Positions 1 to 64,000 of a stretch of DNA of 64,000 nucleotides are shown piece after piece (positions within the stretch are counted from its first letter, which is position 1; every line of letters begins with the position of its first letter). Made by a program: the position numbers and the translations under genes. Where the stretch lies: positions 713,834 to 777,833 of the forward strand of contig JASEIU010000001.1 of the NCBI GenBank assembly GCA_030017715.1, written 5' to 3'. The notes beneath the pieces were generated by a model. That model had not been told where the DNA came from. It worked only from the letters and a program-made list of their open reading frames with translations, and ran no database searches. The stretch comes from Candidatus Saccharicenans sp. (lineage in GTDB: Bacteria > Acidobacteriota > Aminicenantia > Aminicenantales > Saccharicenantaceae).

Positions 1-390
1 CGCTGGAACGTCAGGGTGTCACGCCAGGAATTGGAAAAGAATATCCTCAAGTCCTATCCCCAGGTCGGGCCGCTTACCGGCCTCAAGGTTCTCCAGCGGG
101 GAAAATCCAACCGGGTAATTGAACTGCAGGTTATCGGCGAGAAAGGCACGGTGGTGGTGCAGGGCCTGCGGGTGCGCTGGGTGTTGAATCTGAAGGATAC
201 GCTCTTTTCCATCGACCGCGAGTATGACCATTCCGGCCGGCTGTCGCATTTTGTGTTCAGCGGCCGCGGCTGGGGTCACGGAGTCGGTTTATGCCAGGTC
301 GGAGCTTACGGGATGGCTCTGGCCGGTGCCGATTACAAGGAAATCGTCAGTCACTACTATAAGAACACTAAGATAGAAAAAATCCACTGA
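1..390 (+). CDS. SpoIID/LytB-domain protein, C-terminal part (5' truncated by window)
   Basis: The reading frame is open from base 1, so the gene starts before the window; the first internal GTG at 16 is not a credible start. The visible 129 residues end in a GRGWGHGVGLCQ motif followed by an AYGMA segment, the hallmark C-terminal core of the SpoIID/LytB family, in which SpoIID cleaves denuded peptidoglycan glycan strands. In non-sporulating bacteria such proteins are presumed envelope enzymes acting on peptidoglycan. uppP, also a cell-wall gene, follows 100 bp later on the same strand. The catalytic N-terminal half is outside the window and cannot be judged. Confidence 0.85.
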   Translation, partial: RWNVRVSRQELEKNILKSYPQVGPLTGLKVLQRGKSNRVIELQVIGEKGTVVVQGLRVRWVLNLKDTLFSIDREYDHSGRLSHFVFSGRGWGHGVGLCQVGAYGMALAGADYKEIVSHYYKNTKIEKIH

Positions 391-416
391 AAAAATTTCA
401 ACCGCCTGACTCCGGG

Positions 417-445
417 TTGACAACAGCCCTGATCCGTTGTAGAAG
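417..445 (+). promoter_or_regulatory. Candidate sigma70-type promoter for uppP
   Basis: TTGACA at 417-422 and TAGAAG at 440-445 with a 17-bp spacer, which would start transcription about 40 bp before the uppP ATG. The -35 is perfect; the -10 matches four of six consensus positions. Prediction by inspection only. Confidence 0.45.
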
Positions 446-490
446 ATTGGTTCGCCGTCTGATTCAGGCTGTAAGGTAAGAGGCCGCTGG

Positions 491-1270
491 ATGAATTATT
501 TTCAGGCGCTGGTGCTCGGTTTTCTTCAGGGTCTGGGAGAGTTTCTGCCCATTTCCAGTTCGGCCCATCTGGTGATCGGTCCCTATTTTTTCAACTGGAA
601 CTATCAGGGATTGCGTTATGATGTCATGCTCCACCTGGGTACTCTACTGGCCATCGCGGCTTATTTCTGGAAGGACTGGATAAAAATAATTGTTGACGGC
701 CTGACCGGGAAAAAAGGACCGGAGGGACGCTTTTTGTTTTATCTCCTGCTGGCCACCGTGCCCGGAGCCCTGGCCGGGTATTTCCTGGAAGAGAAAGCCG
801 AAACCGTCTTCCGGGAACCGCAGGTAATAGCCGGAAGCCTGATTTTCTTCTCCCTTTTCATCTTTTTAGCCGACCGCCTGGCCAGAAATAGGAAGGGCCT
901 GGAGGAATTGAGCCTGGTTGAAGTTTTGCTGATCGGCCTGGCTCAGAGCCTGGCCATCGTTCCCGGGGCCTCGCGCTCGGGAATGACCATCATGATGGCT
1001 CTTTTCCTGGGCTACCGCCGTCAGGCGGCGGCCAGGTTTTCCTTTCTCCTGGCCACCCCGGTGATTGTCGGGGCGGCCCTGCTGGAGCTGCCGAAAATAG
1101 CTCTGTCGGCCATTGACGGGCCCTTTATTGCCGGTTTCCTGTCCTCGGCTCTGTTCGGCTTTCTGTCCATCGGTTTCCTGCTATCATTTCTCAAGACCAG
1201 AAACCTGGTTCCCTTTGTTGTCTACCGCCTGGTTCTGGCTCTGCTGATTTTGTTCAAGTATTTTCTGTAA
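491..1270 (+). CDS. uppP: Undecaprenyl-diphosphatase UppP (BacA family)
   Basis: Integral membrane phosphatase that dephosphorylates undecaprenyl diphosphate, recycling the lipid carrier used in peptidoglycan and other envelope polymers. At 259 aa it is of normal length. Both family signatures are visible: QGLGEFLPISSSAH at residues 13-26, with the catalytic Glu17, and PGASRSG at 158-164, with Arg162. Hydrophobic stretches fit seven to eight membrane segments. The start is the ATG at 491; the Shine-Dalgarno is weak (AGAGG), and a candidate promoter lies at 417-445. speE follows 65 bp downstream and could be cotranscribed. Confidence 0.95.
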   Translation: MNYFQALVLGFLQGLGEFLPISSSAHLVIGPYFFNWNYQGLRYDVMLHLGTLLAIAAYFWKDWIKIIVDGLTGKKGPEGRFLFYLLLATVPGALAGYFLEEKAETVFREPQVIAGSLIFFSLFIFLADRLARNRKGLEELSLVEVLLIGLAQSLAIVPGASRSGMTIMMALFLGYRRQAAARFSFLLATPVIVGAALLELPKIALSAIDGPFIAGFLSSALFGFLSIGFLLSFLKTRNLVPFVVYRLVLALLILFKYFL

Positions 1271-1335
1271 ATTGACTTATAACCCTATCTCCCCTAAAAT
1301 ACGGCTTAAATTTATCGATTTTCCTGGAGGAAAAA

Positions 1336-2190
1336 ATGAAAAATACGGCTCTGGCCCCGGACCGAAAAGAAGCCCGCGAGTTCCAGACGGCTTCGACCGG
1401 GCTTTTTTTCAAGGTCAAAAAAGTGCTGTACGAAAAAAAATCGACTTTTCAAAAGATAGAAATCATCGAAAATGATTTTTACGGCCGGGTGCTGTTCCTG
1501 GACGGTCTGGTCCAGACCACCGAGAGAGATGAATTTTTCTATCACGAAATGCTGGTTCACCCGGCTCTGGCCTGCCTGCCTCGCCCGGAGAAGGTTCTGA
1601 TCATCGGCGGAGGTGACGGCGGCGCCCTGCGGGAAGTTCTGAAACACCCGGTCAAGAAAGCCTGGCTGGTGGAAATAGACCAGGAAGTAATTCGGGCCTG
1701 CGAGAAATACTTTCCCTGGCTCGACCGGGCCCTGTCGGACCCCAGGGCCGAGCTGGCCATCGCCGACGGTTTTGATTTTATCCAGAAAACCAGGGAGCGC
1801 TTTGAGGCCATCATCGTTGACTCGTCCGACCCGGTTGGCCCTTCGGCCATCCTTCACGCCCGCGATTTTTATCTCAAGCTGAAAAAGGTGTTGAAGCCCG
1901 GCGGTCTGATCGTGGCCCAGGCCGGCTCCCAGCTTCTTCATTTAAGGGAACACGAGCAAAAAGCCCGGTTCCTGAAGAGGATGTTCAAAGTGGCCCGCTT
2001 TTATACGGCCCCGGTTCCGACCTACCCGGTCGGGACCTGGTGCTATACTTTTCTGTCCGACAGAATTGACCCGCTGAAGATTAAGAAGCTGAGGATTCCG
2101 GACGGCCTGAAGTATTTCAACCAGGAAATCTTCCTGGCCAGTTTTGCCCGGCCGGCTTTTTTCCAGCAAGCGCTGAAAAACCGGAAATAG
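1336..2190 (+). CDS. speE: Spermidine synthase (polyamine aminopropyltransferase)
   Basis: Transfers an aminopropyl group from decarboxylated S-adenosylmethionine to putrescine to make spermidine in the cytoplasm. 284 aa, as usual for SpeE. Seen: the family GGGDGGALRE loop at 91-100 binding the nucleoside, the acidic VEID at 112-115, and DSSDPVGP at 162-169 carrying the catalytic Asp. The start ATG at 1336 is preceded by a good GGAGG. No speD (AdoMet decarboxylase) lies nearby, so the aminopropyl donor supply is encoded elsewhere. Related aminopropyltransferases (spermine or thermospermine synthases) cannot be excluded from motifs alone. Confidence 0.92.
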   Translation: MKNTALAPDRKEAREFQTASTGLFFKVKKVLYEKKSTFQKIEIIENDFYGRVLFLDGLVQTTERDEFFYHEMLVHPALACLPRPEKVLIIGGGDGGALREVLKHPVKKAWLVEIDQEVIRACEKYFPWLDRALSDPRAELAIADGFDFIQKTRERFEAIIVDSSDPVGPSAILHARDFYLKLKKVLKPGGLIVAQAGSQLLHLREHEQKARFLKRMFKVARFYTAPVPTYPVGTWCYTFLSDRIDPLKIKKLRIPDGLKYFNQEIFLASFARPAFFQQALKNRK

Positions 2191-2285
2191 AAACCGGGAA
2201 GACCCGGTCAAAAATTCCCGCCCGACCCTGACCGGCCGCCGGGGAGCCATCCCGTTCTGACCGAAATTCTTGTTTCGACGGCAGC

Positions 2286-3332
2286 TTATTTTTTCGGCGC
2301 CTGTTCCAGGATTTTTTTAAGCAGCTTTTTATCCTTCGGGAACTGGCCGGCCGCTGGCAGCCGCTGCAGCAACAGGGCCCAGTTGGGGTCGAGGGCAAAG
2401 ACTTTTTTAAACAACGGCAGGCTCTCTTCCACCCGCCCGGTCGAAGCCATGGTTACCGCCGGCCAGAAGATCATTTCCGGGTTGCCGCTGTAAAGTTCCA
2501 TAGCCAGGCTGTATTCTTTCATGGCTTCTTCAACCTTGTTTTCAGTCAGCAGCTCGTCTCCCCGGTTCATGTGGTTGTAGGCCCTGGCAATCAGCACCAG
2601 CCTTTTCATTTCTTTGATCGGTTCCGGGTGGTCTTCAATCCGCAGGTCGTAGACCCGGTCTTTCCACCAGATGCCGGAGCTTTGGCCGCTGACAACCAGG
2701 ATGGCGGCCGATTGCCTGCCCCGGATGTCGCCGCCCTCGTTTTCCGCCGCTTCAAGAGCGGCCAGCAGCCTGTCCACCAGTTCTCCTTTGGTGGTCTGGT
2801 AAGCTCTGGCCATAGCCTCCCAGACAGTGTTTTTTAGCATCATGTTGGCCTGGCAGGAGAAGCCATCGCCCTTAAAATGGCCTGCTTCGGCCAGGCAATT
2901 TTTCCCCGTGTGGACGGCCACCCGCCCCGCGACATCGACCATGGCCACCTGTCTGACTTCAGGAGTCCGGTCCGCCTTGAGTAGCCCGTTAAGGGCCTCT
3001 TCGGCAGTTTTTCCGGCTCGCATCATTTCCAGTCCCAGGGCCCCGTAGGCCGGGTCGACAAAAGACTGGGTGGCCACCGCGCCCACTCCCGACTGCGCCC
3101 AGCTGACGATGCTGCCCACCGAAAACCAGTGGGACTGGACAGCCACTCCCAGCTGGCCGGTTGCTTTATCAAAAGCGACGATGGAGTAGGTGGTGACCGG
3201 CCTCAAATTTTTTGGGGCCGGTGTTTCCGCTTCAGGAAAAGCAAAAGCAACGGGGCTCGTAACAAGAACCAGAGCCATGGTTAAGAATACCTTAAGCGAC
3301 CAATTGGCCTTAGTTTTGTAAACGGCAGTCAT
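2286..3332 (-). CDS. Secreted DUF1028 family protein with C-terminal TPR-like region
   Basis: 348 aa. An N-terminal hydrophobic segment (about residues 12-31, ending near AFAFPEAE) looks like a signal peptide. The mature part opens with TYSIVAFD and continues with GQLGVAVQS, the core of DUF1028, a domain with an Ntn-hydrolase-like fold of unproven activity. After about residue 245 two helical repeats resembling TPRs follow (KVEEAMKEYSLAMELY, RVEESLPLFKKVF), an arrangement known for DUF1028 proteins with extra C-terminal domains. Start ATG at 3332 has a strong GGAGG. It is the first of a run of minus-strand genes but is separated from the next by about 350 bp. Confidence 0.82.
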   Translation of the reverse strand: MTAVYKTKANWSLKVFLTMALVLVTSPVAFAFPEAETPAPKNLRPVTTYSIVAFDKATGQLGVAVQSHWFSVGSIVSWAQSGVGAVATQSFVDPAYGALGLEMMRAGKTAEEALNGLLKADRTPEVRQVAMVDVAGRVAVHTGKNCLAEAGHFKGDGFSCQANMMLKNTVWEAMARAYQTTKGELVDRLLAALEAAENEGGDIRGRQSAAILVVSGQSSGIWWKDRVYDLRIEDHPEPIKEMKRLVLIARAYNHMNRGDELLTENKVEEAMKEYSLAMELYSGNPEMIFWPAVTMASTGRVEESLPLFKKVFALDPNWALLLQRLPAAGQFPKDKKLLKKILEQAPKK

Positions 3333-3628
3333 TTTTCCTCCCCGCCGGCATATTTTTAATACAAAAATATTTTTTTATATTTCCGGCAATTTTTCAAAGG
3401 ATTCTGCAGTTCTCTAAGTATACGGGCTGTTACGAAACGGAGTTGAGTCCGGCCGCGGTGCCAATCTGCCTGTTTTCACCCCAGCCGCTCCCGCCGGTGA
3501 CAGTCAGGCTATGAGGAGGAAACCATTGTTACCTCATCCGGCGGCAATTATCATACCAGCCACGAAAACAGATCCGCTTTCTCATGAATTTTTGAACAGC
3601 TTCTCCGGGCGCGGGTTTTCCTTGAGGC
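3333..3628. other. Intergenic region without recognised gene
   Basis: Gap between the DUF1028 start and the terminator at 3629-3663. The first 60 bp are AT-rich (runs of A and T around 3350-3385) and probably hold the DUF1028 promoter on the minus strand, though no clean -35/-10 pair was found. The rest shows no credible coding frame; a short imperfect inverted repeat (ATGAGG/CCTCAT near 3511-3537) is the only other structure. Confidence 0.5.
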
Positions 3629-3663
3629 AAAAAAAAAGGGGAAATGCCGGCCGGCATTTCCCC
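3629..3663 (-). terminator. Rho-independent terminator of the small secreted protein gene
   Basis: Bases 3638-3663 are a perfect 26-bp palindrome (13 bp per arm, GGGGAAATGCCGG / CCGGCATTTCCCC), followed in the minus-strand direction by nine T residues (A-run at 3629-3637 on the plus strand). It sits 21 bp beyond the stop of the minus-strand gene 3685-4059, so it terminates that transcript. This is the clearest intrinsic terminator found in the window. Confidence 0.9.
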
Positions 3664-3684
3664 AGCTGTCGATCGCTTTCGCTG

Positions 3685-4059
3685 TCAGCCGGTCTTTCTG
3701 ACGGCTTTCCAGGTGGCGGTGCCGAAATTACCCATCTCCACTTCGCCGGTGATGGTATTGGCATCCTGGATCTTGCCCTTGTAGGTCATGGTGAATGACC
3801 CCTGAGGCCCCTCTCTGGTGATCGACCATTCGATGGCCTCGCCCTTGACCGTTCCTTCACCGGTAATTTCGCCGCCGCGCATGCCCTGCATGGTAACGGT
3901 CAGCTTTTCACCTTCCTGGACGAACTTGATATCGCTGTTTCTTTCACCGCGAGGGGTGGTGATGGTGAAGGTCCAGTCTCCGGTCACGTTGACCTGGGCG
4001 GCCAGGGCCAGCAGGCCGCTGGTGGCCAGAATCAGGAAAAGAAGGCAAACTTTCTTCAT
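3685..4059 (-). CDS. Small secreted beta-rich protein of unknown function
   Basis: 124 aa with a typical signal peptide (MKKVCLLFLILATSGLLALAAQ). The mature domain, about 100 aa, alternates short strands: VTGDWTFTITTPRGE, LTVTMQGMRGGEITGEGTVKGE, SFTMTYKGKIQDANTITGEVEM, GTATWKAVRK. This pattern is common in small extracellular proteins of Acidobacteria-like genomes and suggests a lipocalin-like or beta-sandwich fold; function is unknown. A longer frame reaches 4107, but the ATG at 4059 has AGGAGG immediately upstream and begins the signal peptide, so it is chosen. A strong terminator follows the stop. Confidence 0.8.
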   Translation of the reverse strand: MKKVCLLFLILATSGLLALAAQVNVTGDWTFTITTPRGERNSDIKFVQEGEKLTVTMQGMRGGEITGEGTVKGEAIEWSITREGPQGSFTMTYKGKIQDANTITGEVEMGNFGTATWKAVRKTG

Positions 4060-4124
4060 TTTTGTCCTCCTGTTTCTTTTGACGCTTCTCTGCCGCTTTT
4101 CTTCCAAATATTTCAGGGAAGATC

Positions 4125-5105
4125 TTAAGGGTATTTCAGTTTGCCCTGGCGGTTTTTTTCCTCCAGCACCCGGAGCATGTCGGCCGTCATCGCGGCCAGG
4201 TCATAATCGGGCTTCCAGCCCCATTCTTCCCGGGCTGCCCGGTCGTCGATGGATTCGGGCCAGCTGTCGGCAATGGCCTGGCGGAAATCAGGCCGGTAAT
4301 CCACTTCAAAGTCCGGCAGGTGCTTTTTAATTTCAGTCGCCAGTTCGGCGGCCGAAAAGGACATGGCGGTTACGTTGAAGTTGGAATGGTGTTTCAGCCG
4401 GGAAAAATCTGCGCCCATCAGGTCGATTATGGACTTCAGACAGTCCGGCATGTACATCATCGGCAGCCTGGTCTCCGGCCTGAGGAAACAGGTATATCGG
4501 CGGTTGACGACGGCTTCATAAAAAATGGCCACGGCGTAGTCGGTGGTCCCGCCGCCGGGCAAGGTCTCGTTGCTGATGATGCCGGGAAAGCGGCAGCCCC
4601 GGACGTCCAGGCTGTACTTCTTAACGTAATAATCGCAGAGATGTTCACCGGCCACCTTGGTCACGCCGTAAATGGTGGTGGGGCTGAGAATGGTGTCCTG
4701 GGGAGTGTTGACCCGGGGCGTGGCCGGGCCGAAGACGGCAATGGAACTGGGGCAGAAAACCTGTCCGACTCCGAGCTCCCGGGAAGCTTCCAGAATGTTA
4801 TAAAGGCCGTTGATGTTTACATCCCAGGCCTTCTGGGGGAATTTTTCCCCGGTGGCCGAGAGGATGGCCGCCAGGTGGTAGATAACCTTGACCCGATATT
4901 TCTGAATCAGTCGGCTGATTTCCAGGCGGCTGGTCACGTCCAGCCTGTCAAAAGGTCCTGAATTTTCCAGGACCGGAGAGGGCCGGGCAACGTCGGTGGC
5001 TATTACTTTTTCTTCTCCATAGAGCTTCCTCAGGGCCGGCACCAGTTCGGAACCAATCTGGCCGGAAGCGCCGGTGACCAGTATAGTCTCTGTCTCAGGC
5101 GTCAT
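4125..5105 (-). CDS. NAD-dependent epimerase-family L-threonine 3-dehydrogenase (SDR type)
   Basis: 326 aa extended short-chain dehydrogenase. Seen: TGASGQIG nucleotide-binding loop at 11-18, PSS at 119-121, YGVTK with catalytic Tyr146 and Lys150, then PGIIS and the GGGTTDYAV...LPMMYMPD stretch characteristic of SDR-type threonine dehydrogenases, which oxidise L-threonine to 2-amino-3-ketobutyrate with NAD+. UDP-hexose epimerases share the fold but not that last motif. A 2-amino-3-ketobutyrate CoA ligase is not adjacent; the glycine product could feed the cleavage system at 57-61 kb. Start ATG at 5105 has GAGGAG at short spacing. The ammonia-lyase gene is transcribed divergently. Confidence 0.82.
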   Translation of the reverse strand: MTPETETILVTGASGQIGSELVPALRKLYGEEKVIATDVARPSPVLENSGPFDRLDVTSRLEISRLIQKYRVKVIYHLAAILSATGEKFPQKAWDVNINGLYNILEASRELGVGQVFCPSSIAVFGPATPRVNTPQDTILSPTTIYGVTKVAGEHLCDYYVKKYSLDVRGCRFPGIISNETLPGGGTTDYAVAIFYEAVVNRRYTCFLRPETRLPMMYMPDCLKSIIDLMGADFSRLKHHSNFNVTAMSFSAAELATEIKKHLPDFEVDYRPDFRQAIADSWPESIDDRAAREEWGWKPDYDLAAMTADMLRVLEEKNRQGKLKYP

Positions 5106-5265
5106 CTTAGCTCCTCATATCCTTTTTGGATTAAGAATAAAATCTTATATCCTGACCGGGGTTGGATGTCAATAAAGCCGGAAAATTATTTCCGGTCTTG
5201 CCTTTATGGACGACTTCTTATAAATTTTATATCTGTCCATAATTACCGGATAACAGGAGGATTTG

Positions 5266-6786
5266 ATGAGCATAGTAGTGGATGGGCATCTGACCGTCGA
5301 CCAGGTGGTCAAGGTAGCCAGAGAAAATCAACCGGTCGAGCTTCATCCGGAAGCTAAGGCCCGGATCAAGAAATGCCGGGCCCTGCTGGAAGATAAAATC
5401 AAGAAAAACGAAATTATGTACGGGGTCAATACCGGAATCGGAGAACTGGCCAACGTTGTCCTGACCCCGGAACAGGTGGAGAAATTTCAGAAGTACATCA
5501 TTTACAGTCACGCCGCCGGCTATGGGCAGCCGTTGCCGATCGAAGTCGTCAGAGCGGCCATGCTGTCCAGGATCAGCTGCCACTGCCACGGCCACTCAGG
5601 CTTGCGGCTGGAAGTGGTTGAGCTGCTGGTCGAACTCCTCAACCGGGGAGTGACTCCGGTGGTCTGCGAGAAAGGTTCGGTGGGAGCCTGCGGCGACCTG
5701 TCGCCGATGTCCCAGATTGCCCTGGTGTTGATGGGAGAAGGAGAAGCTTATTACCGTGAAGAGAGGCTGCCGGCCAGAGAAGCCCTGGAAAGAGCTGGAC
5801 TTAAACCGATAGTTTTTCAGGCCAGGGATGGGCTGGCCACCATCAACGGTTCCAACGTCATAACCGGCCTGGGCGCACTGGAAGTTCATGATACCCTGCG
5901 CTGGATACGGAACTCGGAAATTGCGGCCGCCATGACCCTGGAGGTCCTGAACGCCAATATGAAAGCCTATGACGAACGGGTCCATAAGGTTCGCGGTTAT
6001 CCCGGAGCTTTAACCTCGGCCGAAAATATAAGAAGAATCACCGAGGGCAGCGAGCTGCTGAAACAGCCGGGCAAAAAGGTTCAGGACGCCTACAGCCTGC
6101 GCAGCACCCCTCAGGTGGTGGGCGCGGCCAGGGATGCTTGGGAATGGGCCAGGCACATGATAGAAGTGGAACTTAAGGGGGCGGCCGACAATCCGATCTT
6201 TTTTCCCGATGAAGACCTGGTTCTGACCGGGGCCAACTTTCAGGGAGTGCCGCAGGCTTTTGCTCTGGAACTTCTGGGAACGGCCATAACCACCGTCTGC
6301 GTCCTGTCCGAGCGCCGGGTCAACCGGTTGATGAACCCGAATCTCAGCGTCGGGCTGCCGGCCTTTCTGACCCGCGGGGCTGGAATGTTCTCCGGCCTGA
6401 TGCTCAGCCAGTACACGGCCGGAGCCCTGGTCTGCGAAAACCGGGTGCTTTCGCATCCGGCGGCCACCGGCTCGATTCCAGCCGCAGCTGACCAGGAAGA
6501 TTTCGTCAGCATGGGGATGACCACTGCCCTTAAGACCAGGCAAATTCTGGATAATGCCCAGGCCGTCCTGGCCATAGAATTTATCGCCGCTGCCCAGGCC
6601 ATAGATTTCCGCAAGCCGCTCAAGCCCGGCCCGGCCGTTCAGGCCGCCTATGAGGTTATCAGAAAATATGTTGATTTCATGGACGAGGACCGGCCGCTCT
6701 ATTCCGACATCAACCGGATGAAAGAAGTGGTTCAGAGCGGGGAAATCCTGGCCGCGGTGGAAAAGGTTACCGGACCTCTCAAATAA
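5266..6786 (+). CDS. hutH: MIO-type aromatic amino acid ammonia-lyase, histidine ammonia-lyase-like, with ACG triad
   Basis: 506 aa, the usual length for HAL, which eliminates ammonia from histidine to give urocanate. Family residues seen: YGVNTGIG at 52-59, the HAL-type Ser81-His82 pair, Asn194 in INGSN, QDAYSLRSTPQV near 275, and QEDFVSMG near 405. The self-cyclising triad, normally Ala-Ser-Gly, is Ala141-Cys142-Gly143 here, and the usual His of QEDH is Phe. Substrate is therefore uncertain (histidine, tyrosine, phenylalanine or another). No hutU/hutI/ftcD neighbour is present; an SDR gene follows after 27 bp. The ATG at 5266 is chosen over the TTG at 5263 because AGGAGG lies five bases before it. 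Confidence 0.82.
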   Translation: MSIVVDGHLTVDQVVKVARENQPVELHPEAKARIKKCRALLEDKIKKNEIMYGVNTGIGELANVVLTPEQVEKFQKYIIYSHAAGYGQPLPIEVVRAAMLSRISCHCHGHSGLRLEVVELLVELLNRGVTPVVCEKGSVGACGDLSPMSQIALVLMGEGEAYYREERLPAREALERAGLKPIVFQARDGLATINGSNVITGLGALEVHDTLRWIRNSEIAAAMTLEVLNANMKAYDERVHKVRGYPGALTSAENIRRITEGSELLKQPGKKVQDAYSLRSTPQVVGAARDAWEWARHMIEVELKGAADNPIFFPDEDLVLTGANFQGVPQAFALELLGTAITTVCVLSERRVNRLMNPNLSVGLPAFLTRGAGMFSGLMLSQYTAGALVCENRVLSHPAATGSIPAAADQEDFVSMGMTTALKTRQILDNAQAVLAIEFIAAAQAIDFRKPLKPGPAVQAAYEVIRKYVDFMDEDRPLYSDINRMKEVVQSGEILAAVEKVTGPLK

Positions 6787-6813
6787 AAATATAATTTTGA
6801 TAGATAAAAGGAA

Positions 6814-7533
6814 ATGATGACGGAAAAGGTCGTCCTGGTCACCGGCAGCACCGGCCACCTGGGCCCGGCAGTTGTCCGTCGCCTGGCGGCCGACTTTAAC
6901 CTGCTGGCCCTGCATTATTTCAGTAATCTGGAGAAAGCTGAAGCCCTGAGGCGGGAAATAGAAAAGTCCGGACGGCAGGTCGAAATCTTTCAGGCTGACC
7001 TGGGCAGCGAAGAAGGCGCGGCCGACCTTATCCGCCGGGTTCAGGAGGGTTTCGGCCGGCTGGATGTTCTGGTCAACATCCCCGGAGCGATCCGCACCAG
7101 GCCCTGGGACCAGCTTGACCGCAACGACTGGGAAGATATTTTCCGTTCCAATCTGGAGAGTTCTTATTTTTGCCTGAAGCATGCCCTGCCCGGGATGAGA
7201 GAAAAAAAGTGGGGTCGGGTAATTAACATCGGCTTTCACCTGGTTGAACATCTGGGCTCCTTTCCCGGAGTTACTCCTTATGCCGTGGCCAAGACCGGAC
7301 TGCTGATCCTGACCAGGACGGCGGCCGTGGCTGAAGTGGAGAACAATATAACCCTAAACATGGTCTCGCCCGGTCTGATTGAGGGCGGTGAAATACCTCC
7401 TTCACTGAAGGTTAAAGAAGGCCAGCTCGGGCGGGCCGAAGACGTGGCCGAAGCGGTAGCCTTCCTGGCCTCGGAGAGGGCCGGCAAGATTACCGGAACC
7501 AACCTGATAGTGGCTGGAACCTGGAAGATGTAG
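6814..7533 (+). CDS. Short-chain dehydrogenase/reductase family protein
   Basis: 239 aa classical SDR size. TGSTGHLG at 10-17 is the Rossmann dinucleotide loop; the YAVAK motif gives Tyr156 and Lys160; NMVSPG follows at 182-187. The serine normally about 13 residues before the tyrosine is not evident: the strand reads INIGFHLVEHLG, with Phe141 where Ser is expected and a slightly longer loop, reminiscent of pteridine-reductase-like SDRs that also lack that Ser. Substrate unknown. The gene begins 27 bp after the ammonia-lyase and is probably cotranscribed, with AAAGG before its tandem ATG codons. Confidence 0.75.
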   Translation: MMTEKVVLVTGSTGHLGPAVVRRLAADFNLLALHYFSNLEKAEALRREIEKSGRQVEIFQADLGSEEGAADLIRRVQEGFGRLDVLVNIPGAIRTRPWDQLDRNDWEDIFRSNLESSYFCLKHALPGMREKKWGRVINIGFHLVEHLGSFPGVTPYAVAKTGLLILTRTAAVAEVENNITLNMVSPGLIEGGEIPPSLKVKEGQLGRAEDVAEAVAFLASERAGKITGTNLIVAGTWKM

Positions 7534-7596
7534 CTGCTCAATTTTCCGGCGGCTCATTTTAATGAAGTTCTATTTTCCGGGTTAAAGGAAAAAAGG

Positions 7597-9084
7597 ATGA
7601 AAACAGGAACCGATAGAAGGCAGGTAATAATTTTATCTCTTTTTGGAGCCGGCCTGCTGGCGCTTTTGTTTTTTATTAATTCCTCCTGTCAGACGCCGGA
7701 ATCCCTGACCAGGGGCCGGATTAAATCACTGGAGAAGGGCCTGCTGCGCCCGATCTACTTAAAGGGTCAGAGGCCGGAAAAAATGAGGCTGACCGACCGC
7801 ATGTCCTTCTACAAAGTGCCCGGAGTCAGCCTGGCTGTTATGGACAGGTACCGGCTGGAATGGAGCCGGACTTATGGCTATAAGGATGTGGTTCAGTATC
7901 GGCCGCTGACCGCCGGGACAGTTTTCCAGGCCGGCGACCTGAGCCAGCCTGTGTCAGCCGCGGTAGCTCTGCGCCTGGTGGAAGAGGGGCTGGCCGGCCT
8001 GGACGAGAATCTGGGCGAATATTATGCGGATATAGCCTTTTCCGATCGGAGAAACAGACCGTCGGAAAGAATTTCCTTTTCACTTCATAATCTGCTCTGT
8101 CATAATGCCGGTTTCTATCCCTGGAGTTCGGAAGGTTACTCCGGGTCGACTCCTCTGCCCGACCTGACGGCCATACTGCGCGGCCAGGAACCGGCCAGAA
8201 ACTACCATAGCTATCGGGGTTTCGACCCGGAAATACCGGTCCGCTTTTCTGATTTTAATTATGTGATGTTAGAACAATATCTGACCAACCGGACGGGGAA
8301 AAACTGGCCGCAGCTGGCCAGGGAAGAGGTCCTAGACAGGCTGGGCCTGAGGAATACTTTTTTTGGAAGCCCGCAGGTTGAGGACGTGGCTTCAGGCCAT
8401 CTGAGGGATGGAGAGGAAATCGACGGAGGCTGGTACCATTATCCGGAGCAGGCGGCCCGCGGGCTGTGGTCAACGCCGGAAGAATACCTGCGTCTGGTCA
8501 TAGAGCTCATGGATTGTGCCCGGGGCAAGACCGGCGGCCTGATTTCGCCGCAGCTGGCCAGAAGGATGCTTTCGCCCCAGGCGGCCGGAAGCGGCTATGG
8601 CTTCAGGCTGGAAGGCGAGCACGAGAAATTCAAGCTTTTTCTGAAGGGAAAAACCAGGGGCTTCAGGACGGCAGTGTTAATCTATCCGGCCCTGGGCCAG
8701 GGGGCGGTGGTCATGACCAACAGCGACAACGGCGGGGTGTTGACCGAAGAAATCCTGCGCGGATTGGCCGTGATTTATGGCTGGCCCGATTACCAGCCGG
8801 AGGAAAAGACTCTCTTCCGCCTGCCGCCCGAAGTTTACCGGAAATACACCGGCCGCTACCGGGTGAACGAAAGCTATTTCCTGGATATCGATTACCAGGA
8901 CTATTATTTAATCGTTCATCCGACCGGCCAGGCGGTTACCAGATTTTACGTGGAGACCCAGACCATTTTTTTCTCGGTGGATCCTTTTATCAGGATAAAG
9001 TTCAACCTGGACGAGCAGGGACGGGTGACCGGCCTGATCCTCTGGCAGGAAGATTACGAGGTCCGGGCCACGAAAACGGAGTGA
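7597..9084 (+). CDS. Serine hydrolase (beta-lactamase/PBP4-like) family protein, probably catalytically inactive
   Basis: 495 aa with an N-terminal membrane segment (residues 10-28) followed by SSC, a signal anchor or non-ideal lipobox. The body aligns to the class C beta-lactamase/serine hydrolase fold: TAGTVFQAG, LRLVEEGLAGLDE, LLCHNAGF, GLRNTFFG, GKTRGFRTAV and a C-terminal lipocalin-like extension. Where active members have SxxK it has Asp114-Leu-Ser-Gln117, and the YxN motif is FSD at 217-219, so neither the nucleophile nor the general base is present. Likely a pseudoenzyme, perhaps a binding or regulatory envelope protein. Third gene of the HAL-SDR run, 63 bp after the SDR, with its own AAAGG. 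Confidence 0.75.
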   Translation: MKTGTDRRQVIILSLFGAGLLALLFFINSSCQTPESLTRGRIKSLEKGLLRPIYLKGQRPEKMRLTDRMSFYKVPGVSLAVMDRYRLEWSRTYGYKDVVQYRPLTAGTVFQAGDLSQPVSAAVALRLVEEGLAGLDENLGEYYADIAFSDRRNRPSERISFSLHNLLCHNAGFYPWSSEGYSGSTPLPDLTAILRGQEPARNYHSYRGFDPEIPVRFSDFNYVMLEQYLTNRTGKNWPQLAREEVLDRLGLRNTFFGSPQVEDVASGHLRDGEEIDGGWYHYPEQAARGLWSTPEEYLRLVIELMDCARGKTGGLISPQLARRMLSPQAAGSGYGFRLEGEHEKFKLFLKGKTRGFRTAVLIYPALGQGAVVMTNSDNGGVLTEEILRGLAVIYGWPDYQPEEKTLFRLPPEVYRKYTGRYRVNESYFLDIDYQDYYLIVHPTGQAVTRFYVETQTIFFSVDPFIRIKFNLDEQGRVTGLILWQEDYEVRATKTE

Positions 9085-9122
9085 TAAAATCCGGCCGGCA
9101 ATCTTTTCGGCGTCCGAAATCC

Positions 9123-10187
9123 TCAGTCCACCCTGACCAGCGTTAATTCCACCTTCCTGGTTTTTCCATCCCTTTCGACGGTCAGGGTAACCCGGTCTCC
9201 GATTTTATAGTTGTCAAGCAGATTATACAGGTCGTCGTAGGAACGTACTTTCTTGCCGTCAATTTCTTTGATGACATCCTGGATCACCAGACGGCCCAGC
9301 CGGCTCCTGGTCAGCCCGCGCAAGCCTTTATGATAGGCTTCGGAATCCGCCGGGACGTCATAGACCACCACACCCTGGATTCCCAGGCGCTGGCCGTAGC
9401 GGTCTGCCAGCAGGGTCAGACCCAGGCCGGGCCTCATAACCCGCCCGTACTGGATGATCTGGGGCACAATCTTTTTGATGGTGTCGACCGGGATGGCAAA
9501 GCCGATACCGGATGAGGATCGGGAGGGCGAGACAATCATGGTGTTCATGCCGATGAGCTCGCCGGCCGAATTCAACAGCGGACCGCCGGAGTTTCCGGGA
9601 TTGATGGCGGCGTCAGTTTGAATCATGTCCCGGATGGTGACCCCGCCGGCCCCGAGCATGCTCCGGCCGAGGGCGCTGACTATGCCGCTGGTGACCGTGT
9701 GGTCAAAGCCGAAGGGATTGCCGATGGCGATTACTTTCTGTCCGACCTGCAGGTTTCCGGACGTCCCGACCTTAATGGGAAACAGTCCCTTCAGGTTGCC
9801 TTCTATTTTCAGGACGGCAATATCTTTGTTCGGTTCTTTGCCCACCAGTTTGGCCTGTCTTTCCTCCTGATTGGGCAGAGTGACGTTGAACAGATCCCCG
9901 TCCTCAATCACGTGATAATTGGTGATGATATGGCCGCGGTCGTCCCAGATAAAACCCGAGCCGCTGCCCCTGGGAACGGCTTCTTCTGTCCAGGAGAAAA
10001 AATCGCGGACCAGTTGAATGTTGGTGATGAAGACCACCGAGTTCTGGGCTTTTTTGACCACTTCGATGGTATTCTTTTCGTCTTCGGTCAATTGAGCCTG
10101 AAGGGTCAGGGCAGGGCCCAGCAGGCTCAGAATCGGCAAAAACCAGCTGGCAATAAATCGGAATTTTCTGTTTTTGAAGTCTCTCAT
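9123..10187 (-). CDS. htrA: HtrA/DegP-like periplasmic serine protease with one PDZ domain
   Basis: 354 aa from the ATG at 10187, preceded by AAGGAAAGG; a longer frame to 10244 has no good start. N-terminal signal segment at residues 10-32. Trypsin-like domain with full triad: His92 (NYHV), Asp122 (NKDIAVLKI), Ser200 in NPGNSGGPL. One PDZ domain occupies about 245-350, with IKEIDGKKVRSYDDLYNLL. The family degrades or refolds damaged envelope proteins under stress. Convergent with the preceding gene, 38 bp apart, and followed upstream by an MFS gene on the same strand 88 bp away. Confidence 0.92.
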   Translation of the reverse strand: MRDFKNRKFRFIASWFLPILSLLGPALTLQAQLTEDEKNTIEVVKKAQNSVVFITNIQLVRDFFSWTEEAVPRGSGSGFIWDDRGHIITNYHVIEDGDLFNVTLPNQEERQAKLVGKEPNKDIAVLKIEGNLKGLFPIKVGTSGNLQVGQKVIAIGNPFGFDHTVTSGIVSALGRSMLGAGGVTIRDMIQTDAAINPGNSGGPLLNSAGELIGMNTMIVSPSRSSSGIGFAIPVDTIKKIVPQIIQYGRVMRPGLGLTLLADRYGQRLGIQGVVVYDVPADSEAYHKGLRGLTRSRLGRLVIQDVIKEIDGKKVRSYDDLYNLLDNYKIGDRVTLTVERDGKTRKVELTLVRVD

Positions 10188-10275
10188 GTTCCTTTCCTTG
10201 GCGACTGATACTTCTACTTTAGCCTTTAACCGCTCCGGATTCAAGCGGTTGTCTCAAAAAGGGGATATAGAGAAG

Positions 10276-11490
10276 TCACACCGAAGGAAGTTGCGGCCGT
10301 TCGCCCGGTAAATCAACTTCCCGGGCGCCAAAGTAGCGGTCGTCCCTGGGCAGATAAAAAAGAAAAACAGCCAGGGAAAGAAAGCCGGCCAGGATGAAGG
10401 GGAAGCGGATGCTGAGCAGGTCGGAAAGGAATCCTGAGACCAGGCTGATGACCGCTCCCGATACCAGCTGGATGTTGGAAATCCAGCTGAAAGCCTGGGT
10501 CTGGTCCTCATCCCTGACGGTTGAGCCCACAAAGGTATGCAGCGAGGGGTAGGTCATCAGCAGGAAGCCCCCGAACAGAAGAAGGGCGATTACTGACAGC
10601 GTTTGGTTCAGGGACAGGCCGATGACCATAAGGCAGACAGTGGCTCCGGCCAGGCTGGTCAGGAAAACTTTCTTCCGGCCGAACTGCCGGCTCCAGAAAC
10701 CGTAAAGATATCCGGTTACCGTTCCCAATCCTATCCACAGGGCCAGATAAACTCCGGTCCGGCCCATGGGAATGTTGAAGCTGTTGTGCAGCAGGGAAGG
10801 GGCGTAGTAAACGGTCACCGACCAGCCCATGCCGCCAAAGAAAAATCCCGGAAGTAAATGGCTTACCTTCCTGAGAACCTGAAGCCAGTTCCGGGCCGAA
10901 AGGTCAGGTCTGGCTGATTGCCGGGAGGAGACCCCGTTGATGACCATGACTCCGACGGCGGTTATCAACAGTCCGACCGCAGCCCAGGCATAAAGAGGAG
11001 CCTTCCAGCCGGAATGCTGGGCTAAATAACCCGTGGTAATGAAAGCCAGAAGCACCCCCAGGTTTCCCGAGCCGCTCTGAATGCCCATGGCGTCATCCAG
11101 CTCCCGTCCCAGGCCGGCCCTGGACCTGGAAATCCAGGCAATGACAATCGGATGATAGAAGCTGGTGAAAGCCCTGAGCAGGACAAATAGAACCATCAGG
11201 ACGGCGAAGGATGGTGAGAAGGGAATCAGAAAATTGGCCAGGCAGATGCCCAGGCCGCTGGCCAGCATCAGCCAGCGGTATTCGTGCATAAATGACAGCG
11301 CCACCACCCAGAACTGGATGAGGATGGTGGTGATGAGGCCTAAGTTGGACAACAATCCGATCTGGGAATATTTTTTTATCAGAAAAGCCTGACTGTAAAG
11401 TATCGGAAATATGGTCGGAGTGACAATGGTGGCGGCGTCAGTCAGGGCATGAAACAGGGAAGCCGACAGCAGAATCCTTTTCTTCATCAT
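10276..11490 (-). CDS. Major facilitator superfamily transporter
   Basis: About 404 aa, rich in hydrophobic segments consistent with 12 transmembrane helices, with a central loop around residue 195-210. The N-terminal SASLFHALTDAATIVTPTIFP and the basic loop SRSRAGLGRELDDAMG fit the fosmidomycin-resistance-like (FSR) branch of MFS exporters or the sugar-phosphate branch; the substrate cannot be inferred. The ATG at 11490 (or the adjacent one at 11487) is chosen; the longer frame begins with a TTG at 11547 and lacks a ribosome site. Divergent from the large BNR gene. Confidence 0.8.
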   Translation of the reverse strand: MMKKRILLSASLFHALTDAATIVTPTIFPILYSQAFLIKKYSQIGLLSNLGLITTILIQFWVVALSFMHEYRWLMLASGLGICLANFLIPFSPSFAVLMVLFVLLRAFTSFYHPIVIAWISRSRAGLGRELDDAMGIQSGSGNLGVLLAFITTGYLAQHSGWKAPLYAWAAVGLLITAVGVMVINGVSSRQSARPDLSARNWLQVLRKVSHLLPGFFFGGMGWSVTVYYAPSLLHNSFNIPMGRTGVYLALWIGLGTVTGYLYGFWSRQFGRKKVFLTSLAGATVCLMVIGLSLNQTLSVIALLLFGGFLLMTYPSLHTFVGSTVRDEDQTQAFSWISNIQLVSGAVISLVSGFLSDLLSIRFPFILAGFLSLAVFLFYLPRDDRYFGAREVDLPGERPQLPSV

Positions 11491-11630
11491 CTGTTTTTCT
11501 TTCACGACATAAGCAGATAATTTACCACCGTCCACAAAGGTTGGCAACCGGGCCTAACCAAAATATCAGTTGCCCCGGCAGGTCATAAATTTGTAAAATC
11601 ATTGTCTTAGTATCTTATCCGGAGGTAATT

Positions 11631-14501
11631 ATGAAAAGCAGTAAAAGAAACAGAAGCGAACTCTATTTATTTTTGTCTTCATTGATTCTGCTGCTGGTCT
11701 TTCTGGCCGGACTGGCACCGGCTCAAACTCCGGCCCGGCAGAGGTTGATTTCCTGGGAACAGCATCAGAAGCTGGCCCGGGAGTCCTGGTTCAGGAGTTT
11801 GAAATGGCAGAATCTTGGCCCTTACTTTATGGGCGGACGAATCAGCGAGATAAAGGGCTATGCTTCCGACCCGCGGCGGATTCTGGTGGCTGCGGCCAGC
11901 GGCGGTCTGTGGTTGACTGAAAACAGCGGCACCACCTGGGAGCCGCTGTTTGATGACCAGTCCTGGATTGGTTTCGGCAGCGTGGCCGTTTATGAGAAAG
12001 ACCAGAACCTGCTCTGGGCGGGAACCGGCGAAGAAAATTCTTCGCGCTCTTCTTATGCCGGCACCGGAGTTTTTAAGTCCACCGACGGCGGCCGGACCTG
12101 GCAGCATATGGGGCTGGCTGATACCCATCATATTGCCGAGGTAATTATTCATCCTGAAAATCCGGACATTGTCTACGTGGCGGCCATAGGCCATCTTTAT
12201 ACCGAGAATGAAGAGCGCGGCGTTTTCAAGACTGAAGACGGCGGCCGGACCTGGCAGAAGGTCCTCTACATCTCGCCCAAAACCGGGGTTATCAGCCTGG
12301 TTATGGACCCGAGCAACCCGGAAGTTTTATATGCTGCTTCCTGGGAAAGAATCAGGAAGGCCTGGAATATGACCGAAGCGGGAAAAGAAAGTGCCATTTA
12401 TAAGACTGAAGACGGCGGCCGGAGCTGGCGAAAAATCGTCAGCGGCTTCCCCCAGAATGAATTTGTCGGCCGAATCGGACTGGCGGTCTGTTCTTCTAAT
12501 CCGAAGGTGGTCTACGCCTTTCTCGATAACCAGGAGCCAAGGACCCAGCCGAAAGCCAGAGAAGAGGCCAGGGGGGCTGTGACAGTCGAGGCCCTGAAAA
12601 AGATGACCGTTCAGGAGTTCCTGAAGCTTGAAGACGGCAAGCTGGAAGCCCTGCTCCGGCAGAACCGGGCTCCCCAGGTGTTTACTTCCAGGTCGGTCAA
12701 AGAAGCCGTGCAGAAAAAGACACTGACCCTTCTCGAGCTGGTCGATATTCTCCAGGGCGGGGCCAACGCTGCCCTGTTTACCACTCAGGTTAAAGGGGCC
12801 GAGCTTTACCGGAGCGACGACGGGGGACAGACCTGGAAAAAAGCCCATGAAGGTTTTCTGTCCAATTCGATTGTCAATACTTATGGTTATTACTTCGGCA
12901 AGATATTTGTCTCGCCCGAAAACGAAAATGTGGTCTACCTGCTGGGCGTGCCGCTGATGAAATCAACCGACGGCGGCAAAACTTTCAGGGAAATTCCTGA
13001 AGCCGGCGGGTCTTACGGTTACGGATATGCCGATGTCCATCCCGACCACCATGCTCTGTGGATAAACCCCAATGACCCGCGCGAAGTCTGGATTGGAAAC
13101 GACGGCGGGCTAAACGTGTCCTATGATGCTGGGAGAACCTTCCAGAGAATTGCCAACCTGCCGCTGGCTCAGTGTTATACCGTTAGCTTTGACCTGGAAA
13201 CGCCGTACAACATTTATGTCGGTCTGCAGGACAACGGGGTGAACATGGGGCCTCGGGATTTTGTCTTCGGGCGCCGGGACAAAGACTGGAAGATGATTCT
13301 GGGAGGCGACGGAGCGTTCGTCGAACCCAGCCTTCAGGAAAAAGGAATCGTCTATGCCGAGTACCAGTTTGGAAGCCTGTTCCGACTGAACCTGAATAAC
13401 CCCCGGGAAACCAAATCCATAAAACCCCAGATAAAAACAGTCCAGGCTCCCTATCGTTTCAACTGGCTGACTCCGTTTCTGATTTCAAAGCATAATCCTT
13501 TCACCCTGCTGCTGGGGGCCAACAAAGTGCTGAAATCGGTCGACCGTGGCGATAACTGGCTGGAAATCTCGCCCGACCTGACCGACCGCAAGAACACCGG
13601 CGGCGATGTGCCCTTTGCCACCATTACCGCCCTGGCCGAATCGCCTTTCACCCCGGAGGTGATTTATGCCGGCACCGACGACGGCAACGTCTGGGTTACC
13701 AGAAACGGTGGCTGTTCCTGGGAAAAAGTAACCGCCGGATTGCCCAGGAAATGGGTGACCAGAATTGAGGCCAGCCGCTTCCAGCCCGGGAGGGTTTACC
13801 TGACGATGATCGGTTATCGCGAGGACGATTTCAACACCTATGTCTTCACTTCCGAAGACTATGGACAGACCTGGGTCTCCATCAAGGGCAACCTGCCGGA
13901 GGAGGGCTGCAACGTCATCCGGGAAGATACTGTTAATGAGAATATCATTTATCTGGGAACCGACCTGACGGCCTACGTCAGTCTCGACCGGGGAAAAACC
14001 TGGCACTCCCTGCGAGCCAACCTGCCGACGCTGCCGGTCTATGATATGAAGATTCACCCGCGCGACAGAGAGCTGCTCATAGGCACTCACAGCCGCGGGG
14101 TTTACGTGTTGTCCCTAAACAAGATTCAGGAATTAACGGCCGAAGTGCTGGGCAGGACGCTTCATGTTTTAGAGCCGGATGAGGTCAGGCTGCCTTTTGT
14201 CCGCAGGGGAGAGGCTCCGGCGGCCGAGGTCAGCGCCCATATTCTGGTGTATTCAAAGGACGGAGGCCCGGGCCGGCTGGTCATCAAATCGGCCGCGGGA
14301 AAAGTTCTCAAAGAGACGACTGTGGAGCTTAAAGCCGGCCTTAACGACCTAACCTGGGATTTAAGGGCTGAAGGTCAGAAGGAAAGTGTGGCTGCCGGCG
14401 AGTACCAGGTTGAAGTCAGCCTCGGCCAGGAAACCGGGGCCAGCAAGCTCCGGCTGGTTATGTCCAGCCCGCGCTACATGGAGTTTGAGGTGGATGACTG
14501 A
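11631..14501 (+). CDS. Large secreted BNR/Asp-box beta-propeller protein (VPS10/sortilin-like)
   Basis: 956 aa with a signal peptide (hydrophobic residues 12-31, ending APAQTPA). At least ten Asp-box motifs (S/T-x-D-x-G-x-T-W) are visible, for example STDGGRTW, TEDGGRTW, TEDGGRSW, SDDGGQTW, STDGGKTF, SVDRGDNW, SEDYGQTW and SLDRGKTW, indicating one or two large beta-propellers as in sortilin/VPS10 and sialidase-like proteins. No sialidase catalytic arginine triad was recognised, so binding rather than hydrolysis is as likely. A short Ig-like tail follows (about 870-945). Start ATG at 11631 has CCGGAGG. The stop overlaps the next gene by eight bases, implying translational coupling. Confidence 0.82.
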   Translation: MKSSKRNRSELYLFLSSLILLLVFLAGLAPAQTPARQRLISWEQHQKLARESWFRSLKWQNLGPYFMGGRISEIKGYASDPRRILVAAASGGLWLTENSGTTWEPLFDDQSWIGFGSVAVYEKDQNLLWAGTGEENSSRSSYAGTGVFKSTDGGRTWQHMGLADTHHIAEVIIHPENPDIVYVAAIGHLYTENEERGVFKTEDGGRTWQKVLYISPKTGVISLVMDPSNPEVLYAASWERIRKAWNMTEAGKESAIYKTEDGGRSWRKIVSGFPQNEFVGRIGLAVCSSNPKVVYAFLDNQEPRTQPKAREEARGAVTVEALKKMTVQEFLKLEDGKLEALLRQNRAPQVFTSRSVKEAVQKKTLTLLELVDILQGGANAALFTTQVKGAELYRSDDGGQTWKKAHEGFLSNSIVNTYGYYFGKIFVSPENENVVYLLGVPLMKSTDGGKTFREIPEAGGSYGYGYADVHPDHHALWINPNDPREVWIGNDGGLNVSYDAGRTFQRIANLPLAQCYTVSFDLETPYNIYVGLQDNGVNMGPRDFVFGRRDKDWKMILGGDGAFVEPSLQEKGIVYAEYQFGSLFRLNLNNPRETKSIKPQIKTVQAPYRFNWLTPFLISKHNPFTLLLGANKVLKSVDRGDNWLEISPDLTDRKNTGGDVPFATITALAESPFTPEVIYAGTDDGNVWVTRNGGCSWEKVTAGLPRKWVTRIEASRFQPGRVYLTMIGYREDDFNTYVFTSEDYGQTWVSIKGNLPEEGCNVIREDTVNENIIYLGTDLTAYVSLDRGKTWHSLRANLPTLPVYDMKIHPRDRELLIGTHSRGVYVLSLNKIQELTAEVLGRTLHVLEPDEVRLPFVRRGEAPAAEVSAHILVYSKDGGPGRLVIKSAAGKVLKETTVELKAGLNDLTWDLRAEGQKESVAAGEYQVEVSLGQETGASKLRLVMSSPRYMEFEVDD

Positions 14502-14934
14502 AAAAATAATTAACTACCGGGGGTGTTTTATCTGCGGCCAGGACAACTCGGTCGGTTTAAGGCTGGATTTTTATTTCGACCGGGAGAGAAAAATAGCCTG
14601 GGCTGAGTTTACTCCCGGCCGGGAACACGAAGGCTACCGGGACCTTCTGCATGGAGGAATAATATCGTCGCTCCTGGACGAGGTCATGGCCAAGGCCGTC
14701 CTGGCCAAAGGCATTCCGGTGGTAACCTCCAGGCTGGCGGTTGAGTTCAGGAAACCGGCTCTGGTCGGAGAAAAATTGAGGGTAGAAGGCAGGATGACCG
14801 GGCAAAAGAGCCGGGCCTATTTCACCTCGGGCCAGCTATTTGGAGAGGACGGTCGGCTGGTGGCCGAAGCCAGCGGCGTTTATATCCGGGCCGAAGGAGA
14901 ATTGATGGCCGTTCTGAGCAAAAGCCTGGATTAG
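14494..14934 (+). CDS. PaaI-type hotdog-fold thioesterase
   Basis: 146 aa. The frame is open further upstream, but the ATG at 14494 overlaps the BNR gene stop (ATGACTGA) and begins the conserved domain, so it is chosen. Seen: FICGQDNSVGLRL near the N-terminus, then HGGIISSLLDEVMA, the helix carrying the usual catalytic Asp/Glu of PaaI-like acyl-CoA thioesterases, and VEFRKPALVGE. Such enzymes hydrolyse small or aromatic acyl-CoAs in the cytoplasm; the specific substrate is unknown. Coupling to a secreted propeller protein gives no obvious functional clue. Confidence 0.82.
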   Translation: MTEKIINYRGCFICGQDNSVGLRLDFYFDRERKIAWAEFTPGREHEGYRDLLHGGIISSLLDEVMAKAVLAKGIPVVTSRLAVEFRKPALVGEKLRVEGRMTGQKSRAYFTSGQLFGEDGRLVAEASGVYIRAEGELMAVLSKSLD

Positions 14935-15101
14935 TCGGGGCTTGGATAAACGGGATGTCCGAAAAGCCGATCCGGGCAGAAAAAATGTTTTGAGAATTGG
15001 CCGAAAGTATGTAGCACATCCGGCTAAAGAAAGAGCCTGAACTGCCCTTTTACTGCTTTATTTGAGTCTTGATAAACTTTACGGGCCCGGGAGCAAAGAG
15101 G

Positions 15102-16289
15102 TCAGCTCTCCCGCAGGGCCTGCTCCAGGTCTTCGATCAGGTCTTCTACGTTTTCGCAGCCGACTGAAAGCCTTATCAGGTCGTCGGTAATCCCCGCTTT
15201 TTCCTTTTCTTCCCGCGGGACCGAGGCATGGGTCATACTGGCCGGGTGCTGAATAAGGGTTTCTATCCCGCCCAGCGAAACGGCCAGGGTGCAGAGTTTT
15301 ACCCTGTTTATCATTTTCAGCCCGGCTTCATAGCCCCCCTTCAAACCGAAAGAAAGCATCGAACCCGGGCCTGTCATCTGTCTGGTCATCAACTCGTGCT
15401 GCGGATGGCTTTTAAGGCCAGGATAGTTAACCCAGGCCACTTCAGGCCGGGCTTCCAGCCAGGCGGCGATTTTCCGGGCGTTTTCCTGGGCCCTTTCTAC
15501 CCGGAGGTGCAGGGTTCTTAGGCCGCGCAACACCAGCCAGGCCTGATGGGGGTCCATGGTTCCGCCGTGCAGCCTGAGAACTTTCTGCAACCTTTTATGA
15601 AGTTCCTGGCTGCGGCTTATTATTGCCCCGCCCACGACGTCGCTGTGACCGTTAATGAACTTGGTCAGGCTGTGCATGACCACGTCGGCTCCGAATTCAA
15701 GGGGATTCTGCAGGACCGGGGAAGCAAAGGTGTTGTCGACCACCAGCAGCAGATTATGCTCCCGGGCCAGCCCGGCGCAGGCTTTGAGGTCGGTGATGGC
15801 CATGGTCGGGTTGGCCGGGCTTTCGATAAACAGCAACCTGGTGTTCTTTTTGATTCTCTTTTTAATCTCGGCCGTATCGGAAGTGTCTATGAAGTCAGCT
15901 TCCACTCCGAAGCGGACGAATTCGGTCTCGATGATGGTTCTGGATGGTCCGTAGAGAGCGGCGGTGCCTATTAGATGAGCCTCTTTCTCCAGGAAGGCCA
16001 GGTAGATGGTGGAAACGGCGGCCATCCCGGTGGCCGTGGCCAGCGCTCCGTAGCCCTTTTCCAGGGCGGCCAGGGCTTCTTCCAGTGCCAGGATGGTCGG
16101 ATTGCCCAGCCTGGTGTAAATAAATCCCTTTTCCTGGCCGGAGAAAAGAGCCGCTCCCTGTTCGGCGCTTTCAAAGGCAAAAGTTGAGGTCTGGAAGATG
16201 GGCGGGGAGACGCTACGGGCGACCGGGTCCGGATGATAACCGGCGTGGATGATTTCTGTTTCCAGTTTTCTTTTTTTATGTTCGCTCAT
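15102..16289 (-). CDS. Cys/Met metabolism PLP-dependent enzyme (methionine gamma-lyase / cystathionine gamma-lyase type)
   Basis: 395 aa from the ATG at 16289, which has GGAGGT upstream; a longer frame starts at a TTG. Full trans-sulfuration family pattern: SVSPPIFQTSTF, YTRLGNPT at 58-65, ATGMAA at 86-91, DNTFASP with Asp185 contacting the PLP ring nitrogen, and SLTK with Lys210 forming the Schiff base, followed by NGHSDVVGG. The methionine gamma-lyase cysteine after the YG motif is replaced (YGPS), so cystathionine gamma-lyase/synthase or O-acetylhomoserine sulfhydrylase activities are equally possible. Transcribed on its own between the thioesterase and the TlpA gene. Confidence 0.85.
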   Translation of the reverse strand: MSEHKKRKLETEIIHAGYHPDPVARSVSPPIFQTSTFAFESAEQGAALFSGQEKGFIYTRLGNPTILALEEALAALEKGYGALATATGMAAVSTIYLAFLEKEAHLIGTAALYGPSRTIIETEFVRFGVEADFIDTSDTAEIKKRIKKNTRLLFIESPANPTMAITDLKACAGLAREHNLLLVVDNTFASPVLQNPLEFGADVVMHSLTKFINGHSDVVGGAIISRSQELHKRLQKVLRLHGGTMDPHQAWLVLRGLRTLHLRVERAQENARKIAAWLEARPEVAWVNYPGLKSHPQHELMTRQMTGPGSMLSFGLKGGYEAGLKMINRVKLCTLAVSLGGIETLIQHPASMTHASVPREEKEKAGITDDLIRLSVGCENVEDLIEDLEQALRES

Positions 16290-16436
16290 TTTACCGACCT
16301 CCAAATCCCGACGGCCTCAGGCAGTCCGGATGGTCAATTACATTTCAGAAGTTTTAAAACTTTTTCGATTTAGGTCTTTTGATAAAAACAAATTTCAAAG
16401 CCAGCTTCTGTTATCAGCCTCTAATCCCGTTTCCGG

Positions 16437-18335
16437 CTATTTTCCTCTGGCCAGGTCGATCATCAGCTTGACTTCTTTGACCATTTTTTCGGTGTCGCCT
16501 TCAAAACCGATACTCTTGAACCTGATCTGGCCGCTGGGGTCGATGACGAATTTAGTGGGAATTCCTGACACGCCGTAATCTGCTACCACTTTATCTTCGG
16601 TGTCCATCAGGACATAAAAGGGATATTGATTCTTTTCCAGGAATTCTTTAACTACCTGTTCCTTGTTGGCTTCATCCTGCCAGGTATTGACGAAGACAAA
16701 AGCCACCGACTGGTCTTTCTGGTATTCTTCGACCAGCTTCTTCAGGCCCGGGAAAGAACCCAGGCAGGGACCGCACCAGGTGGCCCAGAAGTCCAGGATA
16801 ACCACTTTGCCCCGGTAATCCGACAGCTTGACGGCCTTGCCTTCTATGTCTTTTAGTTCAAAGGCCGGGGCCGGTTGCCGGATCATCTTTTTCTTTAGCT
16901 CCTGAAGCAGGGCTTCGGTGGCTCCGGTCTCGAGGGCCGAGCGGTACTCATCCCAGCCGCTATCCGAGCCCCTGGCTCCGGCATAGGCCTGTTTGAGCAG
17001 GTCCAAGATGTCGGAACCGGTAAATCCCTTGCGGGCCGCAGCTTCCAGAACCTGGAGAGCCGGCTCAAAGTTTTTATTCTCCAGAAGAACCCTGGCGTAA
17101 TCCATGGAGATGCCGGACTGCTGGCCGTTGCTGGCTTCATAAGCCTGGCGCAATGAACCGATGGCTTCGTTCAGCTGGCCCTGCTTCCAGAGCAGGTTTC
17201 CTTTCAGGCTGAGCATCATGGCCTTCAGGCTGGTCTCCATCTCCTCCCGCCATTCCTCTTCGGTGTAATAGGCGGGTTTATATTTGTCCGGATTAGAAAG
17301 GTGTTCAGACATCAGAGAAATTCCGTTGTCGAGAGCCTTGAGGGCCAGCGGGGTCTGACCTTCCTGGCTGGCCTGATTGGCCACGGCGTAAAAATAATAG
17401 GGCTGGGCTTTCAGCCGGTTATCTAAAAGGAAGCTATTGGCTTCTTCCAGCTTTTTCTCCTGGAACATCGACTGGGTAATCATGCCGATTATGGATTCGG
17501 TGTACCTGGAGTCGGGGTAAGTTTCTTGAAATTGTTTGACAAAGTTCATTCTTTCCTTCGGGTCCTGGATGGTTTGAAGCTGCATCAAGGCCTGAATCTG
17601 GAAAAATTCACCGCCGGGATTTTTCTGGGCCTGCTGCGCCATGGCCATAGCTTTTTCCTGGTTTCCGGTCTGGGCAAAAAAGCGATACAGAGTCACCAGG
17701 GTTGAGTCGTCCAGGTCGGGGAGGGCGGAAATTTCCTCCAGAAAATCCTTGGACTTCTGCTCCCAGCCTTCTTTCTTGGTGGCCTGGAGCAGGCGCAGAT
17801 AGCTGTTGACAAACTGTTTCTTGATGTCGGGGTTGGCCAGGAAGTCGGCTTCCGTCAGACGAAGAGCTTCATTGAGGTCCTGGTTGATGCCAACCAGCTG
17901 GCCCCAGGAAGTATAGGCTAAGGCCAGTCCGGCCCGGTGGCCGGGCAGAAGTTTGCCCTCAGGCGTGTGGAGGGCAAAGATATAGCCTTTTCCTTGATTG
18001 TTGTCTTCATTTTCTTTATCCAGTCTGACTTTGGCCACCAGTCCGTAGGCCTCTTTATCTATGGAATAGACGGCGGTCCATTTCTTGCCGCTTTTCTTAA
18101 GGTCAACGGCCTGAACCTTTGGCAATTCCGTAGAATAAGAATAAACGTAAAGACTTAGGGCCTCCCGGGAAGCCTGGTCTTTATCGGCCGGGAGGTAAGT
18201 GAAAGTAACGGTGTCGCCCGGTTTGGCTTTGGCCGGCGACATGGTCAACTGAGAGGAAGAACTCTTTCCTGAGCAAACCACCAGTGACAAGGCAACCAGG
18301 AGTATGGTTATGAGCAGAGAAAATGATTTTTTCAT
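16437..18335 (-). CDS. Envelope protein with TPR-like repeats and C-terminal TlpA/thioredoxin domain
   Basis: 632 aa from the ATG at 18335 (AAAGGA upstream). An N-terminal signal segment ends in LSLVVCSGKSSSS, possibly a lipoprotein signal with a non-ideal lipobox. A beta-rich domain of about 100 aa (KPGDTVTFTYLP) is followed by a long helical region that reads as degenerate TPRs. From about residue 490 a TlpA/AhpC-type thioredoxin domain begins (APAFELKDIEGKAVKLSDYRGKVV), with WCGPC near 517-521 and the cis-Pro segment GIPTKFVID. It is probably a periplasmic thiol-disulfide reductase attached to a protein-interaction scaffold. The DsbD-alpha-like gene is transcribed in the same direction upstream. 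Confidence 0.85.
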   Translation of the reverse strand: MKKSFSLLITILLVALSLVVCSGKSSSSQLTMSPAKAKPGDTVTFTYLPADKDQASREALSLYVYSYSTELPKVQAVDLKKSGKKWTAVYSIDKEAYGLVAKVRLDKENEDNNQGKGYIFALHTPEGKLLPGHRAGLALAYTSWGQLVGINQDLNEALRLTEADFLANPDIKKQFVNSYLRLLQATKKEGWEQKSKDFLEEISALPDLDDSTLVTLYRFFAQTGNQEKAMAMAQQAQKNPGGEFFQIQALMQLQTIQDPKERMNFVKQFQETYPDSRYTESIIGMITQSMFQEKKLEEANSFLLDNRLKAQPYYFYAVANQASQEGQTPLALKALDNGISLMSEHLSNPDKYKPAYYTEEEWREEMETSLKAMMLSLKGNLLWKQGQLNEAIGSLRQAYEASNGQQSGISMDYARVLLENKNFEPALQVLEAAARKGFTGSDILDLLKQAYAGARGSDSGWDEYRSALETGATEALLQELKKKMIRQPAPAFELKDIEGKAVKLSDYRGKVVILDFWATWCGPCLGSFPGLKKLVEEYQKDQSVAFVFVNTWQDEANKEQVVKEFLEKNQYPFYVLMDTEDKVVADYGVSGIPTKFVIDPSGQIRFKSIGFEGDTEKMVKEVKLMIDLARGK

Positions 18336-18884
18336 CTGAAATCCTTTCATTGATTTTATCCATTATCGCAGAATTTGGGCGGTTTGACAAATATATCTGC
18401 GGGCTTATCCAGTCACGTAGTCAGTGGAGTGGTCTGTTGCGGCCCGCCTCCTCCCGTCCCCGCTCCACCCATCCCCCCGCGAGGAACCCCTTTCGCTGCG
18501 GGCGGTTCGGAGACAGGCCGCGCCACCCTCCTTTTGTCCGTTCCTCTCCGTTTCATTCTCAGCCTTGGAGGGAAGACTGGGGCAGCGCGCAGGCGTTATG
18601 GCCTGACTATTTCTAAGGTAGAGTCTATTTTTGGCAGGATCCTGTCACCATCCTCACTCTCCTGTGAAGGTCACGGAGACAAAGACCTCGCAGGATTGGC
18701 TGTCGGCAGCCCGGGGTATTTAGCAGGGGAGTCTGGCCACCCTTTTATTTTCTATCCAGCGACGAGTTTCAGATGCTGAGCCTGCCGTAGCGCAGAACAT
18801 TTGGGAAAAGAAAGTTTTGACTGCCTGTATCCGTTTCCGGCCAATAGTGCTGTTATGAACCTGGATATAGAGGCGGCTAAGTTT
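18336..18884. other. 549-bp intergenic region, no recognised gene
   Basis: Separates two minus-strand envelope genes. The part at about 18420-18560 is C-rich on the plus strand (several CCCC runs and a CGAGGAACCCC segment) and unlike the neighbouring coding sequence; short frames here have no homology that I recognise and no ribosome sites. No tRNA, tmRNA, RNase P or SRP signature was found on either strand. An 8-bp palindrome AGGATCCT lies at about 18637-18644. Could hold an unknown structured RNA or a decayed gene. Confidence 0.4.
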
Positions 18885-19412
18885 TCAGGAAGCAATTTTA
18901 ATGGTGGCAGCGAAGGGGATAGTTGCCGGGCGCAGGCAGGCTTCATCATCGCAGGCCTGGTAGCGGACCTTTCCTTCTATTTCCAGGGAGGTGCCGCAGA
19001 TGTCTTCAGCCAGCTCCATTTTAATTTTAATTGTGACCTGTCCATCATAAACGGAGATAGGTTTATCCGAAAATTTGAATTTTTTCTTTTTAGCTTCCGG
19101 GAAGATTATTTCTTTGACTTCATAGGCGGGGTCTTTTTTAAGTTCAGCCGAGGTGGGAACGAGCATTTCATCTCCGGGCTGGTTTGAATTGATGTGGAAT
19201 CCCGGAGCGATCGTCAGCTCCAGTTTAAGTTCGAACTGATCGCCCGGGCCGACCGGCTTTTCCGGCGGAATAGCCTTAATTTTTACTATCTGCTGGTTGT
19301 CGCTTCTGGATTGCGGTCCAGCGCTCATTGTCGCCCGGGGTGTGGATAATCCTGCCAGAAAGCAAAGGTAAACTAAAAAAATAATCGGGCGGGTTGCCTT
19401 TCTATTTTTCAT
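18885..19412 (-). CDS. DsbD alpha-domain-like secreted protein (disulfide corrector family)
   Basis: 175 aa from the ATG at 19412 (GAGGA upstream); the longer frame to 19514 is rejected. N-terminal signal segment followed by about 130 aa resembling the periplasmic N-terminal domain of DsbD: GPGDQFELKLELTIAPGFHINS, then VRYQACDDEACLRPATIPF, where the two cysteines are the redox-active pair that passes electrons to periplasmic partners. The transmembrane and thioredoxin domains of full-length DsbD are missing, so this is a stand-alone alpha domain. It lies upstream of the TlpA-type protein on the same strand and may share its redox pathway. Confidence 0.82.
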   Translation of the reverse strand: MKNRKATRPIIFLVYLCFLAGLSTPRATMSAGPQSRSDNQQIVKIKAIPPEKPVGPGDQFELKLELTIAPGFHINSNQPGDEMLVPTSAELKKDPAYEVKEIIFPEAKKKKFKFSDKPISVYDGQVTIKIKMELAEDICGTSLEIEGKVRYQACDDEACLRPATIPFAATIKIAS

Positions 19413-19533
19413 ATTCGTCTTCCTCAGCGTTAAGAATAGCCGAAGCGCAGGGTTTTTTCCACCAGGCTCTCCAGGATATGGGGGCACGGCTTCACCAGGA
19501 AGTATCGAAGCCAAAAAGGTCGGATATGTCTAT

Positions 19534-19563
19534 TTGCATCAAACCAGAATCTCGGTCTATAAT
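19534..19563 (+). promoter_or_regulatory. Candidate sigma70-type promoter for the 19641 gene
   Basis: TTGCAT at 19534-19539 and a perfect TATAAT at 19558-19563 with an 18-bp spacer. The predicted start near 19570 leaves a leader of about 70 bases before the ATG at 19641. Confidence 0.5.
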
Positions 19564-19640
19564 CGCGGCAGATGATAGTAAATATTCTAGTTAAAAATTT
19601 CCTGATAATGTCCGGAGAACTTACTCAGGAGGGTTAATCG

Positions 19641-20078
19641 ATGCTTAAAAGAGGAGTCTTCTTTCTGGCCCTGGCCATTTTAATTATTCCTTCCGGATAT
19701 TCGTTGCTGGCAACCGACTGGCAATGGGTGGGCACTTTAACTCTATCGTCAAATGTGGAGAGGAAAGATTACGTCGACCTGCAGACAATCGTCTATGACA
19801 GAGCTAATAAGACCGTAACCTACCGCATTCTGAGTATTGTCATCGACTCCAGTTTGACGACCAAAAGATATGCTAGACACCTGACCAGGCTGGAATCGGG
19901 GTATAAAACCAAAATCCTTGATTTTCAGGTATGCGATGCTGGCGACAGGGTATTGATGTTTACCAAAGAAGGCTGGGAAGACCCAACCTGGATGGAGCCT
20001 GAGGACCTATCTCTGCTTCAAAGAGCGATTGATATGGTGCTGGAGAAACTGGAGGGAAATCAGATGTCTAATCACTGA
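19641..20078 (+). CDS. Small secreted protein of unknown function
   Basis: 145 aa with a signal peptide (hydrophobic residues 6-25, ending SLLATDW). The mature part starts WQWVGTLTLSSNVERKDYVDLQTIVYD and resembles small proteins that report surface-exposed acid-resistance or YARHL-type domains only superficially; I do not recognise the family. Two cysteine-free strands and a C-terminal helix (LLQRAIDMVLEKLEG) are predicted by eye. The ATG has a strong AGGAGGG upstream, and a good promoter precedes it. It lies just before lexA, but a gap of 200 bp and a separate lexA promoter argue against one operon. Confidence 0.7.
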   Translation: MLKRGVFFLALAILIIPSGYSLLATDWQWVGTLTLSSNVERKDYVDLQTIVYDRANKTVTYRILSIVIDSSLTTKRYARHLTRLESGYKTKILDFQVCDAGDRVLMFTKEGWEDPTWMEPEDLSLLQRAIDMVLEKLEGNQMSNH

Positions 20079-20244
20079 ACAATATTTAAGCCAGGTGATT
20101 TTTTGGGATGAAGCCAATAACCCCGGGATGGATAAAGGGGGGAACAGTCAGGCAGGAAAAAGATTACCGTAAGATTTCTAAAACAGGAAATTAACAGAGG
20201 GTTAGACCATCATCTCTCCTGATTGATAATTTTTAGTTTTTAGC

Positions 20245-20298
20245 TTGACAAGGCCTTTTTTCGGGATTATTTTATAGGTGGTGAACAAAATGGTTAAC
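20245..20298 (+). promoter_or_regulatory. lexA promoter and possible autoregulatory operator
   Basis: Perfect TTGACA at 20245-20250 with TTATTT at 20268-20273, spacer 17. Immediately downstream, GTGAAC at 20281-20286 and GTTAAC at 20293-20298 form an imperfect inverted pair overlapping the lexA start region. LexA repressors usually bind their own promoter, so this is a candidate operator, but it matches neither the Bacillus nor the E. coli consensus exactly. Confidence 0.4.
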
Positions 20299-20904
20299 AG
20301 AATGAAAAGGACTCTGACCGGAAGGCAGAAGGAAGTTCTAGAGAGAATCCGGGAATTTATCCTGGAACGCGGCTATGCTCCCACAGTCCGGGAAATCGGT
20401 CAGCTGGTCGGCCTTAACAACCCTTCGGCGGTTTTCAAGCATCTGCTGAGCCTGGAAAAGAAGGGCTACCTCAGGCGCGAGGGCGGAGAAATTCGCCTGG
20501 CCGGGATGCCCGAAGCGGTCAGCGCCGTCCGCCTTCCTCTGGTCGGTCTGGTTCCGGCCGGGACCCCGCGGGAAATGTTTGACACGCTGGGCGAGACGGT
20601 GGAGGTCCCCTCCTGGTTTTCCGGACGGAAGAGCGGCAACCTTTTCTGTCTCAGAGTTACCGGAAAGAGCATGATCGACGCTTACATAGATGACGGCGAC
20701 CTGGTGGTCATCGAAAGGACTGATACTGCCAGCTCGGGCCAGATGGTGGTGGCGCTTCTGGAAGATGGGTCGGTGACCCTGAAGCGCCTGCGCCGGGAAC
20801 GCGACCGGGTGCTGCTCGTCCCGGAGAATCCGGCCTTCAAGCCGATTGAGGTTCGGGAGGCCAGAATCATCGGTCGGGTAGTCGGCGTCATCCGAAAATA
20901 TTGA
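20290..20904 (+). CDS. lexA: LexA repressor (SOS regulator, S24 family)
   Basis: 205 aa. N-terminal winged helix-turn-helix at about 8-70 (RQKEVLERIREFILERGYAP, then PTVREIGQLVGLNNPSAV). The cleavage site VPAG is at 88-91 (Ala90-Gly91), the catalytic Ser127 lies in GKSM, and Lys165 in TLKRL completes the Ser-Lys dyad, so RecA-stimulated self-cleavage should be intact. Possible starts are GTG 20278, ATG 20290 and ATG 20302; 20290 is chosen because AGGTGG lies eight bases upstream. dinB and dnaE2 follow on the same strand, as in lexA-linked mutagenesis cassettes of many bacteria, implying that this copy governs damage-inducible translesion synthesis. Confidence 0.93.
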   Translation: MVNRMKRTLTGRQKEVLERIREFILERGYAPTVREIGQLVGLNNPSAVFKHLLSLEKKGYLRREGGEIRLAGMPEAVSAVRLPLVGLVPAGTPREMFDTLGETVEVPSWFSGRKSGNLFCLRVTGKSMIDAYIDDGDLVVIERTDTASSGQMVVALLEDGSVTLKRLRRERDRVLLVPENPAFKPIEVREARIIGRVVGVIRKY

Positions 20905-20906
20905 TT

Positions 20907-21016
20907 TTGACGATCGGCGGACATGAGCCGGGGCTTACTGTGGTGGAGCCGATCGTCGGGGGTTCCAAGGGGGTATGACCCCTTGGTCGCAGGGCGTGGG
21001 TTTGATGCCCCGCCCG
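20907..21016. repeat. Dispersed structured repeat, copy 1 (lexA-dinB intergenic)
   Basis: A 110-bp sequence closely matching 34613-34721. It opens with GACGATCGGC and carries its inverse complement GCCGATCGTC about 30 bp later, forming one hairpin; the second hairpin is CCAAGGGG / CCCCTTGG around 20976-20997. The block ends in GATGCCCCGCCCG. Immediately downstream in this copy only, a further hairpin lies at 21046-21080. It occupies nearly all the space between lexA and dinB. Conserved hairpins in two unlinked places suggest a REP/MITE-like element or a structured RNA. Confidence 0.85.
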
Positions 21017-21045
21017 AGAAGGGGAGGCAGGGAGCGAAGCGAACG

Positions 21046-21080
21046 TTGGAAGGGGGAACGCGAAGCGGTTCCCCCTCCAA
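21046..21080. repeat. Inverted repeat with GCGAAGC apex between lexA and dinB
   Basis: Arms TTGGAAGGGGGAAC (21046-21059) and GGTTCCCCCTCCAA (21067-21080) pair over about 13 bp with one bulge. The apex is GCGAAGC (21060-21066), a heptamer known to form an exceptionally stable mini-hairpin; the same heptamer also occurs at 21034-21040. There is no T-run, so it is not a standard terminator. It could limit read-through from lexA into dinB or be part of the repeat element. Confidence 0.7.
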
Positions 21081-21108
21081 GTTGGCTCTGATTGTCAGGA
21101 AACAGAAC

Positions 21109-22365
21109 ATGCGTAAGTCGGAGGAAAATTTTCCCGTTTTCAGGAAAAGGCGATATGTAGTCCACGTCGACCTGGATGCCTTTTTTGCCTCGGTTGAAGT
21201 GCTGCTCAACCCGGAGCTTAAAGGAAAACCGCTGGTGGTCGGCGGACTGCCGCACGAGCGCGGGGTGGCTTCCACCTGTTCCTATGAGGCGCGGAAATAC
21301 GGAGTTCATTCCGGGATGCCACTGCGGCAGTGCTATAAACTCTGCCCCCGGGCTGTCTTCGTCCGCGGCAATTACCATCTCTACCAGGCCTTTTCCGAAA
21401 AGTTTTTCCGCCTCCTGCACGAATACACTCCGGATGTGGAAGAAGCTTCGCTCGATGAAGCCTACTTAGAATTTACCCGCTGCCGGCATCTGTATTCTTC
21501 TTTCAGTGAGGTGGCTAAAGAAATAAAGTGCCGGGTGGAGAAGGAGCTGGGACTGGGCGTTTCGGTCGGAGCGGCATCCAACAAGATCTTAGCCAAGTTA
21601 GCCACGAAGAAAGCCAAGCCCGGCGGGTTTTTTGAACTTCAGCCAGGGGAGGAGGAAGAATTTCTGCGGGAACTCGACATCTCGGAAATTCCGGGTATCG
21701 GACCGAAGGCCCAGGTGATGCTGCGACTGCTCAACGTCCATAAGATTGCCGACCTCTGGAAGCTTCAGCTCGGGACGCTGCGCTCGCTCTTTGGAGTCAT
21801 GGGCGATGAGCTTTACCTTCTGTCGCGGGGGATGGACTGCCGGTCGCTGGCAGTTGAGGGGAAACCGAAATCCTTCTCCCGCGAGGCCACTTTTCTCCAG
21901 GACATCTGGGACCGGGACCTGCTGCTGGCGCACCTGGCCTACCTCTGCGACCGGCTGGCCCTGACCCTGCGGCAGGAAAAATATTATGCCCGGGTGATAG
22001 AAGTCAAAGCCCGCTATTCGGATTTTAAGACAGTGAGCAGGCGCCGGGTGCTGTCTCTTCCAGTCCAGGAAACCAACCGTATCTACCGCCTGGCTGAAGA
22101 GCTTTTCCTGGAGCTGTGGGAAGGGTCGCGCCTGGCTCTGCGGCTGGTCGGGGTTAAGGGAAGCGAGCTGGTGGAAGCCCGGCATCTTTCGCTCTTTGAA
22201 ATCTATTCCGAGCGGGAAGAGCGGCTGTCGCAGGCTCTCGACCGGGTGCGGGGAAAATACGGTTTTAATGCCCTGCTGACGGTGCGGGAGAAGATGCTGA
22301 GCGGGGTCTATGATGAAGACCGGGGCCGCGGCTTTATCCTGAAGACGGCTTCCTTAACCAGGTGA
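21109..22365 (+). CDS. dinB: Y-family DNA polymerase (DinB/Pol IV type)
   Basis: 418 aa from the ATG at 21109 (AGGA upstream). The frame stays open back to 20923, but that extension is the translated repeat and is rejected. Catalytic carboxylates are present: Asp21 in DLDAFFASVE and Asp116-Glu117 in SLDEAYLEF, so it should be an active error-prone polymerase rather than an ImuB-type pseudo-polymerase. Helix-hairpin-helix thumb segment (ISEIPGIGPKAQVMLRLLN) and little-finger region follow. Between lexA and dnaE2 it forms a lexA-dinB-dnaE2 set for damage tolerance. No beta-clamp motif was confidently located at the C-terminus. Confidence 0.92.
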   Translation: MRKSEENFPVFRKRRYVVHVDLDAFFASVEVLLNPELKGKPLVVGGLPHERGVASTCSYEARKYGVHSGMPLRQCYKLCPRAVFVRGNYHLYQAFSEKFFRLLHEYTPDVEEASLDEAYLEFTRCRHLYSSFSEVAKEIKCRVEKELGLGVSVGAASNKILAKLATKKAKPGGFFELQPGEEEEFLRELDISEIPGIGPKAQVMLRLLNVHKIADLWKLQLGTLRSLFGVMGDELYLLSRGMDCRSLAVEGKPKSFSREATFLQDIWDRDLLLAHLAYLCDRLALTLRQEKYYARVIEVKARYSDFKTVSRRRVLSLPVQETNRIYRLAEELFLELWEGSRLALRLVGVKGSELVEARHLSLFEIYSEREERLSQALDRVRGKYGFNALLTVREKMLSGVYDEDRGRGFILKTASLTR

Positions 22366-22588
22366 GGAAGCGGGAGGAACAACCTGAAGTAAAAAAAGAA
22401 ATCGAAAGATAAGGGAAAAAGAACGAAGTCGATGAACAGATGAGGTGACATGAGAATACATTACAACGAAGGAGAACGCAGGATTGAGACGCTGAGAATT
22501 AAGAACGGGAAAAAAGGGAAAGATAAAAGTAGCAGGTAAAAAAGGAAGGCAGACAAGAAGATAGATGGGTGGTGAACTGGAGTCGAAC
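22366..22588. other. Purine-rich spacer between dinB and dnaE2
   Basis: The coding strand is strikingly rich in A and G (for example the runs around 22390-22445 and 22500-22560), with few pyrimidines. No credible gene is present on either strand, although imuA would be expected about here in a canonical cassette. The dnaE2 ribosome site TGGAG lies at its end. It may be a decayed coding sequence or a long unstructured leader. Confidence 0.5.
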
Positions 22589-25429
22589 ATGTTTGTGCCG
22601 TTAAGAGTTCATTCGGTTTTCAGCCGTGGTCAGGGGAGTATCACTCTGGAAGAATTCGCCCGGTTTGCTGCCCAGAACCGGCTTCCGGCGGCGGCTCTTA
22701 CCGACGCTGGCACTTTCTACGGCTGGGGAAAGTGGAAAGCCCTGGCTGAAGGGCAGAATTTCAAGCCCATTTTTGGCTGCGAGCTGGAGCTCGATTTTCC
22801 GGCCAAGGGCAGCCGTTATGTTTTTCTCGTGAGGGAGAAGAAAGGGTATCACCGGTTGCTCGAGATTTTTAACCGCCGGCAGTTTCTGGAGCCTGAAGGA
22901 CTGATCACAATTTTTATTCTCCCGCCCGAGCCGGCCGTCTCCGGAAGCGCTCTTGAGGAGCAGGCGGGAGAGGTGCGGAAAATTCAGGAAGCGGTCCCGG
23001 AAGATTTTTACTTAGGCTGCCGGCTGGAAAATTTTCAGCCGGCGCTCTGGCTTTCTGAGAGGACGGCGGTTCCGCTTCTCTGGATGGGTCCCCTTAAATA
23101 TCTCACCAGCCCGCAGCGTCTGGTTCTTCTGCGCTCGGTCGAGCAGCAAATTCCCTATCCGCCCGAATGGAAGAAAATTGCGACGGCGGTCGGAACCTTC
23201 GGTCCGGAGCAGGAACGGGCGGCTCTAAAAAAATACGGCCAGCGGATGAAGGAAATTTTCCGCCGGCACCTGGAAGTGGCGGAGAAAATAGATTTTTCCT
23301 TCGAAAATGTCGTCCCCCCGCTTCCGGAAGACCTTTTCCCCTTCACCCTGCGCCAGGTGATCGGCGAGAAACTGGCCAGCCTCAGAAAGCTGAGCTGGAA
23401 GGAGAGGGAACGGGCGGTGAGGGAGCTTCAGGCGGTGGAAGAGAGCGGGTTTGCTCCTTATTTTCTGGTGGTGCACGACGTGGTGGAGTTTGCCCGAAGC
23501 CGCGGTATTTACCACAATCTGCGGGGTTCGGGCGCCTCTTCCTATCTTGCCTATCTTCTGGGTATTTCCCGTCTGAATCCGGTGAAGTATGACCTGTATT
23601 TCGAGCGATTTCTCAACCGCGGCCGGCCCGAACCGCCAGACTTCGACCTGGATTTTGAATCCGCCCGGCGGGATGAAGTTCTGGAGTATGTGCTCAAACG
23701 CTACAGTTCGGGAAAAACCGGGGCGGCTTACGTCTGCAGCCTGAAGAATTACCGGGCGCGCTCGGCTCTCTACGAAACCGCCAGGGCTTTCGGTGTCCCG
23801 CCGGAAGAAGCCCGGGCCATGAGCAAAAAGGTGCCGATGTTTGCCGACCCGGCTTTCCTTCAGGAGATGCCGCCGGCTGCCGGCTGCCTGGAAATCTGGA
23901 AGTTAGCGGCCGGGCTTTCGGGAGTGTTTGCTGAAATTTCGCTCCACGTCGGCGGGGTGATCCTCACTCCGGCGCCGGTTGAGCGTTTCCTGCCGCTGGA
24001 AGAATCGGCCAAAGGATTGCTCATGTGCCATTACGACCGGGACACGGTGGAGGAGCTCCGGCTGATCAAGCTTGACCTTCTTTCCACCCGCGGACTCACG
24101 GCGATTTCTGAAACCAGAAAAGCCCTGGGCCTCCGGGCGCTACCGCCGGACGACCCGAAAACCTACGCCCTCCTGAGAGAAGCCCGGACGATCGGCTGCT
24201 TCCAGGTGGAAAGCCCGGCCATGATGAACCTGCTGCGCCGGATGAAACCGGAAAAATTTGAGGATTTGATCCATGCCTTGGCACTTATTCGTCCGGGACC
24301 GACCGAGAGCGGGATGAAGGAAGCCTATCTCCGGAGCCGGGAAGGACGACCGGTTCCGGAAGACCCGCTCCTCTCCCGGGTGCTCCCGGAAACCGGCGGT
24401 CTGATGTTTTACGAGGAGCAGGTGATGCAGCTGGCCGAAAGGGTGGCCGGTTTTCCGCCGGAAGAGGGAGAGTGCCTCCGTCGCCAGCTTAAAAAACGGC
24501 GGGTGGAAGGGTCTCTGCGCCGGAAATTTTTCGAGCAGGCCCGGAGCCGGGGTTATTCTGAAGCCGAGGTTAAAAGCCTCTGGGAGAAGATGGAGAAATT
24601 TTCCTCCTACTCTTTCAACCGGGCTCACAGCGCCTCCTACGCGCTGATGGCTTACGAGGCGGTTTATCTCAAAGCCCATTATCCGCTGGTTTACTTGACG
24701 GCCGTGATGAATGCCGCCGGCGGCTATTACCAGCTTCCGGAGTATGTGGAGGAAGCCAGACGACTGGGGATAACCATCCTCGGTCCTGATGTCAACCGCA
24801 GCGGTTACAGATTTCAGGTGGAAGGGAAAGCCATCAGGGTGGGCCTTGGCCTGATCAAAAACCTCACCTTGAAAACCATCGAGAAAATAATAGATGAGCG
24901 GGAAAAGGACGGGTCCTATCTCTCGATGGAGGATTTCCTCGGCCGGGTCAGGCCCGGGCAGAGCGACCTGCTGGCGCTGATCCAGGCCGGGGCCCTCGAC
25001 TCGCTCGAACCCAACCGCAGCCAGCAGGTGCTGTCTTATTTTCATGGAGTGTCCGAGGTAAAAGTGGCGGATATGGCTGATGAGGAGAAGAGAAAGCTTC
25101 AGCTGGAAAGGCTCGGCTTCCTGCCGGCGGGCGACCCGCTGGAGTTTCTCGACGGGCGGAGGCCGTCGCTGCGAATAGCGCAGCTTAAAGACCTGGGCGG
25201 GCAGACGGTCGAGCTGGCGGCAAGGATTGTGGATGCCCGGGAGATAAGGACGGCTAAGGGAGTGACCTATTTCTATCTCTTTGAAGACGAGACCGGACTG
25301 GTCGAAGGGGTGGGGCAGAGGAAGGCTTTAGCCTTTGGCACACCGCCGATGTGCTTTCTCCGGGCTGAAGTGCGCCTTCAGGGAAATCTGCCCCGGCTTA
25401 TAAACTGTGCCTTCCTGCGCACCTTCTGA
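22589..25429 (+). CDS. dnaE2: Error-prone DNA polymerase III alpha subunit (DnaE2 type)
   Basis: 946 aa C-family replicative-type polymerase, shorter than the usual 1000-1100. Start ATG at 22589 is chosen over 22565 because the PHP domain begins MFVPLRVHS. The PHP metal motif is degenerate (RVHS for HxHS). Palm carboxylates are kept: PDFDLDF at about 349-355 and the third Asp in IKLDLLSTRG near 496. Helix-hairpin-helix and OB-fold (about 860-946) close the protein. With lexA and dinB upstream it should act in translesion synthesis. Its last 102 codons are duplicated at 28651-28961, and a low-GC segment begins right after its stop. Confidence 0.92.
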   Translation: MFVPLRVHSVFSRGQGSITLEEFARFAAQNRLPAAALTDAGTFYGWGKWKALAEGQNFKPIFGCELELDFPAKGSRYVFLVREKKGYHRLLEIFNRRQFLEPEGLITIFILPPEPAVSGSALEEQAGEVRKIQEAVPEDFYLGCRLENFQPALWLSERTAVPLLWMGPLKYLTSPQRLVLLRSVEQQIPYPPEWKKIATAVGTFGPEQERAALKKYGQRMKEIFRRHLEVAEKIDFSFENVVPPLPEDLFPFTLRQVIGEKLASLRKLSWKERERAVRELQAVEESGFAPYFLVVHDVVEFARSRGIYHNLRGSGASSYLAYLLGISRLNPVKYDLYFERFLNRGRPEPPDFDLDFESARRDEVLEYVLKRYSSGKTGAAYVCSLKNYRARSALYETARAFGVPPEEARAMSKKVPMFADPAFLQEMPPAAGCLEIWKLAAGLSGVFAEISLHVGGVILTPAPVERFLPLEESAKGLLMCHYDRDTVEELRLIKLDLLSTRGLTAISETRKALGLRALPPDDPKTYALLREARTIGCFQVESPAMMNLLRRMKPEKFEDLIHALALIRPGPTESGMKEAYLRSREGRPVPEDPLLSRVLPETGGLMFYEEQVMQLAERVAGFPPEEGECLRRQLKKRRVEGSLRRKFFEQARSRGYSEAEVKSLWEKMEKFSSYSFNRAHSASYALMAYEAVYLKAHYPLVYLTAVMNAAGGYYQLPEYVEEARRLGITILGPDVNRSGYRFQVEGKAIRVGLGLIKNLTLKTIEKIIDEREKDGSYLSMEDFLGRVRPGQSDLLALIQAGALDSLEPNRSQQVLSYFHGVSEVKVADMADEEKRKLQLERLGFLPAGDPLEFLDGRRPSLRIAQLKDLGGQTVELAARIVDAREIRTAKGVTYFYLFEDETGLVEGVGQRKALAFGTPPMCFLRAEVRLQGNLPRLINCAFLRTF

Positions 25430-25431
25430 CC
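25121..25431 (+). repeat. 311-bp direct repeat, copy A (3' end of dnaE2)
   Basis: Matches 28651-28961 without gaps; I count seven substitutions, about 98% identity. The repeat begins in frame at codon 845 of dnaE2 and ends two bases after the TGA. Both sides diverge abruptly. Copy A completes the intact gene. Confidence 0.95.
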
Positions 25432-25791
25432 CGGCTCCAAATTTACAGGCAAATTTATTCTTCGTAATTTTCTGGCTCAAGGTGCCACCCTGCGGCCAAA
25501 TGCTCCCTTCCCCATGGATATCATATGTTAACCCGAAAGAAATAAATACTTGACAAGCTGTTTTTTTTTTTTTTTTTTTTTACATTTATCTTAGCAAAAA
25601 AGGGTTCGAAAAAATGAGAGTAAGAGGACAGTATTCTCCTTTTGGTTATTTCTGCTTTGCTTGGGATTTCCGGAGTTTTTTAGGGCAAAACATCTATTGA
25701 GGATTTATTATTAAAAGGGGGTGATTAAATTGCTTGCTCAAATCAAAATCCAGTCAGTTGATTTCTCTCTAAATTAAAAAAGGAGGCAAAA
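25430..25791 (+). other. AT-rich upstream region of the subtilase gene, with a 21-T tract
   Basis: No gene longer than a few codons is credible. TTGACA lies at 25550-25555, then a run of 21 T (25561-25581), then TACATT at 25581-25586; the spacing is about 25 bp, too long for a normal promoter. A 19-codon frame (GTG 25721 to TAA 25777) preceded by an A/G-rich stretch could be a leader peptide but has no other support. Base composition changes to AT-rich from here. Confidence 0.5.
25561..25581 (+). repeat. 21-base poly-T homopolymer
   Basis: Twenty-one consecutive T residues, preceded by G and followed by AC. The longest homopolymer in the window, located between a perfect TTGACA and a TACATT. 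Such tracts are prone to slipped-strand length change; read-length artefact is also possible. Confidence 0.9.
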
Positions 25792-27459
25792 ATGAAAAAG
25801 ACATTAATGGTCGTGGGACTGGGCCTGGGACTCTTTATTTGCCTGTTTTTGCTAAATGCTGCTCCCAGCCCTCAGGAAACTATATACCAGGAATATGTGC
25901 CAGGAGAGGTACTGGTAAAATTCAAACCAATGGCCGGGAAACAGGCGGCTATTGCTGTTCTTGATGTTATTAAACCAAGGGTAGTTAATTACCTGGGACA
26001 GGAGATCGCCTTTACGGACTGGGATCCTGAGGTCACGCTTAAAAGTTCCTTTCTGGGAGACCCGCATCTGGTCCATCTCAGAGTGCCGGAAACCATTGGC
26101 ACGGAAAAAGCTATCTCCATGCTAAAAAACAACCCGAATGTAGAATACGTGGAGCCTAACTATATATACTGCTTCTACGAAACGATTCCAAACGACCCAT
26201 ATATATACCTTCAATGGGGGCTAAACAATACAGGTCAGTCAGGGGGAACGGTTGATTCGGATATTGATGCTCCAGAAGCCTGGGACATTTTCACCGGCAG
26301 TCAGGATGTGGTTGTCGCGGTAATTGATTCTGGTATCGATTACAGTCACGTTGATCTGGCTCAAAACATCTGGATAAATCCGGGAGAAATCCCGAATAAT
26401 GGTATCGATGATGATGGGAATGGATACGTTGATGATTGTCGCGGCTGGAATTTTTATTCCAATAACAATAATCCCATGGATTACTTGGGTCACGGAACAC
26501 ATGTAGCTGGAATAATTGGGGCCGTAGGAAATAACGGTACTGGAGTAACAGGAGTCTGCTGGAATGTTAAATTAATGGCGCTGAGAATAGTACCAGACGC
26601 GGCTTCAGCAATCAAGGCAATCGATTATGCCATAAGCATGGAGGCCAAGATAATGAATGCTAGCTGGGGTAGTCCATCTTACTCCAGCTCTCTCCTATCT
26701 GCTATCGGCAGAGCCCAGGCTGCGGGCGCTCTGTTTATTGCGGCAGCAGGGAATAGTCCCCCTCCCGGGAAGAATAACGATTTAACTCCATACTATCCTT
26801 CCAGTTATGACCTTGACAACATTATAGCTGTGTTGTCCACTGACCATAATGATAATAAATCGGGCTTCTCGCACTATGGCATCTATTCTGTAGACCTGAG
26901 CGCACCGGGAGGAAGCGACACCATCCAAAGCTCATATAATATTTATAGTACCTTTAGGGAAAATAAGTATCGGTATCTTTCCGGAACTTCTATGGCTACA
27001 CCCTTTGTTACCGGGCTGGCTGCTCTTCTTTTAGGTCAAAGGCCCGAAATCGATTGGTGGCAGAGAAAGACTATAATCCTGAAAAGCGTTGACGTTAAAT
27101 CTCAACTTCAAGGCAAAGTCCGGACTTCAGGCAGGCTCAATGCTTATAATTCTCTTATTTGTTCAACACCGGTTCTACCCGCGGCGCCATCGAATCTCCG
27201 TGGCGTGGCCTTTAAGAACGGCGATTTTTATGACCTAGAATTAACCTGGACAGACAATTCAAATAATGAAAGCGGCTTCGCTATATACTTAAAATCAGGA
27301 AATGTTTTTTTCCAAATCGACCAGGTAGCTCAAGATGTCACCACCTACTGGCTGGTTGAAGTTCCGGCAGGATACTATTACTTTTATATCCGTGCTTTCA
27401 ACACCGACGGAGAGTCTTTAAAAACCCCTCAGATAGCAGTAAAAGCCTTTTATTATTAA
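25792..27459 (+). CDS. Secreted subtilisin-like serine protease (S8 family) with C-terminal Fn3-like domain
   Basis: 555 aa. Signal peptide at residues 1-24, then a fervidolysin-like propeptide (YVPGEVLVKFKP to EYVEPNY, about 35-125). Catalytic Asp179 (VIDSGID), His234 (GHGTHVAG), Asn321 oxyanion residue and Ser400 (SGTSMATP) are all present, so it should be active. A calcium-loop-like insert NGIDDDGNGYVDD lies at 203-215. Residues 465-550 (APSNLRGVAF, LTWTDNSNNESGF) look like a fibronectin type III domain. Strong AAGGAGG before the ATG. Lower GC than dnaE2, and followed by a barrel-like gene; the pair may be co-inherited. Confidence 0.92.
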   Translation: MKKTLMVVGLGLGLFICLFLLNAAPSPQETIYQEYVPGEVLVKFKPMAGKQAAIAVLDVIKPRVVNYLGQEIAFTDWDPEVTLKSSFLGDPHLVHLRVPETIGTEKAISMLKNNPNVEYVEPNYIYCFYETIPNDPYIYLQWGLNNTGQSGGTVDSDIDAPEAWDIFTGSQDVVVAVIDSGIDYSHVDLAQNIWINPGEIPNNGIDDDGNGYVDDCRGWNFYSNNNNPMDYLGHGTHVAGIIGAVGNNGTGVTGVCWNVKLMALRIVPDAASAIKAIDYAISMEAKIMNASWGSPSYSSSLLSAIGRAQAAGALFIAAAGNSPPPGKNNDLTPYYPSSYDLDNIIAVLSTDHNDNKSGFSHYGIYSVDLSAPGGSDTIQSSYNIYSTFRENKYRYLSGTSMATPFVTGLAALLLGQRPEIDWWQRKTIILKSVDVKSQLQGKVRTSGRLNAYNSLICSTPVLPAAPSNLRGVAFKNGDFYDLELTWTDNSNNESGFAIYLKSGNVFFQIDQVAQDVTTYWLVEVPAGYYYFYIRAFNTDGESLKTPQIAVKAFYY

Positions 27460-27552
27460 ACTCGGCTGATGTTATATGATATTATTAGAGAGAAGTATGA
27501 AAGTCGGTGATTTTATAGGCGAAATTTCTATAAAAAACAGGAGGGACAGCCT

Positions 27553-28506
27553 GTGAAACGTTGGTGGATGCGTCTTTTTGCCTTTATCGTAATCCTGTTC
27601 TTATCTTGGTCTTTGGCCGGAGCAAATGACAAGAACTCACGCGGCCATTCCTTTAACCTTGTTATCAGAGAAGGTTTAGGGTCAATCAGCGTTGGAGACA
27701 TGAACACGACCCTAAAGTCTATTAACTCCATCTTCGACGGGGTGAGAAGTTATCATCCTGAAAGGTGCGTCGGGGAGATTACAGAGATTCCTGCTAATTA
27801 TGTTGATTGGGAAGTAGAGCTCCAGTGGGCCATTGGCTCAGGTTTCATTGTCGGAGTGGCCATCTCCGGGCCCCTCCGTTTCCACGACAGAAGTTTTCTG
27901 ACTTATACTATTGTGGATTATGCGGGGACCCAAACTGAAAACAGAACTTACGACTCTAAAATTAATGTATCTATGCCTATCAAGCTCAATGTTTACCGTT
28001 CATTCTCAATTCATCCGCAGCTCAATCTCTCTATTAACGGAGGGCTTGGTTATTACCGGGCCCGATTAAGGCAGAGCTTTACCAATGAGTTACGTCTGCC
28101 GCTTGACTCGCATGATATCGAAATTAATGATTTTGATGTCTCTGGCAGGAGAATAGGTGTCCATTGTGGAGGGGGATTGGAATACAAATTCAATGATAGA
28201 TTCTTCTTGCTGGTTGAGGGGCAATTTAATTTTTCTAGAGTAAAGCATTTTTCGGGTATGGGCAGTATGAGCTATCAGGTATTTGACGAGCAAGGAAATT
28301 TTGATGGCTCATATGACGAATCATTTGAAGGTATCCTTTATCACTACATCGGAGAGGATTTTTCCGTGGGGATACCACGCGAAAAACTCGTTGTCAGCGA
28401 ATCTCCACCCATTCTTGGCTTTGATTTCCCAAGTGACGTGAGAGAGGCTTTTCTTGATCTTCGTGGGTTTGCTCTGAGGTTCGGACTCAAGATAAGATTG
28501 TTTTAA
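27553..28506 (+). CDS. Outer-membrane beta-barrel-like protein of unknown function
   Basis: 317 aa starting at GTG 27553 with AGGAGGG upstream. Signal peptide (residues 5-24, ending AGANDKN). The rest is made of alternating amphipathic strands (WEVELQWAIGSGFIVGVAISG, KLNVYRSFSIHPQLNLSING, GGGLEYKFNDRFFLLVEGQFNF) and ends FGLKIRLF with a terminal Phe, typical for outer-membrane barrels. No specific family recognised. Lies 93 bp after the subtilase in the same low-GC segment, probably one transcript; secretion of one and barrel for the other would fit a surface pair, but this is inference. Confidence 0.72.
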   Translation: MKRWWMRLFAFIVILFLSWSLAGANDKNSRGHSFNLVIREGLGSISVGDMNTTLKSINSIFDGVRSYHPERCVGEITEIPANYVDWEVELQWAIGSGFIVGVAISGPLRFHDRSFLTYTIVDYAGTQTENRTYDSKINVSMPIKLNVYRSFSIHPQLNLSINGGLGYYRARLRQSFTNELRLPLDSHDIEINDFDVSGRRIGVHCGGGLEYKFNDRFFLLVEGQFNFSRVKHFSGMGSMSYQVFDEQGNFDGSYDESFEGILYHYIGEDFSVGIPREKLVVSESPPILGFDFPSDVREAFLDLRGFALRFGLKIRLF

Positions 28507-28650
28507 GCCTTTATTATTCGAGCACGAGTTAATCAATAAGGAGTGAGCTATCTCTCCAGATTCAGGAATTTGATATTGTAGAAGATATTTATCTTTAGAA
28601 CTATCGTTATAAGCGGGATGACGCGACATTAAGTAGAATTTATACGTTTT
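28507..28650. other. Gap between the barrel gene and dnaE2 fragment
   Basis: 144 bp without recognised gene, AT-rich, ending abruptly at the copy B boundary (CGTTTT then CTGCCGG). It contains no homology to the sequence upstream of copy A. Confidence 0.5.
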
Positions 28651-28961
28651 CTGCCGGCGGGCGACCCGCTGGAGTTTCTCGACGGGCGGAGGCCGTCGCT
28701 GCGAATAGCGCAGCTTAAAGACCTGGGCGGGCAGGCGGTCGAGCTGGCGGCAAGGATTGTGGATGCCCGGGAGATAAGGACGGCTAAGGGAGTGACCTAT
28801 TTCTATCTCTTTGAAGACGAGACCGGACTGGTCGAAGGGGTGGGGCAGAGGAAGGCTTTAGCCTTAGGCACACCGCCGGTGTGTTTTATCAGGGCGGAAG
28901 TGCGCCTTCAGGGAAATCTGCCCCGGCTTATAAACTGTGCCTTCCTGCGCACCTTCTGACC
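28651..28961 (+). pseudogene. Truncated second copy of the dnaE2 3' end (direct repeat copy B)
   Basis: Repeats 25121-25431 gap-free with seven substitutions: three silent and four conservative at the protein level (Thr to Ala, Phe to Leu, Met to Val, Leu to Ile), so it looks like it diverged while still under coding constraint. It covers only the last 102 codons (the OB-fold region) and has no start codon context or upstream polymerase domains, so it is a gene fragment. The frame stays open to the TGA at 28957-28959. A strong promoter for the next gene starts ten bases beyond. Confidence 0.9.
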
Positions 28962-28970
28962 GCCAGAGCC

Positions 28971-29000
28971 TTGACTTTTTTTTATAGTTCTTTTTACAAT
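28971..29000 (+). promoter_or_regulatory. Strong candidate promoter for the propeller gene
   Basis: TTGACT at 28971-28976, TACAAT at 28995-29000, spacer 18 bp. The predicted start near 29007 leaves a leader of about 135 bases before ATG 29142. It begins only about ten bases after the dnaE2 fragment, suggesting that copy B plus this promoter may preserve the original junction. Confidence 0.6.
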
Positions 29001-29141
29001 CATAATTAGGGAAATTCGTTATCTGTGCTCTTAAATTGTAAAAGGGACGCCCGGCAAGCGCTTTCAGGTCTTTGCTCCAATAAACCAGTTACCGGTCAGG
29101 ACGTATATCAAATCTGCCAATAAGAAATAAGGAAACCGGAG

Positions 29142-30275
29142 ATGAAGAAAGTTTCAAAAATTATGCTGATATTATTGCCTGCATTACTGATTATCACCCG
29201 GGTTGAAGCCCAGAAAATCAGGACTGTTGACGGCGTTACCGTCGTCTCAAACGGAAAAAAACCAATCCAGGTTAAGGAACAACCTGCCAGTTTTTCCTTG
29301 CAGGAAGAACTGATGATCGGCGGAGGAGAAAAACCGGAAGAATCTTTTTCTCAGGATATTTCATTCGCAGTCGATGACGAGGGAACCATTTTTGCTCTTG
29401 ACTTTAAGGAGCAGAAGATAAAGGTCTTCGACAGGACAGGAAAATATGTTCGCTCCATCGGACGGTCGGGCCATGGCCCGGGAGAATGGGGTGCGGCCAC
29501 GGGCATTCTGCTGGGGCCCGACAGTATGCTTCTGGTGGTTGATCTGTACCACCGGAGACTGGCTGTCTTCAGGAAAACAGGTGAGTTCGTCAGAAACGTA
29601 TCGTTTTCTGACAAACCGACTTGGATGAACATCATGATGGACGATCAGGGCAATATTCTGGTCATGGAGATGGGAATTGCTCCGGATATGACCAGAAGGT
29701 CTTATGAAATTAAAAAATACGATCCTGAGTTCAAACCACTTTTTACACTTGATAAGATAGAACTTCCTGTGCCAATTCCGGGTTCGGGCAAAAAAGTTAA
29801 TTTGTTTGAAACGTTTCCAGTATATCAATTCGGTCCGGAAGGACGAATTTATTACGGTCGAAATCTGACCTATGAAATTAAAATGTTCAGCCCCGAGGGT
29901 AAACATCTCAGAACAATTTCCAGGGATTATGACCGGATAAAAATTACCCAGCAAGATATTGATGAGATTATGGAACGAGTTTCAGGTGCCATTTCTGGAA
30001 TTAATGTAAAAGACATGTACTCTTTTCCGGACTTTTTCCCGCCAGTCCAGAGTTTTATTCTTGATGAACAGGGCAGAATTTATGTGCGCACCTATATGAA
30101 GGGTAAAAATAAGGGAGAGCACTGGATTGACGTTTTTGACCCCGAAGGACGGTTTATAGCTCAGTTCATCAGCCGGGCTGACCTCAGACTGATCAGGAAT
30201 GGTTTGGCCTATGGAATTGAAGTTCTGGAAGATGGATTCCAGGTTATTAAGAGATATAAATTATTGATGAAATAA
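29142..30275 (+). CDS. Secreted six-bladed beta-propeller (NHL-like) protein
   Basis: 377 aa. Signal peptide (residues 5-23, ending RVEAQ). The body shows NHL/6-bladed repeats: FAVDDEGTIFALDFKEQKIKVFD, GKYVRSIGRSGHGPGEW, LLGPDSMLLVVDLYHRRLAVF, and the final blade YVRTYMKGK...DVFDPEGRFIAQF. The GRSGHGPGEW segment is frequent in secreted propeller proteins of Bacteroidetes and Aminicenantes-like genomes; function unknown, perhaps ligand or polysaccharide binding. AAGGA precedes the ATG at moderate spacing. AT-rich like the preceding segment. No neighbour points to a pathway. Confidence 0.78.
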   Translation: MKKVSKIMLILLPALLIITRVEAQKIRTVDGVTVVSNGKKPIQVKEQPASFSLQEELMIGGGEKPEESFSQDISFAVDDEGTIFALDFKEQKIKVFDRTGKYVRSIGRSGHGPGEWGAATGILLGPDSMLLVVDLYHRRLAVFRKTGEFVRNVSFSDKPTWMNIMMDDQGNILVMEMGIAPDMTRRSYEIKKYDPEFKPLFTLDKIELPVPIPGSGKKVNLFETFPVYQFGPEGRIYYGRNLTYEIKMFSPEGKHLRTISRDYDRIKITQQDIDEIMERVSGAISGINVKDMYSFPDFFPPVQSFILDEQGRIYVRTYMKGKNKGEHWIDVFDPEGRFIAQFISRADLRLIRNGLAYGIEVLEDGFQVIKRYKLLMK

Positions 30276-30720
30276 TCGTCCTCAACACAAAAGAAAACGG
30301 TTTTTCTGATTTAGATTCAGTCTGGAATATGTTTCCGCGACAGTATTCATCTGTCTGGCTTGATTAATCTGGCCTCAGGTTCTGGCAAGCAGGTCGGCTG
30401 CAGATCAGCCAATTGTCCCAGGACATAGATCAGGCTGAAAATCGTAGCCAGGACCGCAGACCATAAACCTGCTGCCCTGGTTGGGGGTGACAATTTTTCT
30501 AACATGAAGAATCTTCTTTAGCTTTAATTTATCAGGGCAAGGTCAGACAATAAGCGAACCCTCTTCAATCTGAAGGATTAGAAATCAACTGAAAGATATT
30601 AGCTGTTGCTCTTCTTCAATAACAAAAAGGTATCTCACCGATAACTAAATGTCAATTCGGCGATGCTGATTGATAAAGGCGGGCATGTTCTTATGGCCGC
30701 GGCAGGAAATAATCCAGGGC
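30276..30720. other. Intergenic region with a small minus-strand membrane ORF
   Basis: 445 bp AT-rich gap between two tail-to-tail genes. Apart from the 52-codon frame at 30347-30505 nothing is recognised: no tRNA, repeat or terminator with a clear T-run was found. Confidence 0.5.
30347..30505 (-). CDS. Possible small membrane protein or gene remnant
   Basis: 52 aa: a short basic/proline N-terminus (MLEKLSPPTRAAG), one hydrophobic helix of about 20 residues (LWSAVLATIFSLIYVLGQLA) and a polar tail ending in a stop. It resembles the N-terminal membrane segment of a larger sensor protein, so it may be a remnant. The ribosome site is weak (AAGAAG). Confidence 0.35.
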   Translation of the reverse strand: MLEKLSPPTRAAGLWSAVLATIFSLIYVLGQLADLQPTCLPEPEARLIKPDR

Positions 30721-31968
30721 TCAGATCAGGACTTCCCCGGGGATCGGGCGCAGGTTGAAGTTTGAGGCCATGCTGCGGCAGTAGGCTCCGGCCATCAGCA
30801 CCGCCAGGATATCCCCGCTGCGCGGCGCCGGCATCGACCGTTCCGAGCCGAAAACATCTCCGGTTTCGCAGAGATGTCCGGCCACCGTCAGCCTGACCTT
30901 TTTGCCGCCGTCGACCCGGCTGGCATTAACGATTTCATGGTAGGCTTCCTCGTAAATCGCCGGCCGCGGGACGGTGTTATAAGTTCCGGCATTGACGCAG
31001 GCAAACAGATTCCCGTAGCTCTTTTTCAGATATTCAACCCTGACCAGAAGGACCCCGGCGTTTGCCAGAAGGTATTTCCCGGGCTCCGCCACTATGGCTT
31101 TAAGCTCCAATCCTGAACTTTCAACTTTATCAAGGATGTAGGCGGCATACTCGGCTAACGGGAACCGTCGCTGGTCTTTTCTGTATATCGGTCCCAGGCC
31201 CCCGCCAAAGTCGAGAAATTCCAATCTGAAGCCGGCCTGTTTGAGCTCCTTAGCTATTTTAATCATTCTGTCGACCGCCTTCACGGCTACCGGGAAATCT
31301 TCTTCGGTCCAGCCCGAGCCGAGATGCTGATGGAGTCCAACCGGGAGAAAGCCCAGGCGCTTGAGTTTTCTGAAGGACGGAAGAACCTGACTCTCTTCCA
31401 CTCCGAATTTTATCGGGGTGCCGTCCGGGCTCCGGCTGCCGGCGGTCACTGTTTTGCTGCAAAAACCACGCCCGAGTCCCGGGTTCCAGCGAACTGAGAT
31501 GCGCACGGGCTTTCTTCTCCTGAGCTTTTTGCGGGCAGCCGCCAGAAGGTCGATCTGCTCAACCGCGTCAATGTTTACCGTGACTTCCGGATGCTTCAAC
31601 ACCCTCTCAAAATCTTCCCGGCTGATCGAGGTGCCGGTGAACATGATTTTATTTTCCGGGAAGCCGGCTTTATGGGCAGCTTCCACTTCGGATGGAGAAA
31701 CAGCATCAATCCAGGTTCCGGCCCTGAGCAGGATTTTGAGTATCCCGGGATGCGGGTTGGCTTTCATGGCGTAGGCGATTCTTGTTTCCAGCCCTGGCTT
31801 CTCCATAGAAAAAGCTTCTCTGAGTTTCTGCAGGTTCCTTAGAATCTGTTTCCGGCTGTAAACATAGAGCGGCGTTCCGTATGTTTTCGCTATTTCATCT
31901 GCCGGCTGCTCTTCTAGATAAAGCCTGTTGTTTTTGACCTTCAAAAATTCGTTCTCCCACCAGTTCAT
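30721..31968 (-). CDS. lysA: Diaminopimelate decarboxylase-family enzyme (LysA, fold III PLP)
   Basis: 415 aa, the normal length. Converts meso-diaminopimelate to lysine and CO2. PLP lysine Lys69 in YAMKANP, HQHLGSG, the GGGLG phosphate-binding segment near 255, EPGKYL, and CETGD near 365 with the catalytic Cys that acts across the dimer interface. Other fold-III decarboxylases (ornithine/carboxynorspermidine) share these motifs, so the assignment is strong for the family and good for LysA. The ATG at 31968 has AAGGA nine bases upstream. The DUF72 gene lies 46 bp upstream on the same strand. Confidence 0.88.
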   Translation of the reverse strand: MNWWENEFLKVKNNRLYLEEQPADEIAKTYGTPLYVYSRKQILRNLQKLREAFSMEKPGLETRIAYAMKANPHPGILKILLRAGTWIDAVSPSEVEAAHKAGFPENKIMFTGTSISREDFERVLKHPEVTVNIDAVEQIDLLAAARKKLRRRKPVRISVRWNPGLGRGFCSKTVTAGSRSPDGTPIKFGVEESQVLPSFRKLKRLGFLPVGLHQHLGSGWTEEDFPVAVKAVDRMIKIAKELKQAGFRLEFLDFGGGLGPIYRKDQRRFPLAEYAAYILDKVESSGLELKAIVAEPGKYLLANAGVLLVRVEYLKKSYGNLFACVNAGTYNTVPRPAIYEEAYHEIVNASRVDGGKKVRLTVAGHLCETGDVFGSERSMPAPRSGDILAVLMAGAYCRSMASNFNLRPIPGEVLI

Positions 31969-32014
31969 ATGATTATTCCTTTAATAAAATTTTATAAATG
32001 CGGAAGCCTGATTA

Positions 32015-32974
32015 TCATTCTTTTTTCTTGTTTTTCAAGCCGGTCATTTGTTTTTCCGTTTCCTGGCTTCCAGACTCCTGTGATTCTTCGAACAGGTCAA
32101 ACTGGCCCTTTTCCAGCTTTTTAGCGATTTCTTTGAGCACCGGGTATTTTTCCAGCATGGTGACCGGTATCTGCAGTTTCTCGCCGGTCAGCATGTTTTT
32201 TATCTGCAGGGCGTTGGCCAGAGCCTGGCCCCGGTAGTGATTGTTGGTAATGACAAACACCCGGTCGCTGCCTTCAGCCAGTTTCCGGATCCGGCCGATC
32301 CACTCCTTCAGTTCATCCGTTGTGTAGAGATAATTATAGCGGTCGTCCCGGCCAGCCCCTTCCCTGAACCAGTCCTTATAATTCCGTCCGTGCAGCCGCA
32401 CATAAGAAAACAGGGGATTGGTGACGACGGCTGAGGGCTTTATCGAATTCTGAAAAATCGGCTGATCGATGTTGCAGAAGCAGACTCGGTGTTCTTTCAG
32501 GAATTCGTGAAAATCGGGCCGGTCCCAGGAGCCGTGCCGCACTTCCAGCGCCAGAGGAAATTCAGAAAAAAGAGTAAAAAGTTTTTCCAGATATTCCAGA
32601 TTCTCAGCCGTATGGCTAAAAGACCAGGGGAACTGGATCAGAATCGCTGCCAGCCGCTGTTTTACAGCCAGCGGTTCTATGCCCTTTTTGAACTCGGTTA
32701 CTTCTTTCTGGGAAAAATCCTTCCGCTGATGGGTGAAGATCTGGAGCAGTTTTACCGTGAATAAAAACCGGGCAAAGGCCTGGATGCGGCGCAGCCAGGA
32801 ATAGGCCATCCCGGGTGTGGCCGGGCGGTAAAAGGTAGAGTTAATTTCGACGAGGTCAACAAAATGGGCCAGATATTCCAGCGGATGGAACCCGCGACCC
32901 CGGACCGGAGGATAAACTATACCTTCCCAGTCCTCGTAACTCCAGCCGGCGGTGCCGAGGTAGAATTTCTTCAT
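32015..32974 (-). CDS. DUF72 family protein
   Basis: 319 aa from the ATG at 32974, where the family begins (MKKFYLGTAGWSYEDW). TIM-barrel-like family with conserved YLGTAGWSY at the start, INSTFYRP near 50, EVRHGSW near 150, FCNIDQP, and VRLHGRN near 190. Function is unproven. The C-terminal region after 265 is charged (KKLEKGQFDLFEESQESGSQ) and probably disordered. Alternative upstream starts (to 33010) have no ribosome site; the chosen one also lacks a clear one. Probably cotranscribed with lysA. Confidence 0.85.
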   Translation of the reverse strand: MKKFYLGTAGWSYEDWEGIVYPPVRGRGFHPLEYLAHFVDLVEINSTFYRPATPGMAYSWLRRIQAFARFLFTVKLLQIFTHQRKDFSQKEVTEFKKGIEPLAVKQRLAAILIQFPWSFSHTAENLEYLEKLFTLFSEFPLALEVRHGSWDRPDFHEFLKEHRVCFCNIDQPIFQNSIKPSAVVTNPLFSYVRLHGRNYKDWFREGAGRDDRYNYLYTTDELKEWIGRIRKLAEGSDRVFVITNNHYRGQALANALQIKNMLTGEKLQIPVTMLEKYPVLKEIAKKLEKGQFDLFEESQESGSQETEKQMTGLKNKKKE

Positions 32975-34551
<1,577 letters not shown>

Positions 34552-34891
34552 GCTCCCATCAGCCAGGCCCGCCTCCTAATCTTTTAGCTCGGCGGTCGTT
34601 TTGTTTTGGGCCTTGACGATCGGCGGATATGTGCCGCGGTTTGCCGCGGGGAGCCGATCGTCGGGGGTTCCAAGGGGGTATGACCCCCTGGTCGCAGGGT
34701 GTGGGTTTGATGCCCCGCCCGTTAACATGAATTCTATTCAGCCGACCAGAAATAGATAAATAGATAATAAAGAACTTCTATGGCTGGTGTCCGGGGCATC
34801 AAGGAGCAATAGTTTTTGCTAATCTTGTTGCAGCTCTCCGGTGGATGTCAATCAGACCCTCTAACCGTTGGCCCTTTGATTAAGGGTGGAA
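34552..34891. other. Intergenic region holding repeat copy 2
   Basis: 340 bp between serS and the convergent PAP2 gene. Bases 34613-34721 are the repeat; the remainder shows no gene or terminator. Confidence 0.6.
34613..34721. repeat. Dispersed structured repeat, copy 2 (after serS)
   Basis: 109 bp, matching 20907-21016 at the ends almost exactly and diverging in the loop of the first hairpin (copy 1 GAGCCGGGGC, copy 2 GTGCCGCGGTTTGCCGCGG, itself self-complementary). Second hairpin is CCAAGGGGG / CCCCCTGG. The match ends at GCCCCGCCCG, after which the two loci differ, defining the element boundary. Hairpin pairing is largely kept despite base differences. Confidence 0.85.
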
Positions 34892-35746
34892 TTAAAATTG
34901 ATAAATCAGGCCGAAGGCCACGAAGCGATGACCAAGGTTGAGAGAAATATTTGCTCTTTTTGGTTTATTTGCCATAAGGCTGGGCTTGCTTATCTTGCGA
35001 CCGACAAAATAGCCAAGAAGAGCAGCCCCCACCACATCCGAGGCGAAATGCTTATCGAGAAAAATTCTTGACAGCGAAATGGCTGAAGCTAATGAAAAAA
35101 AGGCTGCCCGCAAATAAGGGCTTCTAACTCTTGAAGCCAGGCAGGAGGCCACCGCCCAGGCTGCGGCCGAGTGTCCGGAAGGAAAAGAATGCCAGCAGCC
35201 CTGAAGGGTAATGGGATGGAAGGAGAAAGGTCCTTCCAGGGTATAGGGTCTGGCCCGTCCAATAGATATTTTCCCGGCCTGAACCAGGAGCTCGGTTATG
35301 AGCAGGCTTTCTCCAGCCATGAGGAATGTTTCTCTGGTCTTATCTGAGTTCCTGAAATGTCCGACTAAGTATCCGGCCGAAACCAGGCCGAATAAACAAA
35401 CGGGCGCCCCGGCCGCAGAAACTGCCCTGGAGACCGAAGTAAGAGTGGCGCAGCTGTGGTCGTATACCTGGTGATGGATTGAGTTGTCCAGTGGTAGGAG
35501 GGCAGAGGTAGTGGCCAGACACAGACCGAATGTCAGCCAGTCCTTTTTTTCCCACTGGCCTGGAGAACCCAGTATCATTCCGGCATCGCTCAAGATTTTT
35601 TTGAAATAGGTGCGGTCAACCTTAGAAATGGGGGCAGCTGGTTGGGCTGGCAAAGCCTGTGCCAGCAGACAGACGGTCAGAAGAAAAACGAGTATTTTCG
35701 CCACCGATTTACTCAGAAACCGGTTATTTAGAAAGTCAACTTTCAT
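34892..35746 (-). CDS. PAP2-superfamily membrane phosphatase
   Basis: 284 aa. Signal-anchor segment at 15-34 and further hydrophobic helices. All three PAP2 catalytic motifs are present: KISIGRARP, PSGHS near 190 and SRIFLDKHFASD near 225. Family members dephosphorylate phosphatidate, undecaprenyl diphosphate or related lipids at the outer face of the inner membrane; the substrate is not identifiable here, but recycling of lipid carriers is plausible alongside uppP elsewhere. The last 30 residues (ANKPKRANISLNLGHRFVAFGLIYQF) look beta-strand-like. Convergent with serS. The start ATG 35746 lacks a strong ribosome site. Confidence 0.85.
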   Translation of the reverse strand: MKVDFLNNRFLSKSVAKILVFLLTVCLLAQALPAQPAAPISKVDRTYFKKILSDAGMILGSPGQWEKKDWLTFGLCLATTSALLPLDNSIHHQVYDHSCATLTSVSRAVSAAGAPVCLFGLVSAGYLVGHFRNSDKTRETFLMAGESLLITELLVQAGKISIGRARPYTLEGPFSFHPITLQGCWHSFPSGHSAAAWAVASCLASRVRSPYLRAAFFSLASAISLSRIFLDKHFASDVVGAALLGYFVGRKISKPSLMANKPKRANISLNLGHRFVAFGLIYQF

Positions 35747-36316
35747 TCAATCTCTTCCCTCAGAGGAAAGACTTTTCCCTCGGCCATTCCCGTTATTAAA
35801 ACCTTTGAAGTCATTCCCACGAGCTACAAATTCAATGATTCCTTATACAGTTTATTCTATTGCCGACAGTTTTCAAGCCGGTCTCTCAACCAGGTAGGAG
35901 ATTTTAAGATGGAAAAGATGGCCAATTCAGGTTGAATTCAGAGCCAGTTGTTTTGGTGGGCTGGTCAGGAGGACAGTCTTTCTTGGAGCTTTTCTCGCTT
36001 ATATAATTATGGAATGAATGCGCCGAAAGCCTGGCTCGTCGTGAAAAATTTCTCTTCTTTACATATCAACGGAGAAGAGAAGTATTTCTGTTTCCATGAT
36101 TGGTAGCAATTAAGGCTGGAGGCTGACCTGGCCTCAGTTTCCACCCGTCCGGGCCTAAGGGGATACCCGCTGGGAAAGGGTGAAGTAAGGACGGGGGGAG
36201 AAGCACCGTGATGCGATTCAATTCCCAGTTTAGAGTCCTGACAGAAACGGAGCTGCCACCACAGGGAGATGGCCCTTGTCATCGAGAGGCTCTGAGATTA
36301 AAATACTTACCATCCC
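35747..36316. other. 570-bp intergenic region with a candidate structured RNA at 36117-36228
   Basis: No credible gene. On the plus strand at 36117-36228 several complementary blocks occur: GAGGC (36119-36123) with GCCTC (36131-36135); CCCGTCC (36144-36150) with GGACGGG (36189-36195), enclosing ACCC/GGGT; and CTGGGAA (36170-36176) with TTCCCAG (36222-36228). The last pairing would compete with the enclosed stem, as in switching RNAs. I do not recognise a known class. Confidence 0.4.
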
Positions 36317-36406
36317 GGAGGGATGGCCGAGTGGTTGAAGGCGGCGGTCTTGAAAACCGCTTTCCGGTATCCCGGAACGGGGGTTCGAATCCCTCTCCCT
36401 CCGCCA
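36317..36406 (+). tRNA. tRNA-Ser (anticodon TGA)
   Basis: Acceptor GGAGGGA (36317-36323) pairs with TCCCTCC (36396-36402), discriminator G, CCA encoded at 36404-36406. The anticodon loop CTTGAAA gives anticodon TGA (reads UCA and related codons). A long variable arm, typical of serine tRNAs, follows the anticodon stem, and the T-loop reads TTCGAAT. Class II architecture rules out leucine on the anticodon. Confidence 0.95.
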
Positions 36407-36875
36407 TTAATTTCGTTGATTCTTCCCTTCCGAGTGTAACTAAGCCCTGTTCACATTTTGTTATTTCTGACCATTCTACACAGCCAGAGCTGTTTTTTGA
36501 TGGCCGATAAAAAGCTCGTCGGAAAAATTCACGGTCGGGCAAGGGAAGAGGCAGAAGCCAATCAAATTTAATTCATTAATCCCGGTCAAACTGAGTTGTC
36601 GCGGATAGCGGCCGGACTGAGTTTTCCGGGTTGGTCCTGTAAACAGTCAGCGGGGCCCGGTAGTCAGGCTGTTAATTTGTTTTCATTCTCAGATAATATC
36701 CCGGGGGAGTTTCTTTAATATTCGGGCAAATTTCTTTGACCAGTGAGAAAACAATCGGGTAATTTCTGACGGCTGGCTGCCAGTTGTCTGCCCGGACTTG
36801 ATTTTAAATGGTCGTAAAAATTAAAATAGGCGCGGCTTGGGTAATTTAACCATATTGGCTCGAGAAGGAGGCAGG
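36407..36875. other. 469-bp intergenic region with promoter for the aminotransferase gene
   Basis: No gene recognised. A good candidate promoter (TTGATT/TAAAAT) lies at 36798-36827 close to the downstream gene. The rest is unremarkable and carries no tRNA or repeat. Confidence 0.5.
36798..36827 (+). promoter_or_regulatory. Candidate promoter for the class V aminotransferase gene
   Basis: TTGATT at 36798-36803 and TAAAAT at 36822-36827, spacer 18, about 49 bp before ATG 36876. Confidence 0.45.
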
Positions 36876-38249
36876 ATGAAAACACCGAATATGAGTCGGC
36901 GCGAATTTCTGCGGACAGCCGGAGCGGCCGGGGCTGTGGCTTTTAGCTGGAACCTGGCCAATCTGGAAAGGGTGGAAGCGGCCACCCAGGCCGTGGCCGG
37001 CAAGTCGCCGGAAGATGTGGCCAGGGATGAATTTTACTGGCGGGAAGTGCAGCTTGGTTTCAAGCTCGATCGTTCGCTCATCAACCTTAATAATGGTTTT
37101 ACCTGCCCATGTCCGAGAGTGGTTCTGGAGTCAGCATTCCGCTATACCGAAATGATCAATATGCTGCCGGTTCATTACCAGGCGATGGTGGCCGGAAATA
37201 TTGAGACTATCCGCCGCCGGATGGCCAAAGAATTCGGCTGCGACCCGGAAGAACTGGCCCTGACCCGCGGCGCCAGCGAGGCCCTGCAGATCGCTCAGAA
37301 CGGCATCGACCTGAAGCCGGGCGACGAGGTCATCACCACCGAGCAGGATTATCCCCGGATGCTGACCACCTGGGACCAGAGGATGCGGCGGGAAGGAATA
37401 AAGGTTACCAGGCTGCAGTTTCCGGTGCCGGCGTCTCAGGATTATCTGTATAAGATGTTCGAACAGGCTATTACCCCGAAAACCAGAGTCATTCATTTCT
37501 GCCACATCACCAATCTTACGGGGCAGCTTTTCCCGGTGCAGAGAATTTGCCGGATGGCCCGGTCTAAGGGCATAGTGACCATAGTCGACGGGGCCCATGC
37601 CCTGGGCCATTTTCCCTTTAAGTTGCGCGAGCTGGAATGTGATGCCTACGGTGTCAGCCTTCATAAATGGCTGCTGGCTCCCATCGGCAATGGCTGTCTT
37701 TACGTCCGCAAGGAAATGATCACGAAATTCTGGCCTCTTCAGGCCGCGCCCGAACAGCAGGACAATGATATTCGCAAGTTTGAAGCCATCGGCACCCACC
37801 CCTGGGGAATAAGGGCCGCTCTTGGTGAAGCCCTGGCTTATCATCAGGCGATCGGAGCTGAGCGCAAAGCGGCCAGGATGCGTTACCTGACGCTGCGTTA
37901 TGCCAATGCCCTGAAAAAATATCCGCGTTTCAAGATGCTGACCGACATGTCAGAACCCGCTCAGGCCTGGGGCGTGGCCGCCTGCTATATCGAGGGAATC
38001 GACGTCAGAGCTCTGTCCAATTTTCTCAGACGAAAGTACCGGATCATCACCGTACCGTTGGTCGGCGGAGCGCCGCCCAATCAGGTTTTCGACTATCAGG
38101 CCCTGCGCATTTCGCCCAATGTCTACACCACCTTAGAAGAGATTGACACCTTCGTCGAAGCCATGGAAGACGCCATCAAGAACGGGGTGGAGGAGGATGT
38201 GTTTAGCCCGGTGGCCTCCACTGCCACAGCCGGAGAGGTTCTGGTCTGA
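36876..38249 (+). CDS. Tat-exported class V aminotransferase / isopenicillin N epimerase-like PLP protein
   Basis: 457 aa from ATG 36876 (AAGGAGG upstream; the longer frame is rejected). N-terminal twin-arginine signal SRREFLRTAGAAGAVAFSW at 7-25, so it is exported folded with its cofactor. The catalytic domain has LNNGFTCPCP, TRGASEALQ, IVDGAHALGHF with the PLP Asp, and LHKWLLAPIG with the Schiff-base lysine near 265. The family includes isopenicillin N epimerase-like and cysteine desulfurase-like enzymes; the substrate is unknown. No sulfur-transfer partner (SufE, IscU) is adjacent. A small secreted protein gene follows 64 bp on. Confidence 0.85.
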   Translation: MKTPNMSRREFLRTAGAAGAVAFSWNLANLERVEAATQAVAGKSPEDVARDEFYWREVQLGFKLDRSLINLNNGFTCPCPRVVLESAFRYTEMINMLPVHYQAMVAGNIETIRRRMAKEFGCDPEELALTRGASEALQIAQNGIDLKPGDEVITTEQDYPRMLTTWDQRMRREGIKVTRLQFPVPASQDYLYKMFEQAITPKTRVIHFCHITNLTGQLFPVQRICRMARSKGIVTIVDGAHALGHFPFKLRELECDAYGVSLHKWLLAPIGNGCLYVRKEMITKFWPLQAAPEQQDNDIRKFEAIGTHPWGIRAALGEALAYHQAIGAERKAARMRYLTLRYANALKKYPRFKMLTDMSEPAQAWGVAACYIEGIDVRALSNFLRRKYRIITVPLVGGAPPNQVFDYQALRISPNVYTTLEEIDTFVEAMEDAIKNGVEEDVFSPVASTATAGEVLV

Positions 38250-38313
38250 CAGGCCGGGATATATGAATCATTCTTCATATGTTAAAAAGAATTAAGGAAA
38301 GGAGGCGACAGGA

Positions 38314-38766
38314 ATGAGAAAGGTCATCTTAGCGACTCCTTTATTGATGATAACGATCTTGCTGACAATCTGGCTCCCGGTGGCGGCTGAAACTCAAACC
38401 GGTCAGTCTTCAGACCGGGCGGCGCTGTTTAAAATTCCTTTCGAATTCCGGGCGGCCGGCAAAAAAATTCCGGCCGGAGAATACTGGTTTGGCTTCAACC
38501 AGGCCGGCCGGCTTATCCTACGGCAGACGGCTTCCGGCAAGGAGCTTGAACTCCAGGTGCTGGAAAAAATTGCCCCGCCAGAACAACCGGCGGGGGAGCC
38601 GCGCCTGGTGTTTGATGAAGTCGGCGATTTTGCCCCATCCTACACCGAGTATTTTACCGTTTATGTGCTGTCGGAAATCTGGCTGTCGGCCGGGGAAGGT
38701 TATCTAATCCATACCACTAAAAGCGCCCATAAAGAAAAAATCGTCACCGGAAGTCCGGCCAGATAG
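38314..38766 (+). CDS. Small secreted protein with IPFEF/PAGEY motif (unknown function)
   Basis: 150 aa. Signal peptide (residues 6-25, ending PVAAE). The mature part has ALFKIPFEFRAAGKKIPAGEYWF, a pattern seen in many small exported proteins of Acidobacteria-like genomes, followed by LILRQTASGKELELQVLEKIAP and a strand-rich end. Function not known. AAAGGAGG precedes the ATG. It follows the Tat aminotransferase by 64 bp and may be cotranscribed. Confidence 0.72.
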   Translation: MRKVILATPLLMITILLTIWLPVAAETQTGQSSDRAALFKIPFEFRAAGKKIPAGEYWFGFNQAGRLILRQTASGKELELQVLEKIAPPEQPAGEPRLVFDEVGDFAPSYTEYFTVYVLSEIWLSAGEGYLIHTTKSAHKEKIVTGSPAR

Positions 38767-39261
38767 ACTGATGCGGGGGAGGTCAAACAATTTTTCTCTG
38801 AAGTCGGTCTCAACCGGCGCTGATTTTAGCCTGTTATCGACGGGGAGCCGGAGCGTCCGACCATCCCGATAATATTTCTGGAGTCCTAAAAGACTCGACA
38901 GGATAATCTTCCGGGCTGTTAAGTTTTTTAACCGGATTAATATTTTCAGGGACGGGGAATGACCCGGCAGCATTAATCACGAAAAAAGCGGCTTTTGATA
39001 ATTCAGTTTTTAGTGCCTGAGGCCTTTATCTGTGTTTATATAACAGGCGGCAGGGATTGATAATTTTGTTAACAACGGGTGGACCTGATCCTCCAAATTC
39101 CGGTCGGGTGAGGTTTATTATTGAAAGTTAACGGCGAATTAATTTTTCATTCCGGCCGCCTGAAAATGTCCAGAATGAGCCTGGAGAAACTGGTCTCATC
39201 TCCGGCCAAGGGGTTTTTTTCGGGGTTAAAACATGTTAAAATAAGCCTTGTTTTCAGGCGC
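38767..39261. other. 495-bp intergenic region before tRNA-Ser(GCT)
   Basis: No gene, terminator or repeat recognised. Composition is ordinary to AT-rich near the tRNA. An upstream promoter for the tRNA is likely within the last 100 bp but no clean pair was identified. Confidence 0.4.
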
Positions 39262-39355
<94 letters not shown>

Positions 39356-39673
39356 CTGTTTTCAAGCCCGCCTGATTCCCAGCCCGGGAATGATTGACTC
39401 GTAAAGTCTTCTCCGGCCCGGCTGGTGGCCGGCAAACTTTTTCAGACCGCTCTCCGGCTTCTTGGTTGAATGAAAAAAATTATCTTAACGTTCGACCCAT
39501 TTCTGGACAGCAACTCCCATCATCAGAATTAAGTCGCCCGATTCTCAAAAAAAAAGGGTCTGTTCCTGGTTTAAAGCAGCGGTAATAAAATTCAGACCGT
39601 CTCCGATTCTGCATCCGGGACCGTCAGGCCCGGGTCTGACGGTCCTGTTAATTATTGTCTTAATCGTTATGGG
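39356..39673. other. 318-bp intergenic region between tRNA-Ser and the M3 peptidase gene
   Basis: No gene recognised. Bases 39615-39646 hold an inverted pair (CCGGGACCGTCAGG then GGTCTGACGGTCC) that could form a hairpin without a T-run; it might end transcription from either side. Confidence 0.35.
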
Positions 39674-41806
39674 TCACTCTATGAAACCGCGCTTTTTCAG
39701 CAGCGGTTCTTTCCTGGGTTCGCGGCCGCGGAATTTAATGTACTGGCTGAGAAAATCGGCCGAGCCGTATTTCTCCAGCACTTCCTGCCTGAATTTAAGG
39801 GCGGTTTTCTGGTCAAAAAGTCCCCGCTCCTTGAAGGCTTCAAAGGCGTCGCTGTCGAGAACTTCGGCCCAGATGTAAACATAATAACCGGCTGAGTAAC
39901 CGCCCGAGAAAATATGCTGGAAATAGGTGCTGCGATAGCGGGGAGCGATGGCCTCTATTAAGCCGAGATCGGTCAGCACCCGGCGCTCAAAATCATTGAC
40001 CTCGTAATCTTCGTTAAAGACGGTCTTGTGCCAGTGGATGTCCAGCAGCGAGGCGGCCAGGTATTCGGTTGAAGCAAAGCCCTGGTTGAACAGCGAGCTG
40101 TTGTTAATTTTCTTGATCAACGTATCCGGTATGACTTCGCCGCTGGCGTAATGTCGGGCGTACATTTTCAGGAATTCCGGTTCGGTCACCCAGTTTTCCA
40201 TAATCTGGGAGGGAAGTTCCACTCCGTCACGGGGGACGAAGCGATTGTTGTATTTGCCGTTGGCCAGCAGGGTGGCCAGCGAATGCCCGAATTCGTGAAA
40301 AGCCGTCTGGACTTCATCCAGCGACAGCAGGGCCGGGAGTTTTTCGGTCGGCCGGGTGAAGTTGCAGGTTATGGTTGACAGGGGAGCGATTCTCTTGCCG
40401 TTCTGGTAACTCTGGCGGCGCAGAGCTCCGGACCAGGCGCCGCTTCTCTTGGAGGCTCTGGGGAAAAAGTCCAGATAAAGCAGACCGACATGCTGTCCGT
40501 TCTTTTCCTTGACTTCATACACCTCGACTTCCGGATGGTAGACCGAAACGTTGTTCAATTTTTCAAATTTCAGCCCGTAAAGCAGCCCGGCCAGGGTGAA
40601 CATTCCGTTTCTGACATTGTCAATCGAAAAATAGGGCCGGACTTCTTCGTCCTTCAGGTCGTACTTTTTCTGGCGCAGTTTTTCGGCATAATACCACCAG
40701 TCCCAGGGAGCGATTTTGAAATTGGCCCCTTCCTCATCGGCGATCTGCTGCATCTCGGCCAACTCAGCTTTGGCTCGCTTCAGGGCATACTGCCAGAGTT
40801 CGGTCAGGAATTCTTCAACTTTCCCCGGTGTTCTGGCCATGTTGACTTCTATGGCGTAATGGGCGAAGGTCGGATAACCCAGTAACCTGGCCCGTTCGGT
40901 GCGCAGGGCGATGATTTTCTTGATGATTTCCTTGTTGTCATATTCATTATATCGGTCGCCCCGGCGGAGATAAGCTTCAAACAGCCTTTGCCGCAGTTCG
41001 CGGTTTTTGGAGTATTGCAGAAAAGGAGTCAGGCTGGGGACCTGGGTGGTGAAGACCCATTTTCCCTCCAGGCCCATTTTCCTGGCTGTCTCGGCCGCGC
41101 TGTCGATGACGTTCTGCGGCAGCCCGGCCAGGTGTTTCGGATTCTCGATGACCAGGCGGGAGCTGTTGGTTTCCTGCAGCACGTTGTTTCCGAACTTCAG
41201 CGACAGCATGGACAGCTCGCTGTTTATCCGGCGCAACCTTTCTTTGTTTTCCGGACTTAGCAGGGCTCCGGCCCGGACGAAATCCTGGTAAATTTTTTCC
41301 AGCATGAATTTTTCTTCCGGTCCGAGCTTGAGCCCCGCCCTCCGGTCGTAAACAGCCTTTATTCTGGCGAACAGCTTCTCATTCAGGTGGATACTGGACC
41401 GATGCTGGCTGGTCAGGGGAGTGGATTGTTCGGCAATTTTCTGGAGCTCGGGCGAGGTGTTGGCGCTTTGCAGGGCCCCAAAAACCGCCTGGACTCTCTC
41501 CAGAAATTTTCCGCTGCGGTCAAAAGCCAGAATGGTATTCTCAAAGGTCGGCGGCCGGGGATTGTTGACGATGGCCTCGATCTCAGCCTGATGCAGCTCG
41601 ATTCCCTTCTTTATGGCCGGCAGGAAATGCTCGGTTTTAATCAGGTCAAAAGGCGGAGTTTCAAAAGGCGTGTTGAAGGCGGAAAAGAAAGGATTGTTCT
41701 CTTCCTGAGCATAAAGAGCACCCAGCAGGACAACCGTCATCAGGGCCAGCACCGCCAGGGCTGCCCCTGTCCTTAACAATCTTCCGGGTTCAAAATTTCC
41801 AGACAT
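39674..41806 (-). CDS. M3-family zinc metallopeptidase (oligopeptidase A / peptidyl-dipeptidase Dcp type), secreted
   Basis: 710 aa. N-terminal signal segment (residues 12-33, ending LYAQEENN) suggests a periplasmic location. Prolyl-oligopeptidase-like N-terminal helical region, then the thermolysin-type zinc site AFHEFGHSL, with the downstream QIMENWVTEPEFL supplying the third ligand Glu. Family members release dipeptides or degrade short peptides and signal peptides. Its length and motifs match Dcp/OpdA. CAGGGAG precedes the ATG. The upstream region has TTGTCT/TAAAAT spaced 16 bp as a candidate promoter. Confidence 0.9.
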   Translation of the reverse strand: MSGNFEPGRLLRTGAALAVLALMTVVLLGALYAQEENNPFFSAFNTPFETPPFDLIKTEHFLPAIKKGIELHQAEIEAIVNNPRPPTFENTILAFDRSGKFLERVQAVFGALQSANTSPELQKIAEQSTPLTSQHRSSIHLNEKLFARIKAVYDRRAGLKLGPEEKFMLEKIYQDFVRAGALLSPENKERLRRINSELSMLSLKFGNNVLQETNSSRLVIENPKHLAGLPQNVIDSAAETARKMGLEGKWVFTTQVPSLTPFLQYSKNRELRQRLFEAYLRRGDRYNEYDNKEIIKKIIALRTERARLLGYPTFAHYAIEVNMARTPGKVEEFLTELWQYALKRAKAELAEMQQIADEEGANFKIAPWDWWYYAEKLRQKKYDLKDEEVRPYFSIDNVRNGMFTLAGLLYGLKFEKLNNVSVYHPEVEVYEVKEKNGQHVGLLYLDFFPRASKRSGAWSGALRRQSYQNGKRIAPLSTITCNFTRPTEKLPALLSLDEVQTAFHEFGHSLATLLANGKYNNRFVPRDGVELPSQIMENWVTEPEFLKMYARHYASGEVIPDTLIKKINNSSLFNQGFASTEYLAASLLDIHWHKTVFNEDYEVNDFERRVLTDLGLIEAIAPRYRSTYFQHIFSGGYSAGYYVYIWAEVLDSDAFEAFKERGLFDQKTALKFRQEVLEKYGSADFLSQYIKFRGREPRKEPLLKKRGFIE

Positions 41807-41892
41807 GGCACGCTCCCTGGATTATTTTATTAGTTAAACTTGCCAAGACAAAGATTATAACTTGCCTGGCACCGGTCAAGTCAAGCCTCTGA

Positions 41893-41920
41893 TTGACAAG
41901 CGGGAAGCCGGTTTTATAAA
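41893..41920 (+). promoter_or_regulatory. Promoter for the glycoside hydrolase gene
   Basis: Perfect TTGACA at 41893-41898, TATAAA at 41915-41920, spacer 16. Predicted start near 41927, giving a leader of about 26 bases. One of the best promoters in the window. Confidence 0.6.
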
Positions 41921-41952
41921 TTGAGTCTAACGATTCATAGTGAGGTGGGCCG

Positions 41953-44900
41953 ATGTCGCGGATATCCTTCGCCAATAAAAATTCCGGGAATTTTTTAATT
42001 CAGGCCGGCTTGATCTGGCTGATTCTGTCGAGTTTGCTGGTAGGCGTTTCCTGCCGTCAACCTTCAATTCAAAGCGGTTCGCTGGCCGAGACCGCCAGGC
42101 TTTTTTCCGACCCGCCGCCTGAATTCCGGCCGGCCCCTCTCTGGGTCTGGAACGAAGCTATGACTCCCGAAAAAATCCGAACCCAGCTCCTGGACCTGAA
42201 GGATAAAGGTTTCGGCGGGGTTTTTGTCCATCCCCGGCCCGGCCTCATCACCCCTTATCTTTCAGAAGAATGGATGGCCCTGTTCAAGGAAACGGTCAGC
42301 CTGGGTAGGGAGCTGGGCCTGAAAATCTGGATATACGATGAAAATTCCTATCCTTCAGGCTTTGCCGGCGGTCTGGTGCCGGCGGCCAGGCCGGAGTTTG
42401 CCCGCTCCGGACTGAAGGCCACTATTTTGAAATTTCCCTCTCTTTCCGGAGCCAAAGAACCGGTCTGTATATTACAGCAGCAGGAGCAGTCGTTTCTGGA
42501 CATCACCGACCGGGTTAGAAGCGGCGAGAGGGGCTGGCCCGAAGGCCGGTACTGGTTATTTGAGGTGGTCCGGCAGGAGCCATCTCCCTGGTACGGAGGC
42601 TTCACTTATGTTGACCTGATGCGCCCCGAAGTAACCCAGGTGTTTCTTCATCTGACCCTGGACGCCTATAAAAAGGTGGCCGGAGAAGAATTCGGCCTGA
42701 CCGTTCCGGGCAGCTTTCAGGACGAAGCCGAGATTGCCCCGGCCGGAGGGGCCTGGGCCGTCAATTACACTCCGGCCATTTTTGACGAATTCAGCCTGCG
42801 CCGCGGATACAACCTGCTGCCTGAATTGCCCTCGTTGCTGGAGGATGTGGGGGATTTTAAGCGGGTACGCCATGATTTCTACCTGACCTGCCTTGAACTA
42901 TTCATAGAAAATTGGGCCCGACCATATTATGACTACTGCTCACAGAATAATCTCTGGCTAACCGGTCATTACTGGGAGCACGACTGGCCGGTTCCCAGGA
43001 TTAATCCTGACAATATGGCTCTTGGCGCCTATGCTCATATGCCCGGGATTGATATTCTGATGAATGAATGGAGTCTGGATGTCCAGGCTCAGTTTGGTAA
43101 TGCCCGAGCGGTCAGGGAGCTGGCCAGCCTGGCCAACCAGCTCGGCCGGAAGCGGACGCTTTCTGAAACCTATGGGGCCAGCGGCTGGGACCTGACTTTT
43201 TTTGACCAGAAGAGGATCGGCGACTGGGAATTTGCCTTAGGAGTGAATTTTCTCAACCAGCATCTAACGTTCTCGACCATTGCCGGAGCCCGCAAGAGAG
43301 ACCATCCGCTGTCTTTTTCCCATCATGAACCCTGGTGGCCAGCTTACCGCTTGCTGAACGATTACTTTGGCCGATTGTCGGCCGCCCTCAGTTCTGGACA
43401 GCAGTTAAATAGAATTTTGGTGATTGAGCCCACCAGTTCAGCCTGGATGTACTATTCACCGGCAGTAAAAAATGAAAAGTTAACCAGGATTGGTCAGGAC
43501 TTTCAGGATTTTATTCACTGTCTCGAGCGCCAGCAAGTCGAATATGACCTGGGCAGTGAGTTTGTCTTGAAGGAGCAAGGCAGGTCGGAAGGAAAAAGAT
43601 TGAGAGTCGGGAAGAGGGATTATGAGCTGGTGATTCTTCCGCCGGGAATTGAAAGCCTGGAAGAATCGACCGCCGCTCTGCTCAGCAATTATCTGAAAAA
43701 CGGAGGTGAGGTCCTATCCTGGGCCGGAGACCAGATTCATACCGGCGGGCGCCCCTCGTCTCTGGCTGCCGAACTGGCTGCTTATAAAGGCTTCAAAAGC
43801 CTGGCCGGGCAGGACCTGTCGGTTGAAATAATAAATAAACTGCTGAAAAGCGAGGTTCGGTTCTTGGAGCTGACCGGCCAGGATCGACTCTTCCATCATC
43901 GTCGTCAGCTTAAAGATGGTCAGTTCCTGTTTCTGGCCAACGTTAGTCCGGATGAAACGGCTTCGGGCCGGGTGATTCTCAAAGGTAGGGCGGTGGAAAA
44001 ATGGGAGGCCTTCACCGGTCGGACGACTCCTTATGCCGCCAGCATAAAAAGAGGCCGGGCCTTAATCGATTTTTCCCTAAAACCTGGTGAGAGCCTGCTT
44101 TTAGCGATCTACAAAAATAAGAAGCGAAACTGGAAACCGGTGGCAGAAGAAAAAACCGGCCCGGTTGAAATCCTGAACCTCAAGCCGGTTAAAATAAAAA
44201 GACTTGACCCCAACCTGTTGACTCTCGATTACTGCGACCTGAGCCTGAAGGGAGGTGTCCAGAAAGATCTCTTTTTTTACCGGGCTCAGCAGAAAACATA
44301 CCAGTGGCATGGCTGGTCAAAAAATCCGTGGGATTCCGGCGTTCAGTACCAGGATGAAATCATTTCCAGGAACAGGTTTGCACCGGGAACCGGCTTCAGG
44401 GCCGATTATCATTTTCAGACGGCGCCGGGGGTGGACCTGAAATCGCTGAAACTGGCGGTGGAAAGGCCGGAAATTTTCCGGGTGCTGGTCAACGGACGAC
44501 ATCTCGAACCGCTGCCGGGCCAGTTCTGGCTGGACCGGAATTTTGGGCTCTTTCCGCTGGCGGAAGCGGTTAGAACCGGGCTTAATACCGTCAGCCTGGT
44601 GGTCAAAGCCTTTGACCTGCTGGCCGAATTAGAGCCGGTTTATGTGCTGGGTAACTTTTCCCTGCAGCCGACCGGAAAGGGTTTCCTGATAGTTCCAGCC
44701 CGGGAGTTAACTGCCGGTTCCTGGAAGGACCAGGGTCTCATTTTTTACGGACAGCGGGTGGCCTATGAATCATCCTTTGAGGTCAGTCAGCCAGAGCTCG
44801 AAGAAAAGGAGTTTATTTTCCGGAGCGGCCGTATTCAGGGAGCGCTGGCCGAGCTTCTGGTCAACGGTCAGCCGGCCGGCTATGTTCTCAGTCCGAACGA

Positions 44901-45147
44901 TACCTTAAATATATCTTCCGGGCTCCGCCCGGGACTTAATGAAATCAGCCTGGTTGTTTACGGAACTCTGAAGAACACCCTCGGGCCTCATCATCTTAAT
45001 CCGCCGCCGGGCCGCGCCTGGCCGGGTTCGTTCCAGCGAGCCCCGGACAGTGGACAACCCGCCGGAAGCGAGTATAATGTCCTGGATTACGGACTTTACG
45101 ATTTCCTGATCATAGAAAAACAAAACAGAAAAGGACAGCTGCAGTGA
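41953..45147 (+). CDS. Large exported glycoside hydrolase-like protein (GH106/GH2-like architecture)
   Basis: 1064 aa. N-terminal hydrophobic segment ends LVGVSCRQ, a likely lipoprotein signal. Then APLWVWNEAMTPEKIRTQLLDLKDKGFGGVFVHPRPGLITPYLSEEWM and IWIYDENSYPSGFAGG, features of the (beta/alpha)8 catalytic domain of alpha-L-rhamnosidase GH106 and related unclassified hydrolases. A middle region and C-terminal galactose-binding-like beta domains (VNGRHLEPLP, VNGQPAGYV) follow. Candidate catalytic acids are not assigned. GAGGTGG precedes the ATG. The stop overlaps the DUF1846 start by four bases, but no functional link is evident. Confidence 0.78.
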   Translation: MSRISFANKNSGNFLIQAGLIWLILSSLLVGVSCRQPSIQSGSLAETARLFSDPPPEFRPAPLWVWNEAMTPEKIRTQLLDLKDKGFGGVFVHPRPGLITPYLSEEWMALFKETVSLGRELGLKIWIYDENSYPSGFAGGLVPAARPEFARSGLKATILKFPSLSGAKEPVCILQQQEQSFLDITDRVRSGERGWPEGRYWLFEVVRQEPSPWYGGFTYVDLMRPEVTQVFLHLTLDAYKKVAGEEFGLTVPGSFQDEAEIAPAGGAWAVNYTPAIFDEFSLRRGYNLLPELPSLLEDVGDFKRVRHDFYLTCLELFIENWARPYYDYCSQNNLWLTGHYWEHDWPVPRINPDNMALGAYAHMPGIDILMNEWSLDVQAQFGNARAVRELASLANQLGRKRTLSETYGASGWDLTFFDQKRIGDWEFALGVNFLNQHLTFSTIAGARKRDHPLSFSHHEPWWPAYRLLNDYFGRLSAALSSGQQLNRILVIEPTSSAWMYYSPAVKNEKLTRIGQDFQDFIHCLERQQVEYDLGSEFVLKEQGRSEGKRLRVGKRDYELVILPPGIESLEESTAALLSNYLKNGGEVLSWAGDQIHTGGRPSSLAAELAAYKGFKSLAGQDLSVEIINKLLKSEVRFLELTGQDRLFHHRRQLKDGQFLFLANVSPDETASGRVILKGRAVEKWEAFTGRTTPYAASIKRGRALIDFSLKPGESLLLAIYKNKKRNWKPVAEEKTGPVEILNLKPVKIKRLDPNLLTLDYCDLSLKGGVQKDLFFYRAQQKTYQWHGWSKNPWDSGVQYQDEIISRNRFAPGTGFRADYHFQTAPGVDLKSLKLAVERPEIFRVLVNGRHLEPLPGQFWLDRNFGLFPLAEAVRTGLNTVSLVVKAFDLLAELEPVYVLGNFSLQPTGKGFLIVPARELTAGSWKDQGLIFYGQRVAYESSFEVSQPELEEKEFIFRSGRIQGALAELLVNGQPAGYVLSPNDTLNISSGLRPGLNEISLVVYGTLKNTLGPHHLNPPPGRAWPGSFQRAPDSGQPAGSEYNVLDYGLYDFLIIEKQNRKGQLQ

Positions 45148-46658
45148 ATAAAATTGGCTTTGACAGTCAGGTTTATCTCCGGGAACAGACCGAGGCCATC
45201 AACCGGCGGCTGGCACTCTTTCCGGAAAAACTCTACCTGGAATTCGGCGGGAAAATCCTGAACGATTTCCATGCCGCCCGGGTGTTGCCCGGATATGACC
45301 CCAATGTCAAGGTCAAGTTGCTGCAGGAGCTTCGCGACAGGATAGATATCATTCTCTGCATCTATGCCGGAGACATCGAGAGAAGGAAGCAGCGGGCCGA
45401 CTTCGGCATTACTTATGATGCCGACACCCTGAAGCTGATCGACGAGCTCGGAGACCGCGGCCTGAAGGTCACGGCCGTAGTCATCACCCGGTATGAGGAA
45501 CAGGCTTCGGCCCGGGTTTTCAAAAACAAACTTGAACGCCAGGGAATAAAAGTTTATACCCATCGTTTTACCCGCGGTTACCCGACCGACGTTGAGGTTA
45601 TAGTCAGCGAGGAGGGCTACGGCGCCAACCAGTTCATCGAAACCAGCCGGCCGCTGGTGATCGTCAGCGGTCCTGGCCCTGGGAGCGGCAAACTGGCCAC
45701 CTGCCTGTCGCAGCTATACCATGAACATAAAAGAGGTCTCAAGGCCGGCTATGCCAAGTTTGAGACTTTTCCCATCTGGGACCTGCCGCTCAAGCATCCG
45801 GTCAACGTGGCCTATGAAGCGGCCACTGCCGACCTGGGGGATTTCAACCTGGTTGACCCCTTTCATCTGGAAGCTTACAACCAGCGGGCCATCAATTACA
45901 ACCGGGATGTGGAAGCCTTCCCGCTGCTGAGGAGAATTCTGGGCCGGATCGCCGGCAACGGCTTTGTCTACAAGTCGCCCACCGACATGGGAGTCAACGT
46001 GGTCAGCCGGGGAATAATTGACGATGAGGTGGTCAGGGAAGCGGCCCAGCAGGAAATAATCAGGCGCTATTTCCGTTATCAGTGCGAGTATGTCCTTGGA
46101 TTCACCGAACTGTCCACCCTGGAAAAATCCGAATTGTTAATGAAGGAACTCAACCTGAAACCGGAAAACCGGGCGGTGGTGTCGCTGGCCCGGGCGGCTG
46201 CGGTTGAAGCCCAGAGGAAGGGAAAGGGGAACAACGGAATTTATGTCGGGGCTGCCCTGGAACTAAGGGATGGTCGGATGGTTAAAGGTTATAACTCGCC
46301 GCTAATGCATGCCGCTTCCAGTGCCGTCCTCAATGCCCTCAAGGGGCTGGCGGGAATTCCGGAGCACATCCATTTGCTCTCGCCCTCGGTTCTGGAACAG
46401 GCCGCTTATCTTAAGAAAAACATATTCGGCGGCAAGGCTTTGAGCCTGGACCTGACCGAGGTCCTGACCTGCCTGGCCATTACCGCTCCGAACAGCCCGG
46501 CCACCCAGCTGGCCCTGGATAAATTGAAAGAGTTGAAAGGCTGTGAAATGCACCTTACCCACATGCCCACGCCCGGGGACGAAACCGGGCTGCGGCGGCT
46601 GGGAATCAACCTGACCAGCGACCCGGTATTTGCTTCCAAAAGTCTTTTTCTTGGCTGA
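45144..46658 (+). CDS. DUF1846 family protein
   Basis: 504 aa, the normal family length. Starts with GTG at 45144, overlapping the preceding stop (GTGA), with AAAGGA upstream. Conserved stretches: GFDSQVYLREQTEAI, YLEFGGKILNDFHAARVLPGY, IYAGDIERRKQRADFGITYD, GPGPGSGKLATCLSQ (a P-loop-like segment), and VNVAYEAATADLGDFN. The family has a known fold but no firm biochemical function; the P-loop-like segment hints at nucleotide use. Strongly conserved over its length. Confidence 0.88.
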   Translation: MNKIGFDSQVYLREQTEAINRRLALFPEKLYLEFGGKILNDFHAARVLPGYDPNVKVKLLQELRDRIDIILCIYAGDIERRKQRADFGITYDADTLKLIDELGDRGLKVTAVVITRYEEQASARVFKNKLERQGIKVYTHRFTRGYPTDVEVIVSEEGYGANQFIETSRPLVIVSGPGPGSGKLATCLSQLYHEHKRGLKAGYAKFETFPIWDLPLKHPVNVAYEAATADLGDFNLVDPFHLEAYNQRAINYNRDVEAFPLLRRILGRIAGNGFVYKSPTDMGVNVVSRGIIDDEVVREAAQQEIIRRYFRYQCEYVLGFTELSTLEKSELLMKELNLKPENRAVVSLARAAAVEAQRKGKGNNGIYVGAALELRDGRMVKGYNSPLMHAASSAVLNALKGLAGIPEHIHLLSPSVLEQAAYLKKNIFGGKALSLDLTEVLTCLAITAPNSPATQLALDKLKELKGCEMHLTHMPTPGDETGLRRLGINLTSDPVFASKSLFLG

Positions 46659-46681
46659 CGGGACGGCGGAGAAAATTAATC

Positions 46682-47317
46682 ATGGCTGTTCTGAAAAAAT
46701 TCTGGTTAATTGCCATTTTCATGCCCTGGCGGCACTCGGAACTATATGAGGAGTCGAGAACCCGGGGGGCCGGATTCAAGACCTTTCTGCTGCTCACTGT
46801 TCTCGGCCTGGGTTTCAGCCTGACTTCCATCGTTCAGGCGGCTTGCGGTCATTTTCCTGCCGTCCCGGTTATCCTGCCCCTGAGGCTGGAAAACTATTTT
46901 GTCTGGCAGGCTCTTCTGGTCGTTCCCTGGATACTGCTGGCCTGGTTTCTGCTTGTCCCGCCGGTCAGGGCAGCCGCTGGCCTGGCGGGGCTTTCCGGGC
47001 TGAGTCTGCGCCAGGTCCTAGTCTGGCTGGGTCTCGGCTTTTCTTCCTGTCTGTTCTGGCTCTGGATCTCTCACTTCCTGACCGCTGTTCTGTACGTCCT
47101 GGGAATGTCCCAGAAAGAATGGGTGGACCTGGTTTCCCGGCCGGGATGGTTTCAGACCTTATACCTGGTTTTTATGGGCCTGGCCGTGCTGTCCGGATTA
47201 ATTTCGCTTAACCTGAGCCTGGCCGGGAAAAAAAAGAAAGGGAAAGCGTTGCTCATTCTGGTGGCCAGTTCGGGTTTCTGCCTCTGGCTGGCCGCGCTGG
47301 CGGTTTTTCTGCGCTAA
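46682..47317 (+). CDS. Integral membrane protein, Yip1-like, of unknown function
   Basis: 211 aa with about five hydrophobic helices (around 35-52, 75-97, 110-130, 148-165 and 185-208) and a positively charged KKKKGK loop. The shape resembles small Yip1-domain proteins but no signature was identified. The N-terminus (WLIAIFMPWRHSELYEE) could be an amphipathic membrane-associated helix. GGAG lies about ten bases before the ATG. The GNAT gene follows 13 bp later, probably in the same transcript. Confidence 0.62.
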   Translation: MAVLKKFWLIAIFMPWRHSELYEESRTRGAGFKTFLLLTVLGLGFSLTSIVQAACGHFPAVPVILPLRLENYFVWQALLVVPWILLAWFLLVPPVRAAAGLAGLSGLSLRQVLVWLGLGFSSCLFWLWISHFLTAVLYVLGMSQKEWVDLVSRPGWFQTLYLVFMGLAVLSGLISLNLSLAGKKKKGKALLILVASSGFCLWLAALAVFLR

Positions 47318-47330
47318 GGAGGAAGGGCTG

Positions 47331-47765
47331 ATGGGAATGACCTTTAGAAAATTCAGGCTGGAAGATTACGATCGGGTTATGGAACTGTGGCAGCTATGCG
47401 GCCTGCCTCTAAAACCCCGGGGAAGGGACAGCCGGGAAGAAATCAGCCGGCAGCTGGAAAAGCCTCAGGTGATTTTTCTGGTGGCTGAAGCGGAAGACAG
47501 AATTGTCGGCACGGTGCTGGCTACCCATGACGGCCGCAAGGGCTGGATCAATCGTCTGGCCGTCGACCCGGCCTACCGCCGGAAGGGACTGGCTCAGATG
47601 CTTGTCCGCCTGGCAGAGGAGGAGCTGGAGAAGGCCGGGCTCAAAATGTTTGCTGCTTTGATCGAAGAAGACAATCAGGCTTCGATCCGGCTTTTCGAGA
47701 AACTGGGCTATGAATTCCATCCGGAAATAAAATATTTTACCCGGAAAAAATCTTCCGACGTCTGA
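47331..47765 (+). CDS. GNAT-family N-acetyltransferase
   Basis: 144 aa. Typical GNAT fold: FRKFRLEDYDRVMELWQ, VAEAEDRIVGTVLATHDG, LAVDPAYRRKGLAQMLV (acetyl-CoA pyrophosphate-binding RRKGLA), and a C-terminal LFEKLGYEF. It resembles the YpeA/RimI-like subfamily in size; the acceptor is unknown. AGGAGG before the ATG. Downstream, convergent with the DHH-like gene. Confidence 0.88.
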   Translation: MGMTFRKFRLEDYDRVMELWQLCGLPLKPRGRDSREEISRQLEKPQVIFLVAEAEDRIVGTVLATHDGRKGWINRLAVDPAYRRKGLAQMLVRLAEEELEKAGLKMFAALIEEDNQASIRLFEKLGYEFHPEIKYFTRKKSSDV

Positions 47766-47829
47766 AGGCGGAGATCGGAGCTCATCGCCTGAGGCCGTGT
47801 GGTGAAAATCGAGGCCCGGGTCAAAACTT

Positions 47830-48858
47830 TCAGCCCTGAGTTTTAACCTGACGGCTGAATTCAAAAAGCGCTTCCCGTACCTCGCGGTGGTTGAGGGCCG
47901 GGCCGTCCTGGGGTGAGTCAAGAATCCGATAATCAAAGAAGGGACAGTCGCCTTCGTACCAGCGTTCGGAAACCGGCCGGCCGAGTTTTTCCCTCTTTTC
48001 TTTTTCGAGCTGATTGAGCAGACCGCCGAGACCCCGGAGGTTCACTCCGGCCTCCGGGTCCACTCCGATAATGAACCGGCGGTTACCGAAATTGCTGAGC
48101 AGAAAAGAAAAGCCCCGGCCGAGAGGAGAGTTAAACACATCCCGGCGGGCCCATTCCTTCAGAAGAAAGCTTTTCGGATTCAGAACGATCAACCCGTCGA
48201 CCAGACGGTTTCCGGATTCCCGGCTGAGCGGCAGGTTGAGTTGCACTTTTTCGGCTTTTTCCAGGTCCTCCAGGTAACCGAAGTAATCGTCTTCCACCCG
48301 GTGCATGGCTTTTTCATAGCGGTCGATTCCCTGGAGTATCTGGCGGCTATCGACAATATCCCGTCCCAGTCTGACCTGTTCATAAAGGAGTTTTAACAAT
48401 CGCAGCCCTTCCTGGATTCTTTCCTGATTGGCTTCCTCTTCCGGTTTCTGGAGGCCGGCATATAAAGCCCGGAGCAGGGCATAAGGCGTGGAGCTGAGCT
48501 CCACATTTTTGGGTATGGTGGCCGAGTCGGCCATTCTGGCATAATCAGCAATAATTTTTAATGATTCCTCCGCCTTTCTTATTTCCAGCAGTTTCAGACT
48601 GAGAAAGATGGCGCTGACGGCGTCGAAATCCGGCCAGCGGTGGGTGATGATGGTTAATTTTTCTACCGGTTCCGGAAGATGATCCAGCACCAGCTCCGGG
48701 TGTTTTACCACCAGGGAAGCGGCGCATTCCGGCTCGGCTTCCGGATGATGATGGTCAATGACTCCGGGAACGGTCTTCAAGCCCACATCCAGAACCAGAG
48801 TCTCAGGCCGGGGATCAAATTCCTGGCCGTAAGGAGCGAACTGGAAAATAACTTCCAT
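47830..48858 (-). CDS. DHH-like phosphoesterase-related protein with atypical motif order
   Basis: 342 aa. Residues 21-40 contain LVLDVG and DHHHPE (Asp24, Asp35, His36-38), and residues 73-80 contain HRWPDFDA; a further conserved Asp is at 111 (MADSA). These are the metal-binding elements of the DHH superfamily (RecJ, nanoRNase, pyrophosphatase), but in DHH proteins the PDxDA-type motif comes first and DHH third. Here DHH precedes PDFDA. A C-terminal segment (VEDDYFGYLEDLEKAEKVQL, GFSFLLSNFGNRRFIIGVDPEAGVNLRGLGG) resembles a DHHA1-type substrate-binding domain. Possible permuted phosphoesterase; activity unknown. Confidence 0.65.
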   Translation of the reverse strand: MEVIFQFAPYGQEFDPRPETLVLDVGLKTVPGVIDHHHPEAEPECAASLVVKHPELVLDHLPEPVEKLTIITHRWPDFDAVSAIFLSLKLLEIRKAEESLKIIADYARMADSATIPKNVELSSTPYALLRALYAGLQKPEEEANQERIQEGLRLLKLLYEQVRLGRDIVDSRQILQGIDRYEKAMHRVEDDYFGYLEDLEKAEKVQLNLPLSRESGNRLVDGLIVLNPKSFLLKEWARRDVFNSPLGRGFSFLLSNFGNRRFIIGVDPEAGVNLRGLGGLLNQLEKEKREKLGRPVSERWYEGDCPFFDYRILDSPQDGPALNHREVREALFEFSRQVKTQG

Positions 48859-48917
48859 TCTTCTGGCCGTTCCGACTGACAGCCGTGAGGCCTCAGGTCA
48901 GGGCTTCCGGGCCCCGG

Positions 48918-50006
48918 TCATTTTGGCCCTGAGAACAGCGTGTCCAGTATGTTTTCCTCCAGCTCTTCGCCGGGAGTAGGATATTTGCGTCGCTGATGTT
49001 TTTTGTTAACCTGGTTGAGACAGCTGCTGACCTCAGAAACCCTGGACAGCGCTTGCACCGTCTGTCCGCTTTCGGAATAGACTTCGATAGTTACGGTATA
49101 TGGAATTCCGGTGGCCCTGAGGTTCTGGTTCTCCAGTATCTTGATTATTCGGTCGCGAAGTTTTTCGGCTCCGGACCGGCCGGTGTTGGGCAGCATGATC
49201 ATGAATTCGTATTCACCTATCCTGGCCACCAGGTCGACCTTTCTGGTGGTTTTTCTCAGGATGAAAGACAGGTTGGTTATCACTCTGGCTCCGGCTTCCT
49301 GACCGAAAGTCTGGATGATCTTTTCGTAGTAATCTATGTCGACCTTGAGCAGCGACAGGTCTATGCCGTAGCGCTCGCAGCGAGCCACTTCCCGCTGGAA
49401 ATAGTTGACGAAAGTCCGGGTGTTGTAGGCGTCGGTCAGCGGGTCGAACTCTTCCAGCTGGCTGATGTGCTTAAGCAGCACCAGTCTTTCCAGCAACAGT
49501 TCGAACAAGCTGATCAGACTCAGCAGCAGCTTGAACTCATCCAGGCTGAATTGTTTCCCGTTTTTCTTGTTGAAAAGCCCAACCAGGCCGAAGACCTTTT
49601 TTTCGACCTTGACCGGCAGAGCCATCAGACTGTAAACCTCCAGTCCGGGAAGGTGGTCCACTCTGGGGTTGAAGCGAGGGTCACGTTGGCAGTCTGAGAT
49701 GATGATATTCTGATTGGTTTCCGCGGCCAGTCCGCAGATTCCTTCTCCCCGCCTGATCATCCGGTCCTGGAGCTGGGAGGCAATGTCGCCGACTACCCGG
49801 GCGTATCTGAGGTCGCGAGAAGCCTGGTCCCGGAGCAGAAATGCGGCCACCGCCGGCCCGAGCAGCTCATCGATCTTCTTGAGCAGGCGGTCGAGCAGGT
49901 CATCGGTGCTCCTGGCCAGCGACAGCTCACGGCTGGCTTCGAAATACCTGGCAGTAGGAAACGTCTGGAATTGGTCTGACCGGGTCCCGCCCTTTAACTC
50001 TTCCAT
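48918..50006 (-). CDS. GAF domain protein with degenerate GGDEF domain
   Basis: 362 aa from ATG 50006; no Shine-Dalgarno is evident in the AT-rich leader. Residues 25-175 form a GAF domain. The GGDEF domain (about 180-340) has FDPLTDAYNTRTF and KVDIDYY (first metal Asp kept), but the signature is Gly264-Glu-Tyr-Glu-Phe268 instead of GGDEF, losing the base-contacting and second metal residues. It is therefore unlikely to make c-di-GMP and may instead bind a nucleotide or act as a scaffold. The C-terminal 30 residues are charged. No adjacent EAL or PilZ gene. Confidence 0.78.
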   Translation of the reverse strand: MEELKGGTRSDQFQTFPTARYFEASRELSLARSTDDLLDRLLKKIDELLGPAVAAFLLRDQASRDLRYARVVGDIASQLQDRMIRRGEGICGLAAETNQNIIISDCQRDPRFNPRVDHLPGLEVYSLMALPVKVEKKVFGLVGLFNKKNGKQFSLDEFKLLLSLISLFELLLERLVLLKHISQLEEFDPLTDAYNTRTFVNYFQREVARCERYGIDLSLLKVDIDYYEKIIQTFGQEAGARVITNLSFILRKTTRKVDLVARIGEYEFMIMLPNTGRSGAEKLRDRIIKILENQNLRATGIPYTVTIEVYSESGQTVQALSRVSEVSSCLNQVNKKHQRRKYPTPGEELEENILDTLFSGPK

Positions 50007-50143
50007 TGGATATATATTTAACAAATTTCATATCCGATTTCAACCGCAAGTTATCATCTGGAACCGGGAAGACTTCGACCGGCCGGTTCAGTTTTTACCT
50101 GCCTTTTTCCCGGCTGGCTGCTGCCTGAAGCCGGCCTGTCCGC

Positions 50144-51538
50144 TTATTTTTTATTGTCTGAGCTCGCTTGCCAGTCCTCAAATTTAGTCGGTATTTCTTT
50201 CAAAAAATCAGAATTTACCCGGAAAAGATAGGACAGGTCACGATTCTTGATTACTACCTGCTGCCGGTCGCTGTTTTCCTGGCCTACCAGGAGCTGAATT
50301 TCCTTTTCTTCCTCATCGGCCGGTTTAACCCGGACCGAAATTTCAAGAGAGGGCCGGTCCAGGCTGTAATCCTTGAGTCCGGCCGGGTTGTCTATAAACT
50401 CTGAGGCTTCCAGGTACTCCAGCTTCCGCAGCAGGGACTCAATCTTTGATTCCTCGGCCGGTTCTTTCTTTCCGCCATCCAGCGTTAGAAACCACTTTTC
50501 CTGCTCCTGTCCCTTTTCCTTTACTTTTTCTCTGACTGCAGCCAGTTGCCAGTTGTCTTTTTTCAAAATAATTCCCACCGCTTCCCAGGAATTAAAACCG
50601 GCCACCTTCTTTTCCCTGAGGTCGGCTATTTTCTTGCTGAGGTCGGTGGCGATCTGGCTGTCGACTTCAATGATTTTTCTGGCCAGGGAATTGGTGGCCA
50701 CAACTTTGTTGTCCTTGCGGTTGAGGGCAAAGGTCAGTTCCTGGCTGTCCTGGAGTTCCAGCACCACCGTGAACTCCGGCCGGTCCAATCCATATTGTCT
50801 CAGCTTTTCCGGGTCTTTCTCTTCCGCCAGAAAGTCGCGGGCTCTCAGGCCTGACAGACTGTCCAGCAGGTTGTCAACCTGGTATCTGGAGGCCAGGGCC
50901 GAGACCGGCTGAGTGAACTTCCAGGTTTCTCCTTCCCGCCGGATTTTCCAGTTAACTTCTTTTGATTTGAGTTCAATCGATTGCACCCGGGCGGTATCGA
51001 ACTTCAGGATGTCTTTCTTTCTCAGGTCGAATACTTTTTTATCCAGGCTGTATTTAAGATGGGAGGGGAGCAGCACAACCTGCTGGCGGTCGGCCCTGCG
51101 GGCATAGAGGGTTCCGTCCAGCGGATTTTCCAGGCCGATCTGAATGACCACCGGCTGGCTCTGGCCCTTCAGCCACAGGCTGACTTCTTTTTTCGGAATT
51201 TCGTAAGCTGCCGGGTCAGCCGCCTGTTCTTCCACTACCCTGTCCATTCGCAGGCTGGCAAAATTTTCGGCCAGGCTGCCGGCTTCGTATTCATCGGCTT
51301 CGGCTGTCAGCGGTTCTTCAATCTGCCAGTGTCCCTGCTCGTCTTTCTTCAGGCTGATGACCGAGCCGTCTTCTTTTTTCAGGCTTAACTTCTCCACTTC
51401 AGATGCCTTGAAATCCGTTAGCTTTTCGGCTGCTTCTTTTTTCTCCCGGGCCTTTTCAGATCGGTGTTCCACCAGAATGACCGCTGCCAGGAGAGCAAGG
51501 AATACCGCCAGAAGAATCAGAGTCGTCCTGAATTTCAT
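50144..51538 (-). CDS. DUF4340 domain protein of a Gld-like ABC operon
   Basis: 464 aa. N-terminal signal anchor (residues 5-24), then KLTDFKASEVEKLSLKKEDGSVISLKKDEQGHWQIEEPLTAEADEYEAGSLAENF, the DUF4340 start, and repeated domains with LQLG-type strands. Start ATG 51538 overlaps the gldG stop (ATGA) and has AGGAGG. The family travels with GldG and ABC permease genes and probably forms a periplasmic part of a complex; no activity is known. Confidence 0.85.
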   Translation of the reverse strand: MKFRTTLILLAVFLALLAAVILVEHRSEKAREKKEAAEKLTDFKASEVEKLSLKKEDGSVISLKKDEQGHWQIEEPLTAEADEYEAGSLAENFASLRMDRVVEEQAADPAAYEIPKKEVSLWLKGQSQPVVIQIGLENPLDGTLYARRADRQQVVLLPSHLKYSLDKKVFDLRKKDILKFDTARVQSIELKSKEVNWKIRREGETWKFTQPVSALASRYQVDNLLDSLSGLRARDFLAEEKDPEKLRQYGLDRPEFTVVLELQDSQELTFALNRKDNKVVATNSLARKIIEVDSQIATDLSKKIADLREKKVAGFNSWEAVGIILKKDNWQLAAVREKVKEKGQEQEKWFLTLDGGKKEPAEESKIESLLRKLEYLEASEFIDNPAGLKDYSLDRPSLEISVRVKPADEEEKEIQLLVGQENSDRQQVVIKNRDLSYLFRVNSDFLKEIPTKFEDWQASSDNKK

Positions 51539-53148
51539 AAGGACCTCCTTCTGACCCAGATGCTCAGGCCGGCAGCCAGCACCAGCACCGGCAACAGTAT
51601 AACCGACAGAAACATCAGGAACCGACCCTGGCTGGGCGTCAGGTTGATTGAGCGAGGAGTTCTGGTTCTGGGCTGGATTGATATCAGGTCGGCTTCTTCC
51701 GTCAGCCAGTTGACTGTGTTCAGAAAGAAATTTCCGTTGCCGGACAGGTTGTAGTATTTGTTGACAATGAAATCGGAATCGCCGAACACGGCCAGCCTTG
51801 CCTCCCGAGAAACCGGGCTCGCTTCCTCTTTACTGATTTCAGCCTTCTCCTGGCTCTGTTCCGATTTTTCTTTGTTTTCTTCAGCCCTGGTTTCTTTTTC
51901 GCCCTCTTTAGCTTCCACCTTCTGGCTTCCGGCTACGGCCAGGGTGATTGGTCCCTGGCGGTCCTGCCCCTGGTCGAAGGCGACTTCGGCCTTATCCAGC
52001 TGCTTTTCAGCCCAGGAATTGGGGCTGGTCCTGGCCAGGCGGTTAAGGGTCAGGCCCTCCGGCCTGGAGTCTGAAATTTCCACCGACCGGGCCAGCGGAA
52101 AGAAGGTGGCGTAGCGGAAATTTTTGGTAATCTCGTGGCTTTCGTATTCGGTTACTACCGGCATGAAGTAATCGCCACCCAGCAACCTGGAGACGGTGTC
52201 CACCACCAGGTCGTTTTCCAGTTTGATTCCATAATCCGCCAGGAAAGTTTCCAGCCCGGACGAGGTTTCCGGGTCGACCATGAACAGCACCCGTCCGCCG
52301 GTCTTGAGAAAATCCTTCAACGTCTCCAGCTCATTGGGCAGCAATCCCTTCTTTGGACCGGGTACGATGAGCAGGGCGCAATCCTTGGGAAAATTTTCAG
52401 ACAGGGCCAGGCTGAGCTTTTTGACTTCATAGCCGATTTTTTCCAGTTCGGTTCTGGCCGTGTTGTAACCGACCTCACCCGTTTCGTCGATCGAGTTTTC
52501 TCCGTGGCCCTCAAGAAAATAAATGACCTTTTTTGAGGCCCTGGTGACCTTGATCAGGGCGTTGGTTACATCTTCCTCAGAAGTGGTGGTGATCCTGTTC
52601 TCCTTGTCGCCGCACTCAAAAACGGTTGTCCCGTCCTGAGTGATGTCATATTTCTTAACCAGTCCGGGATTCTTATCGGGGTCGATGAATTCATATTTTA
52701 TTCTGGCGGAGTGGTAAGCATAGTTCTTGAGCAGGTTTTCCATGGTCTGTCGGCTGACGTTGCTGTCGCGGAAAAAGGCTTTGATTGCGACCTCCTGTTT
52801 CAGATTCTTGACCACGCTGACCGATTGTTCCGACAGGCTGTGGATTTTTGAAGCCGTGAAGTCCACCCGGTAATGTCGTCTGGCCAGGAAGAAATTCAGC
52901 ACCACCAGAATGGCCAGGACCAGAATGATGATTAACAGCAGGTTGCTGGAATAGATAAAAGAGCGGCGCTTGAGCCCCTCTTTCAGGCCTGAAAGATTGG
53001 CAATTATGTAGACCGCGAGGGCCACGATGCCGGCCCCTCCGACGATCCAGGCAGCCGTCCGATACTGCGGCCAGACGGCCAGGATAACCACGGACAGGGC
53101 CAGCAGTCCCAGGCTTATATAATTAAGGTAATTTTTTAACCAGTTCAT
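51535..53148 (-). CDS. GldG-family ABC transporter-associated protein
   Basis: 537 aa. N-terminal membrane helices (about 10-30, 33-52, 70-88), a periplasmic domain with KVIYFLEGHGENS and VPGPKKGLLPNELETLKDFLKTGGRVLFMVDPE typical of the GldG/IFT52-like ABC-associated family, a low-complexity Lys/Glu-rich stretch near 405-435, and a C-terminal membrane helix. GGAGGT precedes the ATG. Together with the permease and ATPase upstream and DUF4340 downstream it forms a four-gene, overlapping cluster of unknown substrate; in Bacteroidetes the relatives serve gliding. Confidence 0.85.
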   Translation of the reverse strand: MNWLKNYLNYISLGLLALSVVILAVWPQYRTAAWIVGGAGIVALAVYIIANLSGLKEGLKRRSFIYSSNLLLIIILVLAILVVLNFFLARRHYRVDFTASKIHSLSEQSVSVVKNLKQEVAIKAFFRDSNVSRQTMENLLKNYAYHSARIKYEFIDPDKNPGLVKKYDITQDGTTVFECGDKENRITTTSEEDVTNALIKVTRASKKVIYFLEGHGENSIDETGEVGYNTARTELEKIGYEVKKLSLALSENFPKDCALLIVPGPKKGLLPNELETLKDFLKTGGRVLFMVDPETSSGLETFLADYGIKLENDLVVDTVSRLLGGDYFMPVVTEYESHEITKNFRYATFFPLARSVEISDSRPEGLTLNRLARTSPNSWAEKQLDKAEVAFDQGQDRQGPITLAVAGSQKVEAKEGEKETRAEENKEKSEQSQEKAEISKEEASPVSREARLAVFGDSDFIVNKYYNLSGNGNFFLNTVNWLTEEADLISIQPRTRTPRSINLTPSQGRFLMFLSVILLPVLVLAAGLSIWVRRRSL

Positions 53149-53152
53149 GGTC

Positions 53153-53920
53153 TCACCTCCAGCGGCGGAATTGAATCACTGAATGGGTCAGGAAAAGACC
53201 AAAGAAGGCAAAACTCAGGTAATAGACCAGGTCGCTGGTATCCAGGATTCCCTTGGTCATCCCGTCGAAGTGCTCAAAGAACGACAGGTAATTAAGGACA
53301 TCCTGCCAGAGCCCCCGGGCCGAATAGGCCGCCCAGCTCAGCACCCAGAACAACAGCAGGGTGCCAAAGGTCAGCACCGCCGAGACTATCTGGTTTTCGG
53401 TCAGGGCCGACCAGAAAATGCCCAGAGCCAGAAAGGCCGCCCCCAGGAGGAACAAGCCCAGATATCCGAGCAGATAAGGAACCGGCTCGGGGTTGCCGTG
53501 GACGAAGGTGAAAATGGTGGGAATGGCGCTCAGAACCAGCATGGCCAGCAGAACTATCAGCGAAGCCAGGTACTTGCCCAGGATGATCTGGATGACCGAC
53601 ACCGGAGAAGTGAACAGAAGCTCTTCCGTGCCCATTTTCTTTTCTTCGGAGAACAGTCTCATGGAAACTACCGGAAGCATCAACAGCAGGATAATACTCA
53701 GGTTGTGAAACAGGGGTGCAAAGACCATCTGGTTGATGTTGACCTGCTGGAAGTAATAGGGATTCTGGGCCATCTGCATGGCCTGGGTATTGAACCACCA
53801 GACCAGGCTGTAGAAGAAAAAGCCCGAGAGCAGGAGAAAGATGGCGATAACTATATAGGCAATGGGCGAAGTAAAATAAGAAATTAGCTCTTTTTTGGTT
53901 ATGGACCAGACGGGGCTCAT
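53153..53920 (-). CDS. ABC-2 type permease (GldF-like)
   Basis: 255 aa. Six hydrophobic helices expected (about 20-38, 70-90, 110-130, 140-165, 168-190 and 232-250); the N-terminal WSITKKELISYFTSPIAYI is the usual ABC-2 permease start. GGAGGT before the ATG at 53920; its start overlaps the ATPase stop by four bases (ATGA). Forms the membrane part of the exporter with the ATPase. Confidence 0.88.
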   Translation of the reverse strand: MSPVWSITKKELISYFTSPIAYIVIAIFLLLSGFFFYSLVWWFNTQAMQMAQNPYYFQQVNINQMVFAPLFHNLSIILLLMLPVVSMRLFSEEKKMGTEELLFTSPVSVIQIILGKYLASLIVLLAMLVLSAIPTIFTFVHGNPEPVPYLLGYLGLFLLGAAFLALGIFWSALTENQIVSAVLTFGTLLLFWVLSWAAYSARGLWQDVLNYLSFFEHFDGMTKGILDTSDLVYYLSFAFFGLFLTHSVIQFRRWR

Positions 53921-54843
53921 TGTTCCATACCTCCCGAAACGATTCTCAGATAAAGCTCTTCTATGTTCATGGCCAGAGAACGCATTTCCTTGATTTCCAG
54001 TTTTTTATCCAGGCAGAGCTTCAGAACCTGGGTTCTTAAATCCTGCCCCCAGGGCCACTCCAGCCTGATTTCGGCGCCCTCCAGAGAGGCTTGCTGGAGT
54101 CCGGGCAGCTGCTGGAAAAGGTTCAGGACTTCTCCGTCTATTCTGTCCAGCTTCAGATAGACTCCGTCGTTCTGGCTGAAGCTTCTGGCCAGCTCCTCCA
54201 GCGACCCGGAAGCCATGAGCTTTCCTTCATTGATGATTACCACCCCGTCACAGACTTCCTTGACTTCGGCCAGGATGTGGGTGGAGAGCATGATGGTGTG
54301 CTCGCCTTTGAGTGATTTAATCAGGTCTCTGATTTCTTTGATCTGAGCTGGGTCAAGCCCGATAGTCGGTTCGTCCAGGATGACAACCCTGGGGTTGTGA
54401 ATCAGGGCCTGGGCGATGCCGGTCCTCTGCTTATAACCTCGAGAAATGTTCCTGATCAACCTTTTCCTGACGGTCTGCAAGCCGGCAATCTGTACCGCCC
54501 GGTCCACCGCGGCTTTCTTCCGGGCGGTCGGCACTTTCTTGACCTCGGCCACAAAGCCCAGGTAGGATTCGACCGTCATTTCGGGATAAAGGGGGACGGT
54601 TTCCGGAAGATAGCCAATCGATTGCTTGACGGCCTCAGCCTGTTCGAAAACATCGAACCCGGCCACCGAGGCTTTTCCGGACGTGGCCGGCAGGTAGCCG
54701 GTCAGAATCCGCATGGTGGTTGTCTTGCCGGCGGCATTGGGCCCGAGCAGGCCCCAGATCCGGCCTTCTTCCACTTTGAAACTCAGATTCTGGATGGCCA
54801 CCAGGTCGCCGTACTTTTTGGTTAGCTGTTCAGTCTCAATCAT
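53917..54843 (-). CDS. ABC transporter ATP-binding protein (GldA-like)
   Basis: 308 aa from ATG 54843 with a clear AGGAGG; a longer frame to 54885 is rejected. Walker A GPNAAGKTT near 38-46, signature SRGYKQR, Walker B VVILDEP, D-loop GLDPAQ and the switch His in STHILAE are complete. C-terminal accessory domain (residues 215-308) is typical of ABC-2 ATPases. First gene of the overlapping cluster with permease, GldG and DUF4340, 46 bp after argS on the same strand. Confidence 0.92.
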   Translation of the reverse strand: MIETEQLTKKYGDLVAIQNLSFKVEEGRIWGLLGPNAAGKTTTMRILTGYLPATSGKASVAGFDVFEQAEAVKQSIGYLPETVPLYPEMTVESYLGFVAEVKKVPTARKKAAVDRAVQIAGLQTVRKRLIRNISRGYKQRTGIAQALIHNPRVVILDEPTIGLDPAQIKEIRDLIKSLKGEHTIMLSTHILAEVKEVCDGVVIINEGKLMASGSLEELARSFSQNDGVYLKLDRIDGEVLNLFQQLPGLQQASLEGAEIRLEWPWGQDLRTQVLKLCLDKKLEIKEMRSLAMNIEELYLRIVSGGMEQ

Positions 54844-54889
54844 CGGCCAACCTCCTTTCTGAATTTGAATGCTTGAGACAAGCAAATGG

Positions 54890-56827
54890 TTACATTTTAC
54901 CTGGAACCTCGATACCCATCAGGTTGAGGGCCTGACAGAGTATCTCATGGATAAAATGTATGGTTAACAATCTCAGGGTTTGCAATTTCTGGTCTTTTTC
55001 AGCCAGGATCGGATAATGGTGGTAATAACTGTTAAACTTCTGGCAGAGGTTAAAGGTAAACTTGGCCAGAGCGGCAAATTCCAGGGCGGCAATGGCCCGC
55101 AGCACCTCTTCGTCCAGGCCGCAGGCAAAAACCACCAGGTCCCAGAAATCCCTGGCTTCTTCCTCCGGCAACACGGCCAGGTTGACGGATTCGGGGGCCA
55201 GCCGGCTCAGGAATTCCGGGCCTGAAATGCCGAACCGTTCCTGAAACTTGCGGAAGATGCTTCGCAGACGGACGGCGGTATATTGCAGGTAAGGCCCGGT
55301 TTCGCCCTCGAAATTCAGGGCTTCGTCGAAGTCAAAGACGATGAGCGAGTTCCGGGCGTATTTCAGCATGAAGTAGCGGACGGCGGCCGAAGCAATCTGC
55401 CGGGCGATTTCCCGGCGCCCGGCTTCGGGCAGGTCGGGATTTCGCTTGTTGACTTCGGCCAGGGCCTTTTCTTCCAGCCGATCCAGCAGGTCGTCGGCTT
55501 TGATGCCCACTCCTTTCCGGCCGGATACTTCCAGAAAGGCTTTGTCCTTATCCTCCTCCGACAGGTCGACTTTAATCTCGGCCAGGCTCCCGGGCGACAG
55601 GGCTACCATCTCGTAGGAAAAATGTATCGATTTTTCTGCCTGTTCCAGATATCCCAGGGACTTCAGCCCCTGGACCACTACCTTCTGCAGGTATGACTGG
55701 CGAACGTCGATGACGTTGTAGACTTTGCTCCCGGCTCCGAAATGAACCTGGTAGGAAGTCGGTGTGGCCGATGAAATCCAGACTGGCCGCCCGTTGTCTT
55801 CCAGGAAAGGTTCATAATAAAAGTCCTGGCCCAGGAGTCCGAACTTCCACATCTGGTAGGCGATATCCTTGCCGACGTAGGTAACCGTTCCGTCCGAGCG
55901 GACGATAATCTTTTCCCGGTCCGGTTCATCCTCCAGCTTCATCACCCAGCACCCGGCGGTTTCTCCTTCGGTCGAGAGCTGGATGGCTCCGCTATCTTTA
56001 AGACGGGCAAAAGCTTTTTCCCAGAATTTTAGTTTAAGAATGCTGCTTTCGCAGGGAAGGACGTCGTAACCGATGCCCAGCCTTTTCATGGTGGCCAGGT
56101 GAGCCCGGAGGATGCGACGGGAAACCTGGTAAGCATAGTCGGCTTCCGGCGACTCCCCGTGTTCGATTTTTTTGAGGATAGCCGCTTTTCTGTACTGGGC
56201 TTCCTGGTTTTCAGCGAGGTAGCGAGAAACCCGGGCGTACAGGTCCCAGCAGTAGTAATCAAACTTGCCCTCGATTTTCTCCAGGTCAGCCAGGGATTTT
56301 TTCTCCAACTCCATCAATCCGAAAACCACATCCACCACCTGGACCCCGGTGTCATCGATATAATTCTGGACCTCAACCTGTTCGCCCTTGTGCCGCAGGC
56401 AACGGACCAGGGTATCGCCCAGGCAGGCGTTTCGAAGGTGGCCGACGTGGGCGGCCTTGTTGGGATTAATATTGGTATGTTCGACGATGATCTTTTTCTC
56501 GTCCGGCTCCAGCCCGGTTAGCTTCAATTCGGACAATTTTTCGCGGAAAAACCGTTCACGGTTAAGAAAAAGGTTTATATAACCGGCTCCGGCCACTTCC
56601 ACCCGGTCCAGACCTTCAATTCCGGACAGCAACTCGGCCGCCCTGGCGGCAATGGTTCTCGGGCTGGTTTTAAGCTTCCTGGCCAGAGGGAAGGCGACGG
56701 ACAGGGCCAGGTCGCCCAGTTTCTGGTCGGGGGTGACGGTGAGCTCCAGCTCGGCCCCGGATACCGGGAATTCCGGGCTTAACCGGGCCAGTATTTTTTC
56801 TTTAAGTTTCTTCTTTGTTCTGAACAT
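54890..56827 (-). CDS. argS: Arginyl-tRNA synthetase
   Basis: 645 aa class I synthetase, slightly longer than the usual 550-600. The N-terminal Add-1-like domain is followed by AAHVGHLRNACLGDTL, with the HIGH-type motif HVGH at 127-130. C-terminal alpha-helical anticodon-binding domain (LPEEEARDFWDLV, NLCQKFNSYYHHY) is complete and normal. Lacks a canonical KMSKS, as usual for ArgRS. The start ATG lies ten bases from a perfect -10 on the minus strand, so the transcript is almost leaderless. The Gld-like operon follows 46 bp downstream. Confidence 0.95.
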   Translation of the reverse strand: MFRTKKKLKEKILARLSPEFPVSGAELELTVTPDQKLGDLALSVAFPLARKLKTSPRTIAARAAELLSGIEGLDRVEVAGAGYINLFLNRERFFREKLSELKLTGLEPDEKKIIVEHTNINPNKAAHVGHLRNACLGDTLVRCLRHKGEQVEVQNYIDDTGVQVVDVVFGLMELEKKSLADLEKIEGKFDYYCWDLYARVSRYLAENQEAQYRKAAILKKIEHGESPEADYAYQVSRRILRAHLATMKRLGIGYDVLPCESSILKLKFWEKAFARLKDSGAIQLSTEGETAGCWVMKLEDEPDREKIIVRSDGTVTYVGKDIAYQMWKFGLLGQDFYYEPFLEDNGRPVWISSATPTSYQVHFGAGSKVYNVIDVRQSYLQKVVVQGLKSLGYLEQAEKSIHFSYEMVALSPGSLAEIKVDLSEEDKDKAFLEVSGRKGVGIKADDLLDRLEEKALAEVNKRNPDLPEAGRREIARQIASAAVRYFMLKYARNSLIVFDFDEALNFEGETGPYLQYTAVRLRSIFRKFQERFGISGPEFLSRLAPESVNLAVLPEEEARDFWDLVVFACGLDEEVLRAIAALEFAALAKFTFNLCQKFNSYYHHYPILAEKDQKLQTLRLLTIHFIHEILCQALNLMGIEVPGKM

Positions 56828-56837
56828 CGTGCTTCTA

Positions 56838-56865
56838 ATTATAACAAATCTGAACCGGCTAACAA
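56838..56865 (-). promoter_or_regulatory. argS promoter (near-leaderless)
   Basis: On the minus strand, TTGTTA (56860-56865) and perfect TATAAT (56838-56843), spacer 16. Transcription would begin about four bases before the argS ATG; no ribosome binding site is available in that leader. Confidence 0.55.
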
Positions 56866-56878
56866 GTTGTCCCGATAC

Positions 56879-56908
56879 TTGAAAGCAGCCCGTGATTTGT
56901 GATACTAA
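56879..56908 (+). promoter_or_regulatory. gcv operon promoter
   Basis: TTGAAA (56879-56884) and TACTAA (56903-56908), spacer 18, divergent from the argS promoter. Predicted start near 56915, about 30 bases before the gcvT ATG. The leader is too short for a glycine riboswitch. Confidence 0.5.
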
Positions 56909-56946
56909 TTTAACTTAGTTTAATTCCGTTATTGAAAGGAATCATA

Positions 56947-58041
56947 ATGAAAAAGACGAGACTGAATGCCGTTCATAAAGAAGCCGGAGCCAGGATGGTT
57001 GAGTTCGCCGGTTTTGAAATGCCGGTGGAATATAAAGGAATAATCGATGAGCATCTGGCCGTCAGGACCAGGGCCGGCCTGTTCGACGTCAGCCACATGG
57101 GGGAAATCATAGTCGAGGGGCCGGAAGCTCTGGCCTGTGTGCAATATCTGACCCCGAACGACGCCGGGAAACTCGGCCCGGGGCAGGTTCAGTATACGGC
57201 CCTGACCACTCCCGAGGGAACTTTTGTCGACGATATGCTGGTCTACTGCCTGTCTGTTCCCGACAAATATCTGCTGGTGGTCAACGCCGCCAATACCGAT
57301 AAAGATTATGCCTGGGTAAAAGAGAAGTCGGAGCCTTTTCAGGTGTTCGTGGTCAACCGGAGCGATGAACATTCTCAGCTGGCCCTGCAGGGTCCTCTGG
57401 CTCAAGAAATTCTTCAGCCGCTCACCGAACTCGACCTGGGCCAGATGAAATCTTTTACCTTTGCCTTCGGAAAAGTGGCCGGGATCGAGTGTCTGGTCTC
57501 CAGGACCGGCTATACCGGCGAGGACGGCTTTGAAATCTACACTCTGGCTGAAAACCCGGAGGTCATCTGGAAAGCGATCATGGCCGAGGGCGGCCCGAAG
57601 GGCCTGCTGCCGGTCGGCCTGGGAGCAAGAGATACTCTGCGACTGGAAGCCAAACTGATGCTTTACGGCAACGATATCAGCGACCGGACCACGGTCCTGG
57701 AAGCGGACCTGAAGTGGATAGTTAAATTCCAGAAAGGCGATTTTCTGGGCAGGGCCATCCTGGAAAAACAATTGCAGGAAGGCCTGAAAAGAAAATTGGT
57801 TGGATTTGAGATGGTGGATAAAGGCATCGCCCGTCCCCATTATCCGGTTTTTGCCGGCGGCCGTCAGGTGTCGGAAGTGTGCTCGGGAACCTTTGCCCCC
57901 TATGTCAAGAAGGCCATCGGCCTGGTTTACCTGCCGGTGGAGTTGACTGAAATCGGGACTGAATTTGAAATCGGGGTCAGAGACAGAAAGCTAAAAGCCC
58001 GGGTCATTCCGACTCCTTTTTATAAGAGAGAAAAAAAATAA
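56947..58041 (+). CDS. gcvT: Aminomethyltransferase (glycine cleavage T protein)
   Basis: 364 aa from ATG 56947 with AAAGGA; the earlier frame start is a TTG and is rejected. Transfers the aminomethyl group from lipoyl-H protein to tetrahydrofolate, releasing ammonia. Seen: TRLNAVHKEAGARMVEFAGFEMPVEY, FDVSHMGEI, FVDDMLVY with the conserved Asp for folate, SRTGYTGEDGFEIY and GLGARDTLRLEAKLMLYGNDI. First gene of gcvT-H-PA-PB, followed by glyQS. Confidence 0.96.
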   Translation: MKKTRLNAVHKEAGARMVEFAGFEMPVEYKGIIDEHLAVRTRAGLFDVSHMGEIIVEGPEALACVQYLTPNDAGKLGPGQVQYTALTTPEGTFVDDMLVYCLSVPDKYLLVVNAANTDKDYAWVKEKSEPFQVFVVNRSDEHSQLALQGPLAQEILQPLTELDLGQMKSFTFAFGKVAGIECLVSRTGYTGEDGFEIYTLAENPEVIWKAIMAEGGPKGLLPVGLGARDTLRLEAKLMLYGNDISDRTTVLEADLKWIVKFQKGDFLGRAILEKQLQEGLKRKLVGFEMVDKGIARPHYPVFAGGRQVSEVCSGTFAPYVKKAIGLVYLPVELTEIGTEFEIGVRDRKLKARVIPTPFYKREKK

Positions 58042-58080
58042 TCCAAAAACTAATTAATTTTCAGGACAAAGGAGGAACTC

Positions 58081-58467
58081 ATGTATCCTGACAATCTTTA
58101 TTACAGCAAAGACCATGAATGGCTCAGACTGGAAGGCGAGGAAGCAGTGGTCGGAATCACCGATTTTGCCCAGAAACAGCTCGGCGATATCATCTACGTC
58201 GACCTGCCGCAGCCGGGAAAGGTTCTGGAAGCCCATCAGACCGTCGGCAGCGTCGAATCAGTCAAGTCGGTCTCGGATGTCTATTCGCCTGTTTCGGGAG
58301 AAGTGGTGGCCGTCAACTCGGAGCTGAGCCAGAGTCCCGACCTGATCAACAAGGATCCGCACGGCCAGGGCTGGATTGTCAGGCTTAAAATAAAGGATAA
58401 GGCTGAAGTCAACAACCTGATGAAGGCGGCCGAATACGAAAAGTATCTGGAAGGCCTCGAACATTAA
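58081..58467 (+). CDS. gcvH: Glycine cleavage system H protein
   Basis: 128 aa, normal length. The lipoyl lysine is Lys62 in VESVKSVSDVYSPVSGE, as in all H proteins; it shuttles the aminomethyl intermediate between P, T and L proteins. Strong AAGGAGG before the ATG. Requires lipoylation by enzymes not in this window. Confidence 0.97.
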   Translation: MYPDNLYYSKDHEWLRLEGEEAVVGITDFAQKQLGDIIYVDLPQPGKVLEAHQTVGSVESVKSVSDVYSPVSGEVVAVNSELSQSPDLINKDPHGQGWIVRLKIKDKAEVNNLMKAAEYEKYLEGLEH

Positions 58468-58519
58468 GAGTTGCTTCCCCGGGCTGCCGGCCCGCGAGGA
58501 AGACGGGGAGAAAAAAATA

Positions 58520-59866
58520 ATGAGTTATATTCCTATCAGTGACCAGGATAAGAAAGAAATGCTGGCCCGGATCGGAGTGGACTCGGTGGAAGACCTGTTC
58601 TGCTGCATTCCTGAAACCATCAGGTTGCAGAACCTGCTCAATTTGCCCGGTCCGCTTTCAGAGCCCGAGATTGTCGAGTATTTTGAGGACCGGGGAAAAA
58701 AGAATTTATACCACCGATATCTGTCCTTCCTGGGCGGGGGAGCCTACGACCATTTCATTCCGGCCGTGGTTGATTACCTGAGTTCGCGGGGGGAGTTCGT
58801 CTCTCCCTACACTCCTTACCAGCCCGAAGTCAGCCAGGGGACGCTCCAGGTCATCTTCGAGTTCCAGACTCTGATCTGTCAGCTGACCGGCCTGGATATC
58901 GCCAACGCTTCTCTCTACGACGGAGCCACCGGAGCGGCCGAAGCGGTGCTGATGGCCAACCGGGTCAAGAATAAGAAAAGGCTGCTGGTGGCCTCCAATG
59001 TTCATCCCGAGTACCGGCAGGTTATATATACTTATACCAGGAACCTGGGGCTGGAAGTGGTGGAAATCCCGTATGACCGGCAGGGGAGGGTCGACCAGAA
59101 AGGACTGGAATCGGCCTTCAATTCCCATACTTCGGTTCTGCTCTGCCAGTCTCCCAACTACTTTGGGGTGGTGGAAGACCTGGAAACTCTGGGTCGGTTG
59201 GCTCATAGCCATGATGCCCTGCTGGCCGTGGCCGTTTCCGAACCTCTGTCACTGGGACTGCTGGAAGCCCCGGGAAAACTGGGGGCAGACATTGTCACCG
59301 GAGAGGCTCAATCCTTCGGGCTGCCGCTAAGCTACGGAGGTCCTTACCTCGGATTTATGGCCTGTAAGAAAGAGTTTGTCCGGCAGCTACCCGGAAGAAT
59401 CGCCGGCCAGACAGTTGATGCCGAAGGTCGCCGGGGATTTGTCCTGACGCTTTCCACCCGGGAGCAACACATCAGGCGGGAGAAGGCTACTTCCAACATC
59501 TGCACCAACCAGGCCCACTGCGCTCTGAGAGCTACCATCTACCTGGAGACTCTCGGACGGCAGGGCTTGAAGAAGCTGGCCTGGGTCAACCTGCAGAAAG
59601 CCGCTTATGCTCTGGAGAAGCTAACGGCCATTCCGGGCGTCCGCAGGAAATTCGGCGGGCCGGTTTTTAATGAGTTTGTGCTGGAATTTCCCTCCGACTG
59701 GAGTCGGATAAAACAGAAACTTGAAGAAAGGGAAATCCTGGGCGGCCTGGCCCTGGGTCAGGACTACCAGGGTCTGGAAAAGTGCGCCCTGGTCACCGTT
59801 ACCGAAAAGCACAGCCGGGAAAAGATTGACCGCTATGCCGAGGTTCTCAAGGAGGTGCTGAAATGA
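58520..59866 (+). CDS. gcvPA: Glycine dehydrogenase (decarboxylating) subunit 1
   Basis: 448 aa, the N-terminal half-type subunit of the split P protein. Contains the long MSYIPISDQDKKEMLARIGV start, FLGGGAYDHFIPA, YTPYQPEVSQGTLQVIFEFQT and ASLYDGATGAAEA signatures. Decarboxylates glycine with the B subunit, which carries PLP. Its start is ATG 58520; the stop overlaps gcvPB by four bases (ATGA), typical for subunits made in equal amounts. Confidence 0.96.
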   Translation: MSYIPISDQDKKEMLARIGVDSVEDLFCCIPETIRLQNLLNLPGPLSEPEIVEYFEDRGKKNLYHRYLSFLGGGAYDHFIPAVVDYLSSRGEFVSPYTPYQPEVSQGTLQVIFEFQTLICQLTGLDIANASLYDGATGAAEAVLMANRVKNKKRLLVASNVHPEYRQVIYTYTRNLGLEVVEIPYDRQGRVDQKGLESAFNSHTSVLLCQSPNYFGVVEDLETLGRLAHSHDALLAVAVSEPLSLGLLEAPGKLGADIVTGEAQSFGLPLSYGGPYLGFMACKKEFVRQLPGRIAGQTVDAEGRRGFVLTLSTREQHIRREKATSNICTNQAHCALRATIYLETLGRQGLKKLAWVNLQKAAYALEKLTAIPGVRRKFGGPVFNEFVLEFPSDWSRIKQKLEEREILGGLALGQDYQGLEKCALVTVTEKHSREKIDRYAEVLKEVLK

Positions 59867-61317
59867 TCAACGTTATCCGTGAACCATTGATTTTCGAAAT
59901 CAGTTCACCCGGCAAGAGCGGGGTTCGCCTTCCGGCCCTGGACGTTCCAGAAAAACTGGATGTCCTGGATGGCCTGGCCATCCGGTCGGACCTGGAGGGC
60001 TTCCCGGAGGTGTCAGAAACAGAAATTACCCGGCATTTCACCCGCCTTTCTCAGATGAATTACTGCGTCGATTTTGGCTTTTACCCCCTCGGCTCCTGCA
60101 CCATGAAATACAATCCGAAGGTCAACGAAAAAGTGGCGGCCCTGCCCGGCCTGAGCGGCGTTCACCCCCTGGCCCCGGAGAAACTGGCCCAGGGCAACCT
60201 GGAGTTGATGAAAACTCTGGAAAAATTGCTGTGCGAAATTACCGGCCTGGATGCGGTCAGCCTGCAGCCGGCGGCCGGGGCTCACGGAGAATTGACCGGG
60301 ATGATGCTCATCCGGGCTTATCACCAGGCTCACGGCAACCCGAGAAAATATGTGCTTATTCCGGATTCGGCGCATGGCACCAATCCTTCGTCGGCCCATA
60401 TCTGCGGCTATGTGGTTAAGGAAATTAAATCCAACGAGAAAGGCACCATTTCCCTGGAAGACCTGGCCCGGGAAATGACCGAAGAGGTGGCCGCGTTGAT
60501 GGTCACCAACCCCAACACCCTGGGAGTATTCGAATCAGATATCTGCCAGATAGCCGAAATCGTTCACGCCAGGGGCGGATTTGTCTACATGGACGGGGCC
60601 AACCTCAATGCCCTGGCCGGGGTCACCAGACCGGGTGACATGAAGGTGGACGTTCTTCATCTAAACCTGCATAAAACTTTTTCCACTCCCCACGGCGGCG
60701 GCGGGCCGGGTTCGGGTCCGGTGGCGGTCAGAAAGGTGCTCGAACCTTATCTGCCAGTGCCGGTCATTGAGGAAAAAGACGGGCAGTATCATCTGAACTA
60801 CAACCGGCCGCAGTCCATAGGCCGGGTGAAGAGTTTTTACGGGCAGTTCCTGGTGATGCTGAAAGCGCTGGCCTACCTCCTGGCCCTCGGACCGGCCGGG
60901 TTGCGCGAGATGACGGAAATAGCGGTCCTGAACTCCAATTACATTCGCCACAGCCTGAAGGATGTCTATCATCTTAAATATGATTCTCCGACGCTTCACG
61001 AGTGTGTCTTTTCTGATAAATTCCAGAAAGATTTTGGAGTATCCAACCTGGATATTTCCAAACGGCTGCTGGATTACGGGTTGCATCCGCCGACCATGTC
61101 TTTTCCGTTGATAGTGCACGGCGCCCTGATGATAGAACCGACCGAAACCGAAAGCCGCCGGGACCTGGATCTGTTCATCGAAGCTATGAAAGCCATCGAC
61201 CGGGAAGCCAGGGAGAACCCCGAACTGCTGCGGACGGCTCCTCATATTACCTATGTACGGCGTCTGGACGAAGTCCAGGCGGCCCGAAATCCGGTTTTGA
61301 GGTGGGAGAAGAAATAG
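59863..61317 (+). CDS. gcvPB: Glycine dehydrogenase (decarboxylating) subunit 2, PLP-binding
   Basis: 484 aa, normal. PLP lysine Lys271 in LNLHKTFSTPHGGGGPGSG; NYCVDFGFYPLGSCTMKYNPK near 67-88 and GAHGELTGMMLIRAYH near 138 are family stretches. The C-terminal subunit of the split P protein typical for Firmicutes, Thermotogae and relatives; in many proteobacteria one chain does both. Coupled to gcvPA; glyQ starts 69 bp downstream. Confidence 0.96.
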   Translation: MINVIREPLIFEISSPGKSGVRLPALDVPEKLDVLDGLAIRSDLEGFPEVSETEITRHFTRLSQMNYCVDFGFYPLGSCTMKYNPKVNEKVAALPGLSGVHPLAPEKLAQGNLELMKTLEKLLCEITGLDAVSLQPAAGAHGELTGMMLIRAYHQAHGNPRKYVLIPDSAHGTNPSSAHICGYVVKEIKSNEKGTISLEDLAREMTEEVAALMVTNPNTLGVFESDICQIAEIVHARGGFVYMDGANLNALAGVTRPGDMKVDVLHLNLHKTFSTPHGGGGPGSGPVAVRKVLEPYLPVPVIEEKDGQYHLNYNRPQSIGRVKSFYGQFLVMLKALAYLLALGPAGLREMTEIAVLNSNYIRHSLKDVYHLKYDSPTLHECVFSDKFQKDFGVSNLDISKRLLDYGLHPPTMSFPLIVHGALMIEPTETESRRDLDLFIEAMKAIDREARENPELLRTAPHITYVRRLDEVQAARNPVLRWEKK

Positions 61318-61386
61318 GACTGACGAAATTTCAGATTGAAAATATATTGGCCGGGGCGGCATTTTTAGTGAAGGAAGAAACTGAAG

Positions 61387-62235
61387 ATGAGCATGCAGGA
61401 ACTTTTCTTGAAACTTTATGATTTCTGGTCCAGGCAGGGTTGTTATTTAGCCCCCACCTATGACCTGGAAGTCGGGGCCGGGACCATGACCCCGGACACT
61501 TTTTTCCGGGTGCTCGGCCAGCGCCCCTGGAAGGTGGCTTATGTTCAACCCTCCAGGCGTCCGACCGACGGCCGTTATGGAGAAAACCCGCACCGGGTCC
61601 AGAAGCACTTCCAGTTCCAGGTAATCATCAAGCCTTCTCCGGACAACATCCAGAGGATTTATCTGGACAGCCTGACTTCCCTGGGAATTAACCTGAAGGA
61701 ACACGACCTGAGGTTCGACGAGGATGACTGGGAGTCCCCGACCATTGGGGCCTGGGGGGTTGGCTGGCAGGTGATGCTGGACGGGCTGGAAATCACCCAG
61801 TTCACCTACTTTCAGCAGGCCGGCGGCCTGGAATTGTTTCCGGTGTCGGTGGAAATTACTTACGGCTTGGAGAGACTGGAAATGTTCCTGGAACAGAAGG
61901 ACAATATCTATGACCTGCAGTGGTCCTCCGACGTCAGTTACCGTGACCTGCGCTACCAGGAGGAGAAAGAATTTTCCGTCTACAATTTCGAACAGGCCGA
62001 CACCCAGATGTTGCACCGGGCTTTCGGCGCGGCCGAAAAAGAAGCCCAGCGTCTCATCGACCATGGCCTGCTGCTTCCGGCCTATGACCAGTGCCTGAAA
62101 TGCTCGCATTTCTTTAATCTTCTGGACTCCCGGGGCGCCATCAGCGTGACCGAGCGGGTGAAGTTGATCGGGCAGGTCAGAGCTCTGGTTAATCAGATTG
62201 CCAGGAAATTTGTCGACCGAGAAGGAGAAAGCTGA
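61387..62235 (+). CDS. glyQ: Glycyl-tRNA synthetase alpha subunit
   Basis: 282 aa. Class II catalytic subunit of the alpha2beta2 enzyme: [67 protein letters not shown] is the family start (shown here by motif order only: motif 2 is the RRP segment at about 57-59), QHHFQFQVI-type segment and [10 protein letters not shown] motif 3. AAGGAAG lies before the ATG. The stop overlaps the glyS start by one base (TGATG). Adjacent to gcv genes, so glycine use and charging are encoded together. Confidence 0.95.
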
Positions 62236-64000
62236 TGGAATTCCTGCTGGAAATTATGACCGAAGAGCTGCCTTCCAGCCACGTCCGCAGCGCTCTCAGC
62301 CAGTTGCAGGACAGGTTTCGGCAGGAATTTCAGGCGGCCCGGGTCGGCGTCCGCAGTTTGAGAACACTCGGCACCTGCCGGCGCCTGGTGGTGGTAGCCG
62401 ACCTGGAAGCCGGTCAGCCCGATGAGGAAGAGGTGGTCACCGGACCACCCCGGCAGGTGGCCATTCAGGCCGACGGCAGTTTGAGCCAGGCGGCCCTGGG
62501 TTTTGCCCGTTCCCAGGGGGTAGCCGCTGAAAGCCTCCAGGTCATAAAGACTGCCAGAGGAGAGTACCTGGGCTTCAAACGTTTGAAGAAAGGCCGCCGG
62601 ACAGAAGAAATCATCGCTGACATCTTCCCGGCTGTTGTCAGCTCCCTGAGTTTCCCCAAAAACATGCGCTGGGGCGAAAAGAGCTTCCGCTTTTCCCGGC
62701 CGATTAAGAATCTGCTGTGTCTGTTTGACGGTCGGGTGGTGCCGCTGGAACTGGCCGGCCTTAAATCCGGCAACCGGACCAGAGGACATTTCATTCATTC
62801 TCCGGGGGAACTGGAAGTGAGCAATTTTGATGACTACAGGAGGCTGCTGAAAGAACATTTTGTGGTGGTCGAACCGGAAGAGAGAAAGCGCTCCATCGAG
62901 TGTCAATTTGAAGACAGGCTGTCTGAAAAGAAGGCTGAAGTTTACCCTGATGAAGCTCTGCTGGAGAGGCTGCTGTGGAATGTTGAGTGTCCGCTGGTTA
63001 TCATGGGCAGCTTTCCAGAAAGTTATCTGGAGCTGCCTCTGGAAGTCCTCTCCACGGCCATGAGAGAGGGACAGAAGCTTTTCTCGGTGGTCAGCGGTCG
63101 CAAGCAACTTCCTCTTTTTCTGGGAATCGCCGACGCCCCGGCCGATCCCAGAAACCACATCGCTGCCGGAAACGAGCGGGTGCTCAAAGCCCGACTTGAG
63201 GATGCCAGGTTCTTCTGGAACCATGACCTGAAAATAAACCTGTCCGAACGGGTTTCCCGGCTGAAGAATGTTGTTTTTCAGGAAAAGCTCGGCAGCTACG
63301 CCGAAAAAGTGGACCGGCTGCAGAAACTGGTAGCCTACCTGGCCGACCGCCTGGAACTAAAGAAAGAAAAGAAAGACCTGGTGGAAGCGGCCAGATTGTG
63401 CAAGGCCGACCTCCTGACCGATATGGTTCGTGAATTCCCCGAGCTTCAGGGAAAGATGGGCGGGCTATATTCGCGGGAACAGGGCTGGCCGGGAACCGTC
63501 TCCAGGATCATCTATGAACATTATTTGCCTGAGGGACTGGAAGACCCGGTTCCGGTTACTGTCGGCGGAGCAGTTCTGTCGCTGGCCGACAAGCTGGATA
63601 CGGTGGTCGGGGTGTTTGGAGTCGGTGTAAACATCAGCGGTTCCAGCGACCCCTTCGGTTTAAGAAGGCAGGCCCTGGCCATCTGTAAAATCATCCTGGA
63701 GAAGAAATTCCAGCTCTCGCTGTCTCGCCTGCTGGATAAAGCCATTTCCCTGCTGTCAGACCGGCTGACTGTTCCTGGAGACCGGCTGAAAGAGACCCTG
63801 CTGGAATTTATTGAAGGCCGGATGAGGTTTATTTTTGAAAAACAGGGCTATCGTTACGACCTGGTCAACGCCGCCCTTGGACCCGGCATAGAATACCCGA
63901 TCCAGACCGAGGCCCGGTTAAGAGCACTTAATGAGCTCAAGGAGAGTCAGAATTTCGAACAGTTCATCCTGATGGTAAAAAGGGTCAAGAATATCGTTAA
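62235..64000 (+). CDS. glyS: Glycyl-tRNA synthetase beta subunit (3' end beyond window)
   Basis: The frame starts with ATG 62235, overlapping the glyQ stop, and stays open to base 64000, giving 588 codons of a protein usually about 690 aa. The N-terminus EFLLEIMTEELPSSHVRSA, FPKNMRWG near 143, ADKLDTVVGVFGVG and GSSDPFGLRRQALAI are the tRNA-binding beta-subunit signatures. It is intact as far as visible; the C-terminal anticodon-binding end is outside the window. Confidence 0.93.
   Translation, partial: MEFLLEIMTEELPSSHVRSALSQLQDRFRQEFQAARVGVRSLRTLGTCRRLVVVADLEAGQPDEEEVVTGPPRQVAIQADGSLSQAALGFARSQGVAAESLQVIKTARGEYLGFKRLKKGRRTEEIIADIFPAVVSSLSFPKNMRWGEKSFRFSRPIKNLLCLFDGRVVPLELAGLKSGNRTRGHFIHSPGELEVSNFDDYRRLLKEHFVVVEPEERKRSIECQFEDRLSEKKAEVYPDEALLERLLWNVECPLVIMGSFPESYLELPLEVLSTAMREGQKLFSVVSGRKQLPLFLGIADAPADPRNHIAAGNERVLKARLEDARFFWNHDLKINLSERVSRLKNVVFQEKLGSYAEKVDRLQKLVAYLADRLELKKEKKDLVEAARLCKADLLTDMVREFPELQGKMGGLYSREQGWPGTVSRIIYEHYLPEGLEDPVPVTVGGAVLSLADKLDTVVGVFGVGVNISGSSDPFGLRRQALAICKIILEKKFQLSLSRLLDKAISLLSDRLTVPGDRLKETLLEFIEGRMRFIFEKQGYRYDLVNAALGPGIEYPIQTEARLRALNELKESQNFEQFILMVKRVKNIV

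Follow-up and report, generated by a model that had tools for sequence, protein, structure and literature searches.

We found that the 3' end of an intact dnaE2-type polymerase gene recurs downstream of a secreted subtilase gene and an outer-membrane barrel-like gene in the genome of a Candidatus Saccharicenans species (G000), within the analysed stretch of 64,000 nucleotides (the window). The arrangement is probably a part of an old tandem array of modules in a hotspot between dnaE2 and lysA, in which the dnaE2 tails have been homogenised and modules have been gained and lost through homologous recombination while dnaE2 was kept complete. The features of the locus are as follows.

20278..20904, + strand: open reading frame that we take from its sequence to be lexA; first gene of a lexA-imuB/dinB-dnaE2 block to the left of the hotspot, whose gene order is conserved in relatives.
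20923..22365, + strand: Y-family polymerase gene (open reading frame, synteny), presumably of the imuB/dinB type.
22565..25429, + strand: intact DNA polymerase III alpha gene (PF07733, PF17657, PF14579, PF02811; relatives), whose subtype we assume to be dnaE2.
25118..25431, + strand: copy A, the native dnaE2 3' end within the repeat (alignment, genome search).
25550..25586, + strand: promoter-like TTGACA - poly-T(21) - TACATT, spacer 25, the poly-T tract lying at 25561-25581, with homologous sites in relatives.
25792..27459, + strand: sub1, a secreted subtilase (PF00082, E 2.8e-60; PF22148).
27553..28506, + strand: bar1, an outer-membrane barrel-like protein (PF13505 below cut-off), paralogue of the other hotspot barrels.
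28590..28647, + strand: probably what is left of the outer edge of the dnaE2 tail copy after decay (in-register similarity, weak).
28648..28961, + strand: copy B, a truncated dnaE2 3' end that has probably been homogenised with copy A (alignments, tail matrix, tree).
28971..29000, + strand: promoter-like TTGACT-18-TACAAT, serving the next gene (sequence).
29142..30275, + strand: 6-bladed beta-propeller protein (PF17170) with a signal-like start, judged by eye; further hotspot cargo.
30404..30505, - strand: remnant (34 aa, 79%) of a membrane-protein-like gene, here called DUF228.
30721..31968, - strand: lysA-type decarboxylase (PF02784/PF00278; synteny), the conserved right border of the hotspot.

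The two copies align without gaps over 314 positions, with 8 differences. The initial annotation had described a gap-free repeat of 311 bp (25121-25431 and 28651-28961) with seven substitutions, three silent and four changing an amino acid, and both copies ending just past the stop codon. Our alignment and translations agree: the differences lie at 25205/28735, 25336/28866, 25349/28879, 25354/28884, 25358/28888, 25361/28891 and 25366/28896, the replacements are T>A, F>L, M>V and L>I, and both copies stop 2 nt beyond TGA. Six of the seven differences are packed into 31 nt, a density reached in 0.015% of trials with random placement (p 0.00015); such clustering is what patchy conversion predicts. 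Searching the genome (2.9 Mb, 92.6% complete) recovers only these two tail copies at E <= 0.001 (E 1.9e-162 and 1.3e-151). The subtilase reported between the repeats is confirmed by its PF00082 match, and a promoter-like site does lie at the position proposed, 28971. The barrel-like call for the second gene agrees with its PF13505 match, which at 23.9 bits falls short of the Pfam cut-off of 28.7.

Upstream of the visible repeat edge, 28590-28647 retains weak in-register similarity to dnaE2, confined to the last 45-60 nt. Compared with the organism's own or nearest dnaE2, the last 60 nt before the tail gave p 0.015 in G000 and 0.001 in G011, and none of 3000 shuffles was as similar in G003, the sole genome in which nhmmer matched a dnaE2 relic upstream of the tail (E 0.12). 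We rejected the reading of the bar1 UTR as a long dnaE2 relic, because the in-register similarity covers only those last 45-60 nt. An extension of the G003 tail to codon 813 by tblastn was set aside as unsupported.

The interval between dnaE2 and lysA is variable in related genomes, where it holds a subtilase, barrels, M64, propellers or nearly nothing. Among the 15 genomes of the genus with a dnaE2 tail, five have clear extra tails and a sixth has decayed ones, and a genome of another family (G090) carries an extra tail of its own. Empty-site relatives, which the initial annotation had proposed for comparison, exist: G002 (∼330 bp to lysA) and G004 have one tail and little cargo, the only gene between dnaE2 and lysA in G004 being a beta-lactamase-fold gene. 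The DUF228 gene is whole at the same place in G007, G009, G010 and G011. G000, G011 and G003 share one junction between bar1 and the tail, and their 3' UTRs of ∼140 bp can be aligned; G014 and G011 likewise share the junction between a second barrel gene, bar2, and the tail. Barrels 1-4 are paralogous to one another (24-33%). An orthologue of sub1 occurs in G003, and its C-terminal part alone in G011. Behind dnaE2 or a tail, homologous leaders are present in G000, G003, G009, G011, G014 and partly G015. The poly-T promoter at the head of the modules, with 11-16 T in the homologous sites of relatives, is possibly phase-variable. Three subtilase-barrel modules can be placed in G003, the third keeping only the end of the subtilase, along with two tail fragments, each followed by UTR-like sequence. 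In G014 the left junction is that of G011 tail 2 and the right flank that of G011 tail 3. The loci of G003 and G011 are split across contigs.

Contigs of G011, G005 and G001 end within dnaE2 tails, and such breaks serve as a warning that assemblies fail at these repeats. They would also suit an assembly chimera, in which the second copy is an artefact; the same junction is present in metagenome-assembled genomes of separate records, A05DMB19 and MAG-75, and copies A and B have different flanks, so that this explanation is hardly credible. Contigs of G085 and G078 overlap by exactly 127 nt in dnaE2 tails; these overlaps may represent repeats, strain variation would look alike, and they were not counted. 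A second dnaE2 spread over two contigs of G086 was taken as a second gene or contamination and likewise not counted.

The cargo is probably older than the likeness of the tails would suggest. Among G000, G011 and G003, the DNA identity of the cargo (sub1 85-88%, bar1 81-83%) is near that of the flanking genes (lysA 73%, duf72 76-81%, serS 78-80%, dnaE2 outside the repeat 79-85%, imuB 84-86%), and accordingly there is no clear sign of recent cargo transfer; its identities slightly exceed those of lysA and serS, and some transfer is possible. The common barrel-tail junction and UTR, together with cargo that diverged like the flanking core genes, suggest that the truncated tail is probably older than the split of the three species. 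The recent single insertion favoured by the initial annotation is not supported by these observations; what stands of its proposed insertion inside the dnaE2 end is the position of the cargo, with an intact dnaE2 on one side and a truncated extra tail on the other.

The tails themselves are grouped by genome. Of 26 gathered tails, 18 entered the identity matrix and tree, the others being too short or decayed (G011_1, G003_B, G003_C12, G018_B, G001_2, G005_C65, G005_C68 and G003_C29_26k). Copies A and B of G000 are 97.4% identical to each other and at most 82.2% identical to any tail of another species, all 42 of 42 informative sites pair them against G011, and a tree holding copy B together with its orthologous G011 tail (WIN_B and G011_3) is rejected (p-AU 2.7e-58). 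For the close pair G014 and G011 the sites divide 10:2:1, and a tree that groups the orthologous tails is not clearly rejected (p-AU 0.067). The first 118 nt past the junction are identical between copies A and B of G014, while the orthologous G011 tail differs from copy B at 16 of the first 110. The 97% identity of the window's copies would thus reflect later homogenisation and not a recent date.

Are the extra tails under constraint? The claim of the initial annotation that copy B evolved within a working gene finds no power in the window, with its three silent and four replacement changes, and we discarded an argument for selection on copy B from the window by itself (4:4 with one edge site counted). 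The claim does hold in G014 and G011, with dN/dS of 0.105 and 0.062. Silent and replacement differences between copies or tails number 15:5 in G014 and 15:3 in G011, more silent than a lone drifting dead copy would give. To account for such an excess, the copies must often have been refreshed from functional alleles, or be under selection, or a functional tail must have been imported recently; the low dN/dS fits tails refreshed from functional dnaE2 alleles, and fits equally the incoming functional tail of the initial annotation. If copy B were a working small gene for a free-standing DnaE2 C-terminal domain, one would expect such low dN/dS against the functional copies and open frames like those of 168 aa in G014 and of 168 and 106 aa in G011. 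We regard this as very unlikely, since the window copy has no good start codon, the copies in G003, G017, G018 and G090 carry internal deletions, stops or decay, and homogenisation by itself can account for the constraint.

Base composition fails to set the segment between the repeats apart. The drop in GC noted by the initial annotation is real (0.37-0.47 between the repeats against 0.54-0.63 in dnaE2 windows) but is not confined to the segment: low GC continues through the gene after copy B to ∼30.7 kb, about 2 kb beyond copy B, and 19.5-20.25 kb is equally low (0.44). We therefore rejected GC as evidence of a recent foreign insertion. A site-specific element of the integrase or phage type, targeting the dnaE2 3' end and supplying a replacement end, would explain an insert at a gene 3' end that leaves the reading frame whole. 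In keeping with the initial annotation, a Pfam domain scan of the cargo proteins between the repeats detected no integrase domain, and among the 16 proteins scanned (including the window cargo and 10 from relatives) the sole exception was an IS-type rve_3 fragment at the edge of a G003 contig. Megablast against plasmid and phage collections returned no near match. The tails have no constant core: visible left edges lie at about codons 756, 851 and 863 and right edges between 2 and about 180 nt past the stop, although conversion can shift visible edges. Taken with the scans, this makes a site-specific element highly improbable. No Rfam family besides two tRNAs reached the gathering score.

Import by homologous recombination is a more serious contender, though in our judgement an unlikely one. 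Circles or fragments carrying a dnaE2 tail and cargo from other strains or species would enter by a Campbell-type single crossover in the dnaE2 tail, leaving copy A with the incoming end and copy B as the displaced native end; this comes near the idea of the initial annotation, with RecA replacing the integrase. It agrees with the full dnaE2-cargo-tail-flank structure of G014 and G011, in which the flank contains the beta-lactamase-fold gene found immediately after dnaE2 in G004, and with their silent-rich differences, which resemble those of two functional alleles. Between G014 and G011 most 300-nt tail pieces are 89-92% identical, compared with 94-96% for bar2 and 94-100% for lysA-serS. A 5 kb contig of G001 with tail and cargo has identical 141-nt ends, a length that may be just the assembler word length. 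However, the low identity between G014 and G011 is not limited to the tails, as some stretches of imuB and the first part of dnaE2 are also at 88-92%, and the dnaE2 end falls to 87-90% between G014 and the single-tail G009 as well. At its left edge, copy B of G014 matches its own genome and not the orthologous unit, the same junctions occur across species with cargo diverged like the flanking genes, and the paralogous repeated modules point to duplication.

Under the preferred reading of an old, homogenised array, the segment would be one unit of an array between dnaE2 and lysA in Candidatus Saccharicenans, each unit consisting of a dnaE2 3' tail, a short UTR, a poly-T promoter, a secreted subtilase and an outer-membrane barrel. 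The array most likely arose by tandem duplication with breakpoints inferred to lie inside dnaE2 and just past the barrel gene, so that each added unit would put a truncated dnaE2 end after a barrel gene. Through the ordinary homologous recombination of the cell, these tails would then swap sequence with the complete gene and perhaps also with dnaE2 from related species. A crossover between tails would remove or add the cargo between them and leave dnaE2 complete, and the units of G000 and G014 could each derive from a G011-like array by such a crossover. Gene conversion or crossing over as the cause of the exchanges, as well as their direction, are what we infer from the sequence comparisons. 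Tandem duplication requires later loss of modules in G000, G011 and G014, as none of them has a second subtilase-barrel module after the last tail and sub1 is partial in G011. In the window, the propeller gene is not followed by a dnaE2 tail.

A 400 kb control stretch of the same contig contains several direct repeats of 107-790 bp within 12 kb, and one long internally repetitive region at 219-230 kb. One of four inspected regions clearly copies the front of a gene (ORF 26329-27273, presumably menA; 359 bp, 94%, 9.3 kb apart). The repeat phenomenon may not be special to dnaE2, as these other direct repeats weaken the case for a dnaE2-specific effect.

Repeated genes, such as bacterial rRNA operons, evolve in concert by gene conversion. 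Papers on this subject include PMC6002687 and PMC8022953. The dnaE2 tails are similar in that copies within a genome are closer, in patches, than orthologous copies between genomes, and in that the duplication is probably older than the split of the species, judging by the junction and UTR shared by G000, G011 and G003. Unlike the rRNA operons, the partners here are a full working gene and a copy of only its last 300-600 bp, which stands as a spacer between surface-protein genes. The minimal mobile elements of Neisseria are gene cassettes that are swapped through homologous recombination in the conserved genes on either side; the hotspot shares with them variable cargo at one place between conserved genes and the lack of a recombinase of its own, but their flanks stay single, whereas here the tail of the flank is multiplied within the array. 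Prophages and islands insert at gene 3' ends, as e14 does in icd and others do at tRNA sites, and there too the gene 3' end stays whole before the insert, with a displaced tail on the far side. The hotspot departs from them in having no integrase in the scanned proteins, tails of variable length, and several tails per array.

A bolder extension, which we consider possible but doubtful, is that the dnaE2 tail acts as a recombinase-free docking site and spacer: surface-protein cassettes carrying their own polymerase-gene end could be stacked, swapped and dropped by recombination within a genome and between species with the SOS polymerase unbroken. Combined with the poly-T promoters, this would amount to two-layer variation of secreted proteases and barrels. 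More broadly, what seems a recent insertion can be an ancient duplication that recombination keeps young, and the locus offers a concrete place in an uncultured phylum for measuring cassette turnover without a dedicated recombinase. The tail of a conserved gene can turn into the spacer of a changing array of surface genes, and the gene is not lost.

The 3' end of dnaE2 (22565-25429) is repeated 3530 bp downstream: positions 25118-25431 (copy A) and 28648-28961 (copy B) align without gaps at 97.4-97.5% identity. Alignment and translation confirmed the initial annotation's count of seven substitutions in 311 bp, of which three are silent and four change the amino acid. The substitutions are clustered: six of the seven lie inside 31 nt, which random placement yields in 0.00015 of trials. 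A search at E <= 0.001 found only these two matches to the dnaE2 tail in the window's genome (G000). The surroundings are as follows.

Features around the repeated dnaE2 end
25550-25586: promoter-like site (TTGACA, 21-T run, TACATT; spacer 25)
between copies A and B: subtilase (PF00082)
between copies A and B: barrel-like protein (PF13505, below cut-off)
3' of copy B: six-bladed propeller protein (PF17170)
right limit of the cargo stretch: lysA-type gene (domain match)

The low GC attributed to the inserted segment does set in at about 25.5 kb, but continues to 30.7 kb, beyond copy B. A 72-nt dispersed repeat occurs at 20945-21016 and 34650-34721 and has nine sites in the genome (82-100%); one of them overlaps the region in which the polymerase ORF at 20923 starts.

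A recent single insertion is not supported. From the stop codon of barrel 1, the barrel-like gene of the window, up to the tail, G000 and two relatives, G011 and G003, have alignable sequence, and the tail starts at the identical place. The barrel 2-tail junction is likewise identical in the relatives G014 and G011. Cargo identity among G000, G011 and G003 is 81-88% (353 nt only for the G011 subtilase), compared with 73% for lysA, 76-81% for duf72 and 78-80% for serS in the flanks, 79-85% for dnaE2 outside the repeat and 84-86% for imuB. Because the junction is common and the cargo has diverged to near the level of flanking genes, the unit of subtilase 1 and barrel 1 probably predates the split of the three species, and its recent arrival separately in each is unlikely. 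The cargo is slightly more alike than lysA and serS, so some transfer may have taken place.

The tails themselves look younger. The window's copies are 97.4% identical, while either is at most 82.2% identical to tails of other species. All 42 of 42 informative four-way site patterns with G011 pair the window's own two copies, and a tree forcing together the tails that follow barrel 1 (copy B and G011 tail 3) is rejected (p-AU 2.7e-58). The close pair G014/G011 shows a like but weaker trend (10:2:1 sites, p-AU 0.067). The first 118 nt past the junction are identical between the G014 copies, whereas the orthologous G011 tail differs from G014 copy B at 16 places in the first 110 nt. The last 45-60 nt of the barrel 1 UTR before the visible left edge bear a weak in-register similarity to dnaE2, seen by nhmmer in G003 alone (E 0.12). 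This offers modest evidence for an outer tail edge that conversion would no longer reach.

Differences between tails are rich in silent changes: 15 silent and 5 replacement over 312 nt between the G014 copies, and 15 and 3 between two G011 tails, a silent share similar to that between working genes. Lone drift of a dead copy fits poorly with this pattern, since such a copy should be richer in replacements. Most tail pieces of G014 match those of G011 at 89-92%, against 94-96% for barrel 2 and 94-100% for lysA-serS; similar values (88-92%) occur in parts of imuB and in the front of dnaE2, and the dnaE2 end is low against the single-tailed G009 as well. The silent-rich differences and the G014/G011 identity pattern suggest that dnaE2 genes of other strains or species may serve to refresh the tails. 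The initial annotation's incoming gene end thus survives in part, although it would arrive by homologous recombination. Selection might act on the tail as a small gene, but this is unlikely given the decayed tail copies in the relatives G003, G017 and G018 and in G090, from another family.

Wherever contigs reach, the genus Candidatus Saccharicenans (Aminicenantes) has a constant order of lexA, imuB/dinB, dnaE2, a variable part, lysA, DUF72 and serS. The variable part is about 330 bp long in G002 and reaches several kb elsewhere. Its genes encode, among others, subtilases, propellers, a beta-lactamase-fold protein, an M64 peptidase, a membrane-type protein and four barrel proteins that are paralogues of one another (barrels 1 to 4, 24-33% identity). 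Identity between the two complete subtilases is 55%. A shared promoter-leader stands behind dnaE2 or a tail in G000, G003, G009, G011 and G014; G015 has only its first part. One G003 contig reads dnaE2, subtilase 2, barrel 4, tail; another reads subtilase 1, barrel 1, tail, UTR, the end of a third subtilase, barrel 3, lysA. Tandem duplication of a module of tail, UTR, leader, subtilase and barrel would yield such an arrangement. The G011 array comprises barrel 2, tail 2, subtilase 1 (only the end remaining), barrel 1 and tail 3. Both the G000 unit (subtilase 1, barrel 1, tail) and the G014 unit (barrel 2, tail) are contained in a G011-like array, and G014 combines the left junction of tail 2 with the right flank of tail 3. 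We infer that crossing over between tails would derive both units from such an array and leave dnaE2 full. The propeller gene 3' of copy B is not accounted for by this route.

The site at 25550-25586 looks like a phase-variable promoter, predicted from its sequence to be off in the window. In relatives the T run of the homologous sites is 11-16 long and, where a second hexamer is detected, the spacer is 15-20; our script found no second hexamer in G009 and G015. The pattern TTGACA-N2-6-T10 occurs three times in the window's genome and its reversed control not at all; the other two sites precede gene pairs that include a propeller-like protein, as judged by eye. At 25730-25777 a ribosome-binding-like AAAGGGGGTG is followed by a short TTG-to-TAA frame, a possible leader peptide, whose start is similar in the G014 and G011 leaders.

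A dnaE2-tail match was found in 15 of the 19 genus genomes searched. An extra tail is clear in five (G000, G003, G011, G014 and G017, in the last near lysA on a different contig from dnaE2) and decayed in G018. G001 probably has one, judging from a 5 kb contig (L068) whose ends, 1-141 and 4926-5066, are identical; besides a dnaE2 tail the contig encodes a BNR-repeat protein, a propeller-like protein and a 557-aa protein that matches no Pfam family. The matching ends could mean that the molecule is circular or part of a tandem array, or they could stem from the word length of the assembler. G005 has two tail pieces, both at contig ends and without overlap. Its imuB-dnaE2 contig is 99% identical to the window's proteins and its lysA 88% (L070 and L069), which may reflect contamination of that bin or between-species transfer of the block. 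Seven genomes show a single tail (G002, G004, G007, G009, G010, G012 and G015), the G012 contig stopping 964 bp past the gene. G003 also has a lone tail of about 140 bp (L063 6624-6767), some 20 kb from dnaE2 and in opposite orientation, near a propeller-like gene and a frame resembling a truncated transposase, presumably IS256-type.

Outside the genus we examined 20 loci from 18 genomes; in 14 of these genomes the fetched stretch includes the whole of dnaE2 and 5 kb or more downstream of it. Of these 14, one genome (G090) carries a second tail of 291 bp (88%), with a different gene in between; it was picked for its already known extra match, so the fraction is no rate. Its own second tail indicates that the event occurred more than once. 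Nor are gene-piece repeats confined to dnaE2. A 400 kb control of the same contig contains several direct repeats of 107-790 bp spaced within 12 kb, and one long internally repetitive region. One of four control regions inspected is clearly comparable: 359 bp of a gene front, presumably menA, is repeated at 94% (L133 17072-17430 and L134 6374-6732), the other copy lying 9.3 kb upstream with other genes between. This mirrors the case of the dnaE2 tail.

In mechanism the window's array resembles concerted evolution, and also the Neisseria-type exchange of cassettes by way of flanking genes. Integrase-driven islands in gene ends differ in having a recombinase and constant edges; the tail edges here vary, and no recombinase domain was found in the window's cargo or in nine of the ten proteins scanned from relatives, the tenth being an IS-type rve_3 fragment at a G003 contig edge. 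The titles and abstract openings searched contain no report on this locus, and the 'Saccharicenans' papers among them are environmental surveys. The repeat is real, but its apparent age is probably wrong: it would be an old partial duplication in an array of surface-protein modules, refreshed by recombination. An old duplication kept fresh in this manner is mildly surprising, and testable.
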